From Rhizobium sp. BK650 (lineage in GTDB: Bacteria; Pseudomonadota; Alphaproteobacteria; Rhizobiales; Rhizobiaceae), in contig NZ_JACIBK010000011.1 of the NCBI RefSeq assembly GCF_014195325.1, positions 62,001-126,000 on the forward strand: a stretch of 64,000 nt of DNA, read 5' to 3'. The notes under the pieces are model-generated. The model worked only from the letters and a program-made list of their open reading frames with translations. It did not search any database and was not told the DNA's origin. Below, piece after piece: positions 1-64,000 of the stretch (position 1 is its first letter; the number at the start of each line of letters is the position of its first letter). A program made the translations under genes and the position numbers.

Positions 1-340
1 TAACAAGACGGTCCGCGTTCTCGTCACCGCCGCGCCGACCGATGTTATCCACGCTTTCGCCATGCCGTCCTTCGGCATCAAGATCGACGCCGTTCCGGGT
101 CGTCTGAACGAAACCTGGTTCCGCGCCGAGCGCGAAGGTCTTTTCTACGGCCAGTGTTCCGAGCTTTGCGGCAAGGATCACGCGTTCATGCCGATCGCCA
201 TCCGCGTCGTATCCGAGGACAAGTACAAGCAGTGGCTGACCACGGCCGCCAGCGACTTGCCCGGCGCCTACAAGACACTGATCGCCGCTGCCGACGGTTC
301 TGCAAAGACCGTCGTTGTCGCTGAAAACGTCGCAAAGTAA
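1..340 (+). CDS. ctaC: Cytochrome c oxidase subunit II, C-terminal part (5' end outside window)
   Basis: The reading frame is open from base 2 and encodes the last 112 residues of subunit II, the periplasmic cupredoxin domain that takes electrons from cytochrome c. The CuA ligands are visible: the His in [12 protein letters not shown] and the C-x3-C-x3-H-x2-M set in [12 protein letters not shown]. The start codon, signal peptide and two membrane helices lie upstream of the window. The gene sits 17 bases before ctaD and heads the aa3 oxidase cluster. The identification rests on the complete CuA site and the ctaD neighbour. Confidence 0.95.
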
Positions 341-345
341 GATAG

Positions 346-2061
<1,716 letters not shown>

Positions 2062-2125
2062 GATGCCGGACTTGCGGACGTCGCAGGCCTCTGCGGCGTC
2101 TGGTAATTGAGTTAGCCAGGACGGA

Positions 2126-3085
2126 ATGATGACGGTAATCGACAATCACGAGGCTCTTGCAAACGACGGGGATTTTCGCTTGTCGGAAGCTAGCGCGCGC
2201 GATTATTTCGAGCTTCTGAAGCCGCGTGTCATGTCGCTCGTCGTCTTCACGGCCTTTGCCGGCCTCGTGCTCGCGCCGGGCCACATCAATCCGATCCTTG
2301 GCCTGATTGCCATCCTTTGCATCGCTGTCGGCGCAGGCGCGTCCGGTGCGCTGAACATGTGGTATGACGCCGATATCGACGCCGTCATGAGCCGCACCGC
2401 CAAGCGCCCGATCCCGGCCGGCCGCATCATGCCCAAGGAAGCACTGGCCTTCGGCCTTGTGCTTTCCTGCTTCTCGGTGATGATCCTCGGTCTGGCGGTC
2501 AATTGGCTGTCGGCCTTCATCCTCGCCTTCACCATTTTCTTCTATGCCGTCATTTACACGATGTGGCTGAAGCGTTCGACACCGCAGAATATCGTTATCG
2601 GCGGCGCGGCCGGCGCTTTTCCGCCGGTGATTGGCTGGGCCTGCGTGACCAATTCGGTTACGATCGAAAGCACGGTCCTCTTTCTCATCATCTTCCTCTG
2701 GACGCCGGCGCATTTCTGGGCGCTCGCCCTTTTCAAGATGCGGGACTACGAGGCGGTCGGCGTGCCGATGCTGCCGAATGTTTCCGGTGAACGCGCCACC
2801 AAGCATCAGATTGTTGCCTATGCCGTGCTCACGGCTGTCTGCGCCGTCCTGCCGACCTTCCTTGGCTTCGCCAGCGTCGCTTACGGCGTGGTTGCCGCAG
2901 CGCTCGGCGCAGTCTTCATATACTGTTCCATCGCCGTCTGGCGCATGCCCGACGGCGATCTCAAGATGATCCCGGCGAAGAAGCTTTTCGGCTTCTCCAT
3001 CTTCTATCTCTTCGCCGTGTTTTCCGCGCTGATGCTCGACCGGCTGGTAGCCATGCTGGTCTCGTATGCAGGAGGCTCGTTCTGA
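2126..3085 (+). CDS. ctaB: Protoheme IX farnesyltransferase (heme O synthase)
   Basis: This 319-residue UbiA-family membrane prenyltransferase adds a farnesyl group to heme B to make heme O, the precursor of the heme A used by the oxidase. The motif [19 protein letters not shown] carries the Asp residues that bind Mg-diphosphate, and the protein has about nine hydrophobic segments. The tandem ATGATG start is preceded by GGACGGA. The stop codon overlaps the start of the next small gene (TGATG), which indicates translational coupling. Confidence 0.97.
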
Positions 3086-3222
3086 TGGAGCTGGTCAAGC
3101 TTACCGAAGCGCAGCGCAAGTCGCGCCGCAATCGCAATATCGCCCTCGGTCTGGCACTCGCCGGTCTGGTGATCCTTTTTTACGCGATCACCATCGTCAA
3201 GTTCCTGGCACATGGGGGCTGA
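3085..3222 (+). CDS. coxF: CoxF-like small membrane protein in the oxidase operon
   Basis: This 45-residue gene starts on the ATG that overlaps the ctaB stop and has GGAGG 9 bases upstream. The protein has a basic N-terminus (QRKSRRNRN) followed by one membrane helix, [20 protein letters not shown], so the N-terminus should face the cytoplasm. In rhizobia a gene of this size and position between ctaB and ctaG is called coxF or ctaF and is linked to oxidase assembly. Its exact role is not established. Coupling at both ends argues that it is real. Confidence 0.85.
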
Positions 3223-3226
3223 TCGA

Positions 3227-3832
3227 ATGAGGGATGCCGTCAACGCACCGAAGAGACCGCGCAACAACGCCGCTGTCGTCTTCATGTGCGTGAGCTTTGT
3301 CGTCGGCATGGGCGCAGCAAGCTATGCTGCCGTACCCCTTTATCGCATCTTCTGCCAGGTGACCGGCTATAATGGCACGACGAAGCGTGTCGAACAGGTT
3401 TCGAGCGTCATTCTCGACCGCACGATGCGGGTGACTTTCGATGCCAATGTCGCTCCGGGTCTGCAGTGGGAATTCAAGCCAGTCGAGCGCGAGGTCAATC
3501 CGAAGATCGGCGAGACCATCCAGGTCAATTTCATCGCTGAGAACCGATCCAACGAAACCCAGCGCGGCCAGGCGATCTTCAATGTGACGCCGGGCGAGGC
3601 GGGCGCCTATTTCAATAAGGTGCAATGTTTCTGCTTTAATGAAACGGATCTGAAGCCAGGCGAAAAACTTGAAATGCCGGTCGTGTTCTATATTGATCCG
3701 GAAATTACCAAGGCCGCTGAATCGAAAAGCATTCACACGGTCACGCTGTCATACACGTTCTATCCCAAAGAGGGTCCGAAGCCGCTGGCTTCGAATGAGG
3801 ATAAGACGGTACAGGTTGAAAAGAAACTTTGA
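3227..3832 (+). CDS. ctaG: Cytochrome c oxidase assembly protein CtaG (Cox11 family)
   Basis: This 201-residue copper chaperone inserts CuB into subunit I. It has one N-terminal membrane helix (about residues 15-38) and a periplasmic immunoglobulin-like domain with the copper-binding CFCF motif in [16 protein letters not shown]. An in-frame ATG at 3212 exists, but the ATG at 3227 lies 4 bases after the coxF stop and has a GGGGG element in range, so I chose it. Cox11 homologues are near 200 residues, which agrees. Confidence 0.95.
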
Positions 3833-3843
3833 TTGAGGAGTGT

Positions 3844-3860
3844 TTCCGGCGGTGCCGGAA
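3844..3860 (+). promoter_or_regulatory. Hairpin between ctaG and ctaE
   Basis: TTCCGGC and GCCGGAA form a perfect 7-bp stem around a GGT loop, 30 bases before the ctaE start. No T tract follows, so it does not look like a terminator. It could be an RNA processing or stability element that sets ctaE dosage. That role is inference. Confidence 0.4.
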
Positions 3861-3889
3861 GCTGAGAAGGAAGACACCGGGGATCTGAC

Positions 3890-4768
3890 ATGGCCGATGC
3901 TCATCAGAAGAATCACGACTATCACATCATAGCTCCGAGCCCGTGGCCGATCCTGGCCTCGCTCGGCGCTTTCCTGATGGCCTTCGGCGGCGTCGGCTAT
4001 ATGCGCTTCTTGAACGGCGGCTCGCTGCATGTTCTCGGCGTCGAGTGGGCCCAGCCGTGGGTCTTCTTCATCGGCCTCGCTGTCGTTTTCTACGTCATGT
4101 ACGGCTGGTGGTCGGACACCGTGAAGGAAGCCCATGAGGGCGCCCACACGCGCGTCGTGTCCCTGCACCTGCGCTATGGCATGATCATGTTCATCGCTTC
4201 GGAAGTGATGTTCTTCGTCGCCTGGTTCTGGGCCTATTTCGATGCCAGCCTGTTTCCGCACGAAGCAATCCAGGCTTCGCGGCTTGCCTATACCGGCGGC
4301 GTCTGGCCGCCGAAGGGCATCGAGGTTCTCGATCCCTGGCATCTGCCGATCTACAACACCGTCATCCTGCTGCTCTCCGGCACGACGGTGACCTGGGCTC
4401 ATCACGCCCTGCTGCACAATGATCGCAAGGGTCTCATTCAGGGCCTGACGCTGACGGTTCTGCTCGGCGTGCTCTTCTCTTCCGTCCAGGCCTATGAATA
4501 TGCGCATGCTCCGTTCGAGTTCCGCAACTCGATCTACGGCGCGACCTTCTTCATGGCCACGGGCTTCCACGGTTTCCACGTTCTGGTCGGTACCATCTTC
4601 CTGCTGGTCTGCCTGCTGCGTGCGCTGCGCGGAGACTTCACGCCGAAGCAGCACTTTGGCTTCGAAGCGGCTGCCTGGTACTGGCACTTCGTCGACGTCG
4701 TCTGGCTGTTCCTGTTCTTCTGCATCTACGTCTGGGGTGGCTGGGGCGCTCCGGTCGCAGCAGGCTGA
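3890..4768 (+). CDS. ctaE: Cytochrome c oxidase subunit III
   Basis: This 292-residue integral membrane subunit has about seven helices and no metal centres; it stabilises subunit I and its proton uptake. Family features include HLRYGMIMFIASEVMFFVAW, the run GATFFMATGFHGFHVLVG, and the C-terminal WYWHFVDVVWLFLF. It is the last gene of the oxidase run before a strong terminator. The 57-base gap to ctaG holds a short hairpin. Length and motifs match the bacterial family. Confidence 0.97.
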   Translation: MADAHQKNHDYHIIAPSPWPILASLGAFLMAFGGVGYMRFLNGGSLHVLGVEWAQPWVFFIGLAVVFYVMYGWWSDTVKEAHEGAHTRVVSLHLRYGMIMFIASEVMFFVAWFWAYFDASLFPHEAIQASRLAYTGGVWPPKGIEVLDPWHLPIYNTVILLLSGTTVTWAHHALLHNDRKGLIQGLTLTVLLGVLFSSVQAYEYAHAPFEFRNSIYGATFFMATGFHGFHVLVGTIFLLVCLLRALRGDFTPKQHFGFEAAAWYWHFVDVVWLFLFFCIYVWGGWGAPVAAG

Positions 4769-4787
4769 ACGAGCTCGGATAGAAATC

Positions 4788-4836
4788 AAAAAGGCGGGTG
4801 CCATCGGCCCCGCTTTTTTCTTTGTCCCGCCTTTTT
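4788..4836. terminator. Bidirectional Rho-independent terminator after ctaE
   Basis: AAAAAGGCGGG (4788-4798) and CCCGCCTTTTT (4826-4836) form a perfect 11-bp inverted repeat with T runs on both strands. It lies between ctaE and the convergent kinase gene and can serve both. An inner GCGGG/CCCGC stem followed by TTTTTT may act alone. Confidence 0.85.
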
Positions 4837-4856
4837 GTCTTGAGACTCGCTCTGTC

Positions 4857-5498
4857 TTACCGCTGGCTGGCCAGTCTCTCGAAAGCCGAAGGATCGGGAA
4901 TTCCGAAGTCGAGCTGGTGGCGGATCGCCTCGGTGCATTCGAGCGCGGTCAGGACGGACGTATCGACCTCCATGTCGTAGAGACCCGGACGATGTACCTC
5001 GTCCTGCCAGCGCTGCACCGCTTCCGGCACAGGTGTCTCTTCACTGGCGCGCAGGTAAAGGGTCTCGCGGCCTTCCTGCGTGATCTCGCGGCGCTGCATG
5101 ATCGTCTCGATCGGGCAGCGTACGCCGACGAATAACACGGGAAAGCCCTCCAGCCGCCGGGCACAATCGCCGAGGATGCCGAGTGGCTGCGAATAACTGT
5201 CGTGATGACCGAGATCGGCGATGACATTGAGGCCTAATCCGGCATGGATCGCGATCGATTCATAAAGCGCCGCATAGAGAAACGGCACGAGTTCTTCGAG
5301 ATCCGGCCGTTCTCCGCCGGGCCTCAATCCGATGCCGGGTAGATAGCGCTTCGGCGTCATGGCATTGTAGTTGTCGACGCCGAGGTTGATCCACGGCCCC
5401 TCGAATTCTTCCTGGATTGCGCGCACAATGCTGGATTTGCCGCTTCGCGGTGCGCCGTTGAGGATAATGATCTGTCCGGCATGGCTGTCGTTGGTCAT
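4857..5498 (-). CDS. Chloramphenicol phosphotransferase-like P-loop kinase
   Basis: This 213-residue protein begins with a P-loop, LNGAPRSGKSS at about residues 13-23, followed by the family-typical region GPWINLGVDNYNAMTP. It resembles the CPT-like kinase family, named after the Streptomyces enzyme that phosphorylates chloramphenicol. The natural substrate in rhizobia is not known. It lies reversed between ctaE and the DUF983/surf1 genes, next to a repeat element, so it appears inserted into an oxidase assembly region. Real function as a drug kinase is unproven. Confidence 0.75.
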   Translation of the reverse strand: MTNDSHAGQIIILNGAPRSGKSSIVRAIQEEFEGPWINLGVDNYNAMTPKRYLPGIGLRPGGERPDLEELVPFLYAALYESIAIHAGLGLNVIADLGHHDSYSQPLGILGDCARRLEGFPVLFVGVRCPIETIMQRREITQEGRETLYLRASEETPVPEAVQRWQDEVHRPGLYDMEVDTSVLTALECTEAIRHQLDFGIPDPSAFERLASQR

Positions 5499-5528
5499 CA
5501 GTCTTCTTCTTCTGTTTGGCGCGAATCA

Positions 5529-5626
5529 TTACAGCGCCGCTCGTCTTTCCAGACGAGCAAAGGACGCTGTAACACTTTGAATTGCTGCATAATTCCCTAA
5601 ATCGATTCCGATTTGAGGAATTATGC
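5529..5626. repeat. Dispersed double-hairpin intergenic repeat, copy 1
   Basis: Two nested palindromes are present. TTACAGCG (5529-5536) pairs with CGCTGTAA and encloses GCTCGTC/GACGAGC; then GCATAATTCC pairs with GGAATTATGC (ending at 5626) around TCGATTCCGA. A second copy lies at 41571-41668 with the core ACTTTGAATTGCTGCAT and AAATCGATTCCGATT shared exactly. The structure resembles the mosaic repeats common between Rhizobium genes. Confidence 0.85.
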
Positions 5627-5722
5627 GGCGGGCGAAACCGCGCAGGCATTTCCATTCGGGATGCGAATACTTTATGGGAGAGTTAAGGCAGACGACGAAA
5701 AGCCGGCTGCATGGAGATCGGC

Positions 5723-6103
5723 ATGAATGAAGATAGCGCACAATTTCCGCCGGTCGATCCGGTCAAGACCGGCATCAAGGGATGCTGCCCGCGCTGCGGT
5801 CATGGGCAACTCTTCGATGGCGTGCTCGGCCTGAAACCGAACTGCGCCGCCTGCGGGCTGGATTATTCCTTCGCCGATGCAGGCGATGGCCCCGCCGTCT
5901 TCGTCATCCTCATCGTCGGCTTCATCGTCATTGGTTCGGTTCTCTGGCTGCAGATTAATTATGCCCCGCCGATCTGGGTCCATATCCTGCTCTTCGGTCC
6001 GCTGACGATCATTCTGTCCCTGCTTGCGCTGCGCTGGTGCAAGGGCATCCTCATCGCCATGCAATATCGCCACAATGCCCGCGAGGGACGCCTGAGTGAC
6101 TGA
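5723..6103 (+). CDS. DUF983 zinc-ribbon membrane protein
   Basis: This 126-residue protein has a N-terminal four-cysteine ribbon (CPRCGHGQLF and CAACGLDY, about residues 18-50) and two membrane helices. It belongs to the DUF983 family, which is often found beside SURF1 in alphaproteobacteria. A role in oxidase biogenesis is inferred only from that context. I chose the ATG at 5723 because GGAG lies 6 bases before it; the upstream in-frame ATG at 5711 has no ribosome site. Its end overlaps surf1 by 8 bases. Confidence 0.85.
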   Translation: MNEDSAQFPPVDPVKTGIKGCCPRCGHGQLFDGVLGLKPNCAACGLDYSFADAGDGPAVFVILIVGFIVIGSVLWLQINYAPPIWVHILLFGPLTIILSLLALRWCKGILIAMQYRHNAREGRLSD

Positions 6104-6845
6104 GATCGAAAGCCCGTCGCGCCGGCGCAAGCTGCCGGTTTTTACCGGCATTGCCGTTCTCTTCGCGCTTGCCATCCTGATATCGCTCGGCACCTGGCAG
6201 GTGGAGCGTCTTCACTGGAAGGAAGGTCTGCTCGCCGATATTGCCGAGCGTCGCGCCGCAGCTCCGGTCCCACTTGCAGATATCGAGGCCATGGCGGCGC
6301 AGGGCCGTGATATCGAATACCGCACAGTCGCGGCCACGGGCACATACGTCAACAACAAGGAGCGCCACTTCTTCGCCACCTGGCGCGGCCAGACCGGCTA
6401 TTACATCTACACGCCGCTGCAGCTTCCGGACGGGCGCTACCTCTTCGTCAACAGAGGCTTTGTTCCCTATGAGAACAAGGAGCCGGAAATGCGCATGCAG
6501 GGCCAGTTGACCGGCGAGCAGACGGTGATCGGCCTTGCACGCGCCAGACTTCCGGCCAAACCTTCCTGGCTGGTGCCCGATAATGACGTGGCGAAGAATA
6601 TCTTCTACTGGAAGGATCTTGATGTCATGGCCTCGAGCGTCGATCTCGACAAGGCTGATGTCGTGCCCTTCTTCGTAGATGCCGATTCCACCCCCAACCC
6701 GGCGGGCCTTCCGATCGGCGGCGTGACCCAGGTCGATCTGCCGAACGACCATCTGCAATATGCCTTCACCTGGTATGGGCTGGCGGTGGTGCTGGTTGCT
6801 GTCGTCGCTGTTTCCTGGTTCCGGCACAAGGGTGCCACGCAATAG
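6096..6845 (+). CDS. SURF1 family cytochrome oxidase assembly protein
   Basis: This 249-residue protein has the SURF1 plan: a membrane helix near each end (about residues 16-36 and 222-240) and a periplasmic domain between them. Typical family stretches are LGTWQVERLHWKEGL and RYLFVNRGFVP. SURF1 helps deliver heme a to subunit I. The gene overlaps the DUF983 stop codon and is followed by ispH after 61 bases. The distance from ctaE is enlarged by the inserted kinase gene and repeat. Confidence 0.93.
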   Translation: MTEIESPSRRRKLPVFTGIAVLFALAILISLGTWQVERLHWKEGLLADIAERRAAAPVPLADIEAMAAQGRDIEYRTVAATGTYVNNKERHFFATWRGQTGYYIYTPLQLPDGRYLFVNRGFVPYENKEPEMRMQGQLTGEQTVIGLARARLPAKPSWLVPDNDVAKNIFYWKDLDVMASSVDLDKADVVPFFVDADSTPNPAGLPIGGVTQVDLPNDHLQYAFTWYGLAVVLVAVVAVSWFRHKGATQ

Positions 6846-6906
6846 TATCGCTTCAATTCCGTTCCATATTGGGTTAGAGGTCCCTGAAGCTTAACCTGGA
6901 TATGTT

Positions 6907-7911
6907 ATGAATATTGCGGCAAAACCTCCGTTGGTGATCAGGCTCTGCGGTCCGCGCGGCTTCTGTGCCGGCGTCGATCGGGCAATCCAGATCGTCGTGC
7001 TGGCGCTGAAGGCCTATGGCGCCCCCGTTTATGTCCGCCACGAAATTGTCCATAACCGCTATGTCGTGGAAGGGTTGGAAGCGAAGGGCGCCGTCTTCGT
7101 CGAAGAGCTCGACGAGATTCCGGCCGAACACCGCGCCCAGCCGGTCGTCTTTTCCGCCCATGGCGTGCCGAAATCAGTCCCCGAAGATGCGAATGCCCGC
7201 AACCTTTTCTACCTCGACGCTACCTGTCCGCTGGTCTCCAAGGTTCACAAGCAGGCAATGCGTCACAATCGCCTCGGCCGGCATGTGATCCTGATCGGTC
7301 ATGCCGGCCATCCGGAAGTGATCGGTACAATGGGCCAACTGCCGGAGGGTGCTGTTTCTCTGGTCGAGACTGTCGAGGACGTCGATGCTTATGAGACTGG
7401 CGATCCCGATAATCTCGGCTATGTCACCCAGACGACGCTCTCGGTCGACGATACCGCAAGCGTCATCAAACGGCTGGAAGAGCGCTTTCCCAATCTGCAC
7501 GCACCGGCCGCCGATTCCATCTGCTATGCCACGACCAACCGCCAGGAAGTTGTGAAGGAAGCAGCTCCCGGCTGCGATCTCTTTATCATTGTCGGCGCGC
7601 CGAATTCGTCCAATTCCAAGCGGCTCGTCGAAGTGGCGCTGAGAGCAGGGGCGAAGAAGTCGATCCTCGTGCAGCGCGCTTCCGAACTCGACTGGGATGA
7701 GATCGGCCCGATTGCCACCCTCGGCCTGTCCGCCGGTGCTTCCGCCCCCGAAGTGATCGTCAACGAGATCATCGAGGCCTTCCGCGCCCGCTTCGATGCC
7801 CGTGTCGAGCTTGCCGAAACCGTGCAGGAAAACGAGCACTTCCTCGTCAACCGCGAACTGCGCAGCCTTGAATTGACGACGGCTGACATGGCATTCGTGA
7901 ACGGAGAATAG
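6907..7911 (+). CDS. ispH: 4-hydroxy-3-methylbut-2-enyl diphosphate reductase
   Basis: IspH (LytB) is the last enzyme of the MEP isoprenoid pathway and makes IPP and DMAPP using a [4Fe-4S] cluster. The three cluster cysteines are visible in [24 protein letters not shown] and [11 protein letters not shown]. Substrate residues appear in [17 protein letters not shown] and [10 protein letters not shown], and the catalytic Glu in the HAGHPEV region. The 334-residue length is normal. It starts a run with thrB and rnhA. Confidence 0.98.
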
Positions 7912-7977
7912 GTGAGGGCGGCTGCCCTCCCTGTCCTGCCCATCCAATGACACCGCTTCTTGAGTGAGAAACCTACC

Positions 7978-8943
7978 TTGGCAGTTTATACCGATATCGC
8001 CGAAGACGATTTGAGATGGTTTCTCACCGAATATGATGCCGGCACGCTGCTATCCTACAAGGGCATCGCCGAAGGCGTGGAGAACTCCAATTTCCTGCTG
8101 CACACATCCAAGGCGCCGCTTATCCTGACGCTTTACGAGAAGCGGGTGGAAAAGAGCGATCTACCGTTTTTTCTCGGCCTGATGCAGCATCTGTCGGCCG
8201 GCGGCCTGTCCTGCCCGCTGCCGCTGCCGCGCAAGGACGGCGCTCTGCTCGGCACGCTGTCGGGCCGTCCGGCTGCACTGATCTCCTTCCTCGAAGGCAT
8301 GTGGCTGCGAAAGCCGGAAGCGAAGCATTGCCGCGAAGTCGGCAAGACACTGGCGCATATGCATATCGCTGGAGAAGGTTTTGCGCTGAGGCGGCCGAAC
8401 GCCTTGTCGCTAGACGGCTGGCAGACACTCTGGGAGAAGTCCGAGGCTCGCGCCGACGAGGTCGAGCCCGGCCTGCAGAACGAAATCCGCAGCGAACTTG
8501 ATTTCCTCAGCGCCCATTGGCCGAAGGATTTGCCCGCTGGCGTCATCCACGCCGATCTTTTCCCCGATAACGTCTTCTTCCTCGGCGACGAGCTCTCGGG
8601 CCTCATTGATTTCTACTTCGCCTGCAATGATCTCCTCGCCTACGATGTCTCGATCTGCCTCAATGCCTGGTGCTTCGAGAAGGATGGAGCCTATAACATC
8701 ACCAAAGGCATGCAGATGCTGGAAGGATACCAGAGCGTGCGATCGCTGAGCGATGCCGAGATCGCGGCCCTGCCGGTTCTGTCGCGCGGCTCGGCTCTGC
8801 GTTTCTTTCTGACCCGTCTCTACGACTGGCTGACGACCCCCGACGGCGCGATGGTTACCAAGAAGGACCCTCTCGAATATCTGCGCAAGCTGCGCTTCCA
8901 CCGTCAGATTTCCTCGCCGGCCGAATACGGGCTGAGCCGATGA
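7978..8943 (+). CDS. thrB: Homoserine kinase (APH-like ThrB)
   Basis: This 321-residue enzyme phosphorylates homoserine on the way to threonine. It is the aminoglycoside-phosphotransferase-fold type found in rhizobia, with the catalytic loop [11 protein letters not shown] and metal-binding LIDFYFA. I start it at the TTG of 7978, which gives [11 protein letters not shown], the usual family N-terminus; an in-frame TTG at 7960 would add six residues without a better ribosome site. Its stop overlaps the rnhA start by 4 bases. thrC lies separately at 21222-22622. Confidence 0.92.
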
Positions 8944-9392
8944 AGCATATCGATATCTTCACGGATGGTGCGTGTTCCGGCAATCCCGGCCCTGGCGGCT
9001 GGGGCGCCGTGCTGCGTTATGGTGAGGTGGAAAAGGAGCTCTCCGGTGGCGAGGCTGAAACCACCAACAACCGCATGGAGCTTCTGGCCGCCATTTCTGC
9101 GCTCAGTGCGTTGAAAGAGCCTTGTGAGGTCGATCTCTACACCGACAGCGCCTATGTGAAAGACGGGATTTCCAAGTGGATCTTCGGCTGGAAGAAGAAT
9201 GGCTGGAGGACATCGGACAACAAGCCGGTGAAGAACGCCGAACTCTGGCAGGCACTGGAGGAGGCTCGCAACAGGCATAAGGTGACGCTCCACTGGGTCA
9301 AAGGCCATGCTGGCCACCCCGAGAACGAGCGTGCCGATGAACTGGCCCGCAAGGGGATGGAGCCGTTCAAGAAAAGCAGGAAGGCGAGCTGA
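8940..9392 (+). CDS. rnhA: Ribonuclease HI
   Basis: This 150-residue nuclease cuts the RNA of RNA-DNA hybrids and acts at R-loops and Okazaki primers. The four acidic active-site residues lie in [31 protein letters not shown] and ENERADELA. The ATGA overlap with thrB suggests translational coupling. The next gene is convergent and stops one base after this stop codon. Confidence 0.98.
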
Positions 9393-10469
9393 TCAGGCCG
9401 CCTGCCGTTGCTCGCCGGCGGCATTCCGTATCAGCTGGTGCAGATATTCCAGCTTCGCCACAACAGGCGGAGACAGCACGAAGGGATAGGAATCCGGCTG
9501 TCCCATGCTGCGCTGGATCGCGTTGATCGCCAGGCTGAGCGGCACCCAGGCGCTGACGAGCTGTTCGGCGCTCCGCGCCCGGTAGGGATCGAAATCCACT
9601 TCCGCCGCAATCTCTTCATGCCCGCGCGGATCGATCGCCATGCCGAAACTGCGTGCCGTTTCCAACGTATCGACGATGTGCAGGTAATGCGCGAAACATT
9701 CCGCAAAATCTTCCCAGGGATGGACGGAGGCATAGGCGCTGATGAAACTTTCCTGCCAGCCGGGAGCGGGTCCGTTGGCATAGTGGTTCTGCAATGCCGC
9801 TCCATAGTCCTCCCGCTCGTCGCCAAAGACGATGCGGAATGCATCGAACCCATTGCGGTCGCGTACCAGCCTGTTCCAGATGAAATGTCCGGTCTCGTGA
9901 CGGAAATGTCCAAGCAGGGTGCGGTAAGGCTCGTCCATCGCCGTGCGTGCCTGCTCGCGGGTCACGTCGTCCGCCTCGGCCGCACGGATGGCGATCAACC
10001 CTTCCTCATGGCCGGTCATGGCCGGCACGACTTCGCCGTTGCTCTGCACGGCGTCTTCGAGAAAATCGAAGACGAGGCCGCCCTGCGGGTCTTGCTGTCG
10101 GTTGGGATGCGGCAGGTTCAAGCGCAACAGCGAATAGAAAAGGTGACGCTGGGCTTGGCTGATCCGCCGCCAGCGGTCGATGCCATCTTGCGTGCCGGTA
10201 TTTGGCACCAGCCGGTTATGTCGACAGGCGATGCAGAAATCGTTGCCGTCATCGACCAGCCAGTTGCATATATCGAGGCCGGCATTGGCGCAGAACCGCA
10301 CTAGGCGCGTCGGATCGGAAACGAGCTGCAAGTTCGCTTCGTCGCGCGATTCCAGGGCATGCATCGAAAGATCACCGGCAAAGAAGCCGAGGCGATGGTT
10401 GCAGCGCACGCATTGCCTGTTGTCGAAATGGATGACGTGACCGCAATTGTCGCAGGCAAACAACCTCAT
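9393..10469 (-). CDS. Zinc-ribbon putative metallopeptidase
   Basis: This 358-residue protein starts with paired cysteine motifs (CDNCGHVI, CVRCNHRLGFF) and a later CIACRHNRLVPN, consistent with zinc ribbons. A central HETGHFIW supplies a gluzincin-like HExxH-type site, and a downstream Glu-rich stretch (WEDFAECFAHYLH) may give the third ligand. It matches the family called putative zinc-binding metallopeptidase, whose substrates are unknown. No signal peptide is visible, so it should be cytoplasmic. It stands alone between rnhA and yqgE. Confidence 0.85.
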   Translation of the reverse strand: MRLFACDNCGHVIHFDNRQCVRCNHRLGFFAGDLSMHALESRDEANLQLVSDPTRLVRFCANAGLDICNWLVDDGNDFCIACRHNRLVPNTGTQDGIDRWRRISQAQRHLFYSLLRLNLPHPNRQQDPQGGLVFDFLEDAVQSNGEVVPAMTGHEEGLIAIRAAEADDVTREQARTAMDEPYRTLLGHFRHETGHFIWNRLVRDRNGFDAFRIVFGDEREDYGAALQNHYANGPAPGWQESFISAYASVHPWEDFAECFAHYLHIVDTLETARSFGMAIDPRGHEEIAAEVDFDPYRARSAEQLVSAWVPLSLAINAIQRSMGQPDSYPFVLSPPVVAKLEYLHQLIRNAAGEQRQAA

Positions 10470-10557
10470 GGCAGCCCCCTAAATGCCCACCGCATTGAGC
10501 GCCGCAGGCACTGCCGGGGAAACGCTAATGAACGGGTTTCGTTCCGGAAGGATACAA

Positions 10558-11163
10558 TCAGGCGTGGCCGGCTTCGGCCGAGAGCATGGCCGGTGTCACA
10601 CCCATGCTTGCCAGCGCCCGCTCATACTTGTCGTCGAGGCAGCGATCGAAGATCAGCTCTTCATTGGCCGCGCAATTGAGCCAGCCATTGGCAGCCACCT
10701 CGTTTTCGAGCTGGCCCGCGCCCCAGGAGGAATAGCCGAGCAGCATGGTTGCCCGCTTAGGGCCGCCGCCTTTCGAAATGGCCCGCACGATATCGAGTGT
10801 CGCTGTCAGGCAGATATCGTCGCTGACGGGAATGGAGGAGTCGCTGACATAGTCGTCGGAATGCAGCACGAAGCCGCGGCCGCTTTCCACAGGCCCGCCC
10901 GTCTGGATCGGGAATTCTCGCGCGTCCTTCGGCAATACGATGGAATCATCCTGCTTGATCATGTCGAGATGCAGCAGCACATCGGTGAAGGTGAGGCTTT
11001 GCGGGCGGTTGATGACGAAGCCCATGGCGCCGGCATCCGAATGAGCGCAGATATAGATCACCGTGCGCGAGAAATTGCGATCCTCCATGCCGGGCATGGC
11101 GATCAGGAACTGACCGTCGAAAAATCCGCGTTCCCGTCTGTTCTTCAGCGTTGCTAAGGACAT
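10558..11163 (-). CDS. YqgE/AlgH family protein (UPF0301)
   Basis: This 201-residue protein has the conserved features of the UPF0301 family: [21 protein letters not shown] near the N-terminus, [10 protein letters not shown], and the [10 protein letters not shown] segment near the end. Biochemical function is not settled. The start at 11163 has AGGAGG 7 bases upstream; an ATG 48 bases further out has none. It is divergent from the DsbD-domain gene, and the two share about 140 bases of promoter region. Confidence 0.93.
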
Positions 11164-11304
11164 GGTTCCTCCTGCCGCCAGACTGCACAAAGGCCCCGAC
11201 AAGAGAAACATGGGCCAATGTCACAAATCAATCAACCGAAAATGAAGATTTAAATGGACAGGACTTCTGGCGGCAATTGGCATGTTTCGGTAAACCTTTG
11301 TTCC

Positions 11305-12147
11305 ATGAGACTTATTTCATTGCTCCAGCGAGCCGTATTAATCATAGTCATTTCGGCTATGCCCATAGTCGGCCTATTTCATTCGGCCCATGCTGAGATC
11401 AGTGATTGGGCAGAGAACGAAGGCGGCCGAATGCGCCTCGTGGCGCTGCCGCCTGATGGTAATGGCCACATGCGCGCCGGCCTACAGATCGAGCCGAAGC
11501 CCGGCTGGATCACCTACTGGCGTGAACCGGGCAATAACGGCATCCCACCGCAGATCACCATTGCACCGCAGAGTGGCGTGACGCTCGATGCGATTTCCTA
11601 TCCCGTCCCCAGGCACATTACCGATGGCAACAAGGTCGATGATATCGCTTATGACGCGCCAGTGACACTGCCATTGTCGCTGAGGACCTCGAAGACTGGA
11701 TCGTTTATATTAGACGCCACAGCCTTCGTCGGCATCTGCAAGGATATCTGCATCCCTTTTCAGGCGCAGTTCTCGCTGAAAATCGGGGCAGTCGCCCAGT
11801 CGCGGCCGCAGGAAGAAGCGATCCTGCAGGCTGCAACTGCCCGCCTTCCCGAAGCGCCGTCTGCCGATTTCGAGATCGTGGCGCACGCCATGTCACCCGA
11901 CCTGAAGCAGCTTTCGTTGAAGGTCATGCTGCCGGAAGAGCGGAGCGAGACACCTGATATCATCGTCACCGGCCCGAATGGTTATGCTTTTAGCAGACAA
12001 GTGAACACTGCCCGCGGCGGCAAGGCCTATGCCACCGATATCGCCATCGGCAAGCTGCCGAAGGATTATGACATTCACGGCAAGCAGTGGGGCGTGCTGA
12101 TCATCGATGGTGCGCGGGCGATGGAAACCACACTTGCCTTTGATTGA
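11305..12147 (+). CDS. Periplasmic DsbD-N-terminal-domain protein
   Basis: Starting at 11305 the protein has 280 residues and a clear signal peptide (basic start, hydrophobic VLIIVISAMPIVGLF, cleavage near SAHA). The mature part matches the disulfide-corrector/DsbD alpha-like domain, with YWREPGNNGIPP and the cysteine pair in VGICKDICIPF. It probably handles thiol-disulfide exchange in the periplasm, but unlike DsbD it has no membrane or thioredoxin domain. An ATG at 11254 would put 17 residues before the signal peptide, so I disfavour it. Neither start has a strong ribosome site. Confidence 0.8.
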   Translation: MRLISLLQRAVLIIVISAMPIVGLFHSAHAEISDWAENEGGRMRLVALPPDGNGHMRAGLQIEPKPGWITYWREPGNNGIPPQITIAPQSGVTLDAISYPVPRHITDGNKVDDIAYDAPVTLPLSLRTSKTGSFILDATAFVGICKDICIPFQAQFSLKIGAVAQSRPQEEAILQAATARLPEAPSADFEIVAHAMSPDLKQLSLKVMLPEERSETPDIIVTGPNGYAFSRQVNTARGGKAYATDIAIGKLPKDYDIHGKQWGVLIIDGARAMETTLAFD

Positions 12148-12215
12148 TCGCATCTTATAGTCCCTCGATCCCCACGCGGCGCTGCCGCGGCCAGCCAGAA
12201 CCGAGGAGGAAATCC

Positions 12216-12701
12216 ATGACCATCGCGATCGGTGACAAGCTTCCTGCCGCCACCTTCAAGGAAAAGACCGGCGACGGTCCGGTCGAAACCAGCACCGAGC
12301 AGCTCTTTGCCGGCAGACGCGTCGTGCTCTTCGCCGTACCAGGTGCCTTCACGCCCACCTGTTCGCTGAATCATTTACCGGGCTACCTGGAAAACCGCGA
12401 CGCCATCCTCGCCAAGGGCGTCGACGATATCGCCGTTCTCGCCGTCAACGACTGGCATGTCATGGGCGCCTGGGCGCAATCGTCAGGCGGCCTCGGCAAG
12501 ATTCACTACCTCGCCGACTGGGATGCGAGCTTTACCAAGGCGGTCGGCCTTGAGGCTGATCTTTCCGCCGGCGGTCTTGGGGTCCGCTCGAAGCGCTATT
12601 CCATGCTGGTTGAAGACGGTGTGGTGAAGTCGCTCAATGTCGAGGAATCTCCCGGCCAGGCAACAGTTTCCGGTGCTGCTGCGATGCTCGAACAGCTCTG
12701 A
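12216..12701 (+). CDS. 1-Cys peroxiredoxin (Prx5-like)
   Basis: This 161-residue thiol peroxidase has the active-site motif PGAFTPTCSLNHLPGY with peroxidatic Cys49. I find no other cysteine in the protein, so it is a one-Cys enzyme that needs an external thiol such as glutathione or glutaredoxin. The conserved Arg is in GVRSKRYSMLVEDG. The start at 12216 has GAGGAGG upstream. It follows the DsbD-domain gene by 68 bases and may share its transcript, which would group two redox functions. Confidence 0.92.
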   Translation: MTIAIGDKLPAATFKEKTGDGPVETSTEQLFAGRRVVLFAVPGAFTPTCSLNHLPGYLENRDAILAKGVDDIAVLAVNDWHVMGAWAQSSGGLGKIHYLADWDASFTKAVGLEADLSAGGLGVRSKRYSMLVEDGVVKSLNVEESPGQATVSGAAAMLEQL

Positions 12702-12743
12702 GGCTGAAGCGTATCAGTCGATCAAAAGGCCAGCGGGCGCCTT

Positions 12744-12929
12744 TCAATGCGGAATGTTGAGACACGCGTCGATATCGCGATGGCCTTCGAATATCTTAAC
12801 GACCTCGAAGTCATTGCCGACAGAGCGGAATATGATGACATAGTTTTTGTAGGCAAAGCTACGGATGTCGTCGCCGAGTTCCGGGCGCAGTCGTCCGATG
12901 TGCCCGGGAGAAAGCGAAGTTGCGGCATA
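12744..12929 (-). pseudogene. Truncated parE-like toxin (N-terminal half lost)
   Basis: Directly after the parD stop, and in the same frame, the reverse strand reads about 58 residues ending GHIGRLRPELGDDIRSFAYK and NYVIIFRSVGNDFEVVKIFE then GHRDID. This is the C-terminal half of a ParE toxin (the RPELG-x-RSF and YVIxFR segments). The first 40 or so residues, including the start codon, are missing, so an internal deletion at the parD-parE junction is the simplest explanation. No functional toxin can be made from it. Confidence 0.85.
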
Positions 12930-13199
12930 TCAATGGCCTTCCTTTGCCAATTCGGCCTCTACCTCGTCCAGCGATGCCTGTAGCTCCTCTTCAGTTATCT
13001 CCCCGCCGAGTACGATTGCTTCAGCGATTTCACGGCGCAACGCATTAAGCTTCGCCTCCCGCTCCTCCACCAGTCGCAATCCTTCGCGTACCACTTCGCT
13101 TGCCGAACCATATCGGCCATCCTTGACGGCCTGCTCGACACGTTCATAGCAATCGTCTCCGTTCAATCTCGATAACGAAAAACGCGCAATAATTAGCAT
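12930..13199 (-). CDS. ParD-like antitoxin (partner truncated)
   Basis: This 89-residue protein holds the ParD ribbon-helix-helix pattern, clearest in VEQAVKDGRYGSASEVVREG, and an acidic C-terminal tail for toxin binding (EITEEELQASLDEVEAEL). The first 15 residues fit the family poorly and there is no ribosome site at the ATG, so the 5' end may also be altered. Its toxin partner downstream is reduced to a C-terminal fragment. It lies between the peroxiredoxin gene and the zinc importer. Confidence 0.75.
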   Translation of the reverse strand: MLIIARFSLSRLNGDDCYERVEQAVKDGRYGSASEVVREGLRLVEEREAKLNALRREIAEAIVLGGEITEEELQASLDEVEAELAKEGH

Positions 13200-13237
13200 T
13201 GCGTCAAGGTTTCTTCTGCCTCATTCTTGCCGTATTT

Positions 13238-13265
13238 GTTATAACATAACCGTAATGTTATTACG
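13238..13265. promoter_or_regulatory. Tandem Zur-like palindromes before the zinc importer
   Basis: Two adjacent palindromes are visible: GTTAT-AAC-ATAAC at 13238-13250 and CGTAAT-GTT-ATTACG at 13251-13265. Both carry the ATGTTAT/ATAACAT core typical of Zur operators. They end just before the first ORF of the ABC transporter operon, where bound Zur would block transcription under zinc sufficiency. Zur identity is inferred from motif and gene context. Confidence 0.7.
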
Positions 13266-13266
13266 T

Positions 13267-13407
13267 ATGAAGGGAATAAACTTGCCCAACTCAAAACGTT
13301 TCGCCAGCAGTCTCCTCGGGCAATCGGCAGTCCTGCGCGCCTGCGGTGCAACCATTATCGTCTTGCTTCTCTGGTTCGCGATCCATTGGGCGGTCCTGCT
13401 GCCATGA
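13267..13407 (+). CDS. Small membrane protein coupled to the zinc importer
   Basis: This frame encodes up to 46 residues: a basic polar N-terminus and one hydrophobic helix (GATIIVLLLWFAIHWAVLLP) that ends at the stop. The ATG at 13267 touches the operator; a TTG at 13282 has AAGGGA 6 bases upstream and would give 41 residues, which may be the true start. Its stop overlaps the ATG of the ATP-binding gene (ATGA), so translation is probably coupled. I do not recognise a family. It could be a leader peptide or a small transporter subunit. Confidence 0.55.
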   Translation: MKGINLPNSKRFASSLLGQSAVLRACGATIIVLLLWFAIHWAVLLP

Positions 13408-14144
13408 GCGCGTCGGCCATTCGCCTCGACAATCTAACGGTCTCCTATGATCGTCATCCAGCGGTTCATCATCTCTCAGGCACGTTTCAGCCCGGCAGCC
13501 TGACAGCAATTGCCGGGCCGAATGGCGCCGGAAAATCCACGCTGCTGAAAGCGATCATGAGGGAACTGCGTCCAGCGGAGGGGCGGATGGAGCACCGGCT
13601 GCAGCGCACGGATTTCGCCTATCTGCCACAGGCGGCTGACATCAACAGGCGTTTTCCGATCTCGGTGCTGGATACCGTGCTGCTCGGAAGATGGCGCTGG
13701 GCGGGCGCTTTTGGCCGCATCGCAAAGCAAGACGCTGCGCGGGCGGGTGCCGCACTCGCCACCGTTGGGCTGGAGGGTTTCGAAAAGCGCCATATCGGTT
13801 CGCTGTCAGCCGGCCAGTTTCAGCGTGTGCTCTTCGCCCGCCTACTGCTGCAGGACGCTCCCATCATCCTGCTCGACGAACCCTTTACTGCGATCGACGC
13901 CCGAACAACAAGGGACCTGCTCGACATCGTCGCCCGCTGGCATGCTGATGGTCGCACGGTGATTGCCGTGCTGCATGATTTCGAACAGGTGAGGGCGCAT
14001 TTCCCGCAGACCCTGCTGCTCGCCCGCCGGCTGATCGGCTGGGGGCCGACGCAGGAGGTCATGTCGTCAGCCAATCTTCTACAGGCCCGCGCCATGGCGG
14101 AACGGTGGGATGAGGATGCCGAAGCCTGCGAGCCCGCGGCATGA
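13404..14144 (+). CDS. Zinc-type metal ABC transporter, ATP-binding protein (AztA/ZnuC-like)
   Basis: This 246-residue ATPase has Walker A GPNGAGKST, a Q-loop (YLPQAADINRRFP), the signature LSAGQFQRV, Walker B PIILLDEPF and the switch His in VLHDFEQ. The signature reads LSAGQ rather than LSGGQ. It powers the adjacent permease. The start at 13404 overlaps the stop of the preceding small ORF, and the gene overlaps the permease by 4 bases. Zinc rather than manganese is suggested by the Zur-like operators and the binding-protein ligands. Confidence 0.88.
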   Translation: MSASAIRLDNLTVSYDRHPAVHHLSGTFQPGSLTAIAGPNGAGKSTLLKAIMRELRPAEGRMEHRLQRTDFAYLPQAADINRRFPISVLDTVLLGRWRWAGAFGRIAKQDAARAGAALATVGLEGFEKRHIGSLSAGQFQRVLFARLLLQDAPIILLDEPFTAIDARTTRDLLDIVARWHADGRTVIAVLHDFEQVRAHFPQTLLLARRLIGWGPTQEVMSSANLLQARAMAERWDEDAEACEPAA

Positions 14145-15013
14145 CGATCTACGATATTTTCTTCGCCCCCTTCGCCGATTACGGCTTCATGCGCCGCGCG
14201 CTCGTCGCCTGCCTGTGCCTCGGGCTGGGCTCCGGTCCGATCGGCGTCTTCCTCATGCTGCGCCGCATGAGCCTCATGGGAGACGCCATGAGCCATGCTG
14301 TGCTGCCCGGTGCGGCGGTCGGTTATCTCGTCGCCGGCTCGCTGTCACTGACGGCCATGGGCATTGGCGGCCTCGTCGCCGGTCTTTCCGTCGCGCTGCT
14401 GTCGGGTGTCGTCAGCCGCATGACTGTGCTGCAGGAGGATGCGAGCTTTGCGAGCTTCTATCTCGCCTCGCTGGCGCTCGGGGTACTCATCGTCTCGCTG
14501 CGCGGTTCCAACATCGATCTTCTGCACGTGCTCTTCGGCACGATCCTCGCGATCGATGCGCCGGCATTGACGCAGATCGGCGCCATCACCTCGGTCACCC
14601 TGCTGGCGCTGGCGATCATCTATCGGCCGCTGGTCGCCGAATGCTTTGATCCGGGCTTTCTGCGTGCCGTAGGCGGGCGCGGGCCAATCTATCATTTCCT
14701 CTTCCTGCTGTTGGTGGTGCTAAACCTAGTCGCGAGCTTTCAGGCGCTCGGCACGCTGATGGCTGTCGGCCTGATGATGCTGCCGGCAGCGGTCGCCCAA
14801 CTCTGGTCCCGCAGCCTGCCTGTCATGATGGTTGTCGCGGCGACAAGTGCGGCGGTCTCCGGCTATCTCGGCCTCATCGCCTCCTATCACCTCGAACTTG
14901 CCTCTGGCCCGACGATCATCATGACGGTGGCGCTGCTCTATGGCCTCTCGATCTTCTTCGCGCCGTCGGGCCTTGCCCGGCGTCTTTTCCCCCGCCCACA
15001 TCTGAAGGGCTGA
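14141..15013 (+). CDS. Zinc-type metal ABC transporter, permease (AztB/ZnuB-like)
   Basis: This 290-residue protein of the ABC-3 permease family has about eight membrane helices. Family features include MLRRMSLMGDAMSHAVLPG near the N-terminus and ALGTLMAVGLMMLPAAVAQLW, the coupling-helix region. It forms the inner-membrane channel for the metal delivered by the binding protein encoded next. Its start overlaps the ATPase stop (ATGA), and the binding-protein gene follows after 15 bases. Confidence 0.93.
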   Translation: MTIYDIFFAPFADYGFMRRALVACLCLGLGSGPIGVFLMLRRMSLMGDAMSHAVLPGAAVGYLVAGSLSLTAMGIGGLVAGLSVALLSGVVSRMTVLQEDASFASFYLASLALGVLIVSLRGSNIDLLHVLFGTILAIDAPALTQIGAITSVTLLALAIIYRPLVAECFDPGFLRAVGGRGPIYHFLFLLLVVLNLVASFQALGTLMAVGLMMLPAAVAQLWSRSLPVMMVVAATSAAVSGYLGLIASYHLELASGPTIIMTVALLYGLSIFFAPSGLARRLFPRPHLKG

Positions 15014-15028
15014 TTACAGGAGACACCA

Positions 15029-15928
15029 ATGATGTCTAGCAGATTGCTTCTCTCCGCCGCCTTGCCCGTGCTGATGACGCTTTCGGCCGTACCGGCTTCG
15101 GCTGAAACGCTGAAAGTCGTCGCTTCCTTCACCGTGCTTGCCGATGTCGTCCGCCAGGTCGGCGGCGACCACGTCAAAGTCACGAGCCTCGTCGGGTCGA
15201 ACGGCGATCCGCATGAATTCGAACCGTCGCCGGCCGACGCCAAGGCGCTGAACGCCGCAAAAGTCACCTTCGTCAGCGGCGAGGGGCTGGAAGGCTGGAT
15301 GGATCGCCTGATCACCGCCTCCGGCTACAAGGGCAAGCCGGTCACCGTGTCAGAGGGCATCAACACCCGCACAATGGAAGAGGATGGCAAGATCGTCACA
15401 GATCCGCATGTCTGGAATAGCCCTGTCAACGTGAAGGTCTGGGTCGCCAATATCGAGAAGGCGCTGTCGGACGCCGATCCGGCCGATGCCGCCGCCTACA
15501 AGGCCAATGCCGAAAAATATACAAAGAAGCTGGACGAACTGGACGCCTATGCGCATTCCAAATTCGACAAGATCGCGGCTGACCGCCGCAAGGTGCTGAC
15601 CAGCCACGATGCCTTCGGCTATTTCGGCCGCGAATACAATGTGAGCTTCCTGGCCCCGCTTGGCCTCTCGACAGAAAGCGAAGCCTCCGCCGCCGGCGTT
15701 TCTAAGCTAATCGAGCAGATCAAGCGGGAACATGTGAAGACTTACTTCTTCGAGAACTCCAACGATCCTCGCCTCGTCAAGCAGGTCGCCACGGCAACCG
15801 GCGCTGAGCCGGGCGGCGAGCTCTACGTCGAGTCGCTGTCGGACGCGAAAGGCCCGGCACCGACCTATGAGAAGATGTTCCACTACAATGTCGAACAGCT
15901 CTCCGCCGCCATGGCGAAATCGAGCTGA
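15029..15928 (+). CDS. Zinc-type metal ABC transporter, substrate-binding protein (AztC/ZnuA-like)
   Basis: This 299-residue cluster A-I binding protein has a signal peptide cleaved near PASA-ET. Metal ligands are recognisable as His in GDPHEFEPSP, His in DPHVWNSP, His in LTSHDAFGYF and Asp in NSNDPRLVKQ. A third His rather than Glu favours zinc over manganese, and this H-H-H-D set resembles AztC. The His-rich loop of classical ZnuA is absent. AGGAG precedes the ATG. No aztD-type chaperone gene follows; the next gene is convergent. Confidence 0.9.
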   Translation: MMSSRLLLSAALPVLMTLSAVPASAETLKVVASFTVLADVVRQVGGDHVKVTSLVGSNGDPHEFEPSPADAKALNAAKVTFVSGEGLEGWMDRLITASGYKGKPVTVSEGINTRTMEEDGKIVTDPHVWNSPVNVKVWVANIEKALSDADPADAAAYKANAEKYTKKLDELDAYAHSKFDKIAADRRKVLTSHDAFGYFGREYNVSFLAPLGLSTESEASAAGVSKLIEQIKREHVKTYFFENSNDPRLVKQVATATGAEPGGELYVESLSDAKGPAPTYEKMFHYNVEQLSAAMAKSS

Positions 15929-15939
15929 TAGATAGGGCT

Positions 15940-16248
15940 TCAGATAACCAGATCGAAAACCAGGAGGCCGGCCAGGCCTCCATCCGTCGACGAGACGATG
16001 CGCTCACCGACGGTTACATGTTCGGGATGTACGAGATAGCTATCCCGGGCCTCGGGGCCCTCGAAGGTCACGACAAATCCGTCGACGAAACCGCCATGTA
16101 ACCCCTCGGGCGAAACATTCGGCCCGTACTTAATGTCAAGAATTCCCGGGACCACCCGCTTCAGTGCCACGATCGCGTCGAACAATGCCTGCTTATCGTC
16201 AGGTGTCATAGCGCTCTTCAGCCGCATGAATACGCAGTGCAGGATCAT
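15940..16248 (-). CDS. Dabb family (stress-responsive A/B barrel) protein
   Basis: This 102-residue protein fits the dimeric alpha-beta barrel Dabb family: it opens MILHCVFMRLK, has the VPGILDIKYGPNVSPEGL segment with the Dabb pattern, and ends with a hydrophobic strand. Functions of bacterial members are mostly unknown. The start at 16248 has GGGAGG 6 bases upstream; longer in-frame starts lack one. It is convergent with the zinc importer, with 11 bases between the stop codons. Confidence 0.85.
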   Translation of the reverse strand: MILHCVFMRLKSAMTPDDKQALFDAIVALKRVVPGILDIKYGPNVSPEGLHGGFVDGFVVTFEGPEARDSYLVHPEHVTVGERIVSSTDGGLAGLLVFDLVI

Positions 16249-16341
16249 AAGGTGCCTCCCGGTTGTGTTTTCGGGCAGAATAGCTATCGCGGCGGGGAGA
16301 GCAAGGCAGCAAACCGCCTCCTCCCTATTCACAGGCAAAGA

Positions 16342-19254
16342 TCAGGCCCGCTTCGTCAGCGGAAATCGTTCCCTCAGCAGCCGCAGCACCGATTCCGACG
16401 GCATCGGCGGACCGAAGAGATAGCTCTGACCATAGCTGCAACCCATTTTGGCAAGCTCGATCGCGTCCTCGTTGGATCCGATACCCTCGGCGACCACTTT
16501 CATCTCCAGCTCGCGGGCCATGGATATGACCGATCTTAGTATGGTGGCCTTCTTGTCGCTGTCGTCGCGGACCAGTGCCTTGTCGAGCTTGATCGTGTCG
16601 AAGGGGAAGCGGGTGAGATAGGCGAGCGAGGAATAGCCGGTGCCAAAATCGTCGAGCGCGAGTCCAAGGCCGGCTTCCTTCAGCTTCTGCAGCACGAGAC
16701 GAGCCTGTTCCGGATTTTCCATCACCATGGATTCCGTCAGTTCCAGCTTCAGCCTGGATGGATCGCAATGGGTCTTTGCCAGCACCGATCGAACGTCGTC
16801 GTAAAGCTCATTGTTCAGAAGCTGCACGCTGGAGAGGTTGATGGAAACGAAGATCGGCAGTTCGCCCGTCTGATTCTGCCAGGCCATCAAATCGTTGGTC
16901 GCCTGTTCCAGTGCGAAGATGCCAAGTGTGCTGATGATATCGGACGCTTCGGCGATCGGGATGAATTCCGACGGCGGAATGTTGCCGCGCTTCGGATGCT
17001 CCCAGCGCATCAACGCCTCGAAACCTGCGATCTCGACATCCTCCAGCCGTGCGATCGGCTGGTAGACCATCGAAAGCTCCTTGCGCTCGATGGCCCGGCG
17101 CAGATCCGATTCGAGCTGCAGGCGATCGGTGCCGAAATCGCGGAAAGCCGGCTGGAAGGGCTCCACACGATTGCCGCCAGCGCGCTTGGCTCGGTACATG
17201 GCAAGCTCGGCGTCGCTGAGCAGACCCGACGCACTCTCCTGCCGGTCGACCCAGGAGGTGAGGCCGATGGAGGCGGTCAGGATGATTTCCCGGTTGGAGA
17301 AGTTGATCGGCACCATGATCGCCTTGCTCATTGCATCGGCGAAATCGGCAACCTTGGCCGGATCGTGTTCGGAAACGAGGATGAGGCCGAACTGGTCGCC
17401 GGAAAGGCGCGCCAGCGTATCCTGCGGTTTCAGGAGGCGGCGCAGACGGCGGGTGAGCGCGATGAGGATATTGTCGCCGGCTGCGACACCAAGGGAATCG
17501 TTGACCAGCTTATAGCGGTCGATGTCGATCACCATGACGGTCGGGCGCAGCGTCTCGCCGACCGGCGCCAGCGTCAGCACGGACTGCAGGCGATCGATGA
17601 ACACCTGCCGGTTCGGCAGGCCCGTCAGATTGTCGTGCAGCGCATCCTGCAGCAGCCGCTCGACCGAATTCTTCTGCTCGGTCACGTCGACGATCGTGCC
17701 GACACAGCGGATGATCTCGCCATTCGAGCCGAGGACAGGCCGGGCGCGGATCAGCAGCCAGTGGAAATGGCCGTCTTCGGCGCGGATGCGGAACTCGTGA
17801 TTCAGCCGCCCGCGGCGATGTTCCAAGAGCACGTCGAGCGTGGCGCGGAAACGGTCGCGGTCGTCGGGGTGCAGCCTCGGCAGCCAGTTGCGCGCCGCGC
17901 CGTGCATCGTGCCCGGCGAAAGCCCGAGTTTCACGGAAACATCGGGAATGGTGACGACGCGGTCGCGCGCGACATCCCAGTCCCAGACCATGTCGCCGGA
18001 GCCCGTCAGCGCCAATGACTGGCGCTCCAGATCGGAGAACAGCCCCTGCTGGAAGGCGCCGCCCGCAAAGGCATGCTGCATGACGGTAAAGCCGATCAGC
18101 AACACGATAAGGACGAGGCCGCCGCCGAGTGCAGGCTGGATGATATCATTGTCGAGCCGGCCGGTAATCGTCAGCCACGCGCCGAACAGCCAGACGAGCG
18201 TCAGCGCCCAGGCAGGCACCAGCAGGATGGCGCGGTCGTAGCGATTGAAGCCGAGATAGATGATGAGCAGCAGGCCGATCGCCGCCGTCAGCGCAAAAGA
18301 CAGCCGCGCAATGCCGGCTGCGATCGAGGGATCGTAGATCGCCACACCGAACAGCAGCGCAAGCCCCAGCACCCAGGCGAGCGTGGCATAACCGAGATGC
18401 ACATGCCATCGGTTGAGATTGAGATAGGTAAACAGGAAGATCACGAAACTGGAGGCGAGCGCCACCTCCGCACAGGCGCGCCATATTCGTTGATCCGCGG
18501 AGGCGACGCTGATCAGCTTCCCAAGGAAGCCGAAGTCGACGCAGATGTAGCCGAGCACCGCCCAGGCCAGCGCCGCCGTTGCCGGTAGCATCGAGGTTCC
18601 CTTGACGACGAAGAGGATCGTCAGGAAGACCGCCAGCAGGCCGGCAATACCGAGCACGATGCCGCGATAGAGCGTGAAGGCGTTGATCGTGTCCTTATAG
18701 GCATCCGGCTCCCACAGATAGATCTGCGGCAGATCGGGTGTGGCAAGCTCAGCAACGAAGGTAATGACCGCGCCGGGGTTCAGCGTGATGCGGAAGACGT
18801 CCGCTTCGTCGCTCGGCTGACGGTCGAGCGCAAAACCTTCACTCGGCGTAATCGCGATGATGCGCTGCGAGCCGAGATCGGGCCAGAACAGTTTGGAATT
18901 GACGAGGCGGAAGTGCGGCGCGACGATGACCCGCTCGAGCTGCTCTTCCGAAACGTTGGCGAGTGCAAAGACCGCCCAATCACCCTGATGGTTTTCTGAG
19001 CTTGCGCGCACTTCAATACGTCGTCGGATACCATCTGCGCCGGCTGCGGTCGAAACCTGAAAGGCCTCCCCCTGATTGGCGTAGATTTCGGTGGTGGCAG
19101 TCAGGTCCAGCGCGGTATCGTCGCGGGAAATTTTAACCGGTTCGGCCGCCCGCACGGTACCCGCCGCAAAGGCGAATACCGACAGGAGAAGGGCTGCGAT
19201 CATCGCGATCACTCGTCCGGATGGCGACGCCAGCAGCATGCGGTTTTTATTCAT
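16342..19254 (-). CDS. Membrane GGDEF/EAL protein with 7TM sensor and PAS domain
   Basis: This 970-residue protein has, in order, a signal peptide, a periplasmic sensor of about 140 residues, a 7TMR-DISM-like membrane region (about 190-400), a PAS domain (about 420-535), GGDEF (about 540-705) and EAL (about 715-960). The cyclase signature reads SGDQF (618-622) instead of GGDEF, so synthesis of cyclic-di-GMP is doubtful. The EAL half looks intact: EALMRW near 746, ELTES, DDFGTGYSSL, KLD and VVAEGI. It is therefore probably a phosphodiesterase, perhaps with a GTP-sensing GGDEF. It overlaps the acetyltransferase stop by 4 bases. Confidence 0.92.
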   Translation of the reverse strand: MNKNRMLLASPSGRVIAMIAALLLSVFAFAAGTVRAAEPVKISRDDTALDLTATTEIYANQGEAFQVSTAAGADGIRRRIEVRASSENHQGDWAVFALANVSEEQLERVIVAPHFRLVNSKLFWPDLGSQRIIAITPSEGFALDRQPSDEADVFRITLNPGAVITFVAELATPDLPQIYLWEPDAYKDTINAFTLYRGIVLGIAGLLAVFLTILFVVKGTSMLPATAALAWAVLGYICVDFGFLGKLISVASADQRIWRACAEVALASSFVIFLFTYLNLNRWHVHLGYATLAWVLGLALLFGVAIYDPSIAAGIARLSFALTAAIGLLLIIYLGFNRYDRAILLVPAWALTLVWLFGAWLTITGRLDNDIIQPALGGGLVLIVLLIGFTVMQHAFAGGAFQQGLFSDLERQSLALTGSGDMVWDWDVARDRVVTIPDVSVKLGLSPGTMHGAARNWLPRLHPDDRDRFRATLDVLLEHRRGRLNHEFRIRAEDGHFHWLLIRARPVLGSNGEIIRCVGTIVDVTEQKNSVERLLQDALHDNLTGLPNRQVFIDRLQSVLTLAPVGETLRPTVMVIDIDRYKLVNDSLGVAAGDNILIALTRRLRRLLKPQDTLARLSGDQFGLILVSEHDPAKVADFADAMSKAIMVPINFSNREIILTASIGLTSWVDRQESASGLLSDAELAMYRAKRAGGNRVEPFQPAFRDFGTDRLQLESDLRRAIERKELSMVYQPIARLEDVEIAGFEALMRWEHPKRGNIPPSEFIPIAEASDIISTLGIFALEQATNDLMAWQNQTGELPIFVSINLSSVQLLNNELYDDVRSVLAKTHCDPSRLKLELTESMVMENPEQARLVLQKLKEAGLGLALDDFGTGYSSLAYLTRFPFDTIKLDKALVRDDSDKKATILRSVISMARELEMKVVAEGIGSNEDAIELAKMGCSYGQSYLFGPPMPSESVLRLLRERFPLTKRA

Positions 19255-19865
19255 CGGCTGTTGGGTTTCCTGCCTGTATCCGCGTCCGTGGCCAGACGTG
19301 AAAACATCACGTGATCATGCCACTGACCGTTGATCTTCAAATATCCGCGCAGATAGCCTTCCCGCTGAAACCCGGCTTTCTCAAGCAGGCGAATGCTCCG
19401 TGCGTTGTCTGGAATACAGGCTGCTTCGATACGGTGCAACTCGAGCCCTGTGAAGATATAGGGAATAACCAATTGAAGTGCGGCAAACATATGTCCCTGA
19501 CCGGCATAACGCTCGCCCATCCAGTAGCCGATCATGCAGCTTTGTGCGGCGCCCCGGCGGATATAGCCGATCGTAATGCCGCCGACGAGCGTCATATCCT
19601 TCTTCAGGAAGATGAAGAGCGGGATTGCCTGTCCTGAGGCGTATTCCTGCTTACCGCGGATGACGCGGGCGCGAAATGAGCCTTCCGTCAGTTCGTCGCG
19701 CCGCCACGTCGGCTCCCAGGGTTCCAGAAAGCGGCGGCTGTCGGCGCGAAGCCGGTGCCACTGGTTGAAATCCTGATAGCGCGGCAGGCGCAGGACATAT
19801 CTGTCGTTCTCGAGTTCGACCGCTTCAGGCTGTCGCGACAGGAACCGAAAAACCGATTTTGGCAT
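19251..19865 (-). CDS. GNAT family acetyltransferase (RimJ/RimL-like)
   Basis: This 204-residue protein has the GNAT core: LVGGITIGYI, the acetyl-CoA loop region YWMGERYAGQGHMFAAL, and HRIEAACIPDNARSIRLLEK, typical of RimJ/RimL enzymes that acetylate protein N-termini. The substrate is not known. The start at 19865 has GGAGGG 6 bases upstream. It lies 30 bases after the M16 protease gene and is coupled to the GGDEF/EAL gene, so a thrC-protease-GNAT-GGDEF/EAL transcript is likely. Confidence 0.88.
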   Translation of the reverse strand: MPKSVFRFLSRQPEAVELENDRYVLRLPRYQDFNQWHRLRADSRRFLEPWEPTWRRDELTEGSFRARVIRGKQEYASGQAIPLFIFLKKDMTLVGGITIGYIRRGAAQSCMIGYWMGERYAGQGHMFAALQLVIPYIFTGLELHRIEAACIPDNARSIRLLEKAGFQREGYLRGYLKINGQWHDHVMFSRLATDADTGRKPNSR

Positions 19866-19895
19866 CGATACCCTCCGGCGCACCGTATGTGCCGG

Positions 19896-21194
19896 TCAGC
19901 GGCTTGCCTGCATCGTCTTCGGCGCCGAAACCGAGAGCGAGGCGGTGATGTCTTCCATCGGGGCAAGTTGTTCGAGCGGGCCGATCGCCGAAAGCGTCGG
20001 AACGGTATCGTAGAAGAGGCGGGCGGCAAGATCGGTCAGGCGCTCGATGGTAATGCCTTCCAGCCGCTCCATCATCTCCGGATTGGAGATCGGACGGCCG
20101 TAAAGCATCATCTGCCGGGCGATCTGGCCGGCGCGGGCGGCGGGGCTTTCCTGGCCCATGAGAAGCTGGGCGCGGATCTGGGCGCGGGCACGCTCGATTT
20201 CCTTCTGGTGGATGCTGTCTGCCGACTTGTGCAGCTCGTCGATGATGACGGGCACCAGTTCCGGCAGATTCTCGCCGCCGGTCGCGGCATGGATGCCGAA
20301 GATGCCCGTATCGGAAAAGCCCCAGTGGAAGGCATAGACGGAGTAACAGAGGCCGCGGAACTCGCGCACTTCCTGGAAGAGGCGGGAGGACATACCGCCG
20401 CCAAGGATATTGGCGAGGATCTGCGAGCAATAGAAATCGCGGGCATGATAGGCCTTCCCCTCGAAGCCGAGCAGGATCTGCGCGTCCATGAGGTCGCGTG
20501 GCTCGCGCACATTGCCGCCGATATAACGTGCAGCCTCCATGACCGGCGGCGCATTGGGCTCCGTCGGCAGGCTCGCGAAACGGTCTTCGACCATGCGCAA
20601 GAATTCATCATGCTCGACGGCGCCGGTTGCCACGACGAACATCCGATCGGTCGTATAGTTGCGGCCGAGATAGGTGCGGATCTGCTGCGGCGTGAAGGAA
20701 ACGACGGTATCGGGCGTGCCGAGGATCGGCCGGCCGAGCGTCTGGCCGCGATAGGCGACTTCCGAAAAACGGTCGAAGACGACATCGTCGGGCGTGTCGT
20801 TGGCTGCGTTTATCTCTTGAAGGATGACTTGTTTCTCGCGCTCCAGCTCTTCCTCCTCGAAGGCGGATTCCGTCAAGATATCGGCGAGGATATCGACGGC
20901 GAGCGGTACGTGATCCTTCAAAACGCGGGCATAATAAGAGGTCGTCTCGGTGGAGGTCGCAGCGTTCACCTCGCCGCCGACATCCTCGATTTCCTCGGCA
21001 ATCTGCCGCGCGGAACGACGTGCCGTGCCCTTGAAGGCCATGTGTTCGAGCAGGTGAGCGATGCCGTGCTCGTCTTCCGTTTCGTTTCGCGAACCTGATT
21101 TGATCCAGACTCCAAGCGCAACGCTTTCAAGGTGCGGCATGGTCTGTGTGACTACTGTCAGCCCGGATTTGAGCCGGGTGCACTCAACTGTCAT
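19896..21194 (-). CDS. M16 family zinc peptidase (processing-peptidase-like)
   Basis: This 432-residue protein has the inverted zinc motif HLLEH (His47, Glu50, His51) in GIAHLLEHMAFKGT and the distal Glu in the EREKQVILQEI helix. It resembles the single-chain alphaproteobacterial homologue of mitochondrial processing peptidase beta. No signal peptide is visible. The start is 27 bases after thrC, and this thrC-protease order is common in rhizobia. Its natural substrates are not known. Confidence 0.93.
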   Translation of the reverse strand: MTVECTRLKSGLTVVTQTMPHLESVALGVWIKSGSRNETEDEHGIAHLLEHMAFKGTARRSARQIAEEIEDVGGEVNAATSTETTSYYARVLKDHVPLAVDILADILTESAFEEEELEREKQVILQEINAANDTPDDVVFDRFSEVAYRGQTLGRPILGTPDTVVSFTPQQIRTYLGRNYTTDRMFVVATGAVEHDEFLRMVEDRFASLPTEPNAPPVMEAARYIGGNVREPRDLMDAQILLGFEGKAYHARDFYCSQILANILGGGMSSRLFQEVREFRGLCYSVYAFHWGFSDTGIFGIHAATGGENLPELVPVIIDELHKSADSIHQKEIERARAQIRAQLLMGQESPAARAGQIARQMMLYGRPISNPEMMERLEGITIERLTDLAARLFYDTVPTLSAIGPLEQLAPMEDITASLSVSAPKTMQASR

Positions 21195-21221
21195 GTGCTA
21201 TCTTTCTGCGCCTGCCGTCAT

Positions 21222-22622
21222 CTAGCTGCGGGCGTGCTTGCCGATAAAGGTTTCAACCGCTTTAAGTTCGGGCTCGATGATCTGGAAGCGCTCCTCCCTG
21301 TGCATCAGATCAGCAAGCCACGTCGGAAGCGCCGGGTCAATACCGGAGGCGGATTTTACGGCTGCGGGGAATTTTGCCGGATGGGCGGTCGCAAGCGTCA
21401 CCATTGGTGTATTCGGCTTTTCCCGCTTGGTGGCGACGAAGACGCCGATTGCCGTATGCGGGTCGAGCAGATAGCCGGTTTCCGCATAGGTCTTGCGGAT
21501 CGTTTCGGCCACCTGGCGCTCGCTGGCACGGCCGGCGCGGAAGTCCTTTCTGATGAATTTCAGCGCTTCCGGCGCGATTTCGAAACCATTGGATTGCTTG
21601 AGGCTTTCCATGGCGGCGCGCACCTTGGAAGCGTCGCGGTCATAGGCTTCGAACAGCAGCCGTTCAAAGTTGGAGGAAATCTGGATATCCATTGATGGAG
21701 AGGTCGTGGCCTTCACCGATTTCATGTCGTAGCGGCCGGTCTTCAGCATTCGCGTTAGGATATCGTTTTCATTGGTGGCGATGACGAGCTTGTCGATCGG
21801 CAGGCCCATGCGCTTGGCGCAATAGCCGGCAAATATATCGCCGAAATTGCCCGTTGGCACCGTAAACGAGATCTTCCGGTCCGGCCCGCCGAGTGCGATC
21901 GCCGTCGTGAAGTAATAGACGATCTGGGCCATGATGCGTGCCCAGTTGATCGAATTGACACCCGAAAGCTTCACCCGGTCGCGGAAGACGGCATCGTTGA
22001 ACATGGCTTTGACGAGGTTCTGGCAATCGTCGAAATTGCCCTCGACGGCGAGCGCATGCACGTTGCCGGCCGTCGACGTCGTCATTTGCCGCTGCTGCAC
22101 CGGTGAAACCTTGCCGTGCGGGAAGAGGATGAAGATATCAGTGCGCTCGCGGCCGCCGAAAGCATCGATCGCCGCACCACCCGTATCGCCCGACGTGGCG
22201 CCGACGATGGTGGCCCGCTCACCACGCTTTTCCAGTGCATAATCCATTAGCCGGGCGAGAAGCTGCATCGCCACGTCCTTGAAGGCGAGCGTCGTGCCGT
22301 GGAAGAGCTCCATGACGAAGCTATTCGGGCCTGTCTGCACCAGCGGCGCGATCGCCGGATGGCGGAACGTGCCGTAGGCTTCATCGATCATCGTCCGGAA
22401 GGTCTCATCCGGAATTTCGCCATTGGTGAAGGGCGAGAGGATGGTGAAAGCAATCTCTTGATAGGTCTTGCCGCGCAAGGCCCGGATTTCCTTTTTGGAA
22501 AAACTCGACCATTTGCGGGGAACGTAGAGCCCGCCATCGCGCGCCAGCCCCGTCAGAAGCGCGTCGCAAAAGCCGAGGGAAGGGGCCTCGCCGCGGGTCG
22601 AGATATAGTCCACGTTCGTCAT
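21222..22622 (-). CDS. thrC: Threonine synthase
   Basis: This 466-residue PLP enzyme converts O-phosphohomoserine to threonine. The PLP lysine is Lys115 in HGTTLAFKDVAMQ, and the phosphate-binding loop is GATSGDTGGAA. The N-terminus STRGEAPSLGFCDALLTGLA is typical of the family. It complements thrB at 7978-8943, which makes its substrate. The gene leads a probable four-gene operon. The 263 bases upstream of it hold no recognisable gene or control site. Confidence 0.97.
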   Translation of the reverse strand: MTNVDYISTRGEAPSLGFCDALLTGLARDGGLYVPRKWSSFSKKEIRALRGKTYQEIAFTILSPFTNGEIPDETFRTMIDEAYGTFRHPAIAPLVQTGPNSFVMELFHGTTLAFKDVAMQLLARLMDYALEKRGERATIVGATSGDTGGAAIDAFGGRERTDIFILFPHGKVSPVQQRQMTTSTAGNVHALAVEGNFDDCQNLVKAMFNDAVFRDRVKLSGVNSINWARIMAQIVYYFTTAIALGGPDRKISFTVPTGNFGDIFAGYCAKRMGLPIDKLVIATNENDILTRMLKTGRYDMKSVKATTSPSMDIQISSNFERLLFEAYDRDASKVRAAMESLKQSNGFEIAPEALKFIRKDFRAGRASERQVAETIRKTYAETGYLLDPHTAIGVFVATKREKPNTPMVTLATAHPAKFPAAVKSASGIDPALPTWLADLMHREERFQIIEPELKAVETFIGKHARS

Positions 22623-22885
22623 CCTTGATTATGGCTTGAGAATTTTCGTGCGAAAACGAGCCGCCGCATCGCCGAAAAGAGGAAGCTTGCCGGGCTGCAG
22701 GGGCATGGTCGCAGGTATCCTTTTGAAGTTGCCCGCATCCGGCGCCGAAAAGTGCATCAAAACGGTGCTTACCCAATCGATTTTTCTTTGCGCCGCTGAT
22801 ATAGACCATCGCCAACTGTCATGAAAGGCCTTGCGCGCAAGTCGCAAGTACCTAGAAGAAAAGCGTTTGCAAAGGGTGGAATATC

Positions 22886-23569
22886 GTGCTTGGCAAGGTC
22901 TCGCGTCTCATCGTTTCCGCATCGCTCTTGGCTGCCCTTGCCAGCTGCAATTCACTCGGGATCGGTGGCGACAGCAAGCCTGAAGCGGCCTCTGCCAGCA
23001 GTGGTTCCGCTCCGCTTCAGCCGAACGGCAATGCTCAGGTCATGCCGGTCGCGCCTGCCAATCCTTCGTCCAGCCAAACCCCGATCGGCACCGGTGTCAC
23101 CGCTCAGGGCAAGGTTGCCCCTGTCGTTCAGGGGGCTTGCCCGCAGATATTCCTGCGTGACCAGGATGCGATTTACCGCACCTATGCGAAGGGCGCTAAG
23201 AGCGGCGATCCGCAGCAAGTCGTTTTCCAGGCCTCTTTCGGCGATTACACCCGCCAGTGCACGCTGAATGACACGGCGCTTTCGATGACCGTCGTGGCGC
23301 AACTTCGCCTCGTCGCCGGTCCGGGCGGCACCCCGGGTCCGGTCACTCTGCCGATCCGCATCTCGGTGCTGGATGGGCAGGATGTACTGTCGTCCGAAGT
23401 CATCAACTTCCCGACGCAAATTCCCCCAGGCTCGCCAGGCACGCAGGTCATCTTCCGTCACGAAGGCGTCAAGATGCCGGTCGGCTCCGGCGCACTGGTC
23501 CGCGTCAATGTCGGCTTCGACACCCAGCCTGCCAAGAGCGCAAAGAATTCCAAGAAGAAGAGCAGCTGA
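22886..23569 (+). CDS. Putative lipoprotein, function unknown
   Basis: This 227-residue protein begins at a GTG with GGGTGGA 6 bases upstream. The first 21 residues form a lipoprotein signal with lipobox LASC (Cys21). A Ser/Ala/Pro-rich linker runs to about residue 75, followed by a compact domain with a cysteine pair (GACPQIFL, RQCTLND). The C-terminus is lysine-rich. I do not recognise a named family. It stands alone, and its envelope location is the only firm statement. Confidence 0.75.
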   Translation: MLGKVSRLIVSASLLAALASCNSLGIGGDSKPEAASASSGSAPLQPNGNAQVMPVAPANPSSSQTPIGTGVTAQGKVAPVVQGACPQIFLRDQDAIYRTYAKGAKSGDPQQVVFQASFGDYTRQCTLNDTALSMTVVAQLRLVAGPGGTPGPVTLPIRISVLDGQDVLSSEVINFPTQIPPGSPGTQVIFRHEGVKMPVGSGALVRVNVGFDTQPAKSAKNSKKKSS

Positions 23570-23727
23570 GCAATCGGCTTGCAACGTCTCGAGAGTTAAT
23601 GCGCTGAAGTAGCGGCGCGGTGCATGCAGGCACGCGGCAAACGATTATCCATAATATGAAAAGAGTTCGCGGACCTGCGGGCTCGGGATGAACTTCGGCG
23701 AGAGGCCGGAGGCAGCGAGGCTGCCGC

Positions 23728-24417
23728 TCAGAGCACGCCTTCCCATTCGGCGAGTGCCGCGACCACTCCCGGCAGATCGTTCATACGTGAGATGACCGTC
23801 TCTGCGCCTGCATCCGTGAGCTTATCTGCATGCGAGGGATAGGTATGCGCGCCGCCAGTGAAGCCGATTACGCGCATGCCGGCAGCACGCGCAGCATGGA
23901 CCCCATGGGTGGAATCTTCGACGACGATCGTCCTGGAAGGCGAGATGCCCATCTGGCTTGCGCCGTGCAGGTAGATATCCGGCTTAGGCTTGGCCCGGTC
24001 CGGGCCGAGATCCTTGGCGGAGAAGATGTTCGGCGCAAACAGCTTCTTCAGGCCGACCTTGCTCAGCATCATGTCGAGGCGCTGGCTCGAGGAGTTCGAG
24101 CAGATGCAGCGCTTCATCGACAGCCGATTGACAGCGAATTCGACGCCGGGAATGGGCTGGACTTCCTGTTCGAGCCGAATGTCGAGCAGCTTCTGCGACT
24201 GATCGATGAGGGACGCCGAGAGCGGAATGTTGGCTTCCCGTTCGATCTGAAAGAGAATGTCCTGCCATGTAAGGCCGGCGAAACGCTCGTTCATTTCCTC
24301 GATGCCGATGGGATAACCTGCTTCCGTCAGCAGCTTGGATTCGACATCTGCCGCAATGATTTCGGAATCGACCAGCACGCCGTCGCAGTCGAAGATAATC
24401 AGGTCGAAGCCGTCCAT
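23728..24417 (-). CDS. HAD superfamily hydrolase (beta-phosphoglucomutase-like)
   Basis: This 229-residue protein has the HAD motifs: nucleophile DCDGVLVDSE (Asp9, Asp11), motif II SNSS, the Lys in RAKPKPDIYLHG, and VVEDSTHGVHAARAAGM. An alpha-helical cap between motifs I and II places it in subfamily IA, with phosphoglycolate phosphatase and beta-phosphoglucomutase. The substrate cannot be told from the sequence. It is divergent from bioR, with 153 bases between them that contain no BioR box. Confidence 0.9.
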   Translation of the reverse strand: MDGFDLIIFDCDGVLVDSEIIAADVESKLLTEAGYPIGIEEMNERFAGLTWQDILFQIEREANIPLSASLIDQSQKLLDIRLEQEVQPIPGVEFAVNRLSMKRCICSNSSSQRLDMMLSKVGLKKLFAPNIFSAKDLGPDRAKPKPDIYLHGASQMGISPSRTIVVEDSTHGVHAARAAGMRVIGFTGGAHTYPSHADKLTDAGAETVISRMNDLPGVVAALAEWEGVL

Positions 24418-24570
24418 ATACTCATGCCCTGTTCAGGATAATGCGCCTTTACACGATGGCGGATAAAAGCTCAACCGATAGCGGAACATGGCTGGAATGC
24501 GCAGTGCGGGCAGCTTTACCGGGAGCTCCTTTCATCCCACCTCGACAAGCTCCGCAGGTCTCGCTACTGG

Positions 24571-25248
24571 ATGGCAATGAGCAGGGAACCTGAAGACAAT
24601 ACCATCGCCGCGCGCATCGCCCGCGTGCTTGCAGAGCGCATCGTCCACGGCGAGCTTGCGCCCGGTGCGCGTCTTCGTCAGGACTATATCGCCGAGGAAT
24701 TCGAGACTAGCCATGTGCCGGTGCGCGAGGCCTTCCGCCGGCTTGAAGCGCAGGGGCTGGCGATCAGCGAGCCACGTCGCGGCGTTCGCGTTGCCTCCTT
24801 CGATCTTGCAGAAGTGCGCGAAGTGGCTGAAATGCGCGCCGCCCTCGAGGTGCTCGCTTTGAAACATGCCAGCCGCCACCTGACGCCCGCCATCCTTGAT
24901 GCGGCGGAAGAGGCGACGCGCGAAGGGGATGCGGCCGCCGACGTACATGCCTGGGAGGAGGCAAACCGCCGCTTCCACCGCCTGATCCTCACTCCTTGCG
25001 CTATGCCGCGCCTGCTCGCCTCGATCGACGATCTGCATGCGGCAAGCGCCCGCTTCCTGTTTTCCGCCTGGCGTTCAGGCTGGGAAAAGCGCACCGATCA
25101 CGACCACCGCGCCATCCTTGCCGCCCTTCGGCAAGGCAAGGCGGAGGAGGCGGCTGCCATCCTCCAGAAGCATGTGCAGTGGATCGGACGCGCTCCGCAG
25201 CCCGCTCAAAAGGGCTTGGAACGAGAAGCTTTTGCCATCGTCGGCTGA
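24571..25248 (+). CDS. bioR: GntR/FCD family regulator, probable biotin repressor BioR
   Basis: This 225-residue protein has a winged helix (about 10-75, with VPVREAFRRLEAQGLAI) and an FCD ligand domain (about 85-215). BioR of rhizobia is a GntR-family protein that binds TTATMKATAA, and two such boxes lie just downstream, the second directly before bioY. Assignment rests on that motif and the bioY neighbour. Two starts (24571 and 24577) are possible. I see no BioR box in its own promoter, so autoregulation is not indicated. Confidence 0.85.
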   Translation: MAMSREPEDNTIAARIARVLAERIVHGELAPGARLRQDYIAEEFETSHVPVREAFRRLEAQGLAISEPRRGVRVASFDLAEVREVAEMRAALEVLALKHASRHLTPAILDAAEEATREGDAAADVHAWEEANRRFHRLILTPCAMPRLLASIDDLHAASARFLFSAWRSGWEKRTDHDHRAILAALRQGKAEEAAAILQKHVQWIGRAPQPAQKGLEREAFAIVG

Positions 25249-25260
25249 TCCTCCAAAAAA

Positions 25261-25270
25261 TTATAGATAA
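25261..25270. promoter_or_regulatory. BioR box 1 (TTATAGATAA)
   Basis: TTATAGATAA lies 12 bases after the bioR stop inside a longer imperfect palindrome with flanking CCAAAA and TTTTGG. It matches the published BioR consensus TTATMKATAA exactly. It is 178 bases upstream of the bioY start, too far to overlap that promoter core. Confidence 0.8.
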
Positions 25271-25411
25271 TTTTGGAAGCGTAAAGTTCCTGAAATTTCT
25301 GACGTTTCAGTCCCGTATCGAGCCGAGTTCAGATGCGGCATATCTGCATTTCATTTATCCGCTCTTGCTTCGGGTGAAGATCTCGGCCATGAAATAGATG
25401 GGTGTCAAAAA

Positions 25412-25421
25412 TTATCTATAA
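25412..25421. promoter_or_regulatory. BioR box 2 (TTATCTATAA) before bioY
   Basis: TTATCTATAA matches the BioR consensus and lies 17 bases upstream of the bioY ATG, next to the ribosome site AAAGGAG. Binding here should block bioY expression. The centre is 151 bp from the first box. Confidence 0.88.
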
Positions 25422-25438
25422 TTTTGAAAGGAGAATTT

Positions 25439-26029
25439 ATGTCCCTCTCTGACCAGTCCCGCACCGTCACTTTCGATCCGCTGCGCCTTGCTGCGCGATC
25501 CCTGGTCGTCAAATATCTCTTCGTTCTCGCCGGCACGCTCGTGCTTGCGCTGGCCTCGCAAATATCGGTGCCGATGATGCCGGTGCCGATCACGATGCAG
25601 ACCTTTGCCGTCACCATGATCGGTGCGCTCTATGGCTGGCGGCTTGGCGCGCTTACCGTTCTCGCCTGGCTCGGCGAAGCCATGCTCGGCGCACCGGTGC
25701 TTGCAAACGGTTCCGGTGGCATGGCGCCTTTTGCCGGCCCGACCGCGGGTTATCTCGTCGCCTTTCCTCTGATGGCGCTGATGGTTGGCTGGCTCGCAGA
25801 ACGCGGCTGGACGGGCGACAATATCGTGCGCAGCTTCGTGGCTCATCTTGTTGCCAACATCTTCTGCCTCGCTCTCGGCGGCCTCTATCTGGCCTCTCTG
25901 ATTGGCGCAGAAAAAGGCTGGCTGCTGGGTGTTGCGCCCTTCATCCTGGGCGGCGTCTTGAAGTCGGCGCTTGCCGCGGCCGTTCTTAAGGGCATCCGCA
26001 TCTATGGCGGTCAGGCAGAGCTGCGTTGA
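25439..26029 (+). CDS. bioY: Biotin transporter BioY
   Basis: This 196-residue membrane protein is the S component for biotin uptake, with about six helices. Typical BioY segments are SVPMMPVPITMQTFAV, the MIGALYGWRLGAL region and GPTAGYLVAFPLMAL. No bioM/bioN energising genes are nearby, so it may work alone or with distant partners. The ATG at 25439 has AAAGGAG upstream and lies just after a BioR box. Its stop overlaps the next gene's TTG start by 4 bases. Confidence 0.96.
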   Translation: MSLSDQSRTVTFDPLRLAARSLVVKYLFVLAGTLVLALASQISVPMMPVPITMQTFAVTMIGALYGWRLGALTVLAWLGEAMLGAPVLANGSGGMAPFAGPTAGYLVAFPLMALMVGWLAERGWTGDNIVRSFVAHLVANIFCLALGGLYLASLIGAEKGWLLGVAPFILGGVLKSALAAAVLKGIRIYGGQAELR

Positions 26030-26451
26030 CCGTCAGGCTGCGTGCCCATCATCTGCTCTGTATGCTGACATTCGTCGGTGAAGGCTATACTCCGGCCTTC
26101 ACCGCCAATTACCGTCGCATCGCAGAGCGCCTTTCGGCCGGAGAGGAGATCGAAATCGTCTCCGGCCCTGACGATATCTGTGCTCCTTTGCTGTCGGAGG
26201 CCGCTGCGCATTGTCTATTGCCGAGTCCAAAGGGCCGGGATGAAGCTGCCGCCGAAGCGGTTGACAAGCTTCTTGGCGTGCCGATAGAGCAAGGAGCCCG
26301 CCTTGTTCCCGATGAACCGCTGCTGAAAAGACTACGCCGCGCCTTCGCTGCCGATCTCATCCGTGATGCCTGCGAAGATTGCGAATGGAGCGAACTCTGC
26401 GGCACCGTCGCCCGCAATCAATTCAGGAACACGTTGGTCGCGCCCTGCTAG
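26026..26451 (+). CDS. DUF1284 cysteine-rich protein coupled to bioY
   Basis: This 141-residue protein of the DUF1284 family begins RLRAHHLLCMLTFVGEGY and contains spaced cysteines (HHLLC, DDIC, HCLL, DACEDCEWSELC, APC). That pattern suggests a metal or Fe-S site, which is inference. It starts at a TTG overlapping the bioY stop, so it should be made with bioY under BioR. Function is unknown. Its TAG stop codon lies within the terminal inverted repeat of the downstream repeat element. Confidence 0.82.
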   Translation: MTVRLRAHHLLCMLTFVGEGYTPAFTANYRRIAERLSAGEEIEIVSGPDDICAPLLSEAAAHCLLPSPKGRDEAAAEAVDKLLGVPIEQGARLVPDEPLLKRLRRAFAADLIRDACEDCEWSELCGTVARNQFRNTLVAPC

Positions 26452-26553
26452 AGCAATTCCAGCAAAAGTGCGCAGCGGTTTTGCGTCCGGAATTGCGTGA
26501 AAACAAAGAGATAGAGCATTTTCGTGATTCGAAGAAAAACGGAAATGCTCTAG
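26448..26553. repeat. Palindromic intergenic repeat with CTAGAGCA ends
   Basis: The element is bounded by CTAGAGCA and TGCTCTAG. Inside, GCAATTCC pairs with GGAATTGC and AGAGCATTT pairs with AAATGCTCT, giving two hairpins of the kind found as dispersed repeats in Rhizobiales. Its two outer TAG triplets are the stop codons of the convergent DUF1284 and ArsR genes. It could also act as a bidirectional transcription end. Confidence 0.85.
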
Positions 26554-27236
26554 GTTTCCAGCGGAAACAACTTCAGAAACTGCCGCTCGCCTTCGGGTGA
26601 AAAGATCACCGAGCGGCTTTCCGGCATCCGCCGTGCCCAGCCTTTCTCCATAAAGTTCGATAGCAGCGCCTTGCCGAGGCTGCCGGCGAGATGGGCGCGA
26701 CGTTCGCTCCAGTCGAGGCAGGAGCGGCAGAGCGGCCGGCGCGAGGATTTGAGGCTGCCGATATCGATGCCGATCGATCGCAGATCGCTCTCGCCTTTGG
26801 CCGTCACCGCAAGTCCGTCGCCGACAGCATCGATCGATCCGGAGGCGACCAGACTGTCCAGCATGCGCACGCCGTAATCGCCGGCAAGATGATCGTAGCA
26901 GATGCGCGCCTTGCGCAGCGCCGGATCCTTCGGGCCGGGCTGGTGACGCAGATGCCCGCGGCTCGCCGCAAGACCCATCATGCTTTCGATCAGCCGGGCC
27001 ACCGCCTCGTCGGCGAGCGTAAAATACCGATGCCGCCCCTGTTTGCGCTGAGTAAGCAAGCCGCCGGTTTCCAGTTTCGAGAGATGCGTGCTTGCCGTCT
27101 GCAGCGTGATGCCGCCGGCTGCAGCAAGCTCGGTCGCCGTCAGCGCACGGCCGCCGGTCAGCGCCGCCAGCATGTTCGCGCGCGCCGGATCACCTATGAG
27201 TGCACCGATCTGCGCAATGTCGGGTCCTTCTTTCAT
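26550..27236 (-). CDS. ArsR-type winged-helix regulator with C-terminal extension
   Basis: This 228-residue protein has an ArsR-like winged helix in its first 95 residues (IGDPARANMLAALTGGRALT, GGITLQTASTHLSKLETGGL, RHRYFTL). A further 130 residues contain CRSCLDWSERRAHLAGSLG, with a Cys pair that could bind metal. It is divergent from a pair of small barrel genes at 27308-27993 and probably controls them. Its stop codon comes from the adjacent repeat. The effector is unknown. Confidence 0.88.
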   Translation of the reverse strand: MKEGPDIAQIGALIGDPARANMLAALTGGRALTATELAAAGGITLQTASTHLSKLETGGLLTQRKQGRHRYFTLADEAVARLIESMMGLAASRGHLRHQPGPKDPALRKARICYDHLAGDYGVRMLDSLVASGSIDAVGDGLAVTAKGESDLRSIGIDIGSLKSSRRPLCRSCLDWSERRAHLAGSLGKALLSNFMEKGWARRMPESRSVIFSPEGERQFLKLFPLET

Positions 27237-27307
27237 ACTTCGATCGTAACCGAAGCATCCCTGCGCTGCAACGTGCGAAAACTCTTTGCATACGAAAGGA
27301 GAAAGTG

Positions 27308-27637
27308 ATGATCACCTGCTTCATCCGCTATGAGATCGACCCCTTCCGCAAGGATGCCTTTGCCGAATATGCCCGCAACTGGGGGCAGGCGATTCCGCGA
27401 AACGGTGCTGACCTGATCGGCTATTTCGGCCCGCACGAGGGTTCGGCGACGACAGCCTACGGCGTCTATAATATCGAAGGCCTTGCAGCCTACGAAGCCT
27501 ACCGCGCGAGGCTTGCCGCTGATCCGCTCGGCCGGGAGAATTACGAATTCGCCCGCCGCGAGCGCTTCATCCTGAAGGAAGACCGTATCTTTCTGAAGAG
27601 CGTCTCGGCGCCGCATGCGAAGCTGGTGCTGCCATGA
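27308..27637 (+). CDS. NIPSNAP family protein
   Basis: This 109-residue protein fits the NIPSNAP dimeric alpha-beta barrel: MITCFIRYEIDPFRKDAFAEY, then LIGYFGPHEG and RARLAADPLGRENYEFARRE. Bacterial members have no agreed function. The ATG at 27308 has AAAGGAG upstream. Its stop overlaps the start of the next barrel gene by 4 bases. Position opposite the ArsR-type gene suggests local regulation. Confidence 0.85.
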   Translation: MITCFIRYEIDPFRKDAFAEYARNWGQAIPRNGADLIGYFGPHEGSATTAYGVYNIEGLAAYEAYRARLAADPLGRENYEFARRERFILKEDRIFLKSVSAPHAKLVLP

Positions 27638-27993
27638 TCGCCGTGATCTTCGAAGTCATTCCCTATGTGGGCGAGCGCCATCGATATCTCGACCTCGCGG
27701 GCGAACTCAGATCCGAACTGGAAAAGATCGACGGCTTCATTTCCATCGAGCGTTTCGAAAGCCTGACGATGCGCGGCAAGATCCTCTCGCTGTCTTTCTT
27801 CCGCGATGAGGAGGCGGTGCGCGAGTGGCGCAATCTCGAAGCCCATCGGGCGGCCCAGAAGGCCGGCCGCAACGGCATTTTCGCAGATTATCGTTTGCGT
27901 ATCGGCCATGTCGTCAGAGATTACGGCATGGTCGACCGGGCCGAGGCGCCCGAGGATAGCAGGCAGGTCCACATGTCCCCGGCGGCTGAGTGA
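27634..27993 (+). CDS. Antibiotic biosynthesis monooxygenase (ABM) domain protein
   Basis: This 119-residue protein has the ABM ferredoxin-like fold pattern: an opening strand MIAVIFEVIPY, IDGFISIERFESLTMRGKIL, and SFFRDEEAVREWRNLEAH. Such proteins range from small oxygenases to heme-degrading enzymes, and the substrate cannot be told here. It is translationally coupled to the NIPSNAP gene. No further gene follows before ccrM, which starts 149 bases downstream. Confidence 0.85.
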   Translation: MIAVIFEVIPYVGERHRYLDLAGELRSELEKIDGFISIERFESLTMRGKILSLSFFRDEEAVREWRNLEAHRAAQKAGRNGIFADYRLRIGHVVRDYGMVDRAEAPEDSRQVHMSPAAE

Positions 27994-28130
27994 AATAGGA
28001 GCGGGCGTGTCCATGCGCCTGTCCCTTTCTTATACGCGAACCGGAATATTTTCCCGAAACGGGCCTGTGCTTCAGGCTTTGGTAACCAACTTGCGTAACC
28101 ATAATGGAGAGTTAAGCGTAAAGCGTATGA

Positions 28131-29273
<1,143 letters not shown>

Positions 29274-29341
29274 GCAACAGCTTGCGAGATTGAGATACAG
29301 CTTCTTCCGGTTTGTACCTCCAGTTACGGAAGAAGAAACAA

Positions 29342-29371
29342 GAAGCCCGGGGCCGAAAGATCCCGGGCTTC
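29342..29371. terminator. Bidirectional terminator between ccrM and the mutY operon
   Basis: GAAGCCCGGG (29342-29351) and CCCGGGCTTC (29362-29371) form a perfect 10-bp stem with a 10-base loop. The reverse strand continues into a pyrimidine-rich CTTGTTTCTTCTTCC, so termination of the leftward operon is best supported. Confidence 0.75.
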
Positions 29372-29395
29372 GTGCTTTCACATCAAGATCGCACC

Positions 29396-29761
29396 TCAGA
29401 ATTCCTTGTAATCAGTTACATCGACGCGCGTAATCTTGCCCTCCTCGTTGAAGGTGATCGTTTCCTCACCTTCGCGGATCAATGGCTTGCCGGTCTTGCT
29501 GTGCGTTGCGCGAACGGACCACACGGCACGACCGGAGAGCGGCGTCAGCGTCTCGACCAGAGAATTCTCTGCGGTCTGGTCCGGGTAGTCGTCGAAGTAG
29601 CGGCGGAATGCGGCCATGATCTCGGCGCGGCCGGCAAGGCTACCAACGCCATTGGAGACATAAGTCGCATCCTCGGCGAACCAGTTCTCGATCTCGGGAA
29701 AATCGAGATCGTTGATGGCGGCGTGGAAGCGGTCGATGGCGGCTGCGGGATCGAAAGCCAT
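29396..29761 (-). CDS. Nuclear transport factor 2-like (SnoaL) protein
   Basis: This 121-residue protein fits the NTF2/SnoaL cone fold: FHAAINDLDFPEIENWFAED, then GRAEIMAAFRRYFDDYP and closing strands EGEETITFNEEGKITRVDV. Such proteins include isomerases and binding proteins, and no specific function can be read. It is the last gene of a mutY-HAD-NTF2 run, 3 bases after the HAD stop codon, and is followed by a strong terminator. Confidence 0.85.
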   Translation of the reverse strand: MAFDPAAAIDRFHAAINDLDFPEIENWFAEDATYVSNGVGSLAGRAEIMAAFRRYFDDYPDQTAENSLVETLTPLSGRAVWSVRATHSKTGKPLIREGEETITFNEEGKITRVDVTDYKEF

Positions 29762-29764
29762 GGC

Positions 29765-30379
29765 TCAGGCCTTCAGTCCGTAAGCGGCGAGATCGGCGCG
29801 CAGTTTGTCGGCACCGGTGAAGAGCACGGCATTCCAGCCGGCAGCCTTGGCACCCTCGACATTGGCAGGAGCGTCATCGATGAAGATCGTCGCGGCGGGA
29901 TCGAGGTCGAAGCTCCTCGCATGCGTCTCATAGATTGCGATATCGGGTTTGATAAGGCCGATATCGCCGGAAACGGTGACGCCACGCGGCTTCTTAAGGA
30001 AGGGGAAGCGCTCCTGCGCTTCGCGGAACGTGTCAGAGGCGAAGTTCGTCAGCATCGTCACGTCCCGGCCTTCGTTGATGAAGCCTTCCATGATCGAAAC
30101 GCTGTCTTCATAGGCATGCGGCACCATCTCGTGCCAGTTCTTGCGGAAGGCACGGATATGCTCTTCGCGCGTCGGATGCTGCTCGATCAGCAATGCCTCG
30201 GCATCGGCCCAGGTGCGGCCGCGGTCCTGCTCGATGTTCCAGTCATGTGTGCAGATATTGGCGAAAAACCAGTTGCGCTCAGCCTCATCGGGAATGAGGC
30301 GGCTGAAGGGAATATGCGGATCGTAATGAATAAGAACTTTGCCGATATCGAAAACGATATGCTTGATGTCGTCTGCCAT
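29765..30379 (-). CDS. HAD-IA family hydrolase
   Basis: This 204-residue protein has HAD motif I FDIGKVLIHYD, in which the first Asp is present but the second (+2) position is Gly rather than Asp. Motif II is LTNFASD, and the C-terminal motif is IFIDDAPANVEGAKAAGW. The variant FDIGKV is also seen in YihX-like glucose-1-phosphatases. I prefer the ATG at 30379, which has AAGGGA 5 bases upstream, over the ATG at 30385 that overlaps the mutY stop. Substrate unknown. Confidence 0.85.
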   Translation of the reverse strand: MADDIKHIVFDIGKVLIHYDPHIPFSRLIPDEAERNWFFANICTHDWNIEQDRGRTWADAEALLIEQHPTREEHIRAFRKNWHEMVPHAYEDSVSIMEGFINEGRDVTMLTNFASDTFREAQERFPFLKKPRGVTVSGDIGLIKPDIAIYETHARSFDLDPAATIFIDDAPANVEGAKAAGWNAVLFTGADKLRADLAAYGLKA

Positions 30380-30381
30380 AA

Positions 30382-31476
30382 TCATCCCTTGGCTGTTTTG
30401 AACGCGAGAGGAATAGCCGCTGCGATCGCTTTTTTCATGATGGTCGGCAGCGCCTGAGCTTCAAGATTTGTAACCGGTTCCCACCATCCGTCATTAATCG
30501 GGACGCGATCTTTAATCGCCACGCGGAAGATCGAAAGCCTGAGCTCGAAATGGGTGAAGACGTGGGTGACGCTGCCGGCACTTTCCCAGTTGGCCGGGAA
30601 AGGCGCAGCCTCGACTGACGTTTCACCGTCCTGACGGGCGGTCCACGCTGTCGTCGGAATTTCCGTCATGCCGCCGAGCAGGCCGCTTTCAATCCGCCGC
30701 CGCAACAGAATGTCGCCATCGGCGGTAACCGCCGCAAAGGCGGCGCCGCGCCGGATCGGCTTCTCCTTCTTCGCAGCCTTGAGCGGAAATTGCTCGGGAT
30801 CGTGCAGCCTAAGCGCCTCACACGACCCATTGAAGGGACAGAGCGAACAAGCTGGACGCTTCGGCGTACAGATCGTGGCGCCGAGATCCATCATCGCCTG
30901 CGCAAAATCGCCGGGCCGGTCGGCTGGCGTCAATAGCGCCACCTTCTGGCGCATCAGCGGCTTTGCGGCGGGGAGCGGCGTTGCAATGGCATAGAGTCGG
31001 GAAATCACCCGCTCGACATTACCGTCCATGACCGCGGCCTGCCGGTTGAAGGCGATCGCCGCCACCGCCGCCGCCGTATAATCACCGATGCCGGGCAAGG
31101 CCTTCAGGCCTTCTTCGGTATCAGGAAAGATACCGCCATGGTCGCCCGCAACAGCCTCGGCGCATTTCTTCAAGTTGCGCGCTCGCGCATAGTAGCCTAG
31201 CCCCGCCCAGGCGGCCATTACGTCTTCACTCGGCGCTTTTGCGAGATCCTTTACCGAGGGCCACTTCGCCAGGAAATTGGCAAAGTATGGTTTCACCGCC
31301 TGCACGGTCGTCTGCTGCAGCATCACTTCCGACAGCCAGATGTGATAGGGATCGGCCTTGATGCCGCGCCTGGCCATCGGCGGTGAAACCCGCCAGGGCA
31401 GGTCGCGGTGATGGCGGTCATACCATTCGAGGAGAGGGGAGGCGGTCGGCGCGTCCGGTGTGCGTATCGTCATCAT
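30382..31476 (-). CDS. mutY: A/G-specific adenine glycosylase
   Basis: This 364-residue base-excision enzyme removes adenine paired with 8-oxoguanine. It shows the catalytic Glu in LSEVMLQQTTV (Glu50), the helix-hairpin-helix LPGIGDYTAAAV, catalytic Asp in VMDGNVERV, the [4Fe-4S] loop C-x6-C-x2-C-x5-C (CTPKRPACSLCPFNGSC), and a C-terminal MutT-like domain. It is divergent from the DUF721 gene with only about 95 bases between them, and it heads a run with a HAD and an NTF2-like gene. Confidence 0.97.
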   Translation of the reverse strand: MMTIRTPDAPTASPLLEWYDRHHRDLPWRVSPPMARRGIKADPYHIWLSEVMLQQTTVQAVKPYFANFLAKWPSVKDLAKAPSEDVMAAWAGLGYYARARNLKKCAEAVAGDHGGIFPDTEEGLKALPGIGDYTAAAVAAIAFNRQAAVMDGNVERVISRLYAIATPLPAAKPLMRQKVALLTPADRPGDFAQAMMDLGATICTPKRPACSLCPFNGSCEALRLHDPEQFPLKAAKKEKPIRRGAAFAAVTADGDILLRRRIESGLLGGMTEIPTTAWTARQDGETSVEAAPFPANWESAGSVTHVFTHFELRLSIFRVAIKDRVPINDGWWEPVTNLEAQALPTIMKKAIAAAIPLAFKTAKG

Positions 31477-31570
31477 TTGCCGCGATCGGGGGAAGTGCTC
31501 TATACTTGGCGAAGCAATGCGGCGCGATCAAGCCGGTGGCCTCGACTGGACGTCGCTTATCAAGGTTTCG

Positions 31571-32059
31571 ATGAGTTATCCACGCAAAGATGAGAAGCAG
31601 ATTTCCGAGCTGACGAACGGCATCGTCGATCCCGTTCTCGCTCGCCGCGCCGGCATCAACAGCGCACTTCTCGGCTCCTGGGACGAAATCGCCGGCGAGG
31701 ACTTCGCCGATTGCACCCGCCCGGAAAAGATCGCCTGGGCCCGCGGCGGCGATGACGGCAGCTTCCGCCCCGGTATCCTGACCATTGCCTGCGAAGGCGC
31801 ACGAGCTCTTTTCCTTACCCACGCACAGGGCGAACTCATTCAGCGCATCAACGGCTTCTTCGGGTTTGCCGCCGTCCACCAAATCCGCATCGTCCAAAAG
31901 CCGGTCTATCAGCCGGTTAAGCGTTCCCGCACACCCCCGCCTTTGAAGGGCGAGGCCGCTCGGAAGCTGGACAGCATGATGCAGGGCTTGGAAGACGAAA
32001 AAATCAGACAGGCGATTGCCCGCCTCGGGACGGCGGTTCTCGGTAAAAAGCCTAGATAG
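31571..32059 (+). CDS. DUF721 (DciA-like) protein
   Basis: This 162-residue protein has the DUF721 core, a KH-like fold seen in DciA, the helicase loader of many bacteria: LLGSWDEIAGEDFADCTRPEKI, then LTIACEGARALFLTHAQGEL and INGFFGFAAVHQIRI. Whether rhizobial members load the replicative helicase is not certain. I begin at the ATG of 31571, preceded by AAGG; a longer frame to 31460 runs into the mutY promoter side. It is followed by a parD gene. Confidence 0.85.
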   Translation: MSYPRKDEKQISELTNGIVDPVLARRAGINSALLGSWDEIAGEDFADCTRPEKIAWARGGDDGSFRPGILTIACEGARALFLTHAQGELIQRINGFFGFAAVHQIRIVQKPVYQPVKRSRTPPPLKGEAARKLDSMMQGLEDEKIRQAIARLGTAVLGKKPR

Positions 32060-32091
32060 TCCTCATTCTGTTGGCATGATCCAGCTGGTGT

Positions 32092-32104
32092 ATTACACTG
32101 TAAT
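32092..32104. promoter_or_regulatory. Palindrome before parD (candidate autoregulatory operator)
   Basis: ATTACA-C-TGTAAT is a perfect 13-base palindrome located 21 bases before the parD start. ParD-type ribbon-helix-helix proteins repress their own promoters through short palindromes, so this is the likely operator. Confidence 0.6.
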
Positions 32105-32125
32105 GCATCGAAGAGAGGTCAACCA

Positions 32126-32401
32126 ATGCGCAGCAGCAAGCCCATCACCGTCACCTTGGGCAACCAGCAGAAAAGTGTCGATGCTCGTGTGGAATCGGGA
32201 GCTTACGGCTCCGCCAGCGAAGTTCTTCGTGCGGCGCTACGAGCGCTCGACCGCGAAGAAGACGCGATCAACGAAATCATGAAACAGAAAATCCGCGACG
32301 CGCTCGACGATCCGCGTCCGGATGTCGACGCGGAAACAGCGTTTGACCGTATCGAGCGGTTGCACGCCGAGCGCGGCGGCGCGGACGGCAATGGCAATTA
32401 A
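32126..32401 (+). CDS. ParD-like antitoxin (partner frameshifted)
   Basis: This 91-residue ribbon-helix-helix protein opens with the DNA-binding strand KPITVTLGNQQKSVDARVES and continues GAYGSASEVLRAALRALDRE, the ParD signature. The acidic C-terminal half (DPRPDVDAETAFDRIERLH) should bind toxin. GAGAGG precedes the ATG. It overlaps the parE start by 11 bases, the normal arrangement, but that parE carries two frameshifts. The antitoxin itself looks intact. Confidence 0.88.
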   Translation: MRSSKPITVTLGNQQKSVDARVESGAYGSASEVLRAALRALDREEDAINEIMKQKIRDALDDPRPDVDAETAFDRIERLHAERGGADGNGN

Positions 32402-32679
32402 GATCATCTTTCGTCCCAAGGCGGAGGACGATCTTTTTGCCGTATACGAGTTCATCGCCGGCAACAGCCCGGCCCGGGCTATCGAGTTTATCCGCAGGCT
32501 AAGAGCCTCTGCACCTCGCTGGAAACAATGCCGGAGCGTGGTGCCCCGCGCGATGATTTCGCGCCCGGTGTCCGAATTCTGGTCTTCGAGCAGCGCGTTA
32601 CGATCGCCTATCGCGTACTAAAGGGTCAGGTAGGTTCTTTTATGCGGGGCGAAACGTACCAGCAGCATTCTGGGAATGA
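32391..32679 (+). pseudogene. parE-like toxin with two frameshifts
   Basis: From the ATG at 32391 the N-terminus is good ParE (AIKIIFRPKAEDDLFAVYEF, then ARAIEFIRRLR). Near 32500 the match moves to another frame: SLCTSLETMPERGAPRDDF and RILVFEQRVTIAYRVLKGQ. Near 32630 it moves again to RFFYAGRNVPAAFWE, with the stop at 32677-32679. Joined, the three pieces give a normal ParE of about 96 residues, so two separate indels have killed the gene. Sequencing error is possible but two in one small gene is unlikely. Confidence 0.88.
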
Positions 32680-32816
32680 TTGATTTGTCCCTTGATCTGC
32701 GGTTTCGTCTTTCGCAGGTCACAATTCTTTGAAGAAAGTTGGCGAAGCGTGCCTTGTTAGCGGCTTGCTGCCGTTATATCGCACAATCAGCTGCCACACT
32801 TGTTTATGGGGAACCC

Positions 32817-33515
32817 ATGCGCATCTCTGAAATGCAACTGACGAAACGCCAGCTTCTGGGCGGTGTCGCCGCCGCAACCGCGTCCATGGCGGTCTACGGT
32901 ACGGCGCAGGCGCAGGCAGCCGCCGAAATCCCGAAGCCGGATGGCGATGTGGACATGGCCAAGGTCATGACGGCAGGCACGCTGCCGGAAATGGCGCTCG
33001 GCAAGGCCGATGCTCCGGTCAAGATCGTCGAATATATGTCGATGACCTGCCCGCACTGCGCCCACTTCCACAATACCACCTTCGACACCATCAAGCAGAA
33101 ATACGTCGACACAGGCAAAGTTCAGTTCGTCCTGCGCGAATTCCCCTTCGATCCGCGCGCGGCCGCCGCCTTCATGCTCGCTCGCTGCAATCCGCAAAAA
33201 CCGGAAGAACTCTCGACGCCCGAGCAGTATTTCCCGATGGTCGCCATGCTCTTCAAGCAGCAGCAGCAGTGGGCTGCCGCCGATGACGGCCGCGCCGCGC
33301 TGCTGCAGATGTCGAAGCTCGCCGGATTTACTGAGGATAGCTTCACGAAGTGCTTGACGAACCAGAAGCTGCTGGATGAAGTGAATGCCACGCGGGAAAG
33401 AGGTTCCAAGGATTTTGGCGTCAACGCCACGCCGACGTTCCTCATCAATGGCAAGCGCTATTCTGGAGACATGCCGGTTGACACCATGTCGGCCCTCATC
33501 GACAGCCTCCTCTAA
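32817..33515 (+). CDS. DsbA-family thiol-disulfide oxidoreductase
   Basis: This 232-residue protein has a signal sequence (RQLLGGVAAATASMAVYGTAQAQA, only one Arg, so not clearly Tat) and a DsbA-like thioredoxin fold with active site CPHC (Cys78 to Cys81) and cis-Pro in GVNATPTFLING. It should oxidise or isomerise cysteines of exported proteins. I chose the ATG at 32817, which has GGGGAAC upstream. A terminator separates it from smc. Confidence 0.92.
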   Translation: MRISEMQLTKRQLLGGVAAATASMAVYGTAQAQAAAEIPKPDGDVDMAKVMTAGTLPEMALGKADAPVKIVEYMSMTCPHCAHFHNTTFDTIKQKYVDTGKVQFVLREFPFDPRAAAAFMLARCNPQKPEELSTPEQYFPMVAMLFKQQQQWAAADDGRAALLQMSKLAGFTEDSFTKCLTNQKLLDEVNATRERGSKDFGVNATPTFLINGKRYSGDMPVDTMSALIDSLL

Positions 33516-33534
33516 ACCGTACCGTTTTGCGAAG

Positions 33535-33568
33535 GCGGGCGACGGCGAAGGCTGTGCGCCCGCTTTTT
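33535..33568 (+). terminator. Rho-independent terminator after the dsbA-like gene
   Basis: GCGGGCG (33535-33541) pairs with CGCCCGC (33557-33563) and is followed by TTTTT. It ends 20 bases before the smc start, so smc needs its own promoter or read-through. Confidence 0.75.
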
Positions 33569-33587
33569 CGTTCGATAAGGCTGTGGC

Positions 33588-36500
33588 ATGAAGTTCAACA
33601 AGCTCCGCCTTGTCGGCTTCAAGTCCTTCGTCGAACCGACCGAATTCATCATCGAACGCGGCCTGACGGGCGTCGTCGGGCCCAACGGTTGCGGCAAGTC
33701 CAATCTCGTCGAGGCCCTGCGCTGGGTCATGGGCGAGAATTCCTACAAGAATATGCGCGCGTCCGGCATGGACGACGTCATTTTCTCCGGCTCGGGAAAC
33801 CGCCCGGCGCGCAACACCGCCGAAGTCGCGCTCTATCTCGACAATGGCGAGCGCACAGCCCCTGCCGCCTTCAATGACAGCGATGAAATCCAGGTCACCC
33901 GCCGCATAGAGCGCGAGCAGGGTTCGATCTACCGCATCAACGGCAAGGAAAGCCGCGCCAAGGATGTGCAATTGCTCTTCGCGGATGCCTCTACCGGCGC
34001 GCGGTCTCCCTCGATGGTCGGGCAAGGCCGTATCGGCGAGCTCATCGCCGCAAAGCCGCAGGCCCGCCGCCAGCTGTTGGAAGAGGCCGCCGGCATTTCC
34101 GGCCTGCATTCGCGCCGCCACGAGGCGGAGCTTCGCTTGCGGGCTGCCGAAAGCAATCTTGAGCGCCTGGACGATGTCACCTCGCAGCTCGAAAGCCAGA
34201 TCGAAAGCCTGAAGCGCCAGGCGCGCCAGGCAAACCGCTTCAAGACGCTCTCTGCCGATATTCGCGCCCGCGAGGCGATGCTTATGCACATTCGTTGGGT
34301 GCAAGCGAAGGAAGCGGAAGCCGAGGCCGACAGCGCGCTCAACCAGGCAACCGTGGTCGTCGCCGAAAAGGCTCAGATCCAGATGGATGCGGCGAAGAAC
34401 CAGGGTATCGCCAGCTTGAAGCTCCCGGAACTGCGCGAAAGCGAAGCGCGGGTGGCTGCCGCTCTCCAGCGCTTGCAGATCGCCCGTAGCCAGCTCGAAG
34501 AAGATGCCAACCGCATCCTGCGCCGCCGTGATGAGCTTACCCGGCGTCTGGCGCAGCTTGCCGAAGACATCCGGCGCGAAGAACGGCTTGTTGCCGATAA
34601 CGCCGCCATCCTTGCCAGACTTGATGCCGAGGAAGCCGACATCGCCGAAATCCTGGCCGATTCCGGCCGTTATGCCGAGGAAATGCAGCAGGCTTTCGAG
34701 GAGGCGGCCGCAAAACTCGCCGATAGCGAACGCATCTTCACTGCCCTAACGGCAGAACGCGCCGAAGCCGCCGCCGGCCGCAACCAGCTTGAACGTGCCA
34801 TTCGCGACCTCGCGGACCGCAAGCTGCGCCTCGAACGCCAGATGGAGGAGGCTAGCCGCGAGCTTGCAGGCATCGATCAGAAGATCGCTACCTTGCCCGA
34901 TCCCGACGAAAAACGCGCCATGGTCGAGGCGGGCGAGATTGCAGTCGCTGATGCCGAAGCGACGATCCAGTCGGTCGAGCAGGCGCTTGCGAAGGCGCGT
35001 GAGACCGAAGCGCTCTCCCGTGCCCCGGTCGAGCAAGCCCGCAGCAAGCTCAACGCGCTGGAAACGGAAGCCCGCACGATCCAGCGCATGCTGGCCGGTG
35101 CCGCGGCCGGAGAATTTTCGCCGGTTGCCGAGGAGCTGAAGGTCGATCGCGGTTTCGAGACGGCGATCGGTGCCGCGCTTGGAGATGATCTCGAATCTCC
35201 GCTCGACCCGAATGCGCCTGCTCACTGGTCGGAAAATGGCGACGGCGCTGATGACCCTGCGTTGCCCCCGGGCGCCGAGCCTCTGTTGAACCATGTCCGT
35301 GCACCCGCCGCGCTGATCCGCCGCCTACGCCAGATCGGTCTCGTCGCTGCGACCGATGCCCCGGGTCTGGTGAAGGAACTCAAGGCGGGCCAGCGGCTCG
35401 TCACCAGGGAAGGTGCGGTCTATCGCTGGGATGGCCATGTGACCGGCGCGGATGCACCCAGTGCTGCCGCCCTCCGCCTTGCCCAGAAGAACCGTCTTGC
35501 CGAGCTGGAAGGCGAAGCCGACCTCGCTCGCGACATTCTGGCCGAAGCTGAAGAACGCCTTGCCGTTGCTGCCGAAACCATCCGCGGTGAGGAACGACGG
35601 CTGGCGGACGCCCGTGACATGAGCCGCCTGTCTGCCCGCCACTTGGCCGAGGCACGGGAGGCGCTTGCTGCTGCCGAGCGCGCCTCCGGCGATCTCATTC
35701 GCCGTCGCGATGTCATCGCCGAGGCCGTCAGCCAGTTGCAGGCACAGCTCGAAGACATTTCGGTTCAGGAAGAGAATGCCCGTATCGAGCTCGAAGATGC
35801 ACCGGATCTGTCCGCGCTCGATGAACGGCTACGCTTCCAGCAGGCCGAGGTGGCGACGGATCGCGGCGCTCTCGCCGAAGCTCGCGCCCGCCACGAGAGC
35901 CTGAACCGTGAGAACGACACCCGCCAGCGCCGCATCGTAGCCATCGGGCAAGAGCGCGAGACATGGCGCCAGCGCGCCGCAAGCGCCGAGGATCACATTG
36001 GCACGCTGCGCGATCGCGAGGAGGAAGCCCGCGAGGAAGCGGCAGAGCTCGAAATGGCGCCGGATGAATTCGACGATAAGCGCCGCGCCTTGCTGAGCGA
36101 ACTTCAAAAGGCGGAGGATGCCCGCCGCCACGCTGCCGACCTCCTGGCGGAAGCCGAACTCTTGCAGCGCGATGCCGACCATAAGGCGGCAACCGCTCTT
36201 TCCGAACTCGCCGAAAGCCGCGAGCGTCGCGGCCGTGCCGAAGAACGCCTCGTTTCCGCCCGCGAGAAGCGGCAGGAAAGCGAACAGCGCATTCGCGAGA
36301 CACTGAACGTGCCGCCACATGAAGCGCTGCGCCTTGCCGGTCGGACGGGACTGCAGACGTTGCCGGATCCGCGCGAGGTCGAACGCGAGGTGGAGCGGCT
36401 GCGGATCGAGCGCGAGCGGCTCGGCGCCGTCAACCTGCGTGCCGATGAGGAGCAGAAGGAACTCAGCGAGAAGCTGGAAGCGCTTGTCAAGGAACGTGAC

Positions 36501-37046
36501 GACGTCATCGACGCGATCAGAAAGCTACGCGGCGCGATCCAGAGCCTCAATCGCGAAGGCCGTGAACGGCTGATCGCCGCCTTCGATGTGGTCAACGCGC
36601 AATTCCAGCGGCTCTTCACCCATCTTTTCGGGGGCGGGACAGCGGAATTGCAGCTTATCGAATCCGATGATCCGTTGGAAGCCGGTCTCGAAATTCTTGC
36701 TCGCCCGCCGGGCAAGAAGCCGCAGACGATGACGCTGCTCTCGGGTGGCGAACAGGCGCTGACGGCAATGGCTTTGATTTTCGCCGTCTTCCTCACCAAT
36801 CCAGCGCCGATCTGTGTCCTGGATGAGGTGGATGCTCCGCTCGACGATCATAATGTCGAGCGTTATTGCAATCTCATGGATGAGATGGCGGCATCGACCG
36901 AGACTCGATTCGTCATCATCACGCATAACCCCATTACCATGGCCCGCATGAATCGCCTCTTTGGGGTTACGATGGCCGAGCAGGGTGTTTCCCAGCTCGT
37001 TTCGGTCGATTTGCAGACCGCGGAGCGTCTCCGTGAGACGGCCTGA
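33588..37046 (+). CDS. smc: Chromosome segregation ATPase SMC
   Basis: This 1152-residue protein has the SMC plan: Walker A GPNGCGKSN near residue 32, a long coiled coil (about 165-500), a hinge (about 505-655), a second coiled coil (about 665-1000), then LSGGEQALTAMALIF and Walker B PICVLDEVDAPLDDHNVERY. With ScpA and ScpB, not encoded here, it compacts and separates chromosomes. Length and domain order are normal. It is followed by a 429-base intergenic region. Confidence 0.98.
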   Translation: MKFNKLRLVGFKSFVEPTEFIIERGLTGVVGPNGCGKSNLVEALRWVMGENSYKNMRASGMDDVIFSGSGNRPARNTAEVALYLDNGERTAPAAFNDSDEIQVTRRIEREQGSIYRINGKESRAKDVQLLFADASTGARSPSMVGQGRIGELIAAKPQARRQLLEEAAGISGLHSRRHEAELRLRAAESNLERLDDVTSQLESQIESLKRQARQANRFKTLSADIRAREAMLMHIRWVQAKEAEAEADSALNQATVVVAEKAQIQMDAAKNQGIASLKLPELRESEARVAAALQRLQIARSQLEEDANRILRRRDELTRRLAQLAEDIRREERLVADNAAILARLDAEEADIAEILADSGRYAEEMQQAFEEAAAKLADSERIFTALTAERAEAAAGRNQLERAIRDLADRKLRLERQMEEASRELAGIDQKIATLPDPDEKRAMVEAGEIAVADAEATIQSVEQALAKARETEALSRAPVEQARSKLNALETEARTIQRMLAGAAAGEFSPVAEELKVDRGFETAIGAALGDDLESPLDPNAPAHWSENGDGADDPALPPGAEPLLNHVRAPAALIRRLRQIGLVAATDAPGLVKELKAGQRLVTREGAVYRWDGHVTGADAPSAAALRLAQKNRLAELEGEADLARDILAEAEERLAVAAETIRGEERRLADARDMSRLSARHLAEAREALAAAERASGDLIRRRDVIAEAVSQLQAQLEDISVQEENARIELEDAPDLSALDERLRFQQAEVATDRGALAEARARHESLNRENDTRQRRIVAIGQERETWRQRAASAEDHIGTLRDREEEAREEAAELEMAPDEFDDKRRALLSELQKAEDARRHAADLLAEAELLQRDADHKAATALSELAESRERRGRAEERLVSAREKRQESEQRIRETLNVPPHEALRLAGRTGLQTLPDPREVEREVERLRIERERLGAVNLRADEEQKELSEKLEALVKERDDVIDAIRKLRGAIQSLNREGRERLIAAFDVVNAQFQRLFTHLFGGGTAELQLIESDDPLEAGLEILARPPGKKPQTMTLLSGGEQALTAMALIFAVFLTNPAPICVLDEVDAPLDDHNVERYCNLMDEMAASTETRFVIITHNPITMARMNRLFGVTMAEQGVSQLVSVDLQTAERLRETA

Positions 37047-37475
37047 CGTGGCATTTTAATTAAAGACCAAAAAAGGTCAGCCTGGCGGTGGGTACGTACC
37101 CCATTTGGGTGATGCTCTTTTGCGTGTCTTGCATTAGAAGTTGTTTTATCGCAACCGTGGTCGTTCCGGATAGGTAGCAATCGCTCGTTGCGGTGTTTGG
37201 AATTGTAATGCTGTCTTGGGGTTGAGGGAGGGGACCGAGGCCCATACGGCATGAATGGACCCCCCGTCCGGTTTTCCTGGCCGGACGGAAACAAGGCTTT
37301 GCGGGACCGTTGTTGCAGTCCCGCAAAGCTTTTTAATGCGCTCCATAAGTTTCAATCGTTTGATTTCGCCTCGTGTCAGGGATTTATTGTGCGGCGCAAT
37401 ATTTCGCCGCATTTGTCGATTTTCATTTCAACACCAAGGGATTAAGCTGATCCCCGAAATGGTGTTGGGGGGAAG
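37047..37475 (+). other. Intergenic region smc-ppdK with structured elements
   Basis: No convincing gene lies in these 429 bases. They contain a GACC/GGTC hairpin (37065-37078), a 12-bp palindrome GGGTACGTACCC (37090-37101), a hairpin CGTCCGG/CCGGACG with loop TTTTCCTGG (37265-37287), and a strong terminator at 37296-37334. The last two could be the 3' half of a small RNA or of the smc mRNA. The ppdK promoter should lie within the final 140 bases, which are more A+T rich. Confidence 0.5.
37296..37334 (+). terminator. Rho-independent terminator 250 bases after smc
   Basis: GCTTTGCGGGAC (37296-37307) and GTCCCGCAAAGC (37318-37329) form a perfect 12-bp stem with a 10-base loop and a following TTTTT. 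It may end smc transcription or a separate small RNA. Confidence 0.85.
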
Positions 37476-40142
37476 ATGACCAAGTGGGTCTATACGTTCG
37501 GCAACGGGCAAGCAGAAGGCCGGGCGCGAGACAAGGAGATCCTTGGCGGCAAGGGCGCCAATCTCGCCGAAATGTGCAGCCTCGGCCTTCCGGTTCCCCC
37601 GGGTCTCACCATCGTCAGCGAAGCCTGCAACGCCTATTACAAGAATGGCCGCAAGATCGATCCTGATCTGAAAAAGCAGGTGCTTTCGGGCATTGCCGGT
37701 ATCGAAGAGATCACCGGCCGCCGTTTTGGTGCGGGCAACCAGCCTCTTTTGCTCTCCGTTCGCTCCGGTGCGCGCGTTTCCATGCCGGGCATGATGGATA
37801 CGGTGCTGAACCTCGGGCTCAACGACGAGACGGTGCAGGCGCTTGGTCATGATGCCGGCGATGCCCGCTTTGCCTGGGACAGCTATCGCCGCTTCATTCA
37901 GATGTATGCCGACGTCGTCATGGGTCTTGGCAATGATCTGTTCGAGGAAATCCTCGAGGATGAGAAAGCGCGCCTTGGCCACGATTTCGATACCGAACTG
38001 AGCGCTTCAGAATGGCAACACGTCGTTTCGCTCTACAAGGCTCTGATCGAGGAAGAGCTGGAAGAAGCCTTCCCGCAGGATCCGGCAGTCCAGCTCTGGG
38101 GCGCCGTCGGTGCGGTCTTTTCGAGCTGGATGAGCCCACGCGCCGTCACCTATCGCCAGCTTCATAATATTCCGGAAGTCTGGGGGACCGCGGTCAATAT
38201 CCAGGCCATGGTCTTCGGCAACCTCGGCAATGCCTCTGCGACAGGTGTTGCCTTCACCCGCAATCCCTCGACGGGCGAGAAGATCCTCTACGGCGAATTC
38301 CTGGTGAATGCGCAGGGTGAGGACGTGGTCGCCGGAATCCGCACGCCGCAAAGCATCACTGAGGAGGGACGGATCGCCTCGGGTTCCGAAAAACCTTCGA
38401 TGGAAAAGCTGATGCCGGAGGCATTCGCTGAATTCGGCCGGATCTGCGCCGAACTCGAATCCCATTACCGCGACATGCAGGACATCGAATTCACCATCGA
38501 GCGCGGAAAGCTCTGGATGCTGCAGACACGTTCCGGCAAGCGTTCGACACGCGCCGCCATGAAAATCGCCGTCGACATGGTGGATGAAGGCCTCATCACC
38601 GAGGACGAAGCCGTCCTGCGCATCGAGCCATCGACGCTCGACCAACTCCTGCATCCGACCATAGATCCGCGTGTCACCCGCCAGGTGATCGGTTCCGGCC
38701 TGCCGGCCTCTCCGGGGGCTGCCACCGGAGAGATCGTCTTCACCGCGGAAGAGGCAGTCGAGGCGGAGGAAGAGGGCCGCAAGGTTATCCTGCTGCGCGT
38801 TGAGACGAGTCCCGAGGACATTCACGGCATGCATGCCGCCGAAGGCATTCTGACCACGCGGGGCGGCATGACCAGCCACGCCGCCGTCGTTGCCCGCGGC
38901 ATGGGTATTCCCTGCGTTGTCGGCGCCGGCACCATGCGTATCGATGCCCGCAATGAGCGGCTGATCGGCATTGGCGTGACGCTGAAAAAGGGCGATATCA
39001 TCACCATCGACGGTTCCGCCGGCCAGGTGCTGAAGGGCGAAGTGCCGATGATCCAGCCGGAGCTGTCAGGCGATTTCGGCCGCATCATGGGTTGGGCGGA
39101 CCGCGCCCGCCGCATGACCGTGCGCACCAACGCCGATACCCCTGCCGATGCCCGCGCCGCCCGCTCCTTCGGTGCCGAAGGCATCGGGCTTTGCCGCACC
39201 GAGCACATGTTCTTCGAAGGCGAGCGCATCCATGTCATGCGCGAAATGATCCTGGCTGAGGACGAGAAGGGCAGGCGGAGTGCACTCGACAAGCTCCTGC
39301 CCATGCAGCGGGGCGATTTCACCGGGCTGTTTACGGTCATGCACGGCCTCCCGGTGACGATCCGCCTGCTCGACCCGCCGCTGCACGAATTCCTGCCGAA
39401 GACGGACGAGGAGATTGCCGAGGTTGCCTATGCGATGGGCATGGAGCCTTCTGCCCTGCGCCTGCGGGTCGATGCGCTGCACGAATTCAATCCCATGCTC
39501 GGCCATCGTGGCTGCCGGTTGGCCATCTCCTATCCTGAGATCGTTGAGATGCAGGCCCGCGCGATTTTCGAGGCGGCGGTCGCTGCTGCAAAGGAAACGG
39601 GTGCCGCCGTCGTTCCCGAAATCATGGTGCCGCTCGTCGGCCTGCGTTCCGAGCTCGATTATGTGAAGGCGAAGATTGATGCTGTGGCGCAGGATGTCAT
39701 GTCAGAAGCCGCAATGCGCATCGATTATCTGGTCGGCACGATGATAGAGCTGCCACGTGCCGCACTGCGCGCCCACGTGATTGCGGAAGCCGCCGAATTC
39801 TTCTCCTTCGGCACCAACGACCTGACGCAGACCACCTTCGGGATTTCCCGCGATGATGCCTCTGCGTTCATCCCGACGTACCAGCGCAAGGGCATCATTG
39901 AACATGATCCCTTCATATCCCTGGATTTCGACGGCGTTGGCGAGCTGATCAGCATTGCCGCCGAACGTGGCCGGCGCACCCGCAACGACATGAAGCTCGG
40001 CATCTGCGGCGAACATGGCGGCGATCCGGCCTCGATTCATTTCTGTGAGACGATCGGCCTCGACTATGTCTCCTGCTCGCCTTTCCGCGTACCGATCGCG
40101 CGCCTTGCGGCAGCGCAGGCAGTTATCTCAGCCGCTCAGTGA
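37476..40142 (+). CDS. ppdK: Pyruvate, phosphate dikinase
   Basis: This 888-residue enzyme interconverts pyruvate, ATP and phosphate with PEP, AMP and diphosphate; in rhizobia it supports gluconeogenic metabolism. It shows the N-terminal nucleotide domain (LGGKGANLAEM), the phospho-histidine His468 in GGMTSHAAVVARGMG, and the C-terminal PEP domain with catalytic Cys867 in VSCSPFRVP. GGGGGAAG precedes the ATG. Its last 7 bases overlap a convergent lipoprotein gene. Confidence 0.97.
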   Translation: MTKWVYTFGNGQAEGRARDKEILGGKGANLAEMCSLGLPVPPGLTIVSEACNAYYKNGRKIDPDLKKQVLSGIAGIEEITGRRFGAGNQPLLLSVRSGARVSMPGMMDTVLNLGLNDETVQALGHDAGDARFAWDSYRRFIQMYADVVMGLGNDLFEEILEDEKARLGHDFDTELSASEWQHVVSLYKALIEEELEEAFPQDPAVQLWGAVGAVFSSWMSPRAVTYRQLHNIPEVWGTAVNIQAMVFGNLGNASATGVAFTRNPSTGEKILYGEFLVNAQGEDVVAGIRTPQSITEEGRIASGSEKPSMEKLMPEAFAEFGRICAELESHYRDMQDIEFTIERGKLWMLQTRSGKRSTRAAMKIAVDMVDEGLITEDEAVLRIEPSTLDQLLHPTIDPRVTRQVIGSGLPASPGAATGEIVFTAEEAVEAEEEGRKVILLRVETSPEDIHGMHAAEGILTTRGGMTSHAAVVARGMGIPCVVGAGTMRIDARNERLIGIGVTLKKGDIITIDGSAGQVLKGEVPMIQPELSGDFGRIMGWADRARRMTVRTNADTPADARAARSFGAEGIGLCRTEHMFFEGERIHVMREMILAEDEKGRRSALDKLLPMQRGDFTGLFTVMHGLPVTIRLLDPPLHEFLPKTDEEIAEVAYAMGMEPSALRLRVDALHEFNPMLGHRGCRLAISYPEIVEMQARAIFEAAVAAAKETGAAVVPEIMVPLVGLRSELDYVKAKIDAVAQDVMSEAAMRIDYLVGTMIELPRAALRAHVIAEAAEFFSFGTNDLTQTTFGISRDDASAFIPTYQRKGIIEHDPFISLDFDGVGELISIAAERGRRTRNDMKLGICGEHGGDPASIHFCETIGLDYVSCSPFRVPIARLAAAQAVISAAQ

Positions 40143-40408
40143 TGATAGCGGTAATAGCGCGGATAGACGTAGGGACCGTTCAGATTATAGGCCATGTCGG
40201 CCATTACCCAGTCACTGTCGTAGCGGGCCTGGGCGCGGCGATCGAGATCGATACGCTGCAGGCAGGTGGCAAAGCCATCGGTTCCGCGCTTGAAGCCGTA
40301 CCCGACGCAGGTTTGCTCGTCACGTGCCCGCCGCTCCTCGGGTGTCAGCGTCTGGCAAGAGGCGAGTCCCATGGCTAAAATGACAAGCGGCAGAACATAC
40401 GAGCGCAT
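40136..40408 (-). CDS. Small putative lipoprotein
   Basis: This 90-residue protein has a signal sequence ending in lipobox GLASC, so Cys18 is probably lipidated. The mature part contains two more cysteines (EQTCVGYGFKRGTDGFATC) and a Tyr-rich tail (GPYVYPRYYRYHH). Short lipoproteins of this type are common in rhizobia without known function. Its stop codon lies inside the convergent ppdK gene. Confidence 0.75.
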   Translation of the reverse strand: MRSYVLPLVILAMGLASCQTLTPEERRARDEQTCVGYGFKRGTDGFATCLQRIDLDRRAQARYDSDWVMADMAYNLNGPYVYPRYYRYHH

Positions 40409-40482
40409 CGGTCTATTCCCTGAAGCATGAACATCCGGCCAAGAAAATTCATCTGCCGGGCGCCGTCAACTCGGCTGTGATA

Positions 40483-40656
40483 TCAGGCTGCGCCCGCGGG
40501 GTCACCAATTGGCAATAGCGCCGGATCGAGTGGCCGGCCTTCAGGCTTCTTCGGATCGCTCTGATCCTGTGGGTTTTCCCGTTTGGGGTCGGGAATGTTG
40601 CGGGGCCGTTGCGGATCCGGCTGCGACCGCGTTGGAATGCGATCTTTGTCTGGCAT
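40483..40656 (-). CDS. Small proline-rich hypothetical protein
   Basis: This 57-residue frame starts at an ATG with a perfect AGGAGG 5 bases upstream. The protein is hydrophilic and rich in Pro, Asp, Arg and Gln (MPDKDRIPTRSQPDPQRPRN, then DPKRENPQDQSDPKKPEGRP), so it is probably disordered. No family is recognised. The strong ribosome site and the long spacing to its neighbours support a real gene. Confidence 0.6.
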   Translation of the reverse strand: MPDKDRIPTRSQPDPQRPRNIPDPKRENPQDQSDPKKPEGRPLDPALLPIGDPAGAA

Positions 40657-40765
40657 GATTGCCTCCTTCTTTTAGGGAAGGAACGGCAGGACGCATGCTT
40701 GGTTCCACTTTCGCCCTTGGGCGTTCCTATGTAAGAGCAAAGATAACAGCACTGGAAAGAGCACC

Positions 40766-41011
40766 ATGGCGATCCGCGATCGATTCTCGAAGAAACTTAC
40801 CTGTCCGCAATGCGGCAACAGCGGCTTTGCCGAAGCCTCCGAGGTCGATGATGCCAAACGCAGGAATCCCGACTTCAAAGTGGATCAGTTGCCGCGCGGC
40901 TTCTTCGTGCAGCGCCCGTCGGCGCACCAGGAAACATTCATGCTCAAATGCGAATGCGGCCGCAAATTCCCCTTCCGCTCGCTGGCGGAGGCCGCAGCCG
41001 GTCTGGACTGA
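40766..41011 (+). CDS. Small zinc-ribbon-like hypothetical protein
   Basis: This 81-residue protein has CPQCGNSGF near the start and CECGRKFPF near the end, the four-cysteine pattern of a zinc ribbon. Between them lies a charged segment. No named family is recognised. A GAAAGAG ribosome site lies about 7 bases before the ATG. It is convergent with the next gene, with 3 bases between the stop codons. Confidence 0.7.
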   Translation: MAIRDRFSKKLTCPQCGNSGFAEASEVDDAKRRNPDFKVDQLPRGFFVQRPSAHQETFMLKCECGRKFPFRSLAEAAAGLD

Positions 41012-41014
41012 AAC

Positions 41015-41404
41015 TCAAATTCGCTCCAGAACCTCAACGAAGGCATCGGCGAATCGCACCAAGTGCTCGGTATCTTCATCCGGCGCCTGCATGCGGATTT
41101 CCGTGCCGTTCTGGTCGAGCAGGGCAAGGACTACTCGCATCTTCTTGTCCGACGTCGGGATGCGCAGCACCGCGATGCGCCGGCAATCCTCCACGAGGCC
41201 TGCTGCCGGCAGATCGAAGAGAAGCTCGCCATGGGTTTCGCCGGCCGCCTTGCGCACTGCCTCGCAGAATCCGGCTTCGCCCCCCGCATAGCCTTCCAGC
41301 GAAAGTTCCAGTTCAAGAAGCTCCAGCGGCAAGAGCGGCTCGGCGCGCTCGATTCCGCCAAGTGAAGATGCCTGCTGCCTTTCCATCGTCTCGGATGAGA
41401 TCAT
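41015..41404 (-). CDS. Hypothetical protein
   Basis: Starting at 41404, with GGAGAG 5 bases upstream, this encodes 129 residues. The protein is acidic and Leu/Glu-rich (LLPLELLELELSLEGYAGGE), followed by a mixed alpha/beta stretch (RIAVLRIPTSDKKMRVVLAL). No signal peptide, membrane helix or known motif is visible. A longer in-frame start at 41473 lacks a ribosome site. Confidence 0.65.
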   Translation of the reverse strand: MISSETMERQQASSLGGIERAEPLLPLELLELELSLEGYAGGEAGFCEAVRKAAGETHGELLFDLPAAGLVEDCRRIAVLRIPTSDKKMRVVLALLDQNGTEIRMQAPDEDTEHLVRFADAFVEVLERI

Positions 41405-41570
41405 CTGTCTCTCCTGTTTCGTGGGACGTGCATGAAACCCCGGCAGAATGGCCTTTTTACGGCGTATAAGCAACAGCTTATGGACGTGCCGCAGGACTTG
41501 ACATGGACCTTTGACGTGGATTGCGTCGGCAATGCTCAGGCAAGAGTTTCAATTTAGAGAATTCTGCCTT

Positions 41571-41668
41571 GCAGCGTCACGTCCTCTCAGACGGGTAAAG
41601 GACGCTGTAGTACTTTGAATTGCTGCATGATTTCATCCTTAAATCGATTCCGATTCAGGGAATTATGC
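41571..41668. repeat. Dispersed double-hairpin intergenic repeat, copy 2
   Basis: This is the second copy of the repeat at 5529-5626, sharing AAAGGACGCTGTA, ACTTTGAATTGCTGCAT and AAATCGATTCCGATT. The outer pairs are less perfect here: GCAGCG against CGCTGT, and CATGATTTC against GGGAATTATG. It sits just upstream of the DUF1499 gene and may carry that gene's promoter side. Confidence 0.82.
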
Positions 41669-41732
41669 AGTAGAAAAGCCGTTGGCAGCAGGGGCGTTCG
41701 ACGCGTCTGCCGCCGACCAACCGGTAGTTTTG

Positions 41733-42641
41733 ATGGCCATTCGTTTCGATCGTCCCGTTTCCAGCGCTGCCCGCTTTTCGCGGCACTTCGGGGCGTTCGC
41801 GCTCGTGCTCGCGGTGGCGGTGCTGATCGCCCATCGCTTCGGCGGGCTTGCCACGCCCTATCTCGTCCTGGTGCTCCTCGTTTCCGTCGGCTGCGCTGTC
41901 CTCGCTACCCTCTTGGCCGTAATCGGCCTGCGCAGCCTCTGGATGACCGGTGCGGAAGGTGGGCTGAATGCGCTGGCGGGCCTTATCTACGCCGCGTTTC
42001 CGCTCGGTATCGGTGCCTTCGCGGCCGACCGCTACTTCACTCTGCCGGCGATCTACGATGTTACGACGGATACTGCATCCGCACCCGACTGGCTGTCGCA
42101 ACCGCAGGCCGACCAGATATGGCTGCCGCGCGATCCCGTGATCACGCCTGGCGATCGTGAGCGGCAGCTTGCCGCCTATCCGGAGCTCACTGGCCGCCGT
42201 TACGACGGCGCGCTCGACCGTGTTCTCGAGGCGGTCAAGAAAGTCGCCAAGCAGAACGGCATCACCATCACCAAGAGCAAAGGCGACACGACGCCCGGCC
42301 GCGAGCTGGAGGACAAGCCCGTTCCGGCCCAGCCGGAAAATAGCGGGGTCGCAGATTCTCCCGACGTCATTCCCGTGCCGACACCGCGCCCCTATGACGA
42401 TGATGTGGCCAAGCTGATCCGCGGCGCCAATGGCGTGACCCTGCAAGGCTCGACCCGCACTTTCATCCTCGGTCTGCGCTTCGACATCATCATCCGTCTG
42501 CGCGAAGAGGCTGAAACCACCTTCGTCGACGTGCGCGTCGCCTCCCGTTACGGCCAGCACGATCTCGGTTTCAGCGCCGAGGTGGCCGAGCAATATCTTG
42601 GCGCCCTCGACTCCGAACTCCTGGGAATTGCGGGTGGGTGA
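41733..42641 (+). CDS. DUF1499 membrane protein
   Basis: This 302-residue protein has three hydrophobic segments in the first 110 residues and a C-terminal DUF1499 domain (about 130-300). The domain shows RYDGALDRVLEAVKKVAKQ, then LGLRFDIIIRLREEAETTFVDVRVASRYGQHD. A Pro/Glu-rich linker (GRELEDKPVPAQPENSG) lies inside the domain. Function is unknown. I start at the ATG of 41733; a TTG 51 bases upstream is less likely. Confidence 0.83.
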   Translation: MAIRFDRPVSSAARFSRHFGAFALVLAVAVLIAHRFGGLATPYLVLVLLVSVGCAVLATLLAVIGLRSLWMTGAEGGLNALAGLIYAAFPLGIGAFAADRYFTLPAIYDVTTDTASAPDWLSQPQADQIWLPRDPVITPGDRERQLAAYPELTGRRYDGALDRVLEAVKKVAKQNGITITKSKGDTTPGRELEDKPVPAQPENSGVADSPDVIPVPTPRPYDDDVAKLIRGANGVTLQGSTRTFILGLRFDIIIRLREEAETTFVDVRVASRYGQHDLGFSAEVAEQYLGALDSELLGIAGG

Positions 42642-42663
42642 GGTCTGGTGCTGCGGAGCAGCA

Positions 42664-42688
42664 GCAATCGATCCAGTGAATCGATTGC
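42664..42688. repeat. Inverted repeat GCAATCGAT/ATCGATTGC
   Basis: GCAATCGAT (42664-42672) and ATCGATTGC (42680-42688) form a perfect 9-bp inverted repeat around CCAGTGA, 22 bases after the DUF1499 stop. There is no T tract, so termination is uncertain. The TCGAT core recalls the other intergenic repeats in this window. Confidence 0.6.
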
Positions 42689-42832
42689 AAGACCGAACGC
42701 CCGGAGCCATGCGGAGGGCCGGGATACGGCGAGGCATATTGAAACGCCTTTACCGCAAACTTATCCGGTAAATTGCTCCGGCACCCGAGCCACCCGAAGG
42801 GCTGCGCACAAAGGCTTGCAAAACCCCAAGCC

Positions 42833-43285
42833 TCACCCCAGGAACCGCTCCCGCACCTCAGCCGTCGGCACCATACAACTCTCCCGCCGCCCGGCAATCC
42901 TCAGCCTGTTCCGTGCAACTAGCCCATAAGCCGCATCCGCCACCCACCGTGGCACGATCCTCAGCGCGCCCGCCAAGGCCCAAGGCATGCCAAGCCCCTC
43001 CAGCATGCGGATCGTCGCATCCGACTTGTAATAGGCACGGCCTTTGTCGAGCAGCAGGTTGGTCTCATAATCGCGCGTCTCCAGCCCGTAATGCCGGTAA
43101 AGCGCCTCGCCGAGCGGCGTCTGAGCGACGATGAAGCGGTAACGTTTCGCCCTATCCCGCTTCAAGAGGAACTGCACCCAGCCGGAGCAGAAAACACATT
43201 CGCCATCGAAAAGGATCAACGGCTTGTCATCGGCAAAAGCAGGTACGGAAGGATCGTCGCGATAGCTGTAATCCGCCTGTGTCAT
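42833..43285 (-). CDS. DCC-family thiol-disulfide oxidoreductase (DUF393)
   Basis: This 150-residue protein has the DCC signature in ILFDGECVFCSGWVQFLLKRD, a CxxC redox pair in a thioredoxin-like fold. Physiological partners are unknown. It follows the MBL-fold gene by 2 bases and is probably the last gene of a cupin-MBL-DCC run on the reverse strand. Length is normal for the family. Confidence 0.9.
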   Translation of the reverse strand: MTQADYSYRDDPSVPAFADDKPLILFDGECVFCSGWVQFLLKRDRAKRYRFIVAQTPLGEALYRHYGLETRDYETNLLLDKGRAYYKSDATIRMLEGLGMPWALAGALRIVPRWVADAAYGLVARNRLRIAGRRESCMVPTAEVRERFLG

Positions 43286-43287
43286 GC

Positions 43288-44202
43288 TCAGCCTTCCGCC
43301 AATCGATAATGCGCAAAGAGAGAAGGCGGCCCATCAGTCCTGACCTCGCCGCGCTCCATCAGTTCCTCGATATGCGCCAGTACCGAAAGCGCCGCCGCAC
43401 CATGCAGCCGCTTATCGGTATCGCGATAGATCACCTTCACCATTTCGGGAATGGTGCCGTCCCCCTTCCGAATACGCTCGATGATGGAGCGTTCCCGCAG
43501 GCGCCTATGCGTCTTTAGTCCGCGCAGGAAGGGGGCTGGCGAGGTAACCGGTCCACCGTGGCCGGGGAGCAGCAGCCGGTCATCGCGGGCGATCAGCTTG
43601 TCTAGCGAGGCCATATAGTCGGCCATGGAGCCATCAGGAGGCGCAACCACCGTCGTTGCCCAGGCCATCACATGGTCGCCCGAAAACAGAATGCCGCTAC
43701 CCTCCAGCGCGAAGGCCGCATGATTGGCGGTGTGGCCTGGCGTCAGAACGCCCGTCAGCGTCCAGCCGTCACCGGAAATCGTCCCCTTGTCACGGATAGC
43801 AATGTCGGGCACGAAATCCACGTCCGAGCTTTCCGCAAAGGGATTGATCTCGCCGTCCCTCAGCGGCCGCGACGGACGATGCGGCCCTTCACCGACTGTC
43901 AGCGCTCCCATTCTTTCCTTCAGTCGCCTTGCCAGCGGTGAGTGGTCCCGGTGCGTGTGGCTGACGAAAACATGCGTTACCTGCCGGCCGGCAAGCGCTG
44001 CCATCAGCGCTTCGAAATGCGCCTCGTTCTCCGGTCCGGGGTCGATGACCGCGACGGACGCGCCGCCGACGATATAGCTGTTCGTGCCATGGAAGGTAAA
44101 AGGGCTCGGATTTTTCGCCGTCAGGCGCTGGATGCCGTCGGCGACTGGAACCGGCTGGCCATAGGCCGGCTCGAAGAAGAGATCGAAGTTCGCACCGGAC
44201 AT
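43288..44202 (-). CDS. MBL-fold metallohydrolase
   Basis: This 304-residue metallo-beta-lactamase-fold protein has the metal motif HTHRDHS (HxHxDH) after VFVSH, a second His/Asp set around LFSGDHVMAW and LLPGHGGP, and a C-terminal helical domain (YRDTDKRLHGAAALSVLAHI). The layout is like the beta-lactamase-like LACTB2 type, with a C-terminal winged helix. The substrate is unknown. It is tightly packed with the cupin gene upstream and the DCC gene downstream. Confidence 0.92.
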   Translation of the reverse strand: MSGANFDLFFEPAYGQPVPVADGIQRLTAKNPSPFTFHGTNSYIVGGASVAVIDPGPENEAHFEALMAALAGRQVTHVFVSHTHRDHSPLARRLKERMGALTVGEGPHRPSRPLRDGEINPFAESSDVDFVPDIAIRDKGTISGDGWTLTGVLTPGHTANHAAFALEGSGILFSGDHVMAWATTVVAPPDGSMADYMASLDKLIARDDRLLLPGHGGPVTSPAPFLRGLKTHRRLRERSIIERIRKGDGTIPEMVKVIYRDTDKRLHGAAALSVLAHIEELMERGEVRTDGPPSLFAHYRLAEG

Positions 44203-44204
44203 GA

Positions 44205-44513
44205 CTATTTATATTCGATCTCGATGAAGGACATCGGTTGGTCGCCGGCATTGACGACATTATGCTCGATGCCGGCCTCGCGGCGATAGGCAGCCCCCTT
44301 GGCGACATCCACCCGCCGGCTTCCTTCGGCATCCTCGATCAGGAACTGGCAATCGGTCATCGGCACCACGACATAGCCAAATCCGTGGGTGTGAACGCCG
44401 GTATCCGCACCCGGCTCGAAATCCCACTGGGTGATGCGCACGACGGCGTCGTCGAGGATCAGCGTGGCAAGCGCGGGCGGGCGGGCGCGATATTGGCTCA
44501 ACGGTATCTCCAT
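44205..44513 (-). CDS. Cupin domain protein (BauB-like)
   Basis: This 102-residue small cupin has metal-binding residues in GVHTHGFGYVVVP and GIEHNVVNAG, and ends FIEIEYK. It resembles the BauB group linked to beta-alanine catabolism in Pseudomonas, but no bau genes are nearby, so the role is open. The start at 44513 is my choice; a start at 44543 is also possible, and neither has a clear ribosome site. It leads the cupin-MBL-DCC run. Confidence 0.82.
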   Translation of the reverse strand: MEIPLSQYRARPPALATLILDDAVVRITQWDFEPGADTGVHTHGFGYVVVPMTDCQFLIEDAEGSRRVDVAKGAAYRREAGIEHNVVNAGDQPMSFIEIEYK

Positions 44514-44660
44514 TGGCTGTGTCGATGGGTGAAGTCCTATCATGCCGGCATGGCGGCCGCATACAAATATGACGTCGCAGTGAACTTAGTGATTGTGGGG
44601 CAGACCGACCTTTGCTAATCAGGCCACGTTTTGGCGAAGCGGCGCACGCTTCAGCTCTGG

Positions 44661-44735
44661 TGGGGCGTAGCCAAGCGGTAAGGCAGCGGTTTTTGGTACC
44701 GCCATCCCCTGGTTCGAATCCAGGCGCCCCAGCCA
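44661..44735 (+). tRNA. tRNA-Gln (anticodon TTG)
   Basis: The acceptor arms TGGGGCG and CGCCCCA pair fully, with discriminator G and an encoded CCA. The anticodon stem GCGGT/ACCGC encloses TTTTGGT, giving anticodon TTG for CAA codons. The T arm CCTGG-TTCGAAT-CCAGG is perfect. Confidence 0.97.
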
Positions 44736-44813
44736 CACTTCCAGATAACGATCGTGCTATCGAAGGCTCTGTCGCGAAGCAGAGCGAGGCTTTTCCGAGG
44801 CCTGAAAAGAAAA

Positions 44814-44839
44814 AGCCCATCGATTTTCACCAATGGGCT
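44814..44839 (-). terminator. Rho-independent terminator of the lipoprotein gene
   Basis: Read on the reverse strand, AGCCCAT pairs with ATGGGCT around a 12-base loop and is followed by TTTTTCTTTTC. It lies 28 bases after the stop of the 44867-45277 gene. Confidence 0.8.
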
Positions 44840-44866
44840 CGGTCAAACGTCTTTTAAGCGGCCAGA

Positions 44867-45277
44867 CTATTTCTGTTCGGGCGCCAGGAATTCGGCGCAG
44901 TAAGAAGAACCATTCACGCCCGGGATATCGTTGACGGTGCGGATATCGCGGATCGTGTAGTCGGAATTGGTGGTGATTTCGGCCTGGCAACGCAGGTAGA
45001 GCGTGCGGGCGCTCGCAACCTGCTTGCCGCGCTTGCCGTCGGCACCTTCGGCATATTTCGCGGGAACGCGCACCGTCTTGTAACCGCCCTTCCAGCTGTA
45101 GATCGTCGACGAGCCTTCGTCGCGGTCGCTGAGCGGCGGGCCGTAAGCGGCAAAGAACTTGCCGGCCGACTGGCCGACCCAGCGTGCTTTGATCGGATCG
45201 CCGGCAGAAGGTATGGTGGTGCATCCGGCAAGCGCAATCGCAAGCGCGGCGGCCCCGGTCATGATGCGGAGTTTCAT
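44867..45277 (-). CDS. Putative lipoprotein
   Basis: This 136-residue protein has a signal sequence with lipobox ALAGC (Cys19). The mature part contains KARWVGQSAGKFFAAYGPPL, a short beta-rich segment (STIYSWKGGYKTVRV), and two further cysteines (LYLRCQAE, SSYCAEF). No named family is clear. The start at 45277 has AGGGA 8 bases upstream; a longer frame to 45454 lacks support. It has its own terminator. Confidence 0.78.
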   Translation of the reverse strand: MKLRIMTGAAALAIALAGCTTIPSAGDPIKARWVGQSAGKFFAAYGPPLSDRDEGSSTIYSWKGGYKTVRVPAKYAEGADGKRGKQVASARTLYLRCQAEITTNSDYTIRDIRTVNDIPGVNGSSYCAEFLAPEQK

Positions 45278-45495
45278 CGTGTCGTCCCTGATATTTAGCC
45301 TGTGGCTGCGAAGCCGCCCTCGCGACGGTTTCGCCTGTCCCGTCAAGCGCTTTAGCGCGTAACCCGGCAAAAGAAAATTGCCGCTTGGCCGCTTCCGCAG
45401 AATTTGTCGAAGGTGTGGCTTTTTGCTGCACGACCGGCCGAAAGGCGCTGTCATGAGCCTGTCAAAAATTCCCAGGGCTTTTTGAATTTTGGTGC

Positions 45496-45524
45496 TTGCG
45501 CAACATAATAGGCCGGTCTATAGA
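45496..45524 (+). promoter_or_regulatory. Sigma-70-type promoter of tRNA-Pro
   Basis: TTGCGC (45496-45501) and TATAGA (45519-45524) are 17 bases apart, ideal for the housekeeping sigma factor. The -10 box ends 15 bases before the mature tRNA, which fits a short leader. Confidence 0.7.
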
Positions 45525-45538
45525 GGCGCCGCTGGTCA

Positions 45539-45615
45539 CGGAGTGTAGCGCAGTCTGGTAGCGCACCACGTTCGGGACGTGGGGGTCGAGTGTTCGAATC
45601 ACTCCACTCCGACCA
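45539..45615 (+). tRNA. tRNA-Pro (anticodon CGG)
   Basis: The acceptor arms CGGAGTG and CACTCCG pair perfectly, with discriminator A and an encoded CCA. The anticodon stem CCACG/CGTGG encloses TTCGGGA, giving CGG for CCG codons. The T arm is intact with GTTCGAATC. Confidence 0.97.
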
Positions 45616-45620
45616 GCCGA

Positions 45621-45646
45621 AAAGCCCGCGAAAGCGGGCTTTTTTC
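45621..45646 (+). terminator. Terminator after tRNA-Pro
   Basis: AAAGCCCGC and GCGGGCTTT form a perfect 9-bp stem with a GAAA tetraloop, followed by a run of T. It starts 6 bases after the tRNA. Confidence 0.92.
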
Positions 45647-45834
45647 TTTTGTGGTTTACTGCGCTGGGTAGCCCAGAATTCGAACGTCTTCAATTTTCCA
45701 ACGACGATGGGTCCGCGAGGATTTGGGAGGCCACAATTCACCGCACCGATCTGCGGCAGGCAAGACCATAATTTTAGATTTTCCTAACGAACAAATCGGC
45801 GTTACGTTGGTTTCCCTCGGAGGAGGAAACGTCG

Positions 45835-46020
45835 ATGAAGCAGATGAACAACCGACAAGTCCGCATTCCCGGCCCGAAAGATCATGACATCACCGAGCAT
45901 TGCCGAAAATTCGGCATAGGTCCGGCAGACGAGAAGAAGCTGAAGAAGCTTCTGGGTCACAGAGCGCCGCTCCATGAGATCCAGGCGAACGGTCCGATAC
46001 CTCAACCGAAGTGGCGTTAG
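45835..46020 (+). CDS. Small basic hypothetical protein
   Basis: This 61-residue frame starts at an ATG with GGAGGAGG about 8 bases upstream. The protein is basic and helical in the middle (EHCRKFGIGPADEKKLKKLL), loosely reminiscent of DUF3606-type small proteins, but I would not assign it. No signal or membrane segment is visible. The strong ribosome site is the main support. Confidence 0.55.
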   Translation: MKQMNNRQVRIPGPKDHDITEHCRKFGIGPADEKKLKKLLGHRAPLHEIQANGPIPQPKWR

Positions 46021-46105
46021 ATCGCACGCCGTCTCCACCTTTCAGCCCCGCATGTGATGTCGGCCATGGCTCCCGCGCACCGGTGAGACGTGTCCGCTTT
46101 TCTTG

Positions 46106-46185
46106 AAACAAAAAAGCCCCGCCGGCTGTCGGCGGGGCAGATAGGGAAAGCTCTCCGAAAGGTGGCAGGAGAGCGTTTGTATTTC
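46106..46185 (-). ncRNA. Candidate small RNA, alpha-r8/mmgR-like
   Basis: Read on the reverse strand, GCTCTCC and GGAGAGC (46174-46150) form a perfect 7-bp hairpin whose loop holds CCACCTTTC, complementary to a Shine-Dalgarno-type sequence. A short linker (TTTCCCTATCT) leads to the terminator hairpin GCCCCGCCG/CGGCGGGGC (46138-46116) and TTTTTT. Two hairpins of this size and loop recall the Rhizobiales mmgR (suhB-type) family from memory. The 5' end is a guess. It may also be the 3' end of the yghU transcript. Confidence 0.5.
46116..46138 (-). terminator. Rho-independent terminator (leftward)
   Basis: GCCCCGCCG pairs with CGGCGGGGC around a 5-base loop; on the reverse strand it is followed by TTTTTTGTTTC. 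It ends the candidate small RNA or yghU. Confidence 0.85.
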
Positions 46186-46346
46186 AGCAAGCCTGAGAGG
46201 ATGAGGCGAGGGCACTTTTGCCGAATTTGGTACAGTTCGCTTTAAAACCCATCATTTTTAGTGGGAAAAAATGCGATTGCGGTCTGCTACAGTTTTTTTC
46301 AAAGGCGGACGCGTGATCGAAAGGCGCGTCCGGCCTCTTCAATCCG

Positions 46347-47225
46347 CTAGCTGGCTGGCGCTAGCTTGTCCTGCGTCTTCGTATCGAAGTCGCTGGCATC
46401 ATGGCGTTCGCGGAGCTGACTGGAGGGCTCGCCGCTGAGGCGGTTGACCATGCGGCCGCGCTTGACGGCCGGGCGGTCGCCGATCATGTCGGCCCAGCGG
46501 TTTACGTGCTTGTATTCCTGCACCTGCAGGAATTCGGCGGAATCGCCGTACATCCAGCCCTTCACGAGGCCGCCATACCAGGGCCAGATCGCCATGTCGG
46601 CGATGGTGAGTTCGTCACCGGCAATATATTCGCTTTCTGCCAGACGCCGGTCGAGCACGTCGAGCTGGCGCTTGGTTTCCATGGCGAAGCGGTTGATCGC
46701 ATATTCGATCTTCGTCGGCGCATAGGCATAGAAGTGGCCGAAACCGCCCCCGAGATAGGGCGCGCTTCCCACCTGCCAGAACAGCCAGGAGAAACATTCG
46801 GCGCGCTTGGCCGGATCGGTCGGCAGGAAGGCGCCGAATTTTTCGGCAAGATAGGTGAGGATCGCGCCGGATTCGAAAATGCGCACCGGCTTCTCGCCGC
46901 TGCGGTCCATCAGGGCCGGGATCTTGGAGTTCGGATTGACTTTGACGAAGCCGCTGCCGAACTGGTCGCCATCGCCGATCTTGATCAGCCAGGCGTCATA
47001 TTCCGCGCCGCTCTGGCCGAGTGCCAGCAGCTCTTCGAGCATGATGGTAATTTTCACGCCGTTTGGCGTTCCCAGCGAATAAAGCTGCAGCGGATGGCGG
47101 CCGACCGGCAGTTCCTTCTCGTGAGTCGGCCCTGCAATGGGGCGGTTGATGCTGGCGAATTGACCGCCGTTTTCCTTGTCCCAGGTCCAGATCTTTGGGG
47201 GCGTATACTCGGACGAACTGGTCAT
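46347..47225 (-). CDS. yghU: Glutathione S-transferase-like disulfide-bond oxidoreductase
   Basis: This 292-residue protein matches E. coli YghU, a glutathione-dependent disulfide-bond reductase of the nu-class GST family. It has the family N-terminal extension (KIWTWDKENGGQFASINRPI), the thioredoxin-fold half with LYSLGTPNGVKITIMLEEL and NPNSKIPAL, and the helical C-terminal half (AIWPWYGGLVKGWMYGD). The preceding 164 bases to the next gene hold its promoter. About 160 bases follow to the nearest strong leftward terminator stem. Confidence 0.93.
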   Translation of the reverse strand: MTSSSEYTPPKIWTWDKENGGQFASINRPIAGPTHEKELPVGRHPLQLYSLGTPNGVKITIMLEELLALGQSGAEYDAWLIKIGDGDQFGSGFVKVNPNSKIPALMDRSGEKPVRIFESGAILTYLAEKFGAFLPTDPAKRAECFSWLFWQVGSAPYLGGGFGHFYAYAPTKIEYAINRFAMETKRQLDVLDRRLAESEYIAGDELTIADMAIWPWYGGLVKGWMYGDSAEFLQVQEYKHVNRWADMIGDRPAVKRGRMVNRLSGEPSSQLRERHDASDFDTKTQDKLAPAS

Positions 47226-47389
47226 GTGATCTCCTGACAGAATAACTTCGTGCTTTGAATGAATGGCCCAATCCTTAACCTCAATTGGGGCCTATGAACA
47301 TATTGGTAGCAATGAAGTTATTGTCATCGGGGCAGCGGCTTTTTAATCGCCGCCGCTTTCAGCCATGCCACGCAAGACTGCGCAGCGTT

Positions 47390-48055
47390 TCAGAAGCTGA
47401 GCTTGCTCTTCTGCCGGCCATCGGCATCGAAGTTCTCGGGCGAAAGCCATGCCTCGTATCCGGCCTTCAGCCTCGGCCAGTCGCTATCGATCATGGCAAA
47501 CCAGGCGGTGTCCCGGTTGCGGCCCTTCTGCACCATATGCTGGCGGAAAATCCCCTCGAAGGTGAAGCCAAAACGCTCAGCGGCGCGCTTGGAAGGTTCG
47601 TTGAGATTGTTGCACTTCCATTCGAAACGCCGATAGCCGAGCGCGTCGAAGACATAAGCGGCGCAGAGATAGAGCGCTTCGGTCGCAACACGCGTGCGGG
47701 CGATTGCAGGTCCCCAAAGGATGTTGCCGATCTCGATGACGCCGTGGGCAGTATCGATCCGCATCAGCCCCTGCCGGCCCTCGGCGCGTCCCGTCGCCTT
47801 GTCGATGACGGCGAAGAACAGTGGATCCTCGCTCGCGGCGGATCTTTCCAGCCAGGGCGTGAAGGCCGCCATGTCAGCCGGCGCCTGTTCGAAAAGATAG
47901 CGGAAGCGATCTTCCGCGCCCGGCTGCTGCGCCGAGCGGAGCAGGTCGGCTCCGTGTTTTGCCGTGTCCAGCGGCTCCAGACGGGAGTAGTGGCCCTCAA
48001 GCGGCGTGCGGGCGGGGCGGGCAACGCCCTTCCAATCGGCAAGATCCTTCGTCAT
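47390..48055 (-). CDS. GNAT family acetyltransferase
   Basis: This 221-residue RimJ/RimL-type acetyltransferase begins MTKDLADWKGVARPARTP and has the GNAT core VIEIGNILWGPAIARTRVAT and YRRFEWKCNNLNEPSKRAAE. The substrate is unknown. I chose the ATG at 48055 because it gives the N-terminus I expect for this group; upstream in-frame starts at 48082 and 48109 exist. It is divergent from a MocR regulator, which may control it. Confidence 0.87.
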   Translation of the reverse strand: MTKDLADWKGVARPARTPLEGHYSRLEPLDTAKHGADLLRSAQQPGAEDRFRYLFEQAPADMAAFTPWLERSAASEDPLFFAVIDKATGRAEGRQGLMRIDTAHGVIEIGNILWGPAIARTRVATEALYLCAAYVFDALGYRRFEWKCNNLNEPSKRAAERFGFTFEGIFRQHMVQKGRNRDTAWFAMIDSDWPRLKAGYEAWLSPENFDADGRQKSKLSF

Positions 48056-48113
48056 GTCAGTCGTTCCATTGAGCCTATGCATTGAACTCCGGCTGCTCTT
48101 GCCTTGCAAATGG

Positions 48114-48132
48114 ACTGGAGTAAAAGTCCAGT
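48114..48132. promoter_or_regulatory. Palindrome between GNAT and mocR-type genes
   Basis: ACTGGA-GTAAAAG-TCCAGT has perfect 6-bp arms and lies 30 bases before the regulator start, in the shared 106-base promoter region. It is a candidate operator for the MocR-type protein. Confidence 0.5.
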
Positions 48133-48161
48133 TTCGATCTTTTCAGCAGACCAGTTGAGGC

Positions 48162-49568
48162 ATGACATCCGCACCCACATGGCTGAGCCTCGATCGAAAT
48201 GGCGGCGATCTAACCGGCCAGATCTATCGAAGCTTGCGCGAGCGCATCTTGCTCGGCCAGCTTCCGGCTGGTCACAGGCTGCCGTCGACGCGTGCTTTTG
48301 CGGCCTCGCTCGGTGTCGCGCGCTCCACGGCCGTGGATGCCTATGACCGGCTGAAGTCCGAAGGCTATATCGAAGCTTCTGCGGGTTCTGCGACGCGGGT
48401 TGCTGCACTTGAGCGAATGCGGCCGGAACGGCAGCGGGACGATGGCGCGCCCGTTGAGGAAAAGAGGCCCGACCGGCCTTCCTATCGCGGCCTGTTCCGG
48501 CCCGGTGTGCCCGACATATCGGATTTCCCGCATGCCGCCTGGAGCCGTCACCTTGCCGCGCGCAGCCGCTCGCTGCGCATTCATCATCTCGGCTATGAGA
48601 ACCCGACCGGCATCCGCGAGCTGCGCCAAGCCATTCTTGCTCATGTTTCAGTGACGCGCGGCGTGGTCGCCGCGCCGGAGCAGGTCATGATCATGCCGTC
48701 CACGCGCGCGGCGATCGACATGCTGGCGAGGTCAATGCTGAGAAGGAGCGGGCGCAAGACCGTGTGGATGGAAGATCCCGGCTATCCCGCCGCTCGCTTG
48801 CTGCTCGCCGATGCCGGCGCCGATATCGTGCCGGTTCCCTGCGATGATCAGGGTATCGATGTTTCGAGGGCGGAAGGCCCGCAGCCGGCGCTGGTTTACG
48901 TGACGCCGTCCCATCAATATCCGACGGGTGTCACGCTCAGCCTGCCGCGCCGGCTGGCGCTGCTGGAGGCTGCGCGCCGTCACGAAAGCCTTGTCGTCGA
49001 GGACGATTACGACAGCGATTTTCAATATGGCTCGCGGCCGATCGCCGCCTTGCAGGGCATCGACAGGGCGGAGGTCGTCGCCTATGTCGGTACCTTCTCC
49101 AAGGTGCTGGCGCCCGGCCTGCGTGTCGCCTATGCCGTGGTGCCGCGCTGGCTGATGGCGGAGGCTTCGGAGGCGCTGCACCGCCGGGGCGTTGCCGTCT
49201 CCACCCATATTCAGGCCGCTCTTGCCGACTTTATCAACGAGGGCCGTCTGCGCGCCTATTTGAGGCGCATGAATGAGCAATATGCAGAACGCATGGCCCG
49301 GACGATCGGAATGCTGGAGAGCCGTTTTGGCGGAAGACTTGTTATTTCCGGCGGCAATGGCGGGCTGCAGCTTGCGGTCTGGTTTCGCGATGAAACTGCG
49401 GACGACCGTGGGGTCGTCGCGAGGATGAATGCATTGGGATACGGTCTGATGCCGATGTCGGATTTCTTTATCGGCAGATCCGCTCCCGGCATTCTCTTCG
49501 GCATCTCTCAAGCGCAACCGGTTGCTGTCGAGAGACTTGCAGCCGATCTCAGAACAGTACTTGGTTAA
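48162..49568 (+). CDS. MocR/PdxR-type regulator (GntR helix plus aminotransferase fold)
   Basis: This 468-residue protein joins a GntR winged helix (about 15-80, LTGQIYRSLRERILLGQLPA and FAASLGVARSTAVDAYDRL) to a class I aminotransferase domain (about 110-465). The PLP lysine is Lys314 in YVGTFSKVLAPGLR. Such proteins sense PLP or its adducts and regulate neighbouring genes. The divergent acetyltransferase is the likely target. No pdxS/pdxT genes are near, so a vitamin B6 role is not indicated. Confidence 0.92.
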   Translation: MTSAPTWLSLDRNGGDLTGQIYRSLRERILLGQLPAGHRLPSTRAFAASLGVARSTAVDAYDRLKSEGYIEASAGSATRVAALERMRPERQRDDGAPVEEKRPDRPSYRGLFRPGVPDISDFPHAAWSRHLAARSRSLRIHHLGYENPTGIRELRQAILAHVSVTRGVVAAPEQVMIMPSTRAAIDMLARSMLRRSGRKTVWMEDPGYPAARLLLADAGADIVPVPCDDQGIDVSRAEGPQPALVYVTPSHQYPTGVTLSLPRRLALLEAARRHESLVVEDDYDSDFQYGSRPIAALQGIDRAEVVAYVGTFSKVLAPGLRVAYAVVPRWLMAEASEALHRRGVAVSTHIQAALADFINEGRLRAYLRRMNEQYAERMARTIGMLESRFGGRLVISGGNGGLQLAVWFRDETADDRGVVARMNALGYGLMPMSDFFIGRSAPGILFGISQAQPVAVERLAADLRTVLG

Positions 49569-49573
49569 ACGCA

Positions 49574-49598
49574 TGCGCCCGGAGCTGGTCCGGGCGCA
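49574..49598. terminator. Strong hairpin between convergent genes
   Basis: TGCGCCCGG (49574-49582) and CCGGGCGCA (49590-49598) form a perfect 9-bp stem. T tracts are short on both sides, so it is a possible rather than classic terminator for the convergent regulator and protease genes. Confidence 0.55.
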
Positions 49599-49617
49599 GC
49601 GCTCACGTGGCCACCCT

Positions 49618-51120
49618 TCAAGCGGCGGCGAAGGGCACTGCCACGAAGGTCTTGTTGCCGCCGCGTTCGATCAGCAGCAGCACCGACTTGCGGCCGGCCT
49701 TGCCGGCGTCGGCAACAGCGGTCTTGACGTCGCGGGCGTTATGCACCGGCTTGTCGTTGACCGAGACAATAATGTCTCCGGGCTGGATTCCGGCAGCAGC
49801 AGCGGACTTGTCCGGGTTGACGTTGGCAACGACGGCACCGTTGACGCTGCGGGGCAGATCGAGCTGCTCGCGCATATCAGGGGTGAGGTCGGCAAGGCCG
49901 ATTCCGATGCTCGGCTGGCTGGCAGTCTGGCCCTGGTCGTCGCTGCTTTCGGCAGCGGCCCGCTTCTGCGTGTCTTCATTGCCACCGAGGGTGACATTGA
50001 GATCGACCGCCTTGCCGTCGCGCCAGACGGTCAGCGTTTCCTTGGCACCCGGCGAGAGGTCGGCAACGAGGCGCGACAGGTCTTTCGGCGTCTTGACGTT
50101 TTCACTGCCGACTGCGGTGACGATATCGCCGGCCTTCACGCCGGCATGGGAAGCGGGGGCGTCATCGGAGACGGCAGCCACCAGCGCGCCCTCAGCTTTG
50201 GAGAGGCCGACGGCATCGGCGACGTCCTTGGTGACTGGCTGGATCTGCACGCCGAGATAGCCGTGATCGATCGAGCCATCCTTCTGCAGCTTGGCAACGA
50301 TCGCCTTGGCTTCGTCCGAGGGAATGGCGAAGCCGACCCCGACGCTGCCGCCGTTCGGTGAGTAGATGGCGGTGTTGATGCCGACGACATTGCCGTCGCG
50401 ATCGACCAGCGGGCCGCCGGAATTGCCGTGATTGATCGGCGCATCGATCTGGATGAAATCGTCGTAGGGGCCGCTGTGCAGGTCGCGGCCGCGGGCCGAG
50501 ACGATGCCGGCCGTTACCGTCGTGCCGATGCCGAACGGATTGCCGATGGCAAGGATCTGATCGCCGAGCTTCAGCTTATCGGAATCGCCCCATGCAATCG
50601 TCGCAAGCCGATGCGGAGCCTGAACCTTCAGAACCGCAAGGTCAGACTTGGCATCCGCCCCTAGCAGCTTGGCCGGCAGCTCGGTGCCGTCGTCGAGCGT
50701 GACCTTGATGTCGATCGCATTGTCGATAACGTGGTTGTTAGTGACGATCACGCCGTCAGGGCTGATGACGAAGCCGGAGCCGAGCGCCATGGCATGCTGC
50801 GACTCGCGCTGCTGCGGTGCCTGATGCGGCAAAGGAATTCCCTGCTGCTCGAAGAACTGGCGGAACTGCTCATCCATCGGCGAATTGTCGGCGCTGGCGT
50901 TGGCCGCCTTCATCGTGGTGGTGATGGTTACTACGGCCGGCTTGTCGGCGTCGACGACGGAAGCAAACGAGCCGCTGGAGGCGAGAATGCCGCCGGCCTC
51001 AGCTGGTGCGGCAAGAGCCTTCGAGGAAGAGGAGATGGCGAAGGGCAGGGAAGCCGCGCCGAGAACGATGGCCGCTCCGACCAGTGCTGCGGCCCGGTGT
51101 TTGCGAAGAATGTTTGACAT
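49618..51120 (-). CDS. Do-type periplasmic serine protease (DegP/HtrA family)
   Basis: This 500-residue protease has a signal or anchor segment (AAALVGAAIVLGAASLPFAI), a trypsin-like domain with the triad His in TNNHVID, Asp in KSDLAVLKV and Ser in GNSGGPLVD, and two PDZ domains (about 290-375 and 405-495). It degrades or refolds damaged envelope proteins. The start at 51120 has AGGGA 9 bases upstream. Rhizobia have several paralogues, so I give no gene symbol. Confidence 0.95.
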   Translation of the reverse strand: MSNILRKHRAAALVGAAIVLGAASLPFAISSSSKALAAPAEAGGILASSGSFASVVDADKPAVVTITTTMKAANASADNSPMDEQFRQFFEQQGIPLPHQAPQQRESQHAMALGSGFVISPDGVIVTNNHVIDNAIDIKVTLDDGTELPAKLLGADAKSDLAVLKVQAPHRLATIAWGDSDKLKLGDQILAIGNPFGIGTTVTAGIVSARGRDLHSGPYDDFIQIDAPINHGNSGGPLVDRDGNVVGINTAIYSPNGGSVGVGFAIPSDEAKAIVAKLQKDGSIDHGYLGVQIQPVTKDVADAVGLSKAEGALVAAVSDDAPASHAGVKAGDIVTAVGSENVKTPKDLSRLVADLSPGAKETLTVWRDGKAVDLNVTLGGNEDTQKRAAAESSDDQGQTASQPSIGIGLADLTPDMREQLDLPRSVNGAVVANVNPDKSAAAAGIQPGDIIVSVNDKPVHNARDVKTAVADAGKAGRKSVLLLIERGGNKTFVAVPFAAA

Positions 51121-51628
51121 GGTGGAAGTCCCTTGCGAGAGCGTTGGCATTAGATGGCGTCTTGGTCCCCTACCATGGGCCTCGGCGCCAAAAAGTATCG
51201 TTGCCAATTCACGTTGTTGATTACTACGATCTCCCATGTATTCTTCTGTGAATACTATGATCATCAGGAATTGGCGCTTGATATCTATATGATCCGTTCT
51301 GCGTGATTTACAAATTAAACATTTATCATGTTTATATTACGATATTGTAAGACATTACTATGATTTAATCTTGGCCGATCACGCATCGCCGCAATCCTCC
51401 CGCCGCCTGCACCGCGAGGCGCCAGAACAGTAAAATATAGTCCATTCTTCCTATGATCTGCCAACCAGCCAGCTGCGTAACAAATCGAACCGCTCGAGAT
51501 CTTTACATACGGCTTCGCGCCTGGGTTGAGGTAACGGTAGAATCTTAGTAGGATCTAATTTAATTTTTCTTCATAAATGGAGGCTGCGAATCGGCGGGGT
51601 GAGGTTCGCGGCGGCCGAGCGGGAAGCA
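51121..51628. other. A+T-rich intergenic region between the protease and lacI-type genes
   Basis: These 508 bases hold no convincing gene. The part 51280-51380 is strikingly A+T rich for this chromosome and contains an inverted repeat AAACAT-TTATC-ATGTTT (51317-51333). Promoters for both divergent genes must lie here. I could not identify a heat-shock-type promoter for the protease with confidence. Confidence 0.5.
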
Positions 51629-52681
51629 ATGAGGGTTTCAGTGAAGCCAGGGCGGGAGAAGAAGAGCGGTGCCCATATCAAGTTGAGCGATGTTGCAAAG
51701 AGGGTGGGGGTCAGTCCGATCACCATCTCGCGCGCGCTTCGCAACCCCGAGATCGTCTCCGAAGAGCTGCGCGAGGTCATCCTGCGCACTGTCGAAGAGA
51801 TGGGGTACATTCCAAATCTTGCCGCCCGTGCGCTGGCCGGTCGCCACAGCGGTATCGTCGGCGTCATCACGCCGTCGCTTCAACATCCCTGCTTCACCGG
51901 TGTGATGATGGGCATCGAGGAGCGTCTGCGCGCTACGGATCTGCGCGTGCAATATGCCAACACGCTGAACGACGTCGATCAGGAGATCGACCAATTCAAA
52001 TCTTTCCTGGCACAAAAGCCGGCCGGTATTATCCTCGTCAATGCGGAATATTATGACGGGCTCGCGCTGCTGATGGACGCAGCCGCATTTCCAGTGGCCC
52101 ACGTCGCCGATCTCAGCCAGCCGCCGGCAACGCTCCTCGTCGGCATGTCGCATCACGTTGCCGCTGCGGCCGCCACTCGCTTCCTTCTGTCGAAGGGATA
52201 CAGGCGGATCGGTTTCATCAGCGGACTTGGCGATATCCGTTCGCGCCGCAGCCGTGCGGGGTATGAGGAAGCCATGCATCTGGCTGGCCTCCACAATCCG
52301 TCGCTGATACGCGGCGAAGACGGCTCCACCAGCATCGGCCTCGGACGAAGCTTGTGCAGCGAACTGCTGAAGCGCGTGCCGGATGTCGACGCGATACTCG
52401 CGCAAAATGACGATCTCGCCTTGGGCGCGCTGATCGAATGCAGCGAACGCGGCATCAGCGTTCCCGATGATTTCGGCATCTGCGGTTTTAATGACTTGGA
52501 GTTCGCGCAGTTCACCTCGCCGTCGCTGACGACGGTGCATGTCCCGCGTCACGATCTCGGCCACCGCGCCGCCGACATGCTGTTGCGCGCCATCCGGGAG
52601 GAACCGCCGCAGGAGCACAGGGTCGATCTCGGCTTTTCGATCATCGAGCGCGGTTCGACACGCCCTGAACGAAAACAGTAA
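51629..52681 (+). CDS. LacI family transcriptional regulator
   Basis: This 350-residue protein has the LacI headpiece (IKLSDVAKRVGVSPITISRA, about residues 16-60) with hinge helix NLAARALAG, then a periplasmic-binding-like domain ending SIIERGSTRP. It is close to the GntR (gluconate) subgroup by its FNDLEFAQFTSPSLTTV segment. No sugar genes adjoin, so the inducer is unknown. The ATG at 51629 has a GGGAAG element; a GTG at 51599 is possible. Confidence 0.92.
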   Translation: MRVSVKPGREKKSGAHIKLSDVAKRVGVSPITISRALRNPEIVSEELREVILRTVEEMGYIPNLAARALAGRHSGIVGVITPSLQHPCFTGVMMGIEERLRATDLRVQYANTLNDVDQEIDQFKSFLAQKPAGIILVNAEYYDGLALLMDAAAFPVAHVADLSQPPATLLVGMSHHVAAAAATRFLLSKGYRRIGFISGLGDIRSRRSRAGYEEAMHLAGLHNPSLIRGEDGSTSIGLGRSLCSELLKRVPDVDAILAQNDDLALGALIECSERGISVPDDFGICGFNDLEFAQFTSPSLTTVHVPRHDLGHRAADMLLRAIREEPPQEHRVDLGFSIIERGSTRPERKQ

Positions 52682-52694
52682 AGCAGAAATAAGA

Positions 52695-52718
52695 AGGGGA
52701 CCGATCGGCCCCCTTTTT
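52695..52718. terminator. Terminator between lacI-type gene and cysN
   Basis: AGGGGACCG and CGGCCCCCT form an imperfect stem followed by TTTT on the plus strand; the reverse strand runs into CTTCTTATTTC. It can serve both convergent genes. Confidence 0.75.
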
Positions 52719-52720
52719 CA

Positions 52721-54205
52721 TTAGATGTCGCTCGCCGCGCTCGACCAGAGGTCGGCCGCTTCCGATGCCGTCATCCGGCGTACTTCTGCCTCGTGACGGC
52801 GATTGGCGAAGAGTTCGCTTGCCATGATCTGCTCGGCAAGATCGGCCGGAAGCGAGAGGATGACACGGGCATCGTCGCCATGCAGACCGCTGACATCGGC
52901 GCGCTTGCCGGTCACCATGCCGCCGGCGATGGTATTGTTCGTCTCCGGGTCGATCAGGATGAAGGAGCCGGTCGCGCGGTTCTGCTCGTAAGGATCGAAG
53001 ATCGCGGCTTCGTCGAAAACGAGTCGCACCTTGCCGATGGCATTCATGTAAAGCCGCTGGGCGGAATTCCATGCCCCGGTCTTCAATTCGAGCTGGCTGA
53101 CAGGCTCGACCTGAACACGCTGGCGGCGCGAGCCACTCTTCAGCCAGTAGCGCTTGCCAGCGTCGATACCTTCGGGCTGCAGAGCAACGACCTGCGCGTC
53201 GAAGGAAAGGCCAGTCTGCGGCTGGCTGTCTATCGAAACGATCATGTCGCCGCGCGCCACATCTACCTGGCGGTCGAGAACGAGCGTAATCGCGTCACCG
53301 GCAACCGCCGCATTGCGCACCAAGTCGAAGGTGACAATCTTGCTGACATTGGCAACCATGCCCGAAGGCAGGATCATGACGCTGTCACCCGGCTTCACCG
53401 AACCGCCGGCAACCGTGCCCTGATAGCCGCGGAAACTTTCGCCCGGGCGCGAGACGCGCTGTACGGAGAGGCGGAAGCCGGTGGACTGGCCGGAGCGCAC
53501 AGTTGCATGTTCCAGCGTCTCGACCAGCGTCGGACCATTATACCAGGGCATGGCAGCCTGGCCGGAATAGACAACGTTTTCACCCTTTAGCGCCGACATC
53601 GGGATCGCGGTGATCTGCTTGACGCCGAGCGACAGCGCAAACTCTTTGAACTCGTGGGTGATCTTGTCGAAGCCGGCACGATCATAGTTCGTCAGGTCGA
53701 TCTTGTTGACCGCGAGCACGAACTGCTTGATGCCGAGCAGCGAGGCGATCGTCGCATGACGGCGCGTCTGCTCGAGAATGCCGGCGCGGGCATCGACCAG
53801 CAAGACGGCGAGATCGGCAGTGGAGGCGCCGGTCGCCATATTGCGCGTGTACTGCTCGTGGCCTGGCGTGTCGGCGACGATGAAAGAACGCTTGTCGGTC
53901 GAGAAATAGCGATAGGCGACATCGATGGTGATGCCCTGTTCGCGTTCGGCCTGCAGGCCATCGAGCAGCAATGCGAAATCGGGCAGGCCGAGATCGTTCT
54001 GCTTGCCGGTGGAATCGCGGCGAAGCGTTGCCGCCTGATCTTCCTTGACTGCCTTGGTGTCCCAGAGCAGGCGGCCGATCAGGGTGGACTTGCCGTCATC
54101 GACGCTGCCGCAGGTGATGAGGCGCAACGGGCGCGAGTCGCGCAGGGCCTTCAAAGGCTCGGCGGCGGGTACGGCGACGACGTTTGCGGGAATTGCTGCA
54201 CTCAT
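52721..54205 (-). CDS. cysN: Sulfate adenylyltransferase subunit 1 (GTPase)
   Basis: This 494-residue GTPase drives ATP sulfurylase. It has P-loop GSVDDGKSTLIGRLL, switch motif DTPGHEQYTRNM, NKIDL, and EF-Tu-like beta barrels after about residue 220. No APS kinase (CysC) domain is attached, consistent with an APS-reducing pathway. The ATG at 54205 lies 1 base after the cysD stop. It is the last gene of the cysH-cysD-cysN run. Confidence 0.96.
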   Translation of the reverse strand: MSAAIPANVVAVPAAEPLKALRDSRPLRLITCGSVDDGKSTLIGRLLWDTKAVKEDQAATLRRDSTGKQNDLGLPDFALLLDGLQAEREQGITIDVAYRYFSTDKRSFIVADTPGHEQYTRNMATGASTADLAVLLVDARAGILEQTRRHATIASLLGIKQFVLAVNKIDLTNYDRAGFDKITHEFKEFALSLGVKQITAIPMSALKGENVVYSGQAAMPWYNGPTLVETLEHATVRSGQSTGFRLSVQRVSRPGESFRGYQGTVAGGSVKPGDSVMILPSGMVANVSKIVTFDLVRNAAVAGDAITLVLDRQVDVARGDMIVSIDSQPQTGLSFDAQVVALQPEGIDAGKRYWLKSGSRRQRVQVEPVSQLELKTGAWNSAQRLYMNAIGKVRLVFDEAAIFDPYEQNRATGSFILIDPETNNTIAGGMVTGKRADVSGLHGDDARVILSLPADLAEQIMASELFANRRHEAEVRRMTASEAADLWSSAASDI

Positions 54206-54206
54206 C

Positions 54207-55160
54207 TCAGAAATATCCTTCACGCTTCTTCTTTTCCATGGAGCCGGACTGGTCGCGGTCGATGGCGCGGCCCTGACGTTCGGAGACCGTGGCGATCTCC
54301 AGCTCCGCGATTATGTCTTCAAGGGTAGTGGCCGTCGAGCGGATCGCGCCCGTCAGCGGGAAGCAGCCGAGCGTGCGGAAGCGGATGAAATCTTCCTGTT
54401 TCGTTTCGCCGGGCAGCAGCTCCAGACGCGGATCGGAGGCGGCGATCATCATGCCGTCGCGCTCGACATAGGGGCGCTTGGCCGCAAAATAGAGCGGCAC
54501 GATCGGGATATCCTCAGCCTGGATGTAGCGCCAGATATCAACTTCGGTCCAATTCGACAGCGGGAAGACGCGGACGCTTTCGCCCTTGCGGATCTGGCCA
54601 TTATAGATGTTCCAGAGCTCAGGCCGCTGATTGCGCGGATCCCAGCGATGGTCAGGCGTGCGGAAGGAATAGATCCGCTCCTTGGCGCGGGAGGCTTCCT
54701 CATCGCGCCGCGCGCCGCCGAAGGCCGCGTCGAATTGGCCGGCGTCCAGCGCGTTGCGCAACGCTTCCGTCTTCATGATGTCGGTGTAGCGGGCAGAGCC
54801 GTAGGTAAACGGCGTGATGTTTTCAGCCTTGCCGCGCGGGTTGATATACTCGATCAGGTCGAGATCGTACTTCTTCACGATCTCGTCGCGAAACGTAATC
54901 ATTTCCGCAAACTTCCAACCGGTGTTCACATGCAGCAGCGGGAAGGGCACGCGGCCGGGATAGAAGGCCTTGCGTGCCAAGTGCAGCAGCACGGACGAAT
55001 CCTTGCCGATCGAATAGAGCATCACGGGACGCTCGAATTCGGCGGCAACCTCGCGGAAGATGTGGATCGCTTCGTTTTCCAGCGCCTTCAGGTGCGGGTC
55101 GAGCGGCGGCTTGGCGCTCTGCGGATTGGTCAGTTCCGTATCCTGACGGGTATCGGGCAT
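54207..55160 (-). CDS. cysD: Sulfate adenylyltransferase subunit 2
   Basis: This 317-residue PP-loop ATPase makes adenosine 5'-phosphosulfate from ATP and sulfate with CysN. The PP-loop is [17 protein letters not shown]. It also shows [30 protein letters not shown] and the C-terminal [14 protein letters not shown]. It lies 15 bases after cysH and is immediately followed by cysN. The C-terminus GYF is normal for the family. Confidence 0.97.
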
Positions 55161-55175
55161 TTCGTACTCCAGAAC

Positions 55176-55919
55176 CTATTGCTGTGCGACGATCGACGCC
55201 GCTTCTTCGGCGACATGCAGACCGCATTCGCGCTTTTCATCCTGCTCCCACCACCAGCGGCCGGCACGCTCAGGCTCGCCAGGCTTGATGGCGCGGGTGC
55301 AGGGCTCGCAGCCGATCGAGGGGTAGCCGCGGGCGTGCAGCGGATTGACAGGCACGCCATTGTCGGCGACGAAAGCCTTGATCTTGTCGATGTCCCAATC
55401 TGCGAGCGGATTGACCTTCAAGAGGTGGCGCTCGGCATCATATTCGGCGAAGGGCGTCTCGGCGCGATTGGCCGACTGGCCGCGGCGCAGACCGGTGATC
55501 CAGATGGTGGCGCCTGCCAGCGCCCGCGCAAGCGGCTTCAGCTTGCGCACGCCACAACAGGCATGTCTGGCTTCGACGCTCTCGTAGAAACCGTTCATGC
55601 CGTATTTCGTCGCATAGGCATCGATATCGGCCTGCTCGGGTTCGTAACGGGCAATATGGATGTCGTACTGGCTTTCGGTTTCATCGATCAGCGCAAGCGT
55701 TTCAGGGAAAAGCCGGCCAGTCTGCAGCGTCACGACATCGATCGGCAGGCGATGCGTGCCGATTTCCGCCGTGATGACCTGGTCTTCGATGCCGAGCGAG
55801 GTGGTGAAGACCACGCGTCCGCCAAGGCCTGCGACAAGCGAAAGCCGGTCGGCGAGGTCGAGGCCCGAAAGCTTGTCAGCCAAAGCCTCGGCTTCTTCGA
55901 TCGGATTGATAACAGTCAT
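55176..55919 (-). CDS. cysH: Adenylyl-sulfate (APS) reductase, Fe-S type
   Basis: This 247-residue enzyme reduces APS to sulfite. It carries the cluster cysteines Cys121-Cys122 and Cys204/Cys207 (ACCGVRK, GCEPCTRA), which mark the [4Fe-4S] APS-using type, and the catalytic Cys232 in KRECGLH. The start at 55919 has AGGA upstream; a longer frame to 56012 is not supported. It leads the cys operon and is divergent from an Rrf2-type regulator. Confidence 0.95.
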   Translation of the reverse strand: MTVINPIEEAEALADKLSGLDLADRLSLVAGLGGRVVFTTSLGIEDQVITAEIGTHRLPIDVVTLQTGRLFPETLALIDETESQYDIHIARYEPEQADIDAYATKYGMNGFYESVEARHACCGVRKLKPLARALAGATIWITGLRRGQSANRAETPFAEYDAERHLLKVNPLADWDIDKIKAFVADNGVPVNPLHARGYPSIGCEPCTRAIKPGEPERAGRWWWEQDEKRECGLHVAEEAASIVAQQ

Positions 55920-56083
55920 GGGGGATCCTGTCCTTGTGTTGGCCGGAGTATTGCAGTTCGGCGATGGATCGGACAGAAAAAGGCATTTCGAAAGGGCTGC
56001 TTGGCGGAGCAAATATCTCTCCCATCCTGCCGCAATGCAGAAAAGCAGCCGCCGACGCCGAGAAGGCGCCTCGAACTTAAAGT

Positions 56084-56095
56084 CTATAGAAATAG
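56084..56095. promoter_or_regulatory. Palindrome in the cysH/Rrf2 promoter region
   Basis: CTAT-AGAA-ATAG lies in an A+T-rich stretch between the divergent cysH and Rrf2-type genes, 165 bases before cysH. It is a candidate operator for the regulator, on position and symmetry only. The whole 419-base region holds no gene. Confidence 0.4.
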
Positions 56096-56338
56096 TAGTG
56101 TTACACGCCGCCTGTCAATTGGAAATCGGAAGTGATGGTAATAATGATGAAATCTGCCGTCTTTTGACGTAAACTATCAAGCGTTGGCCGAGGGTGAAAA
56201 ACAAGGCCAAAATACTTGTCTCTCAAGGGTTTTTCCAGCTTGTTCAAATTCCGTTCATGCTGGCCGTGCAATAGAGGCAATTAGCTTTTTTGGCGATGTC
56301 GGGATTCGGCACCGCTTTGTGTGTGTCGACGGTCCGAG

Positions 56339-56785
56339 ATGATTACGCAAAAGGCAAAATATGCGCTGCGGGCGCTAACGGTTCTGGCGGAAGCCGAGTC
56401 GGACGAACCCGTCATGATTTCCGACATTGCCGTGCAGCAGAAGATCCCAAAGAAGTTTCTGGAACAGATCCTGCTCGACCTGAAGCATCATGGCATCGTC
56501 GCCAGCCGCCGCGGCAAGCAGGGCGGCTATCTGCTGCTGAAGCCGGCCCACAACATCACCTTCGGCGAAATCCTGCGCGTCATCGACGGCCCCATCGCGC
56601 CGCTGCCATGCTTGTCGATCACCGCCTACCGCAAGTGCGACGATTGCGATGGCGAGCAGACTTGCCAAATTCGTCACGTCTTTGCCAAGGTAGCGGACGC
56701 CACCCGCAAGGTGCTGTTCTCTACGACGATCGCCGATGCCGTCAGCACCAAGCGGGGTGCTGAAGTCACTCGCCTGCTTGCCTGA
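56339..56785 (+). CDS. Rrf2 family regulator, possible sulfur or Fe-S sensor
   Basis: This 148-residue protein has the Rrf2 winged helix (KAKYALRALTVLAEAE, then KIPKKFLEQILLDLKHHGIV and SRRGKQGGYLL). It carries Cys91, Cys100, Cys103 and Cys109, near the cluster cysteines of IscR (92, 98, 104), so an Fe-S cofactor is plausible. It is divergent from cysH-cysD-cysN and probably controls them, like CymR does in Bacillus, though CymR lacks such cysteines. The ATG at 56339 is the natural family start. Confidence 0.88.
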   Translation: MITQKAKYALRALTVLAEAESDEPVMISDIAVQQKIPKKFLEQILLDLKHHGIVASRRGKQGGYLLLKPAHNITFGEILRVIDGPIAPLPCLSITAYRKCDDCDGEQTCQIRHVFAKVADATRKVLFSTTIADAVSTKRGAEVTRLLA

Positions 56786-56802
56786 TCCGTTTTCCTCCCA
56801 CT

Positions 56803-56837
56803 CACCGATCTCTGGGAATCGGTGGGTGCACTTTTTA
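56803..56837 (+). terminator. Terminator after the Rrf2-type gene
   Basis: CACCGAT (56803-56809) pairs with ATCGGTG (56818-56824), and TTTTT follows 8 bases later. It lies 17 bases after the stop codon. Confidence 0.7.
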
Positions 56838-56911
56838 TCTCCACCGATGCTCCACCTGGCAGCGCATGCGGCTAGGGGAACCTTCTCTGAGACGATTGCC
56901 CCTGATTTCGC

Positions 56912-57493
56912 TTAGCAGCGCCCACGCATGAATTGCAGCGTTGCCTCGGCAACCCGTTGACCGAGGTGGCGGGCGGTTGCGAGGTCAGCTTCGGGCGGCG
57001 CGATCTCAGGACCTTCATCGACATTCGATTGCGCTGCCGCGCCAAGCCAGAAACCCAGCCGATTGAGCTCCTCCTTCGAGCCAAAGGAGGAGTTGTTTGC
57101 CGGCGGCAGGTCCAGGTTGATCCAGTGCATGCCATGCTGGGCGGCAAAGAGGGCAATCTGCATCAGCGTCGCAAGCTTGTCGCCCGCCTGAGCGCCTGAA
57201 TTGGTAAAGCCGGCGGCGATCTTGTTCTTCCAGCGATAACCTTGCGCCATGACGGCATGCGAGCTTGCCTCCTGAAAGGCCTTGAAAGCGGCGGTCGGCC
57301 CGGCGACATAGGTTGGCGCACCGAAGATGATCGCCTCCGCCGCCGCGAGATCATCCCAGCGGTCCTGCGCTTCTTCTGTTGTCAGCAGCAGCCCGCTCAT
57401 GGTGTCGACCCGATCGATACCGGCCTTCACCGCCCGCGCCTGCCGCGCTGTGTGGCCGTAACCGCTGTGATAGACGACGGCAATGTTTGTCAT
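56912..57493 (-). CDS. Flavodoxin family NAD(P)H oxidoreductase (WrbA-like)
   Basis: This 193-residue protein has the flavodoxin FMN loop in VVYHSGYGHTARQARAV and the second FMN region in FGAPTYVAGPTAAFKAF. NSGAQAGDKLATLMQI and the C-terminal helix fit WrbA-like quinone reductases. AGGAG lies before the ATG at 57493. It follows the sigma factor gene by 86 bases on the same strand and may be a target of it, although no ECF41 promoter motif lies directly before it. Confidence 0.88.
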   Translation of the reverse strand: MTNIAVVYHSGYGHTARQARAVKAGIDRVDTMSGLLLTTEEAQDRWDDLAAAEAIIFGAPTYVAGPTAAFKAFQEASSHAVMAQGYRWKNKIAAGFTNSGAQAGDKLATLMQIALFAAQHGMHWINLDLPPANNSSFGSKEELNRLGFWLGAAAQSNVDEGPEIAPPEADLATARHLGQRVAEATLQFMRGRC

Positions 57494-57579
57494 GGGTGAT
57501 CTCCTATGATTTGAAAAATTAATACCTGCCTCCGCGATGGAATGCGGACTGGCAAAGGCTGTGAGATGTCCGGTGCGCC

Positions 57580-58458
57580 CTAATGCAGGACGTTCTGCTC
57601 CAGATGCGCGAGCTTCTCAGGATTACGGGTCACATAGATTGCGATGATCCTGTCGCCGTCGATCTGCAGGGCTGTGGTCTGCAGCCGACCGCCTTCCTCG
57701 ATGCTGACAAAGCCCGGCAGTCCGTTGACGAGGCCATAGTGCAGCAGTCGCGACATGTACGCGCTGAAGATCGGAGCCAGGGCTGCAAAGAGCTTCATCA
57801 CCTTGTCGCAGCCGATAACCGGCCGCCGCGGGGCTGCCGCCTTGCCGCCACCGTCTGTGTAGACAGTTGCATCTTCGGCAAGCAGCGCCTGCAACGCCTC
57901 GATATCACCGCTGCGTGATGCCGCGAAAAAGGCGGAGGCGATCTGCATTCCATGATCTGGCGGCAAGGTATAGCGAGGCCGTGCGCTTCGCACATTGGCC
58001 CGCGCCCGGCTGGCAAGCTGGCGACAGGTTGCAGGCTTGCGCCTGATCGTCGCGGCGATCTCCTCGAAGCCGACGCCGAACACATCGTGCAGTACGAAAA
58101 CTGCCCGTTCGAGCGGCGAGAGCCGTTCCAGCGCCATCATAAGCGGCAGCGTGACGTCGTCGATATCCTCTTCCGGAGTGACGATGAGCGGCTCCGGCAG
58201 CCATGGACCTATATAGGTTTCGCGCCGGCGCCGGGCCGATTTCAGCTGATCAAGGCAAAGCCGCGTCACGATCCGGTGCAGAAAAGCTGCCGGCTCGCGA
58301 ACCGCGTCGCGATCGGCATCGAGCCAGCGCAGGAATGCCTCCTGAACGATATCTTCGGCCTCTGCCACCGAGCCCAGCATGCGATAGGCGACCCGCGTCA
58401 GTCGCGGGCGCAGCGGATTGAAGGCCGCAATGGCATCTGTTCCCTCTGCCGCCGTCAT
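57580..58458 (-). CDS. ECF41-group RNA polymerase sigma factor
   Basis: This 292-residue protein has sigma region 2 (about 15-80), region 4 (about 110-165) and a C-terminal SnoaL-like domain (about 170-285). The ECF41 group markers are all present: WLPEP between the sigma regions, DGGGK in the extension, and NPEKL near the end. In this group the extension replaces a separate anti-sigma factor and controls activity. A matching promoter lies upstream at 58525-58550, indicating autoregulation. Confidence 0.93.
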   Translation of the reverse strand: MTAAEGTDAIAAFNPLRPRLTRVAYRMLGSVAEAEDIVQEAFLRWLDADRDAVREPAAFLHRIVTRLCLDQLKSARRRRETYIGPWLPEPLIVTPEEDIDDVTLPLMMALERLSPLERAVFVLHDVFGVGFEEIAATIRRKPATCRQLASRARANVRSARPRYTLPPDHGMQIASAFFAASRSGDIEALQALLAEDATVYTDGGGKAAAPRRPVIGCDKVMKLFAALAPIFSAYMSRLLHYGLVNGLPGFVSIEEGGRLQTTALQIDGDRIIAIYVTRNPEKLAHLEQNVLH

Positions 58459-58524
58459 CGCTCAGCCTCTCTTTCGTCCAGCTTCGCCATCGCCATCTCC
58501 TACTTGGTCCATTCGAGAAGGCTG

Positions 58525-58550
58525 GACGAGATCAGGGGCCATTTGTGACA
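58525..58550 (-). promoter_or_regulatory. ECF41-type promoter of the sigma factor gene
   Basis: On the reverse strand TGTCACA (58550-58544) and CGTC (58528-58525) are separated by 15 bases, 67 bases before the sigma start. The pair matches the known ECF41 target motif (TGTCACA in the -35, CGTC in the -10). Confidence 0.75.
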
Positions 58551-58628
58551 TGCTGTCCAGTTTTTATTCGCTTCGGCCAAGACGCGCTCGACAGAGAGGA
58601 GTTGTTTAAGACTCAACAGCGCGCTATT

Positions 58629-58645
58629 TTGCATCGCGATTGCAA
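58629..58645. promoter_or_regulatory. Palindrome before the intact toxin-antitoxin pair
   Basis: TTGCA-TCGCGAT-TGCAA is a near-perfect inverted repeat ending 15 bases before the antitoxin start. It is the likely autorepression operator. Confidence 0.55.
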
Positions 58646-58660
58646 CGCATGAGGCAGATC

Positions 58661-58942
58661 ATGAAATCGGCATCGCTCCCATCCCTTCGCGTCGATCCTG
58701 AATTGCGCGCCGCCGCAGAAAGCGTTTTGAAAGAAGGCGAGTCCTTGTCGTCGCTGATCGAGGACTCCCTTCGCCGTCAGATCGATTACAGAAAGACCCA
58801 GGCGGAATTCATTGCACGAGGGCTAGCCGGCTTGGCGGGAGCGGAACGCACGGGTGTCTATCACACGGATGCCGACGTCATGGAGCTGATACGCAAGAAG
58901 CTTGAAAAGGCGAAAGCGCGCAAGGCCGCTCAACCGAAATGA
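58661..58942 (+). CDS. YlcI/YnfO-like antitoxin
   Basis: This 93-residue protein begins MKSASLPSLRVDPELRAAAE and continues LKEGESLSSLIEDSLRRQI, a ribbon-helix-helix pattern of the YlcI/YnfO type. The C-terminal part is charged and should bind the toxin. The ATG at 58661 has GAGGCAG upstream; earlier in-frame starts are less likely. Its stop overlaps the toxin ATG (ATGA), so the pair is translationally coupled. Unlike the other two modules here, this one looks complete. Confidence 0.82.
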   Translation: MKSASLPSLRVDPELRAAAESVLKEGESLSSLIEDSLRRQIDYRKTQAEFIARGLAGLAGAERTGVYHTDADVMELIRKKLEKAKARKAAQPK

Positions 58943-59238
58943 CCTTCGAGCTGAAGTATACTCGAACCTTCTATGAGGATTTGGAGCGGCTTTCCGACTT
59001 TCTTATCGAACACGATCCGGATCTGGCGGAACGTGCCATCAGCGGCCTTCAAAAAGCTCTGATGATACTGCAGGACTTTCCGCTGATGGCGCGACGCGCA
59101 TCTGCGGATGATCCGTTCCTACGTGAACTTGTCGTCCCGTTCGGCTCAGCCGGGTATGTCATTCTTTTCAAAGTGACCGATGAAGCGACCGTCATCGTGC
59201 TTGCCATTCGTCATCGGCGCGAAGAAGACTATCACTGA
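58939..59238 (+). CDS. RelE/ParE-family toxin
   Basis: This 99-residue protein has the ParE/RelE fold pattern: ELKYTRTFYEDLERLSDFLI, then LQKALMILQDFPLMARRA, LRELVVPFGSAGYVILFKV and the closing AIRHRREEDYH. Members poison gyrase (ParE) or cleave ribosome-bound mRNA (RelE), and sequence does not decide which. Basic and aromatic residues at the end are retained. It ends exactly one base before the convergent betA stop codon. Confidence 0.88.
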   Translation: MTFELKYTRTFYEDLERLSDFLIEHDPDLAERAISGLQKALMILQDFPLMARRASADDPFLRELVVPFGSAGYVILFKVTDEATVIVLAIRHRREEDYH

Positions 59239-60891
59239 CTATCGGTCGCTCACCGCAGCCCGAGGATTGCTCCACGGCTCCTGATTGGAGCGCGCCAACA
59301 GCTGTTTGCCGAGAATATGATCTGCGGCCTTCTCGCCCGTCATGATCGACGGACCGTTGAGATTGCCGTAGGTCACATGCGGGAAAATGGAACTGTCGGC
59401 GACACGCAGGCCGTCGACGCCGATCACCCGCGTATCGGGATCGACAACCGCCATCGGATCGTCCTTCGCGCCCATCCGGCAGGTGCCGCAGGGGTGATAG
59501 GCACTCTCCAGATGCTCGCGCAGGAAGGTGTCGATCTGATCGTCTGTCTGGACCTTCTCGCCCGGCTGGATTTCCGGGCCGCGATAATGGTCGAAGGCCT
59601 TCTGGCCGAATATCTCGCGAGTCAGGCGCACGCAGTGACGGAACTTCTCCCAGTCTTCGGCGTGGCTCATATAGTTGAAGCGCAGCACAGGGTCGGCCTT
59701 CGGCTCGGCCGAGCGGAGCGTCACGTTACCGCGCGATTTCGAGAGATTGTAACCGACATGGACCTGGAAGCCGTGGGTATTGGCGGCCGCCTTGCCGTCG
59801 TAGCTGATGGCGACCGGCAGGAAGTGATACTGGATATCGGGCTGTTTCAAGCCAGGGGCCGAGCGCAGGAAGGCGCAGGATTCGAACTGGTTGGAGGCCC
59901 CAAGCCCGCCCTTGGAGAGCAGCCACTGCGCACCGGCGACACCCTGCCAGAACCAGGGCAGCCAGGAATAGAGCGACACCGGCTTGGTCGAAACCTGCTG
60001 GAAATAGAATTCCATATGATCCTGCAGATTGGCGCCGACGCCGGGCCGATCGACCTTCACCTCGATGCCCATGTCCTTCAGATGCTGGCCAGGGCCGATG
60101 CCTGACAGCATCAAAAGCTTCGGCGAGTTGAAAGCGGAGGCCGAGACGATCACCTCGCGGTTCGCCTTGACGATCTCGATTGCACCGCCGCGCTCGATTT
60201 CCACACCCGTCGCGCGTCCGTCCTCGATCACGATCTTGCGAGCAAAACCTCGAACGAGTTCAACGTTCGGACGCCGCAAAGCCGGCTTCAGATAGGCATT
60301 TGCGGCCGACCAGCGCCGGCCGTGATAGATGGTCTGCTCCATCAACCCGAAGCCTTCCTGCTTCGAGCCGTTATAATCCTCTGTCGTTTCAAAGCCCGCT
60401 TCCCGCCCGGCCGCGATGAAGGCGTGGAAGAGCGGGTTCTTCATCACGCCGCGCTGCACATGCAGTGGCCCGTCGGTTCCGCGCCAGCCTTCCTCTCCGC
60501 CCTTGGAATTTTCCATGCGCTTGAAATAGGGCAATACGTCAGCATAGGCCCAGCCACGCGCGCCGAGCGCTTCCCATCGGTTGTAGTCCTCGGCATGGCC
60601 GCGCACATAGACCATGCCGTTGATCGACGACGAGCCGCCGATCACCTTGCCGCGCGGTGCGGTGATGCGCCGGTTGTTGAGGTTCGGCTCGGGTTCGGAG
60701 AGGTAGCCCCAATTATAGCGCTTCATGCTCATCGGCCACGCAAGCGCTGCCGGCATCTGGATGAACGGCCCGAAATCCGAGCCGCCTGCCTCGATGACGA
60801 TAACCGTGTTCTTGCCGTCTTCCGAGAGCCGGTAGGCCAGAGCCGAGCCTGCCGAGCCGGAGCCGACGATGACGAAATCTGCCTGTTGCAT
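59239..60891 (-). CDS. betA: Choline dehydrogenase
   Basis: This 550-residue GMC oxidoreductase oxidises choline to betaine aldehyde at the membrane. It shows the FAD-binding [33 protein letters not shown], the substrate-domain HPCGTCRMG and the C-terminal [17 protein letters not shown]. It belongs to a betI-betB-betA group on the reverse strand, 192 bases after betB, where a repeat lies. No betC is present. Confidence 0.96.
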
Positions 60892-60933
60892 GCTGTTCCC
60901 TTTGGATTGTCGTGTGCAACGGATCGTGTGAAT

Positions 60934-61082
60934 TTCCCCTCCCCGACCCCTCCCAACAGGGGGAGGGGCTTAACTTGCCGCTCTGTCTTGCTACCCATCA
61001 CCACCACAACGGATGAGGTCGAACGAAACGATGCGGCTCGTTAGTCCCTCCCCCTTGTGAGAAGGGTTGGGGAGGGGACTTT
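60934..61082. repeat. Palindromic CCCCTCCCC repeat between betB and betA
   Basis: A C-rich block (TTCCCCTCCCCGACCCCTCC, then AACAGGGGGAGGGG) and its imperfect inverse (CCCTCCCCCTTGTGAGAAGG, then GTTGGGGAGGGGAC) flank about 60 bases. The arms resemble the dispersed CCCTCCCC palindromes seen between rhizobial genes. It separates betB from betA in the operon. Confidence 0.8.
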
Positions 61083-61083
61083 A

Positions 61084-62547
61084 TTAGTAAGGCGAGGCGA
61101 CCGGCCCCATGCCGACATAAACCGTCTTCAACTCGCTGTAGTGTTCGAGTGCCGCCAGCGAATTCTCCCGCCCAAAGCCAGATTGCTTGGAGCCGCCGAA
61201 CGGGATTTCCACCGGGCAGAGATTGTAGGTGTTGATCCAGAGCGTGCCGGCTTCGAGCTGATCGACGACGCGATGCGCACGGGTCAGGTCGGCGGTGAAA
61301 ACGCCGCCGGAAAGGCCGAATTCCGTGGTGTTGGCGCGCTTGATCACTTCAGCTTCGTCGTCGAAATCGAGTACGCACATGACCGGCCCGAAAATCTCCT
61401 CGCGGGCGATCGTCATGTCGTCGGTCACATCGGCAAAGACGGTCGGCTGCACATAATAGCCTTCGCCGGTCACGTGATTGGGAATGCCGCCGCCGGTCAC
61501 CAGCGTTGCGCGCTCGGCCTTGCCCTTTTCGATGTAAGACAACACCTTTTCGCGCTGAGCCCAGGAGACCATCGGACCGAGTTGCGTGGCCTCGTCCATC
61601 GGGTCTCCGATGAGGATCGACTCGGTCCGCGTCTTCAATCGCTTCAGGAACTCGTCCTTGATCTTCTTCTGCACAAAGACGCGTGTACCGTTGGAGCAGA
61701 CCTGGCCCGTGGAATAGAAATTGCCGAGCATCGCGCCGCCGACGGCGCTATCGAGGTCTGCGTCCTCAAAGACGATTAGCGGCGATTTGCCGCCGAGCTC
61801 CATCGTCACATGCTTGAGCTGACCGGCGGCGGCGGCAGCCACCTTGCGTCCTGTCGGGACCGAACCGGTCAGCGAGACCTTGGCGACATCGGGATGATTG
61901 ACGAGCAGCGGCCCGGTGTCCCTGTCGCCCTGGATGACGTTGTAAAGTCCCTTCGGCAACCCGGCTTCATGCAGGATCTCGGCGATGGCAAGCGCGCCGA
62001 GCGGCGTGGTTTCCGAGGGTTTGAAGACCATGGAATTGCCGGCGACCAGCGCCGGTGCGCCCTTCCAGCAGGCGATCTGCTGCGGATAATTCCAGGCACC
62101 GATCCCGACACAGACGCCGAGCGGCACGCGCTTCGTATAGGCAAAGTCCTGGCCGAGCGGGATGTGAGAGCCGTTCAATGCCGCCGGTGCGATGCCGCCG
62201 AAGAATTCGAAGGCATCGGCACCCGAGGTCGGGTCGGCTACGATGGTTTCCTGGATCGGCTTGCCCGTATCGAGCGTTTCCAGCTCCGAAAGTTCGCGGT
62301 TGCGCTGGCGCATGATCTCGGCCGCACGTTTCAGCACCCGCCCGCGCGCCATCGGGCTCAGTGCGGCCCACTCCGGCTGAGCGCGCTTGGCCGCGGCGAT
62401 CGCCTTCTCGACGATGGCGGGTGTCGCGGCGTGGAGCCGGGCGATCACTTCGCCGGTGGCCGGATAGATGCTTTCGATAACGGTGCCGCTTTCATCTTCG
62501 ACATATTCCCCGTCGATGAAATGCGATGCTTTCGGCTGGGCTTTCAT
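61084..62547 (-). CDS. betB: Betaine aldehyde dehydrogenase
   Basis: This 487-residue NAD(P)-dependent aldehyde dehydrogenase makes glycine betaine, an osmoprotectant and carbon source. It shows [20 protein letters not shown], the catalytic Glu in [11 protein letters not shown] and catalytic Cys in [16 protein letters not shown]. Its start is 1 base after the betI stop. Length and motifs are typical of BetB. Confidence 0.96.
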
Positions 62548-62548
62548 G

Positions 62549-63184
62549 TCATTTGTCCTTGGCGGTTCGATGTGGTCGTCCCTTCTGCTCCACGGGAGAA
62601 GGGGAAGTGGCGGTCAAAAGCGCATTCACGTAATCCTCTGTCAGCGCGATCGAGGCTGTAATGCCGATCGGCGCCGATTTCAGACTTTGGCGGATATAGA
62701 GCCCATCGATCATCGCGGCTGCGCCCTCGGCGATGCGTTCTGCGGCATCGGCAGGGCAGAGCGCCTTGAGGGTCGCAAGCAGATTCGAACGCAGGCGCCG
62801 TGCATAGATGACGAGGAAACGTCGTGTCTCTTCCGATCGCTGAGCCTCGGCATAGAACGCAAGCCAGGCGGCGATCGTCTGTGGCGCGAACTGATCGGCA
62901 TGGAAGCTGACGCGGATAATCGCCGAGATGCGCTCGCGCGGCGTTGCCGCTTGCTTCAGCGCCGTCACCGCGTCGTTGCGCAACTGCCGCAGAAGGAAGC
63001 GGATGGTCTCGATCAGCAGCTGTTCCTTGCTGCCGAAATAATGATGCGCAAGGGCAGGCGATACGCCAGCGCGCCGGGCGATGTCGGACATGGTGACGGT
63101 CAGCGAGCCGCGATCGCCGATCACCCGAAGCGCTGCATCGACAAGCGCCTTGCGGCGCAACGGCTCCATCCCGACCTTCGGCAA
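62549..63184 (-). CDS. betI: TetR-type choline-responsive repressor
   Basis: This 211-residue TetR-family protein begins with the BetI-typical [20 protein letters not shown] and the helix-turn-helix [21 protein letters not shown] start it at the TTG of 63184, which has GGAGG 8-9 bases upstream and restores the family N-terminus; a longer frame to 63235 runs through the operator. It represses the bet genes until choline is present. betB follows directly. Confidence 0.93.
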
Positions 63185-63219
63185 ATCCAGTTTCCTCCGT
63201 GAATGTCTCAACCGTATTT

Positions 63220-63239
63220 TTGATTGACTGATCAATCAA
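63220..63239. promoter_or_regulatory. BetI-type operator
   Basis: TTGATTGA-CTGA-TCAATCAA has perfect 8-bp arms and lies 36 bases before betI, in the region shared with the divergent HdeD-type gene. The position and symmetry fit the known BetI operator. Confidence 0.78.
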
Positions 63240-63325
63240 TAAAAATCTTTCGCGCGGTTGATTTGAGTCACCTCTTTCCGCGCGGAATTGCTGCAGCATA
63301 TGATCAACAATCAGGAGGTGAGCCA

Positions 63326-63877
63326 ATGGCCAGTGTGTTCAATGAAATGCCCACATCCTCAACGCTGCGGTCGAAATGGCTGTGGTTTGTCGGTCTCGGC
63401 CTGCTGCTTCTCATTTGTGGTCTCATTGCTCTCGGCAATCTGCTGGTCGCTACCGTAGCTTCGGTCTTTTATGTCGGCATGCTGATGCTGGCAGGCGGGA
63501 TCATCTATCTCATTCACGCCTTCCAGGTGCGCAGCTGGGATCATGTGCTCTTCTGGGCTTTGAGCGGCGTGCTTTACGTGCTTGCCGGCATCTGCGCCTT
63601 CATCAATCCCATCCTCACATCGGCCATTTTGACGCTGTTCTTGGCGATCGCACTGCTCGTTGCAGGCATTTTCCGTCTCTTCGTCGGCATGCGCATGCGG
63701 CCGCTCAAGGGCTGGGGCTGGATCGTAACAAGCGGCATCATCACCACTCTCGCGGGCTTCGTGATCGCGCTCGGCTGGCCGGTCAACAGTCTCTGGATCC
63801 TCGGTCTTTTCTTGGCAATCGATCTCATCGTACAGGGCTGGACAATGGTTGCCTTCGGCCTCGGCATTCGGTCTTGA
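63326..63877 (+). CDS. HdeD family membrane protein (DUF308)
   Basis: This 183-residue protein has six hydrophobic helices with the repeated DUF308 pattern (GLGLLLLICGLIALGN, AGGIIYLIHAF, GVLYVLAGICAFINP). HdeD in E. coli supports acid resistance at high cell density; that role here is only by family. The ATG at 63326 has AGGAGG 7 bases upstream. It is divergent from betI and shares the promoter region that holds the BetI palindrome. Confidence 0.9.
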   Translation: MASVFNEMPTSSTLRSKWLWFVGLGLLLLICGLIALGNLLVATVASVFYVGMLMLAGGIIYLIHAFQVRSWDHVLFWALSGVLYVLAGICAFINPILTSAILTLFLAIALLVAGIFRLFVGMRMRPLKGWGWIVTSGIITTLAGFVIALGWPVNSLWILGLFLAIDLIVQGWTMVAFGLGIRS

Positions 63878-64000
63878 AGCTGCGGAACGAGGCGGCCGGA
63901 TGGCCTGATCGGCCCGTTTCCTTTTTGACAAGCAGACGCCGGGGGACTAACATTTCAAGGTTGAAGGCCGGCTCCCGAAGAGGGCCGGCTCCTGTGCTGA
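63878..64000. other. Window end, no gene seen
   Basis: The last 123 bases hold no ORF with support. A GGCCGGC repeat (63968-63992) could form an imperfect hairpin that ends the HdeD-type transcript, but no T run follows within the window. Confidence 0.4.

Follow-up and report, generated by a model that had tools for sequence, protein, structure and literature searches.

What is encoded by the short open reading frame that separates a pair of palindromes from the genes of a zinc importer in Rhizobium sp. BK650? The window, the whole stretch of 64,000 nucleotides analyzed here, carries this frame as the first of four + strand genes, followed by those of an ATPase, a permease and a zinc-binding protein. 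A first-pass annotation had noticed two abutting palindromes, then a frame of 41–46 residues with a single helix and a stop overlapping the ATPase start, and these observations were borne out. The palindromes at 13238–13250 and 13252–13264 are perfect inverted repeats with 5-bp arms and a 3-bp centre, the frame most likely encodes 41 amino acids from a TTG codon, and AlphaFold2 predicted one helix (residues 5–39, mean pLDDT 80.4). Our data point to a small protein that is likely an overlooked accessory subunit of a ZniCBA-type importer, packed on TM5 of the permease close to the periplasmic face. The features of the locus are as follows.

13238–13250, + strand: Zur-type box 1, GTTATAACATAAC (palindrome; exact pattern matches in the genome)
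13252–13264, − strand: Zur-type box 2, GTAATAACATTAC as read on the minus strand (palindrome; pattern matches in the genome; twin boxes of locus L205)
13270–13275, + strand: AAGGGA, likely Shine-Dalgarno sequence of the small gene (sequence)
13282–13407, + strand: gene of the small membrane protein, 41 aa, TTG start, MPNSKRFASSLLGQSAVLRACGATIIVLLLWFAIHWAVLLP (relatives; codon selection; single helix)
13381–13383, + strand: codon of Ile34 (+3 after Trp31), covarying with permease residue 147 (covariation)
13404–14144, + strand: ABC ATPase, ZniC/AztA-like (Pfam PF00005; NCBIfam AztA 209.7 bits, cut-off 220)
14141–15013, + strand: ABC-3 family permease, ZniB/AztB-like (Pfam PF00950; NCBIfam AztB 264.7 bits, cut-off 280)
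14579–14581, + strand: codon of permease Gly147, near the TM5 start (covariation; AlphaFold2 helix)
15029–15928, + strand: zinc-binding protein, ZniA/AztC-like (Pfam PF01297; NCBIfam AztC 274.5 bits, cut-off 350)

The TGA stop of the small gene (13405–13407) overlaps the ATG of the ATPase gene at 13404 (ATGA). The TTG at 13282 was preferred as the start because AAGGGA lies 6 nt upstream of it and because the starts of the nearest relatives are aligned with it or one codon off. Two other candidates, ATG 13255 and ATG 13267, were rejected, as neither has a Shine-Dalgarno sequence and both are placed in or against the second palindrome.

The first-pass annotation had proposed that a codon substitution pattern and conservation in related genomes be sought, and both were found, conservation extending far beyond Rhizobiales. 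Total difference was the criterion for choosing 28 non-overlapping pairs, in which pS was 0.381 and pN 0.086 in frame (pN/pS 0.225), against pN/pS of 1.22 and 2.31 in the wrong frames, and the differences at codon positions 1, 2 and 3 numbered 103, 54 and 237. Since in-frame pN/pS is far below that of the wrong frames, and since nearly all profile matches lie upstream of a zinc permease (see below), the small frame is, on these comparisons, a real protein-coding gene under purifying selection.

A search with the single sequence among 297 genomes of the family already gave best matches adjoining an ATPase gene, and the frame was present in 30 of 30 family loci around an ATPase of at least 55% identity. 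Alignment A1 comprises 26 of these 30 loci, the divergent L056, L058, L059 and L060 being excluded and the start of L050 being uncertain. It is ungapped from upstream of the helix up to the second Trp, with Arg19, Trp31 and Trp36 invariant, and shows one gap near the C-terminus in L061. A class-wide profile search of 385 genomes gave a match in 56 at E ≤ 0.01; an AztA homolog was found in 28 of 29 non-own loci retrieved after this search, the remaining one being cut by a contig end. With a wider profile, 398 whole Pseudomonadota genomes yielded 70 matches at E ≤ 0.01, and crossing this list with that of the permeases placed 69 of them 653–958 bp upstream of a same-strand permease match. The profile was built from loci preceding an ATPase, yet entire genomes were searched at both class and phylum level; alignment A3 also took in members from the class search, and the two samples overlap in genomes.

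Counted from the permease, 69 of 98 matches in the same 398 genomes had the small gene upstream at E ≤ 0.01. The 29 others, which had no profile match at this threshold, included nine of the Azt sister type, eight with distant ATPases (36–40% identity, ZnuC-like by our reading) and no such frame, and eight whose small frame had escaped the genome search at E ≤ 0.01. Of the last eight, L162, L163, L164, L165, L166, L167 and L171 were picked up at E ≤ 0.05 when the profile was run locally, and L168 was recognized by eye only; no small frame was detected by profile in L179, L187, L189 and L190. For the 80 best named permease loci, a profile match preceded the ATPase in 78, the exceptions being L235, with little upstream sequence, and L260, with a weak match (E 0.44). 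These 78 include loci of R. leguminosarum, Pseudomonas, Komagataeibacter, Kushneria and Neisseria polysaccharea, as well as the interrupted L230. The latter, from a Methylophaga MAG, has a stop at the invariant Trp position of its small frame (1728–1850), which may be an assembly error.

The motif R-x11-W was found in 199 of 203 loci with a match (some genomes repeated). The set of 226 loci to which they belong repeats genomes and was drawn from earlier matches, and 203/226 is not a frequency in nature. In the 152 unique cores, Trp occupies +5 in 133 and Ala +6 in 141; as the cores were anchored on R-x11-W, the invariance of Arg and Trp rests on the 199 of 203 loci and on alignments A1–A3. No fusion of the helix to the ATPase or the permease was noticed among the matches.

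Among annotated plasmid records, that of Skermanella lists the small gene as a hypothetical protein; those of Thioclava, Bartonella and Neorhizobium contain the frame and omit it from the gene table (a table incomplete by design). Scanning 26 members against Pfam and NCBIfam revealed no curated small-subunit family; unrelated families alone were matched, each by one or two members (E ≥ 0.012), and a search of open-access titles and abstract openings gave no description of the small gene. CydX, KdpF, CcmD and AcrZ are small single-helix subunits of about 30–70 aa, partners of membrane complexes; the small protein resembles them in kind only, none of the 26 members matching such a family. Homology to solved small subunits was rejected, the only match being a weak one to cytochrome oxidase subunit IIa (E 0.13, 7deg).

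The first-pass annotation was right to place a zinc importer downstream, and its Azt assignment has to be changed to the Zni type. The three window proteins stay under the NCBIfam AztA, AztB and AztC equivalog cut-offs given above. They are 80, 91 and 88% identical (ATPase, permease and binding protein) to those of locus L205 of R. leguminosarum Tri-43, which also has the same gene order and twin boxes, and on these identities the importer is of the ZniCBA type. Among named permeases, the one from R. mesosinicum is nearest, at 96% identity. The zinc-binding protein has the motifs DPHEF (His62), DPHVW and SHDAF and no His-rich loop in its translation, read by eye and unaligned. No aztD was found directly downstream: between 15929 and 16767, the + strand has no start of a frame exceeding 100 aa.

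In the available portions of the two reports, ZniCBA is described as three genes in Klebsiella pneumoniae (PMC10797113) and in R. leguminosarum (PMC12183173), where it is a zinc transport system under Zur control, and these portions do not mention the small gene. Unlike this published three-gene arrangement, L205, L151 and L156 all contain it. We infer that L205 corresponds to zniCBA of strain UPM791. In L151, the small gene comes after mltB (77% DNA identity to E. coli mltB), which is the flank named for Klebsiella zniCBA in the available text (PMC10797113), and the end of the upstream protein is the same in L156. The name ZniCBA also denotes an unrelated RND efflux pump of Cupriavidus metallidurans, according to the accessible part of another report (PMC11647595).

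The small gene is not a general feature of zinc importers, and the statement of the first-pass annotation that no Znu or Azt operon is known to start in this way is borne out here. It was missing in 39 of 40 AztABCD-type sister-clade control loci, of which 39 of 40 keep the same Zur-type box (≤2 mismatches), and in all four annotated Azt loci (Paracoccus 2, Sinorhizobium 1, Mesorhizobium 1). The latter match all nine controls of the tree better than any other locus compared, and AztD is present in three of the four, the fourth having none in the stretch examined. These AztABCD-type loci without the small gene include L298, L299 and L301 and the box-bearing controls L063–L101. In a tree of 78 ATPases, whose root is not fixed and many of whose forks are weak, the nine Azt-type sequences group in a single clade (100/99) amid lineages with the small gene. 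This nesting suggests that the small gene was lost in the Azt branch. Also, since AztABCD-type importers lack the small protein, it would not be needed by the importer fold as such. The own-genome znu locus has no small gene, the sole profile match of the genome being elsewhere; ZnuABC is a zinc importer as well, but the window proteins do not reach the NCBIfam ZnuA and ZnuB cut-offs (62.2 against 268 and 66 against 284). A far relative, locus L274 of N. polysaccharea, has the small gene before an ATPase of 49% identity; its importer may be of the gonococcal MntABC type.

The two palindromes are very likely Zur boxes. Box 2, CGTAATGTTATTACG, spans 13251–13265 with a 13-bp core at 13252–13264, and the box centres are 14 bp apart. 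Searched with at most one mismatch, GTWATAACATWAC gave exactly two matches in the 64-kb window, both being these boxes (0.02 expected; two in 0 of 100 shuffles). Its exact form occurs three times in the 6.4-Mb genome, namely in the two boxes and once between znuA and znuC (C1:784008, L275). The identification as Zur boxes rests on this placement and on the Zur motif situated 153 bp ahead of zniC in R. leguminosarum, according to the available part of that report (PMC12183173). The boxes are located at −166 and −152 relative to the ATPase start in the window, and at −164 and −150 in L205. Of 151 unique loci of the small gene with sufficient sequence upstream, 103 showed at least one box and 56 two or more (≤2 mismatches), compared with 7 and 0 for shuffled upstream sequence; about a third have no such box. 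The small gene and its downstream neighbours would be under Zur control. The ZnuC encoded beside the third box has a long His-rich C-terminal tail, so that the genome's other zinc importer has a His-rich stretch as well.

The predicted topology is that of a single-pass protein with a cytoplasmic N-terminus and a periplasmic C-terminus, because an excess of Lys and Arg precedes the helix. In the 152 cores, the helix segment contains 9 charged residues out of 2888, the N side has 286 Lys + Arg (of which 152 are the anchored Arg) versus 18 Asp + Glu, and the C side 18 versus 17. At least 13 of 133 N-terminal tails, whose starts are uncertain, have five or more His, and most of the 133, including that of the window, have few or none. 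Such His-rich tails (L164, L165, L167, L271, L272, L150, L155, L160, L105, L107, L060) recur and are most marked in divergent Bradyrhizobium-type members.

Covariation pointed to a partner of the small protein. It was scored over 181 paired sequences (about 71 effective), for all 60378 column pairs within and between the small protein, the permease and the ATPase. The best of all pairs joined position +3 after the first Trp of the small protein (Ile34) to residue 147 of the AztB-like permease (z 10.6), the second-best (z 8.4) being two adjacent AztB residues. As judged from the paired residues, these two positions compensate in size: Ile/Gly was found 99 times, Val/Ala 54 and Ala/Val 5, with exceptions to the size rule in 6 Val/Gly and 2 Val/Val out of 181, other combinations being rarer. 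A tree from which column 147 had been left out showed 25 changes at +3 and 21 at 147, with 16 branches in common, while 2000 simulations of independent change on the same tree gave a mean of 2.8 shared branches and a maximum of 10. In 35 non-overlapping pairs of relatives differing at either site, 26 differed at both, 7 at +3 only and 2 at 147 only; not all are separate events, and our conclusions lean on the tree counts.

Over the 9725 small-protein pairs tested, +3/147 had a p of 1.4e-17 and the next pair 3.7e-9. Covariation with the ATPase was set aside, as its best pair (p 6.6e-9 among the 9725) was inseparable from long-branch background. The covariation is that of one strong pair; signals linking the small protein to the permease or the ATPase at other positions are weak and possibly phylogenetic noise. 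In 20 permeases from loci without the small gene, residue 147 was G in 12, A in 4, V in 2, T in 1 and S in 1; as it is small there also, absence of the small protein leaves no clear mark at this site.

Ile34 and Gly147 are both predicted near the periplasmic side. Position +3 lies 15 residues past the cytoplasmic-side Arg of the small protein. In the AlphaFold2 model of the permease, residues 140–169 form a helix, taken as TM5, followed by a short helix (171–177) which we take to be the cytoplasmic coupling helix, and most of the conserved positive columns of the permease, with the exceptions of 18, 19 and 121, are consistent with TM5 reaching the cytoplasmic side near Arg162. The covariation suggests a contact between the small protein and the permease, which this geometry would fit.

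Purifying selection, the fixed spacing of the invariant residues and the size-compensating covariation with the permease led us to favour an accessory subunit. We hypothesize that the first gene of a Zur-controlled ZniCBA-type operon produces a single-pass, N-in/C-out membrane protein, that its helix packs against the permease close to where TM5 starts on the periplasmic side, and that Ile34 fits against Gly147. Such a subunit would probably stabilize the permease, or its periplasmic half, during transport, and a gating role may also be considered. With its stop overlapping the ATPase start, the small protein is likely made in step with the ATPase. The His-rich N-terminal tail of several lineages could bind zinc and modulate uptake, and zinc-dependent control is possible in these lineages. 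A bolder proposal is a four-part importer in which a detachable helix sits on TM5, the tail (His-rich in several lineages) senses cytosolic zinc and shuts the importer by trans-inhibition, and the AztABCD branch has lost the helix; we regard this version as speculative and rather unlikely.

The first-pass annotation had left the choice between a regulatory leader peptide, a translation coupler and a tiny transporter subunit, and it is the last that selection, spacing and covariation support. If the frame only brought ribosomes to the ATPase start or stalled them on zinc, its product having no role, one would understand the stop–start overlap in the window, the finding that 133 of the 152 unique cores have their stop no more than 14 nt from the aligned start of the ATPase, and the rank of the small gene as the first frame past the Zur boxes. 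However, selection acts on the amino acids and not on the DNA alone, the invariant Arg and Trp stand away from the overlap in an ungapped helix, and a permease residue covaries with the product. Also, 7 of the 152 cores sit 75–210 nt ahead of the ATPase start with the core intact, and no terminator-like hairpin was found on the + strand between 12900 and 13500. We consider this explanation quite improbable: the missing hairpin and the conservation within the membrane helix speak against a leader peptide, and coupling is retained only as a side effect fitting the overlap. That the frame is spurious or a non-coding leader RNA could be argued from its shortness and from its absence in the gene tables of three of four annotated records, which are incomplete by design, but the pN/pS and frame tests, the whole-genome specificity and the annotation in Skermanella make the chance negligible, and the non-coding version was rejected on codon statistics.

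Two further explanations accept a real protein. It may be a regulatory small membrane protein that acts through its cytoplasmic tail as a zinc-responsive brake when needed, and not a constitutive structural subunit; the same permease contact would serve, and the tails with five or more His, found also in divergent Bradyrhizobium-type members, are in line with this. But most tails, that of the window among them, have few or no His, and co-transcription behind Zur boxes would produce the protein when uptake is wanted, and we find a brake unlikely. Type I toxins include single-helix peptides of similar size, and the small protein could be an independent Zur-co-regulated membrane peptide acting elsewhere, toxin-like or as a helper of the binding protein. 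This appears very improbable to us, given that 69 of 70 matches are tied to a zinc permease and that the protein covaries with AztB 147.

An accessory subunit of the importer would have practical consequences. The new element is a conserved fourth gene in an importer described as three-part in the available text of two ZniCBA papers, which would mean that ZniCBA clones, structures and reconstitutions made from the ATPase onward miss a component. Promoter fusions measured back from the ATPase start would cut through the small gene, and the 88-bp fusion of R. leguminosarum would begin inside it. The covariation points to one residue pair, Ile34 and Gly147, which is directly testable, and Zni and Azt offer a clean comparison of importers with and without the helix.

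Two observations concern the surroundings and the spread of the locus. L257 and L270, which carry MAG labels of Gemmatimonadetes and Planctomycetota, resemble proteobacterial loci and are possibly misbinned or transferred, the small frame of L270 being close to those of L263 and L264. On the minus strand of the window, a ParD-type antitoxin gene occupies 12930–13199 (Pfam PF03693; within 12640–13199), and after it a ParE-like stretch, recognized by eye, is split over two frames and is perhaps a decayed toxin gene.
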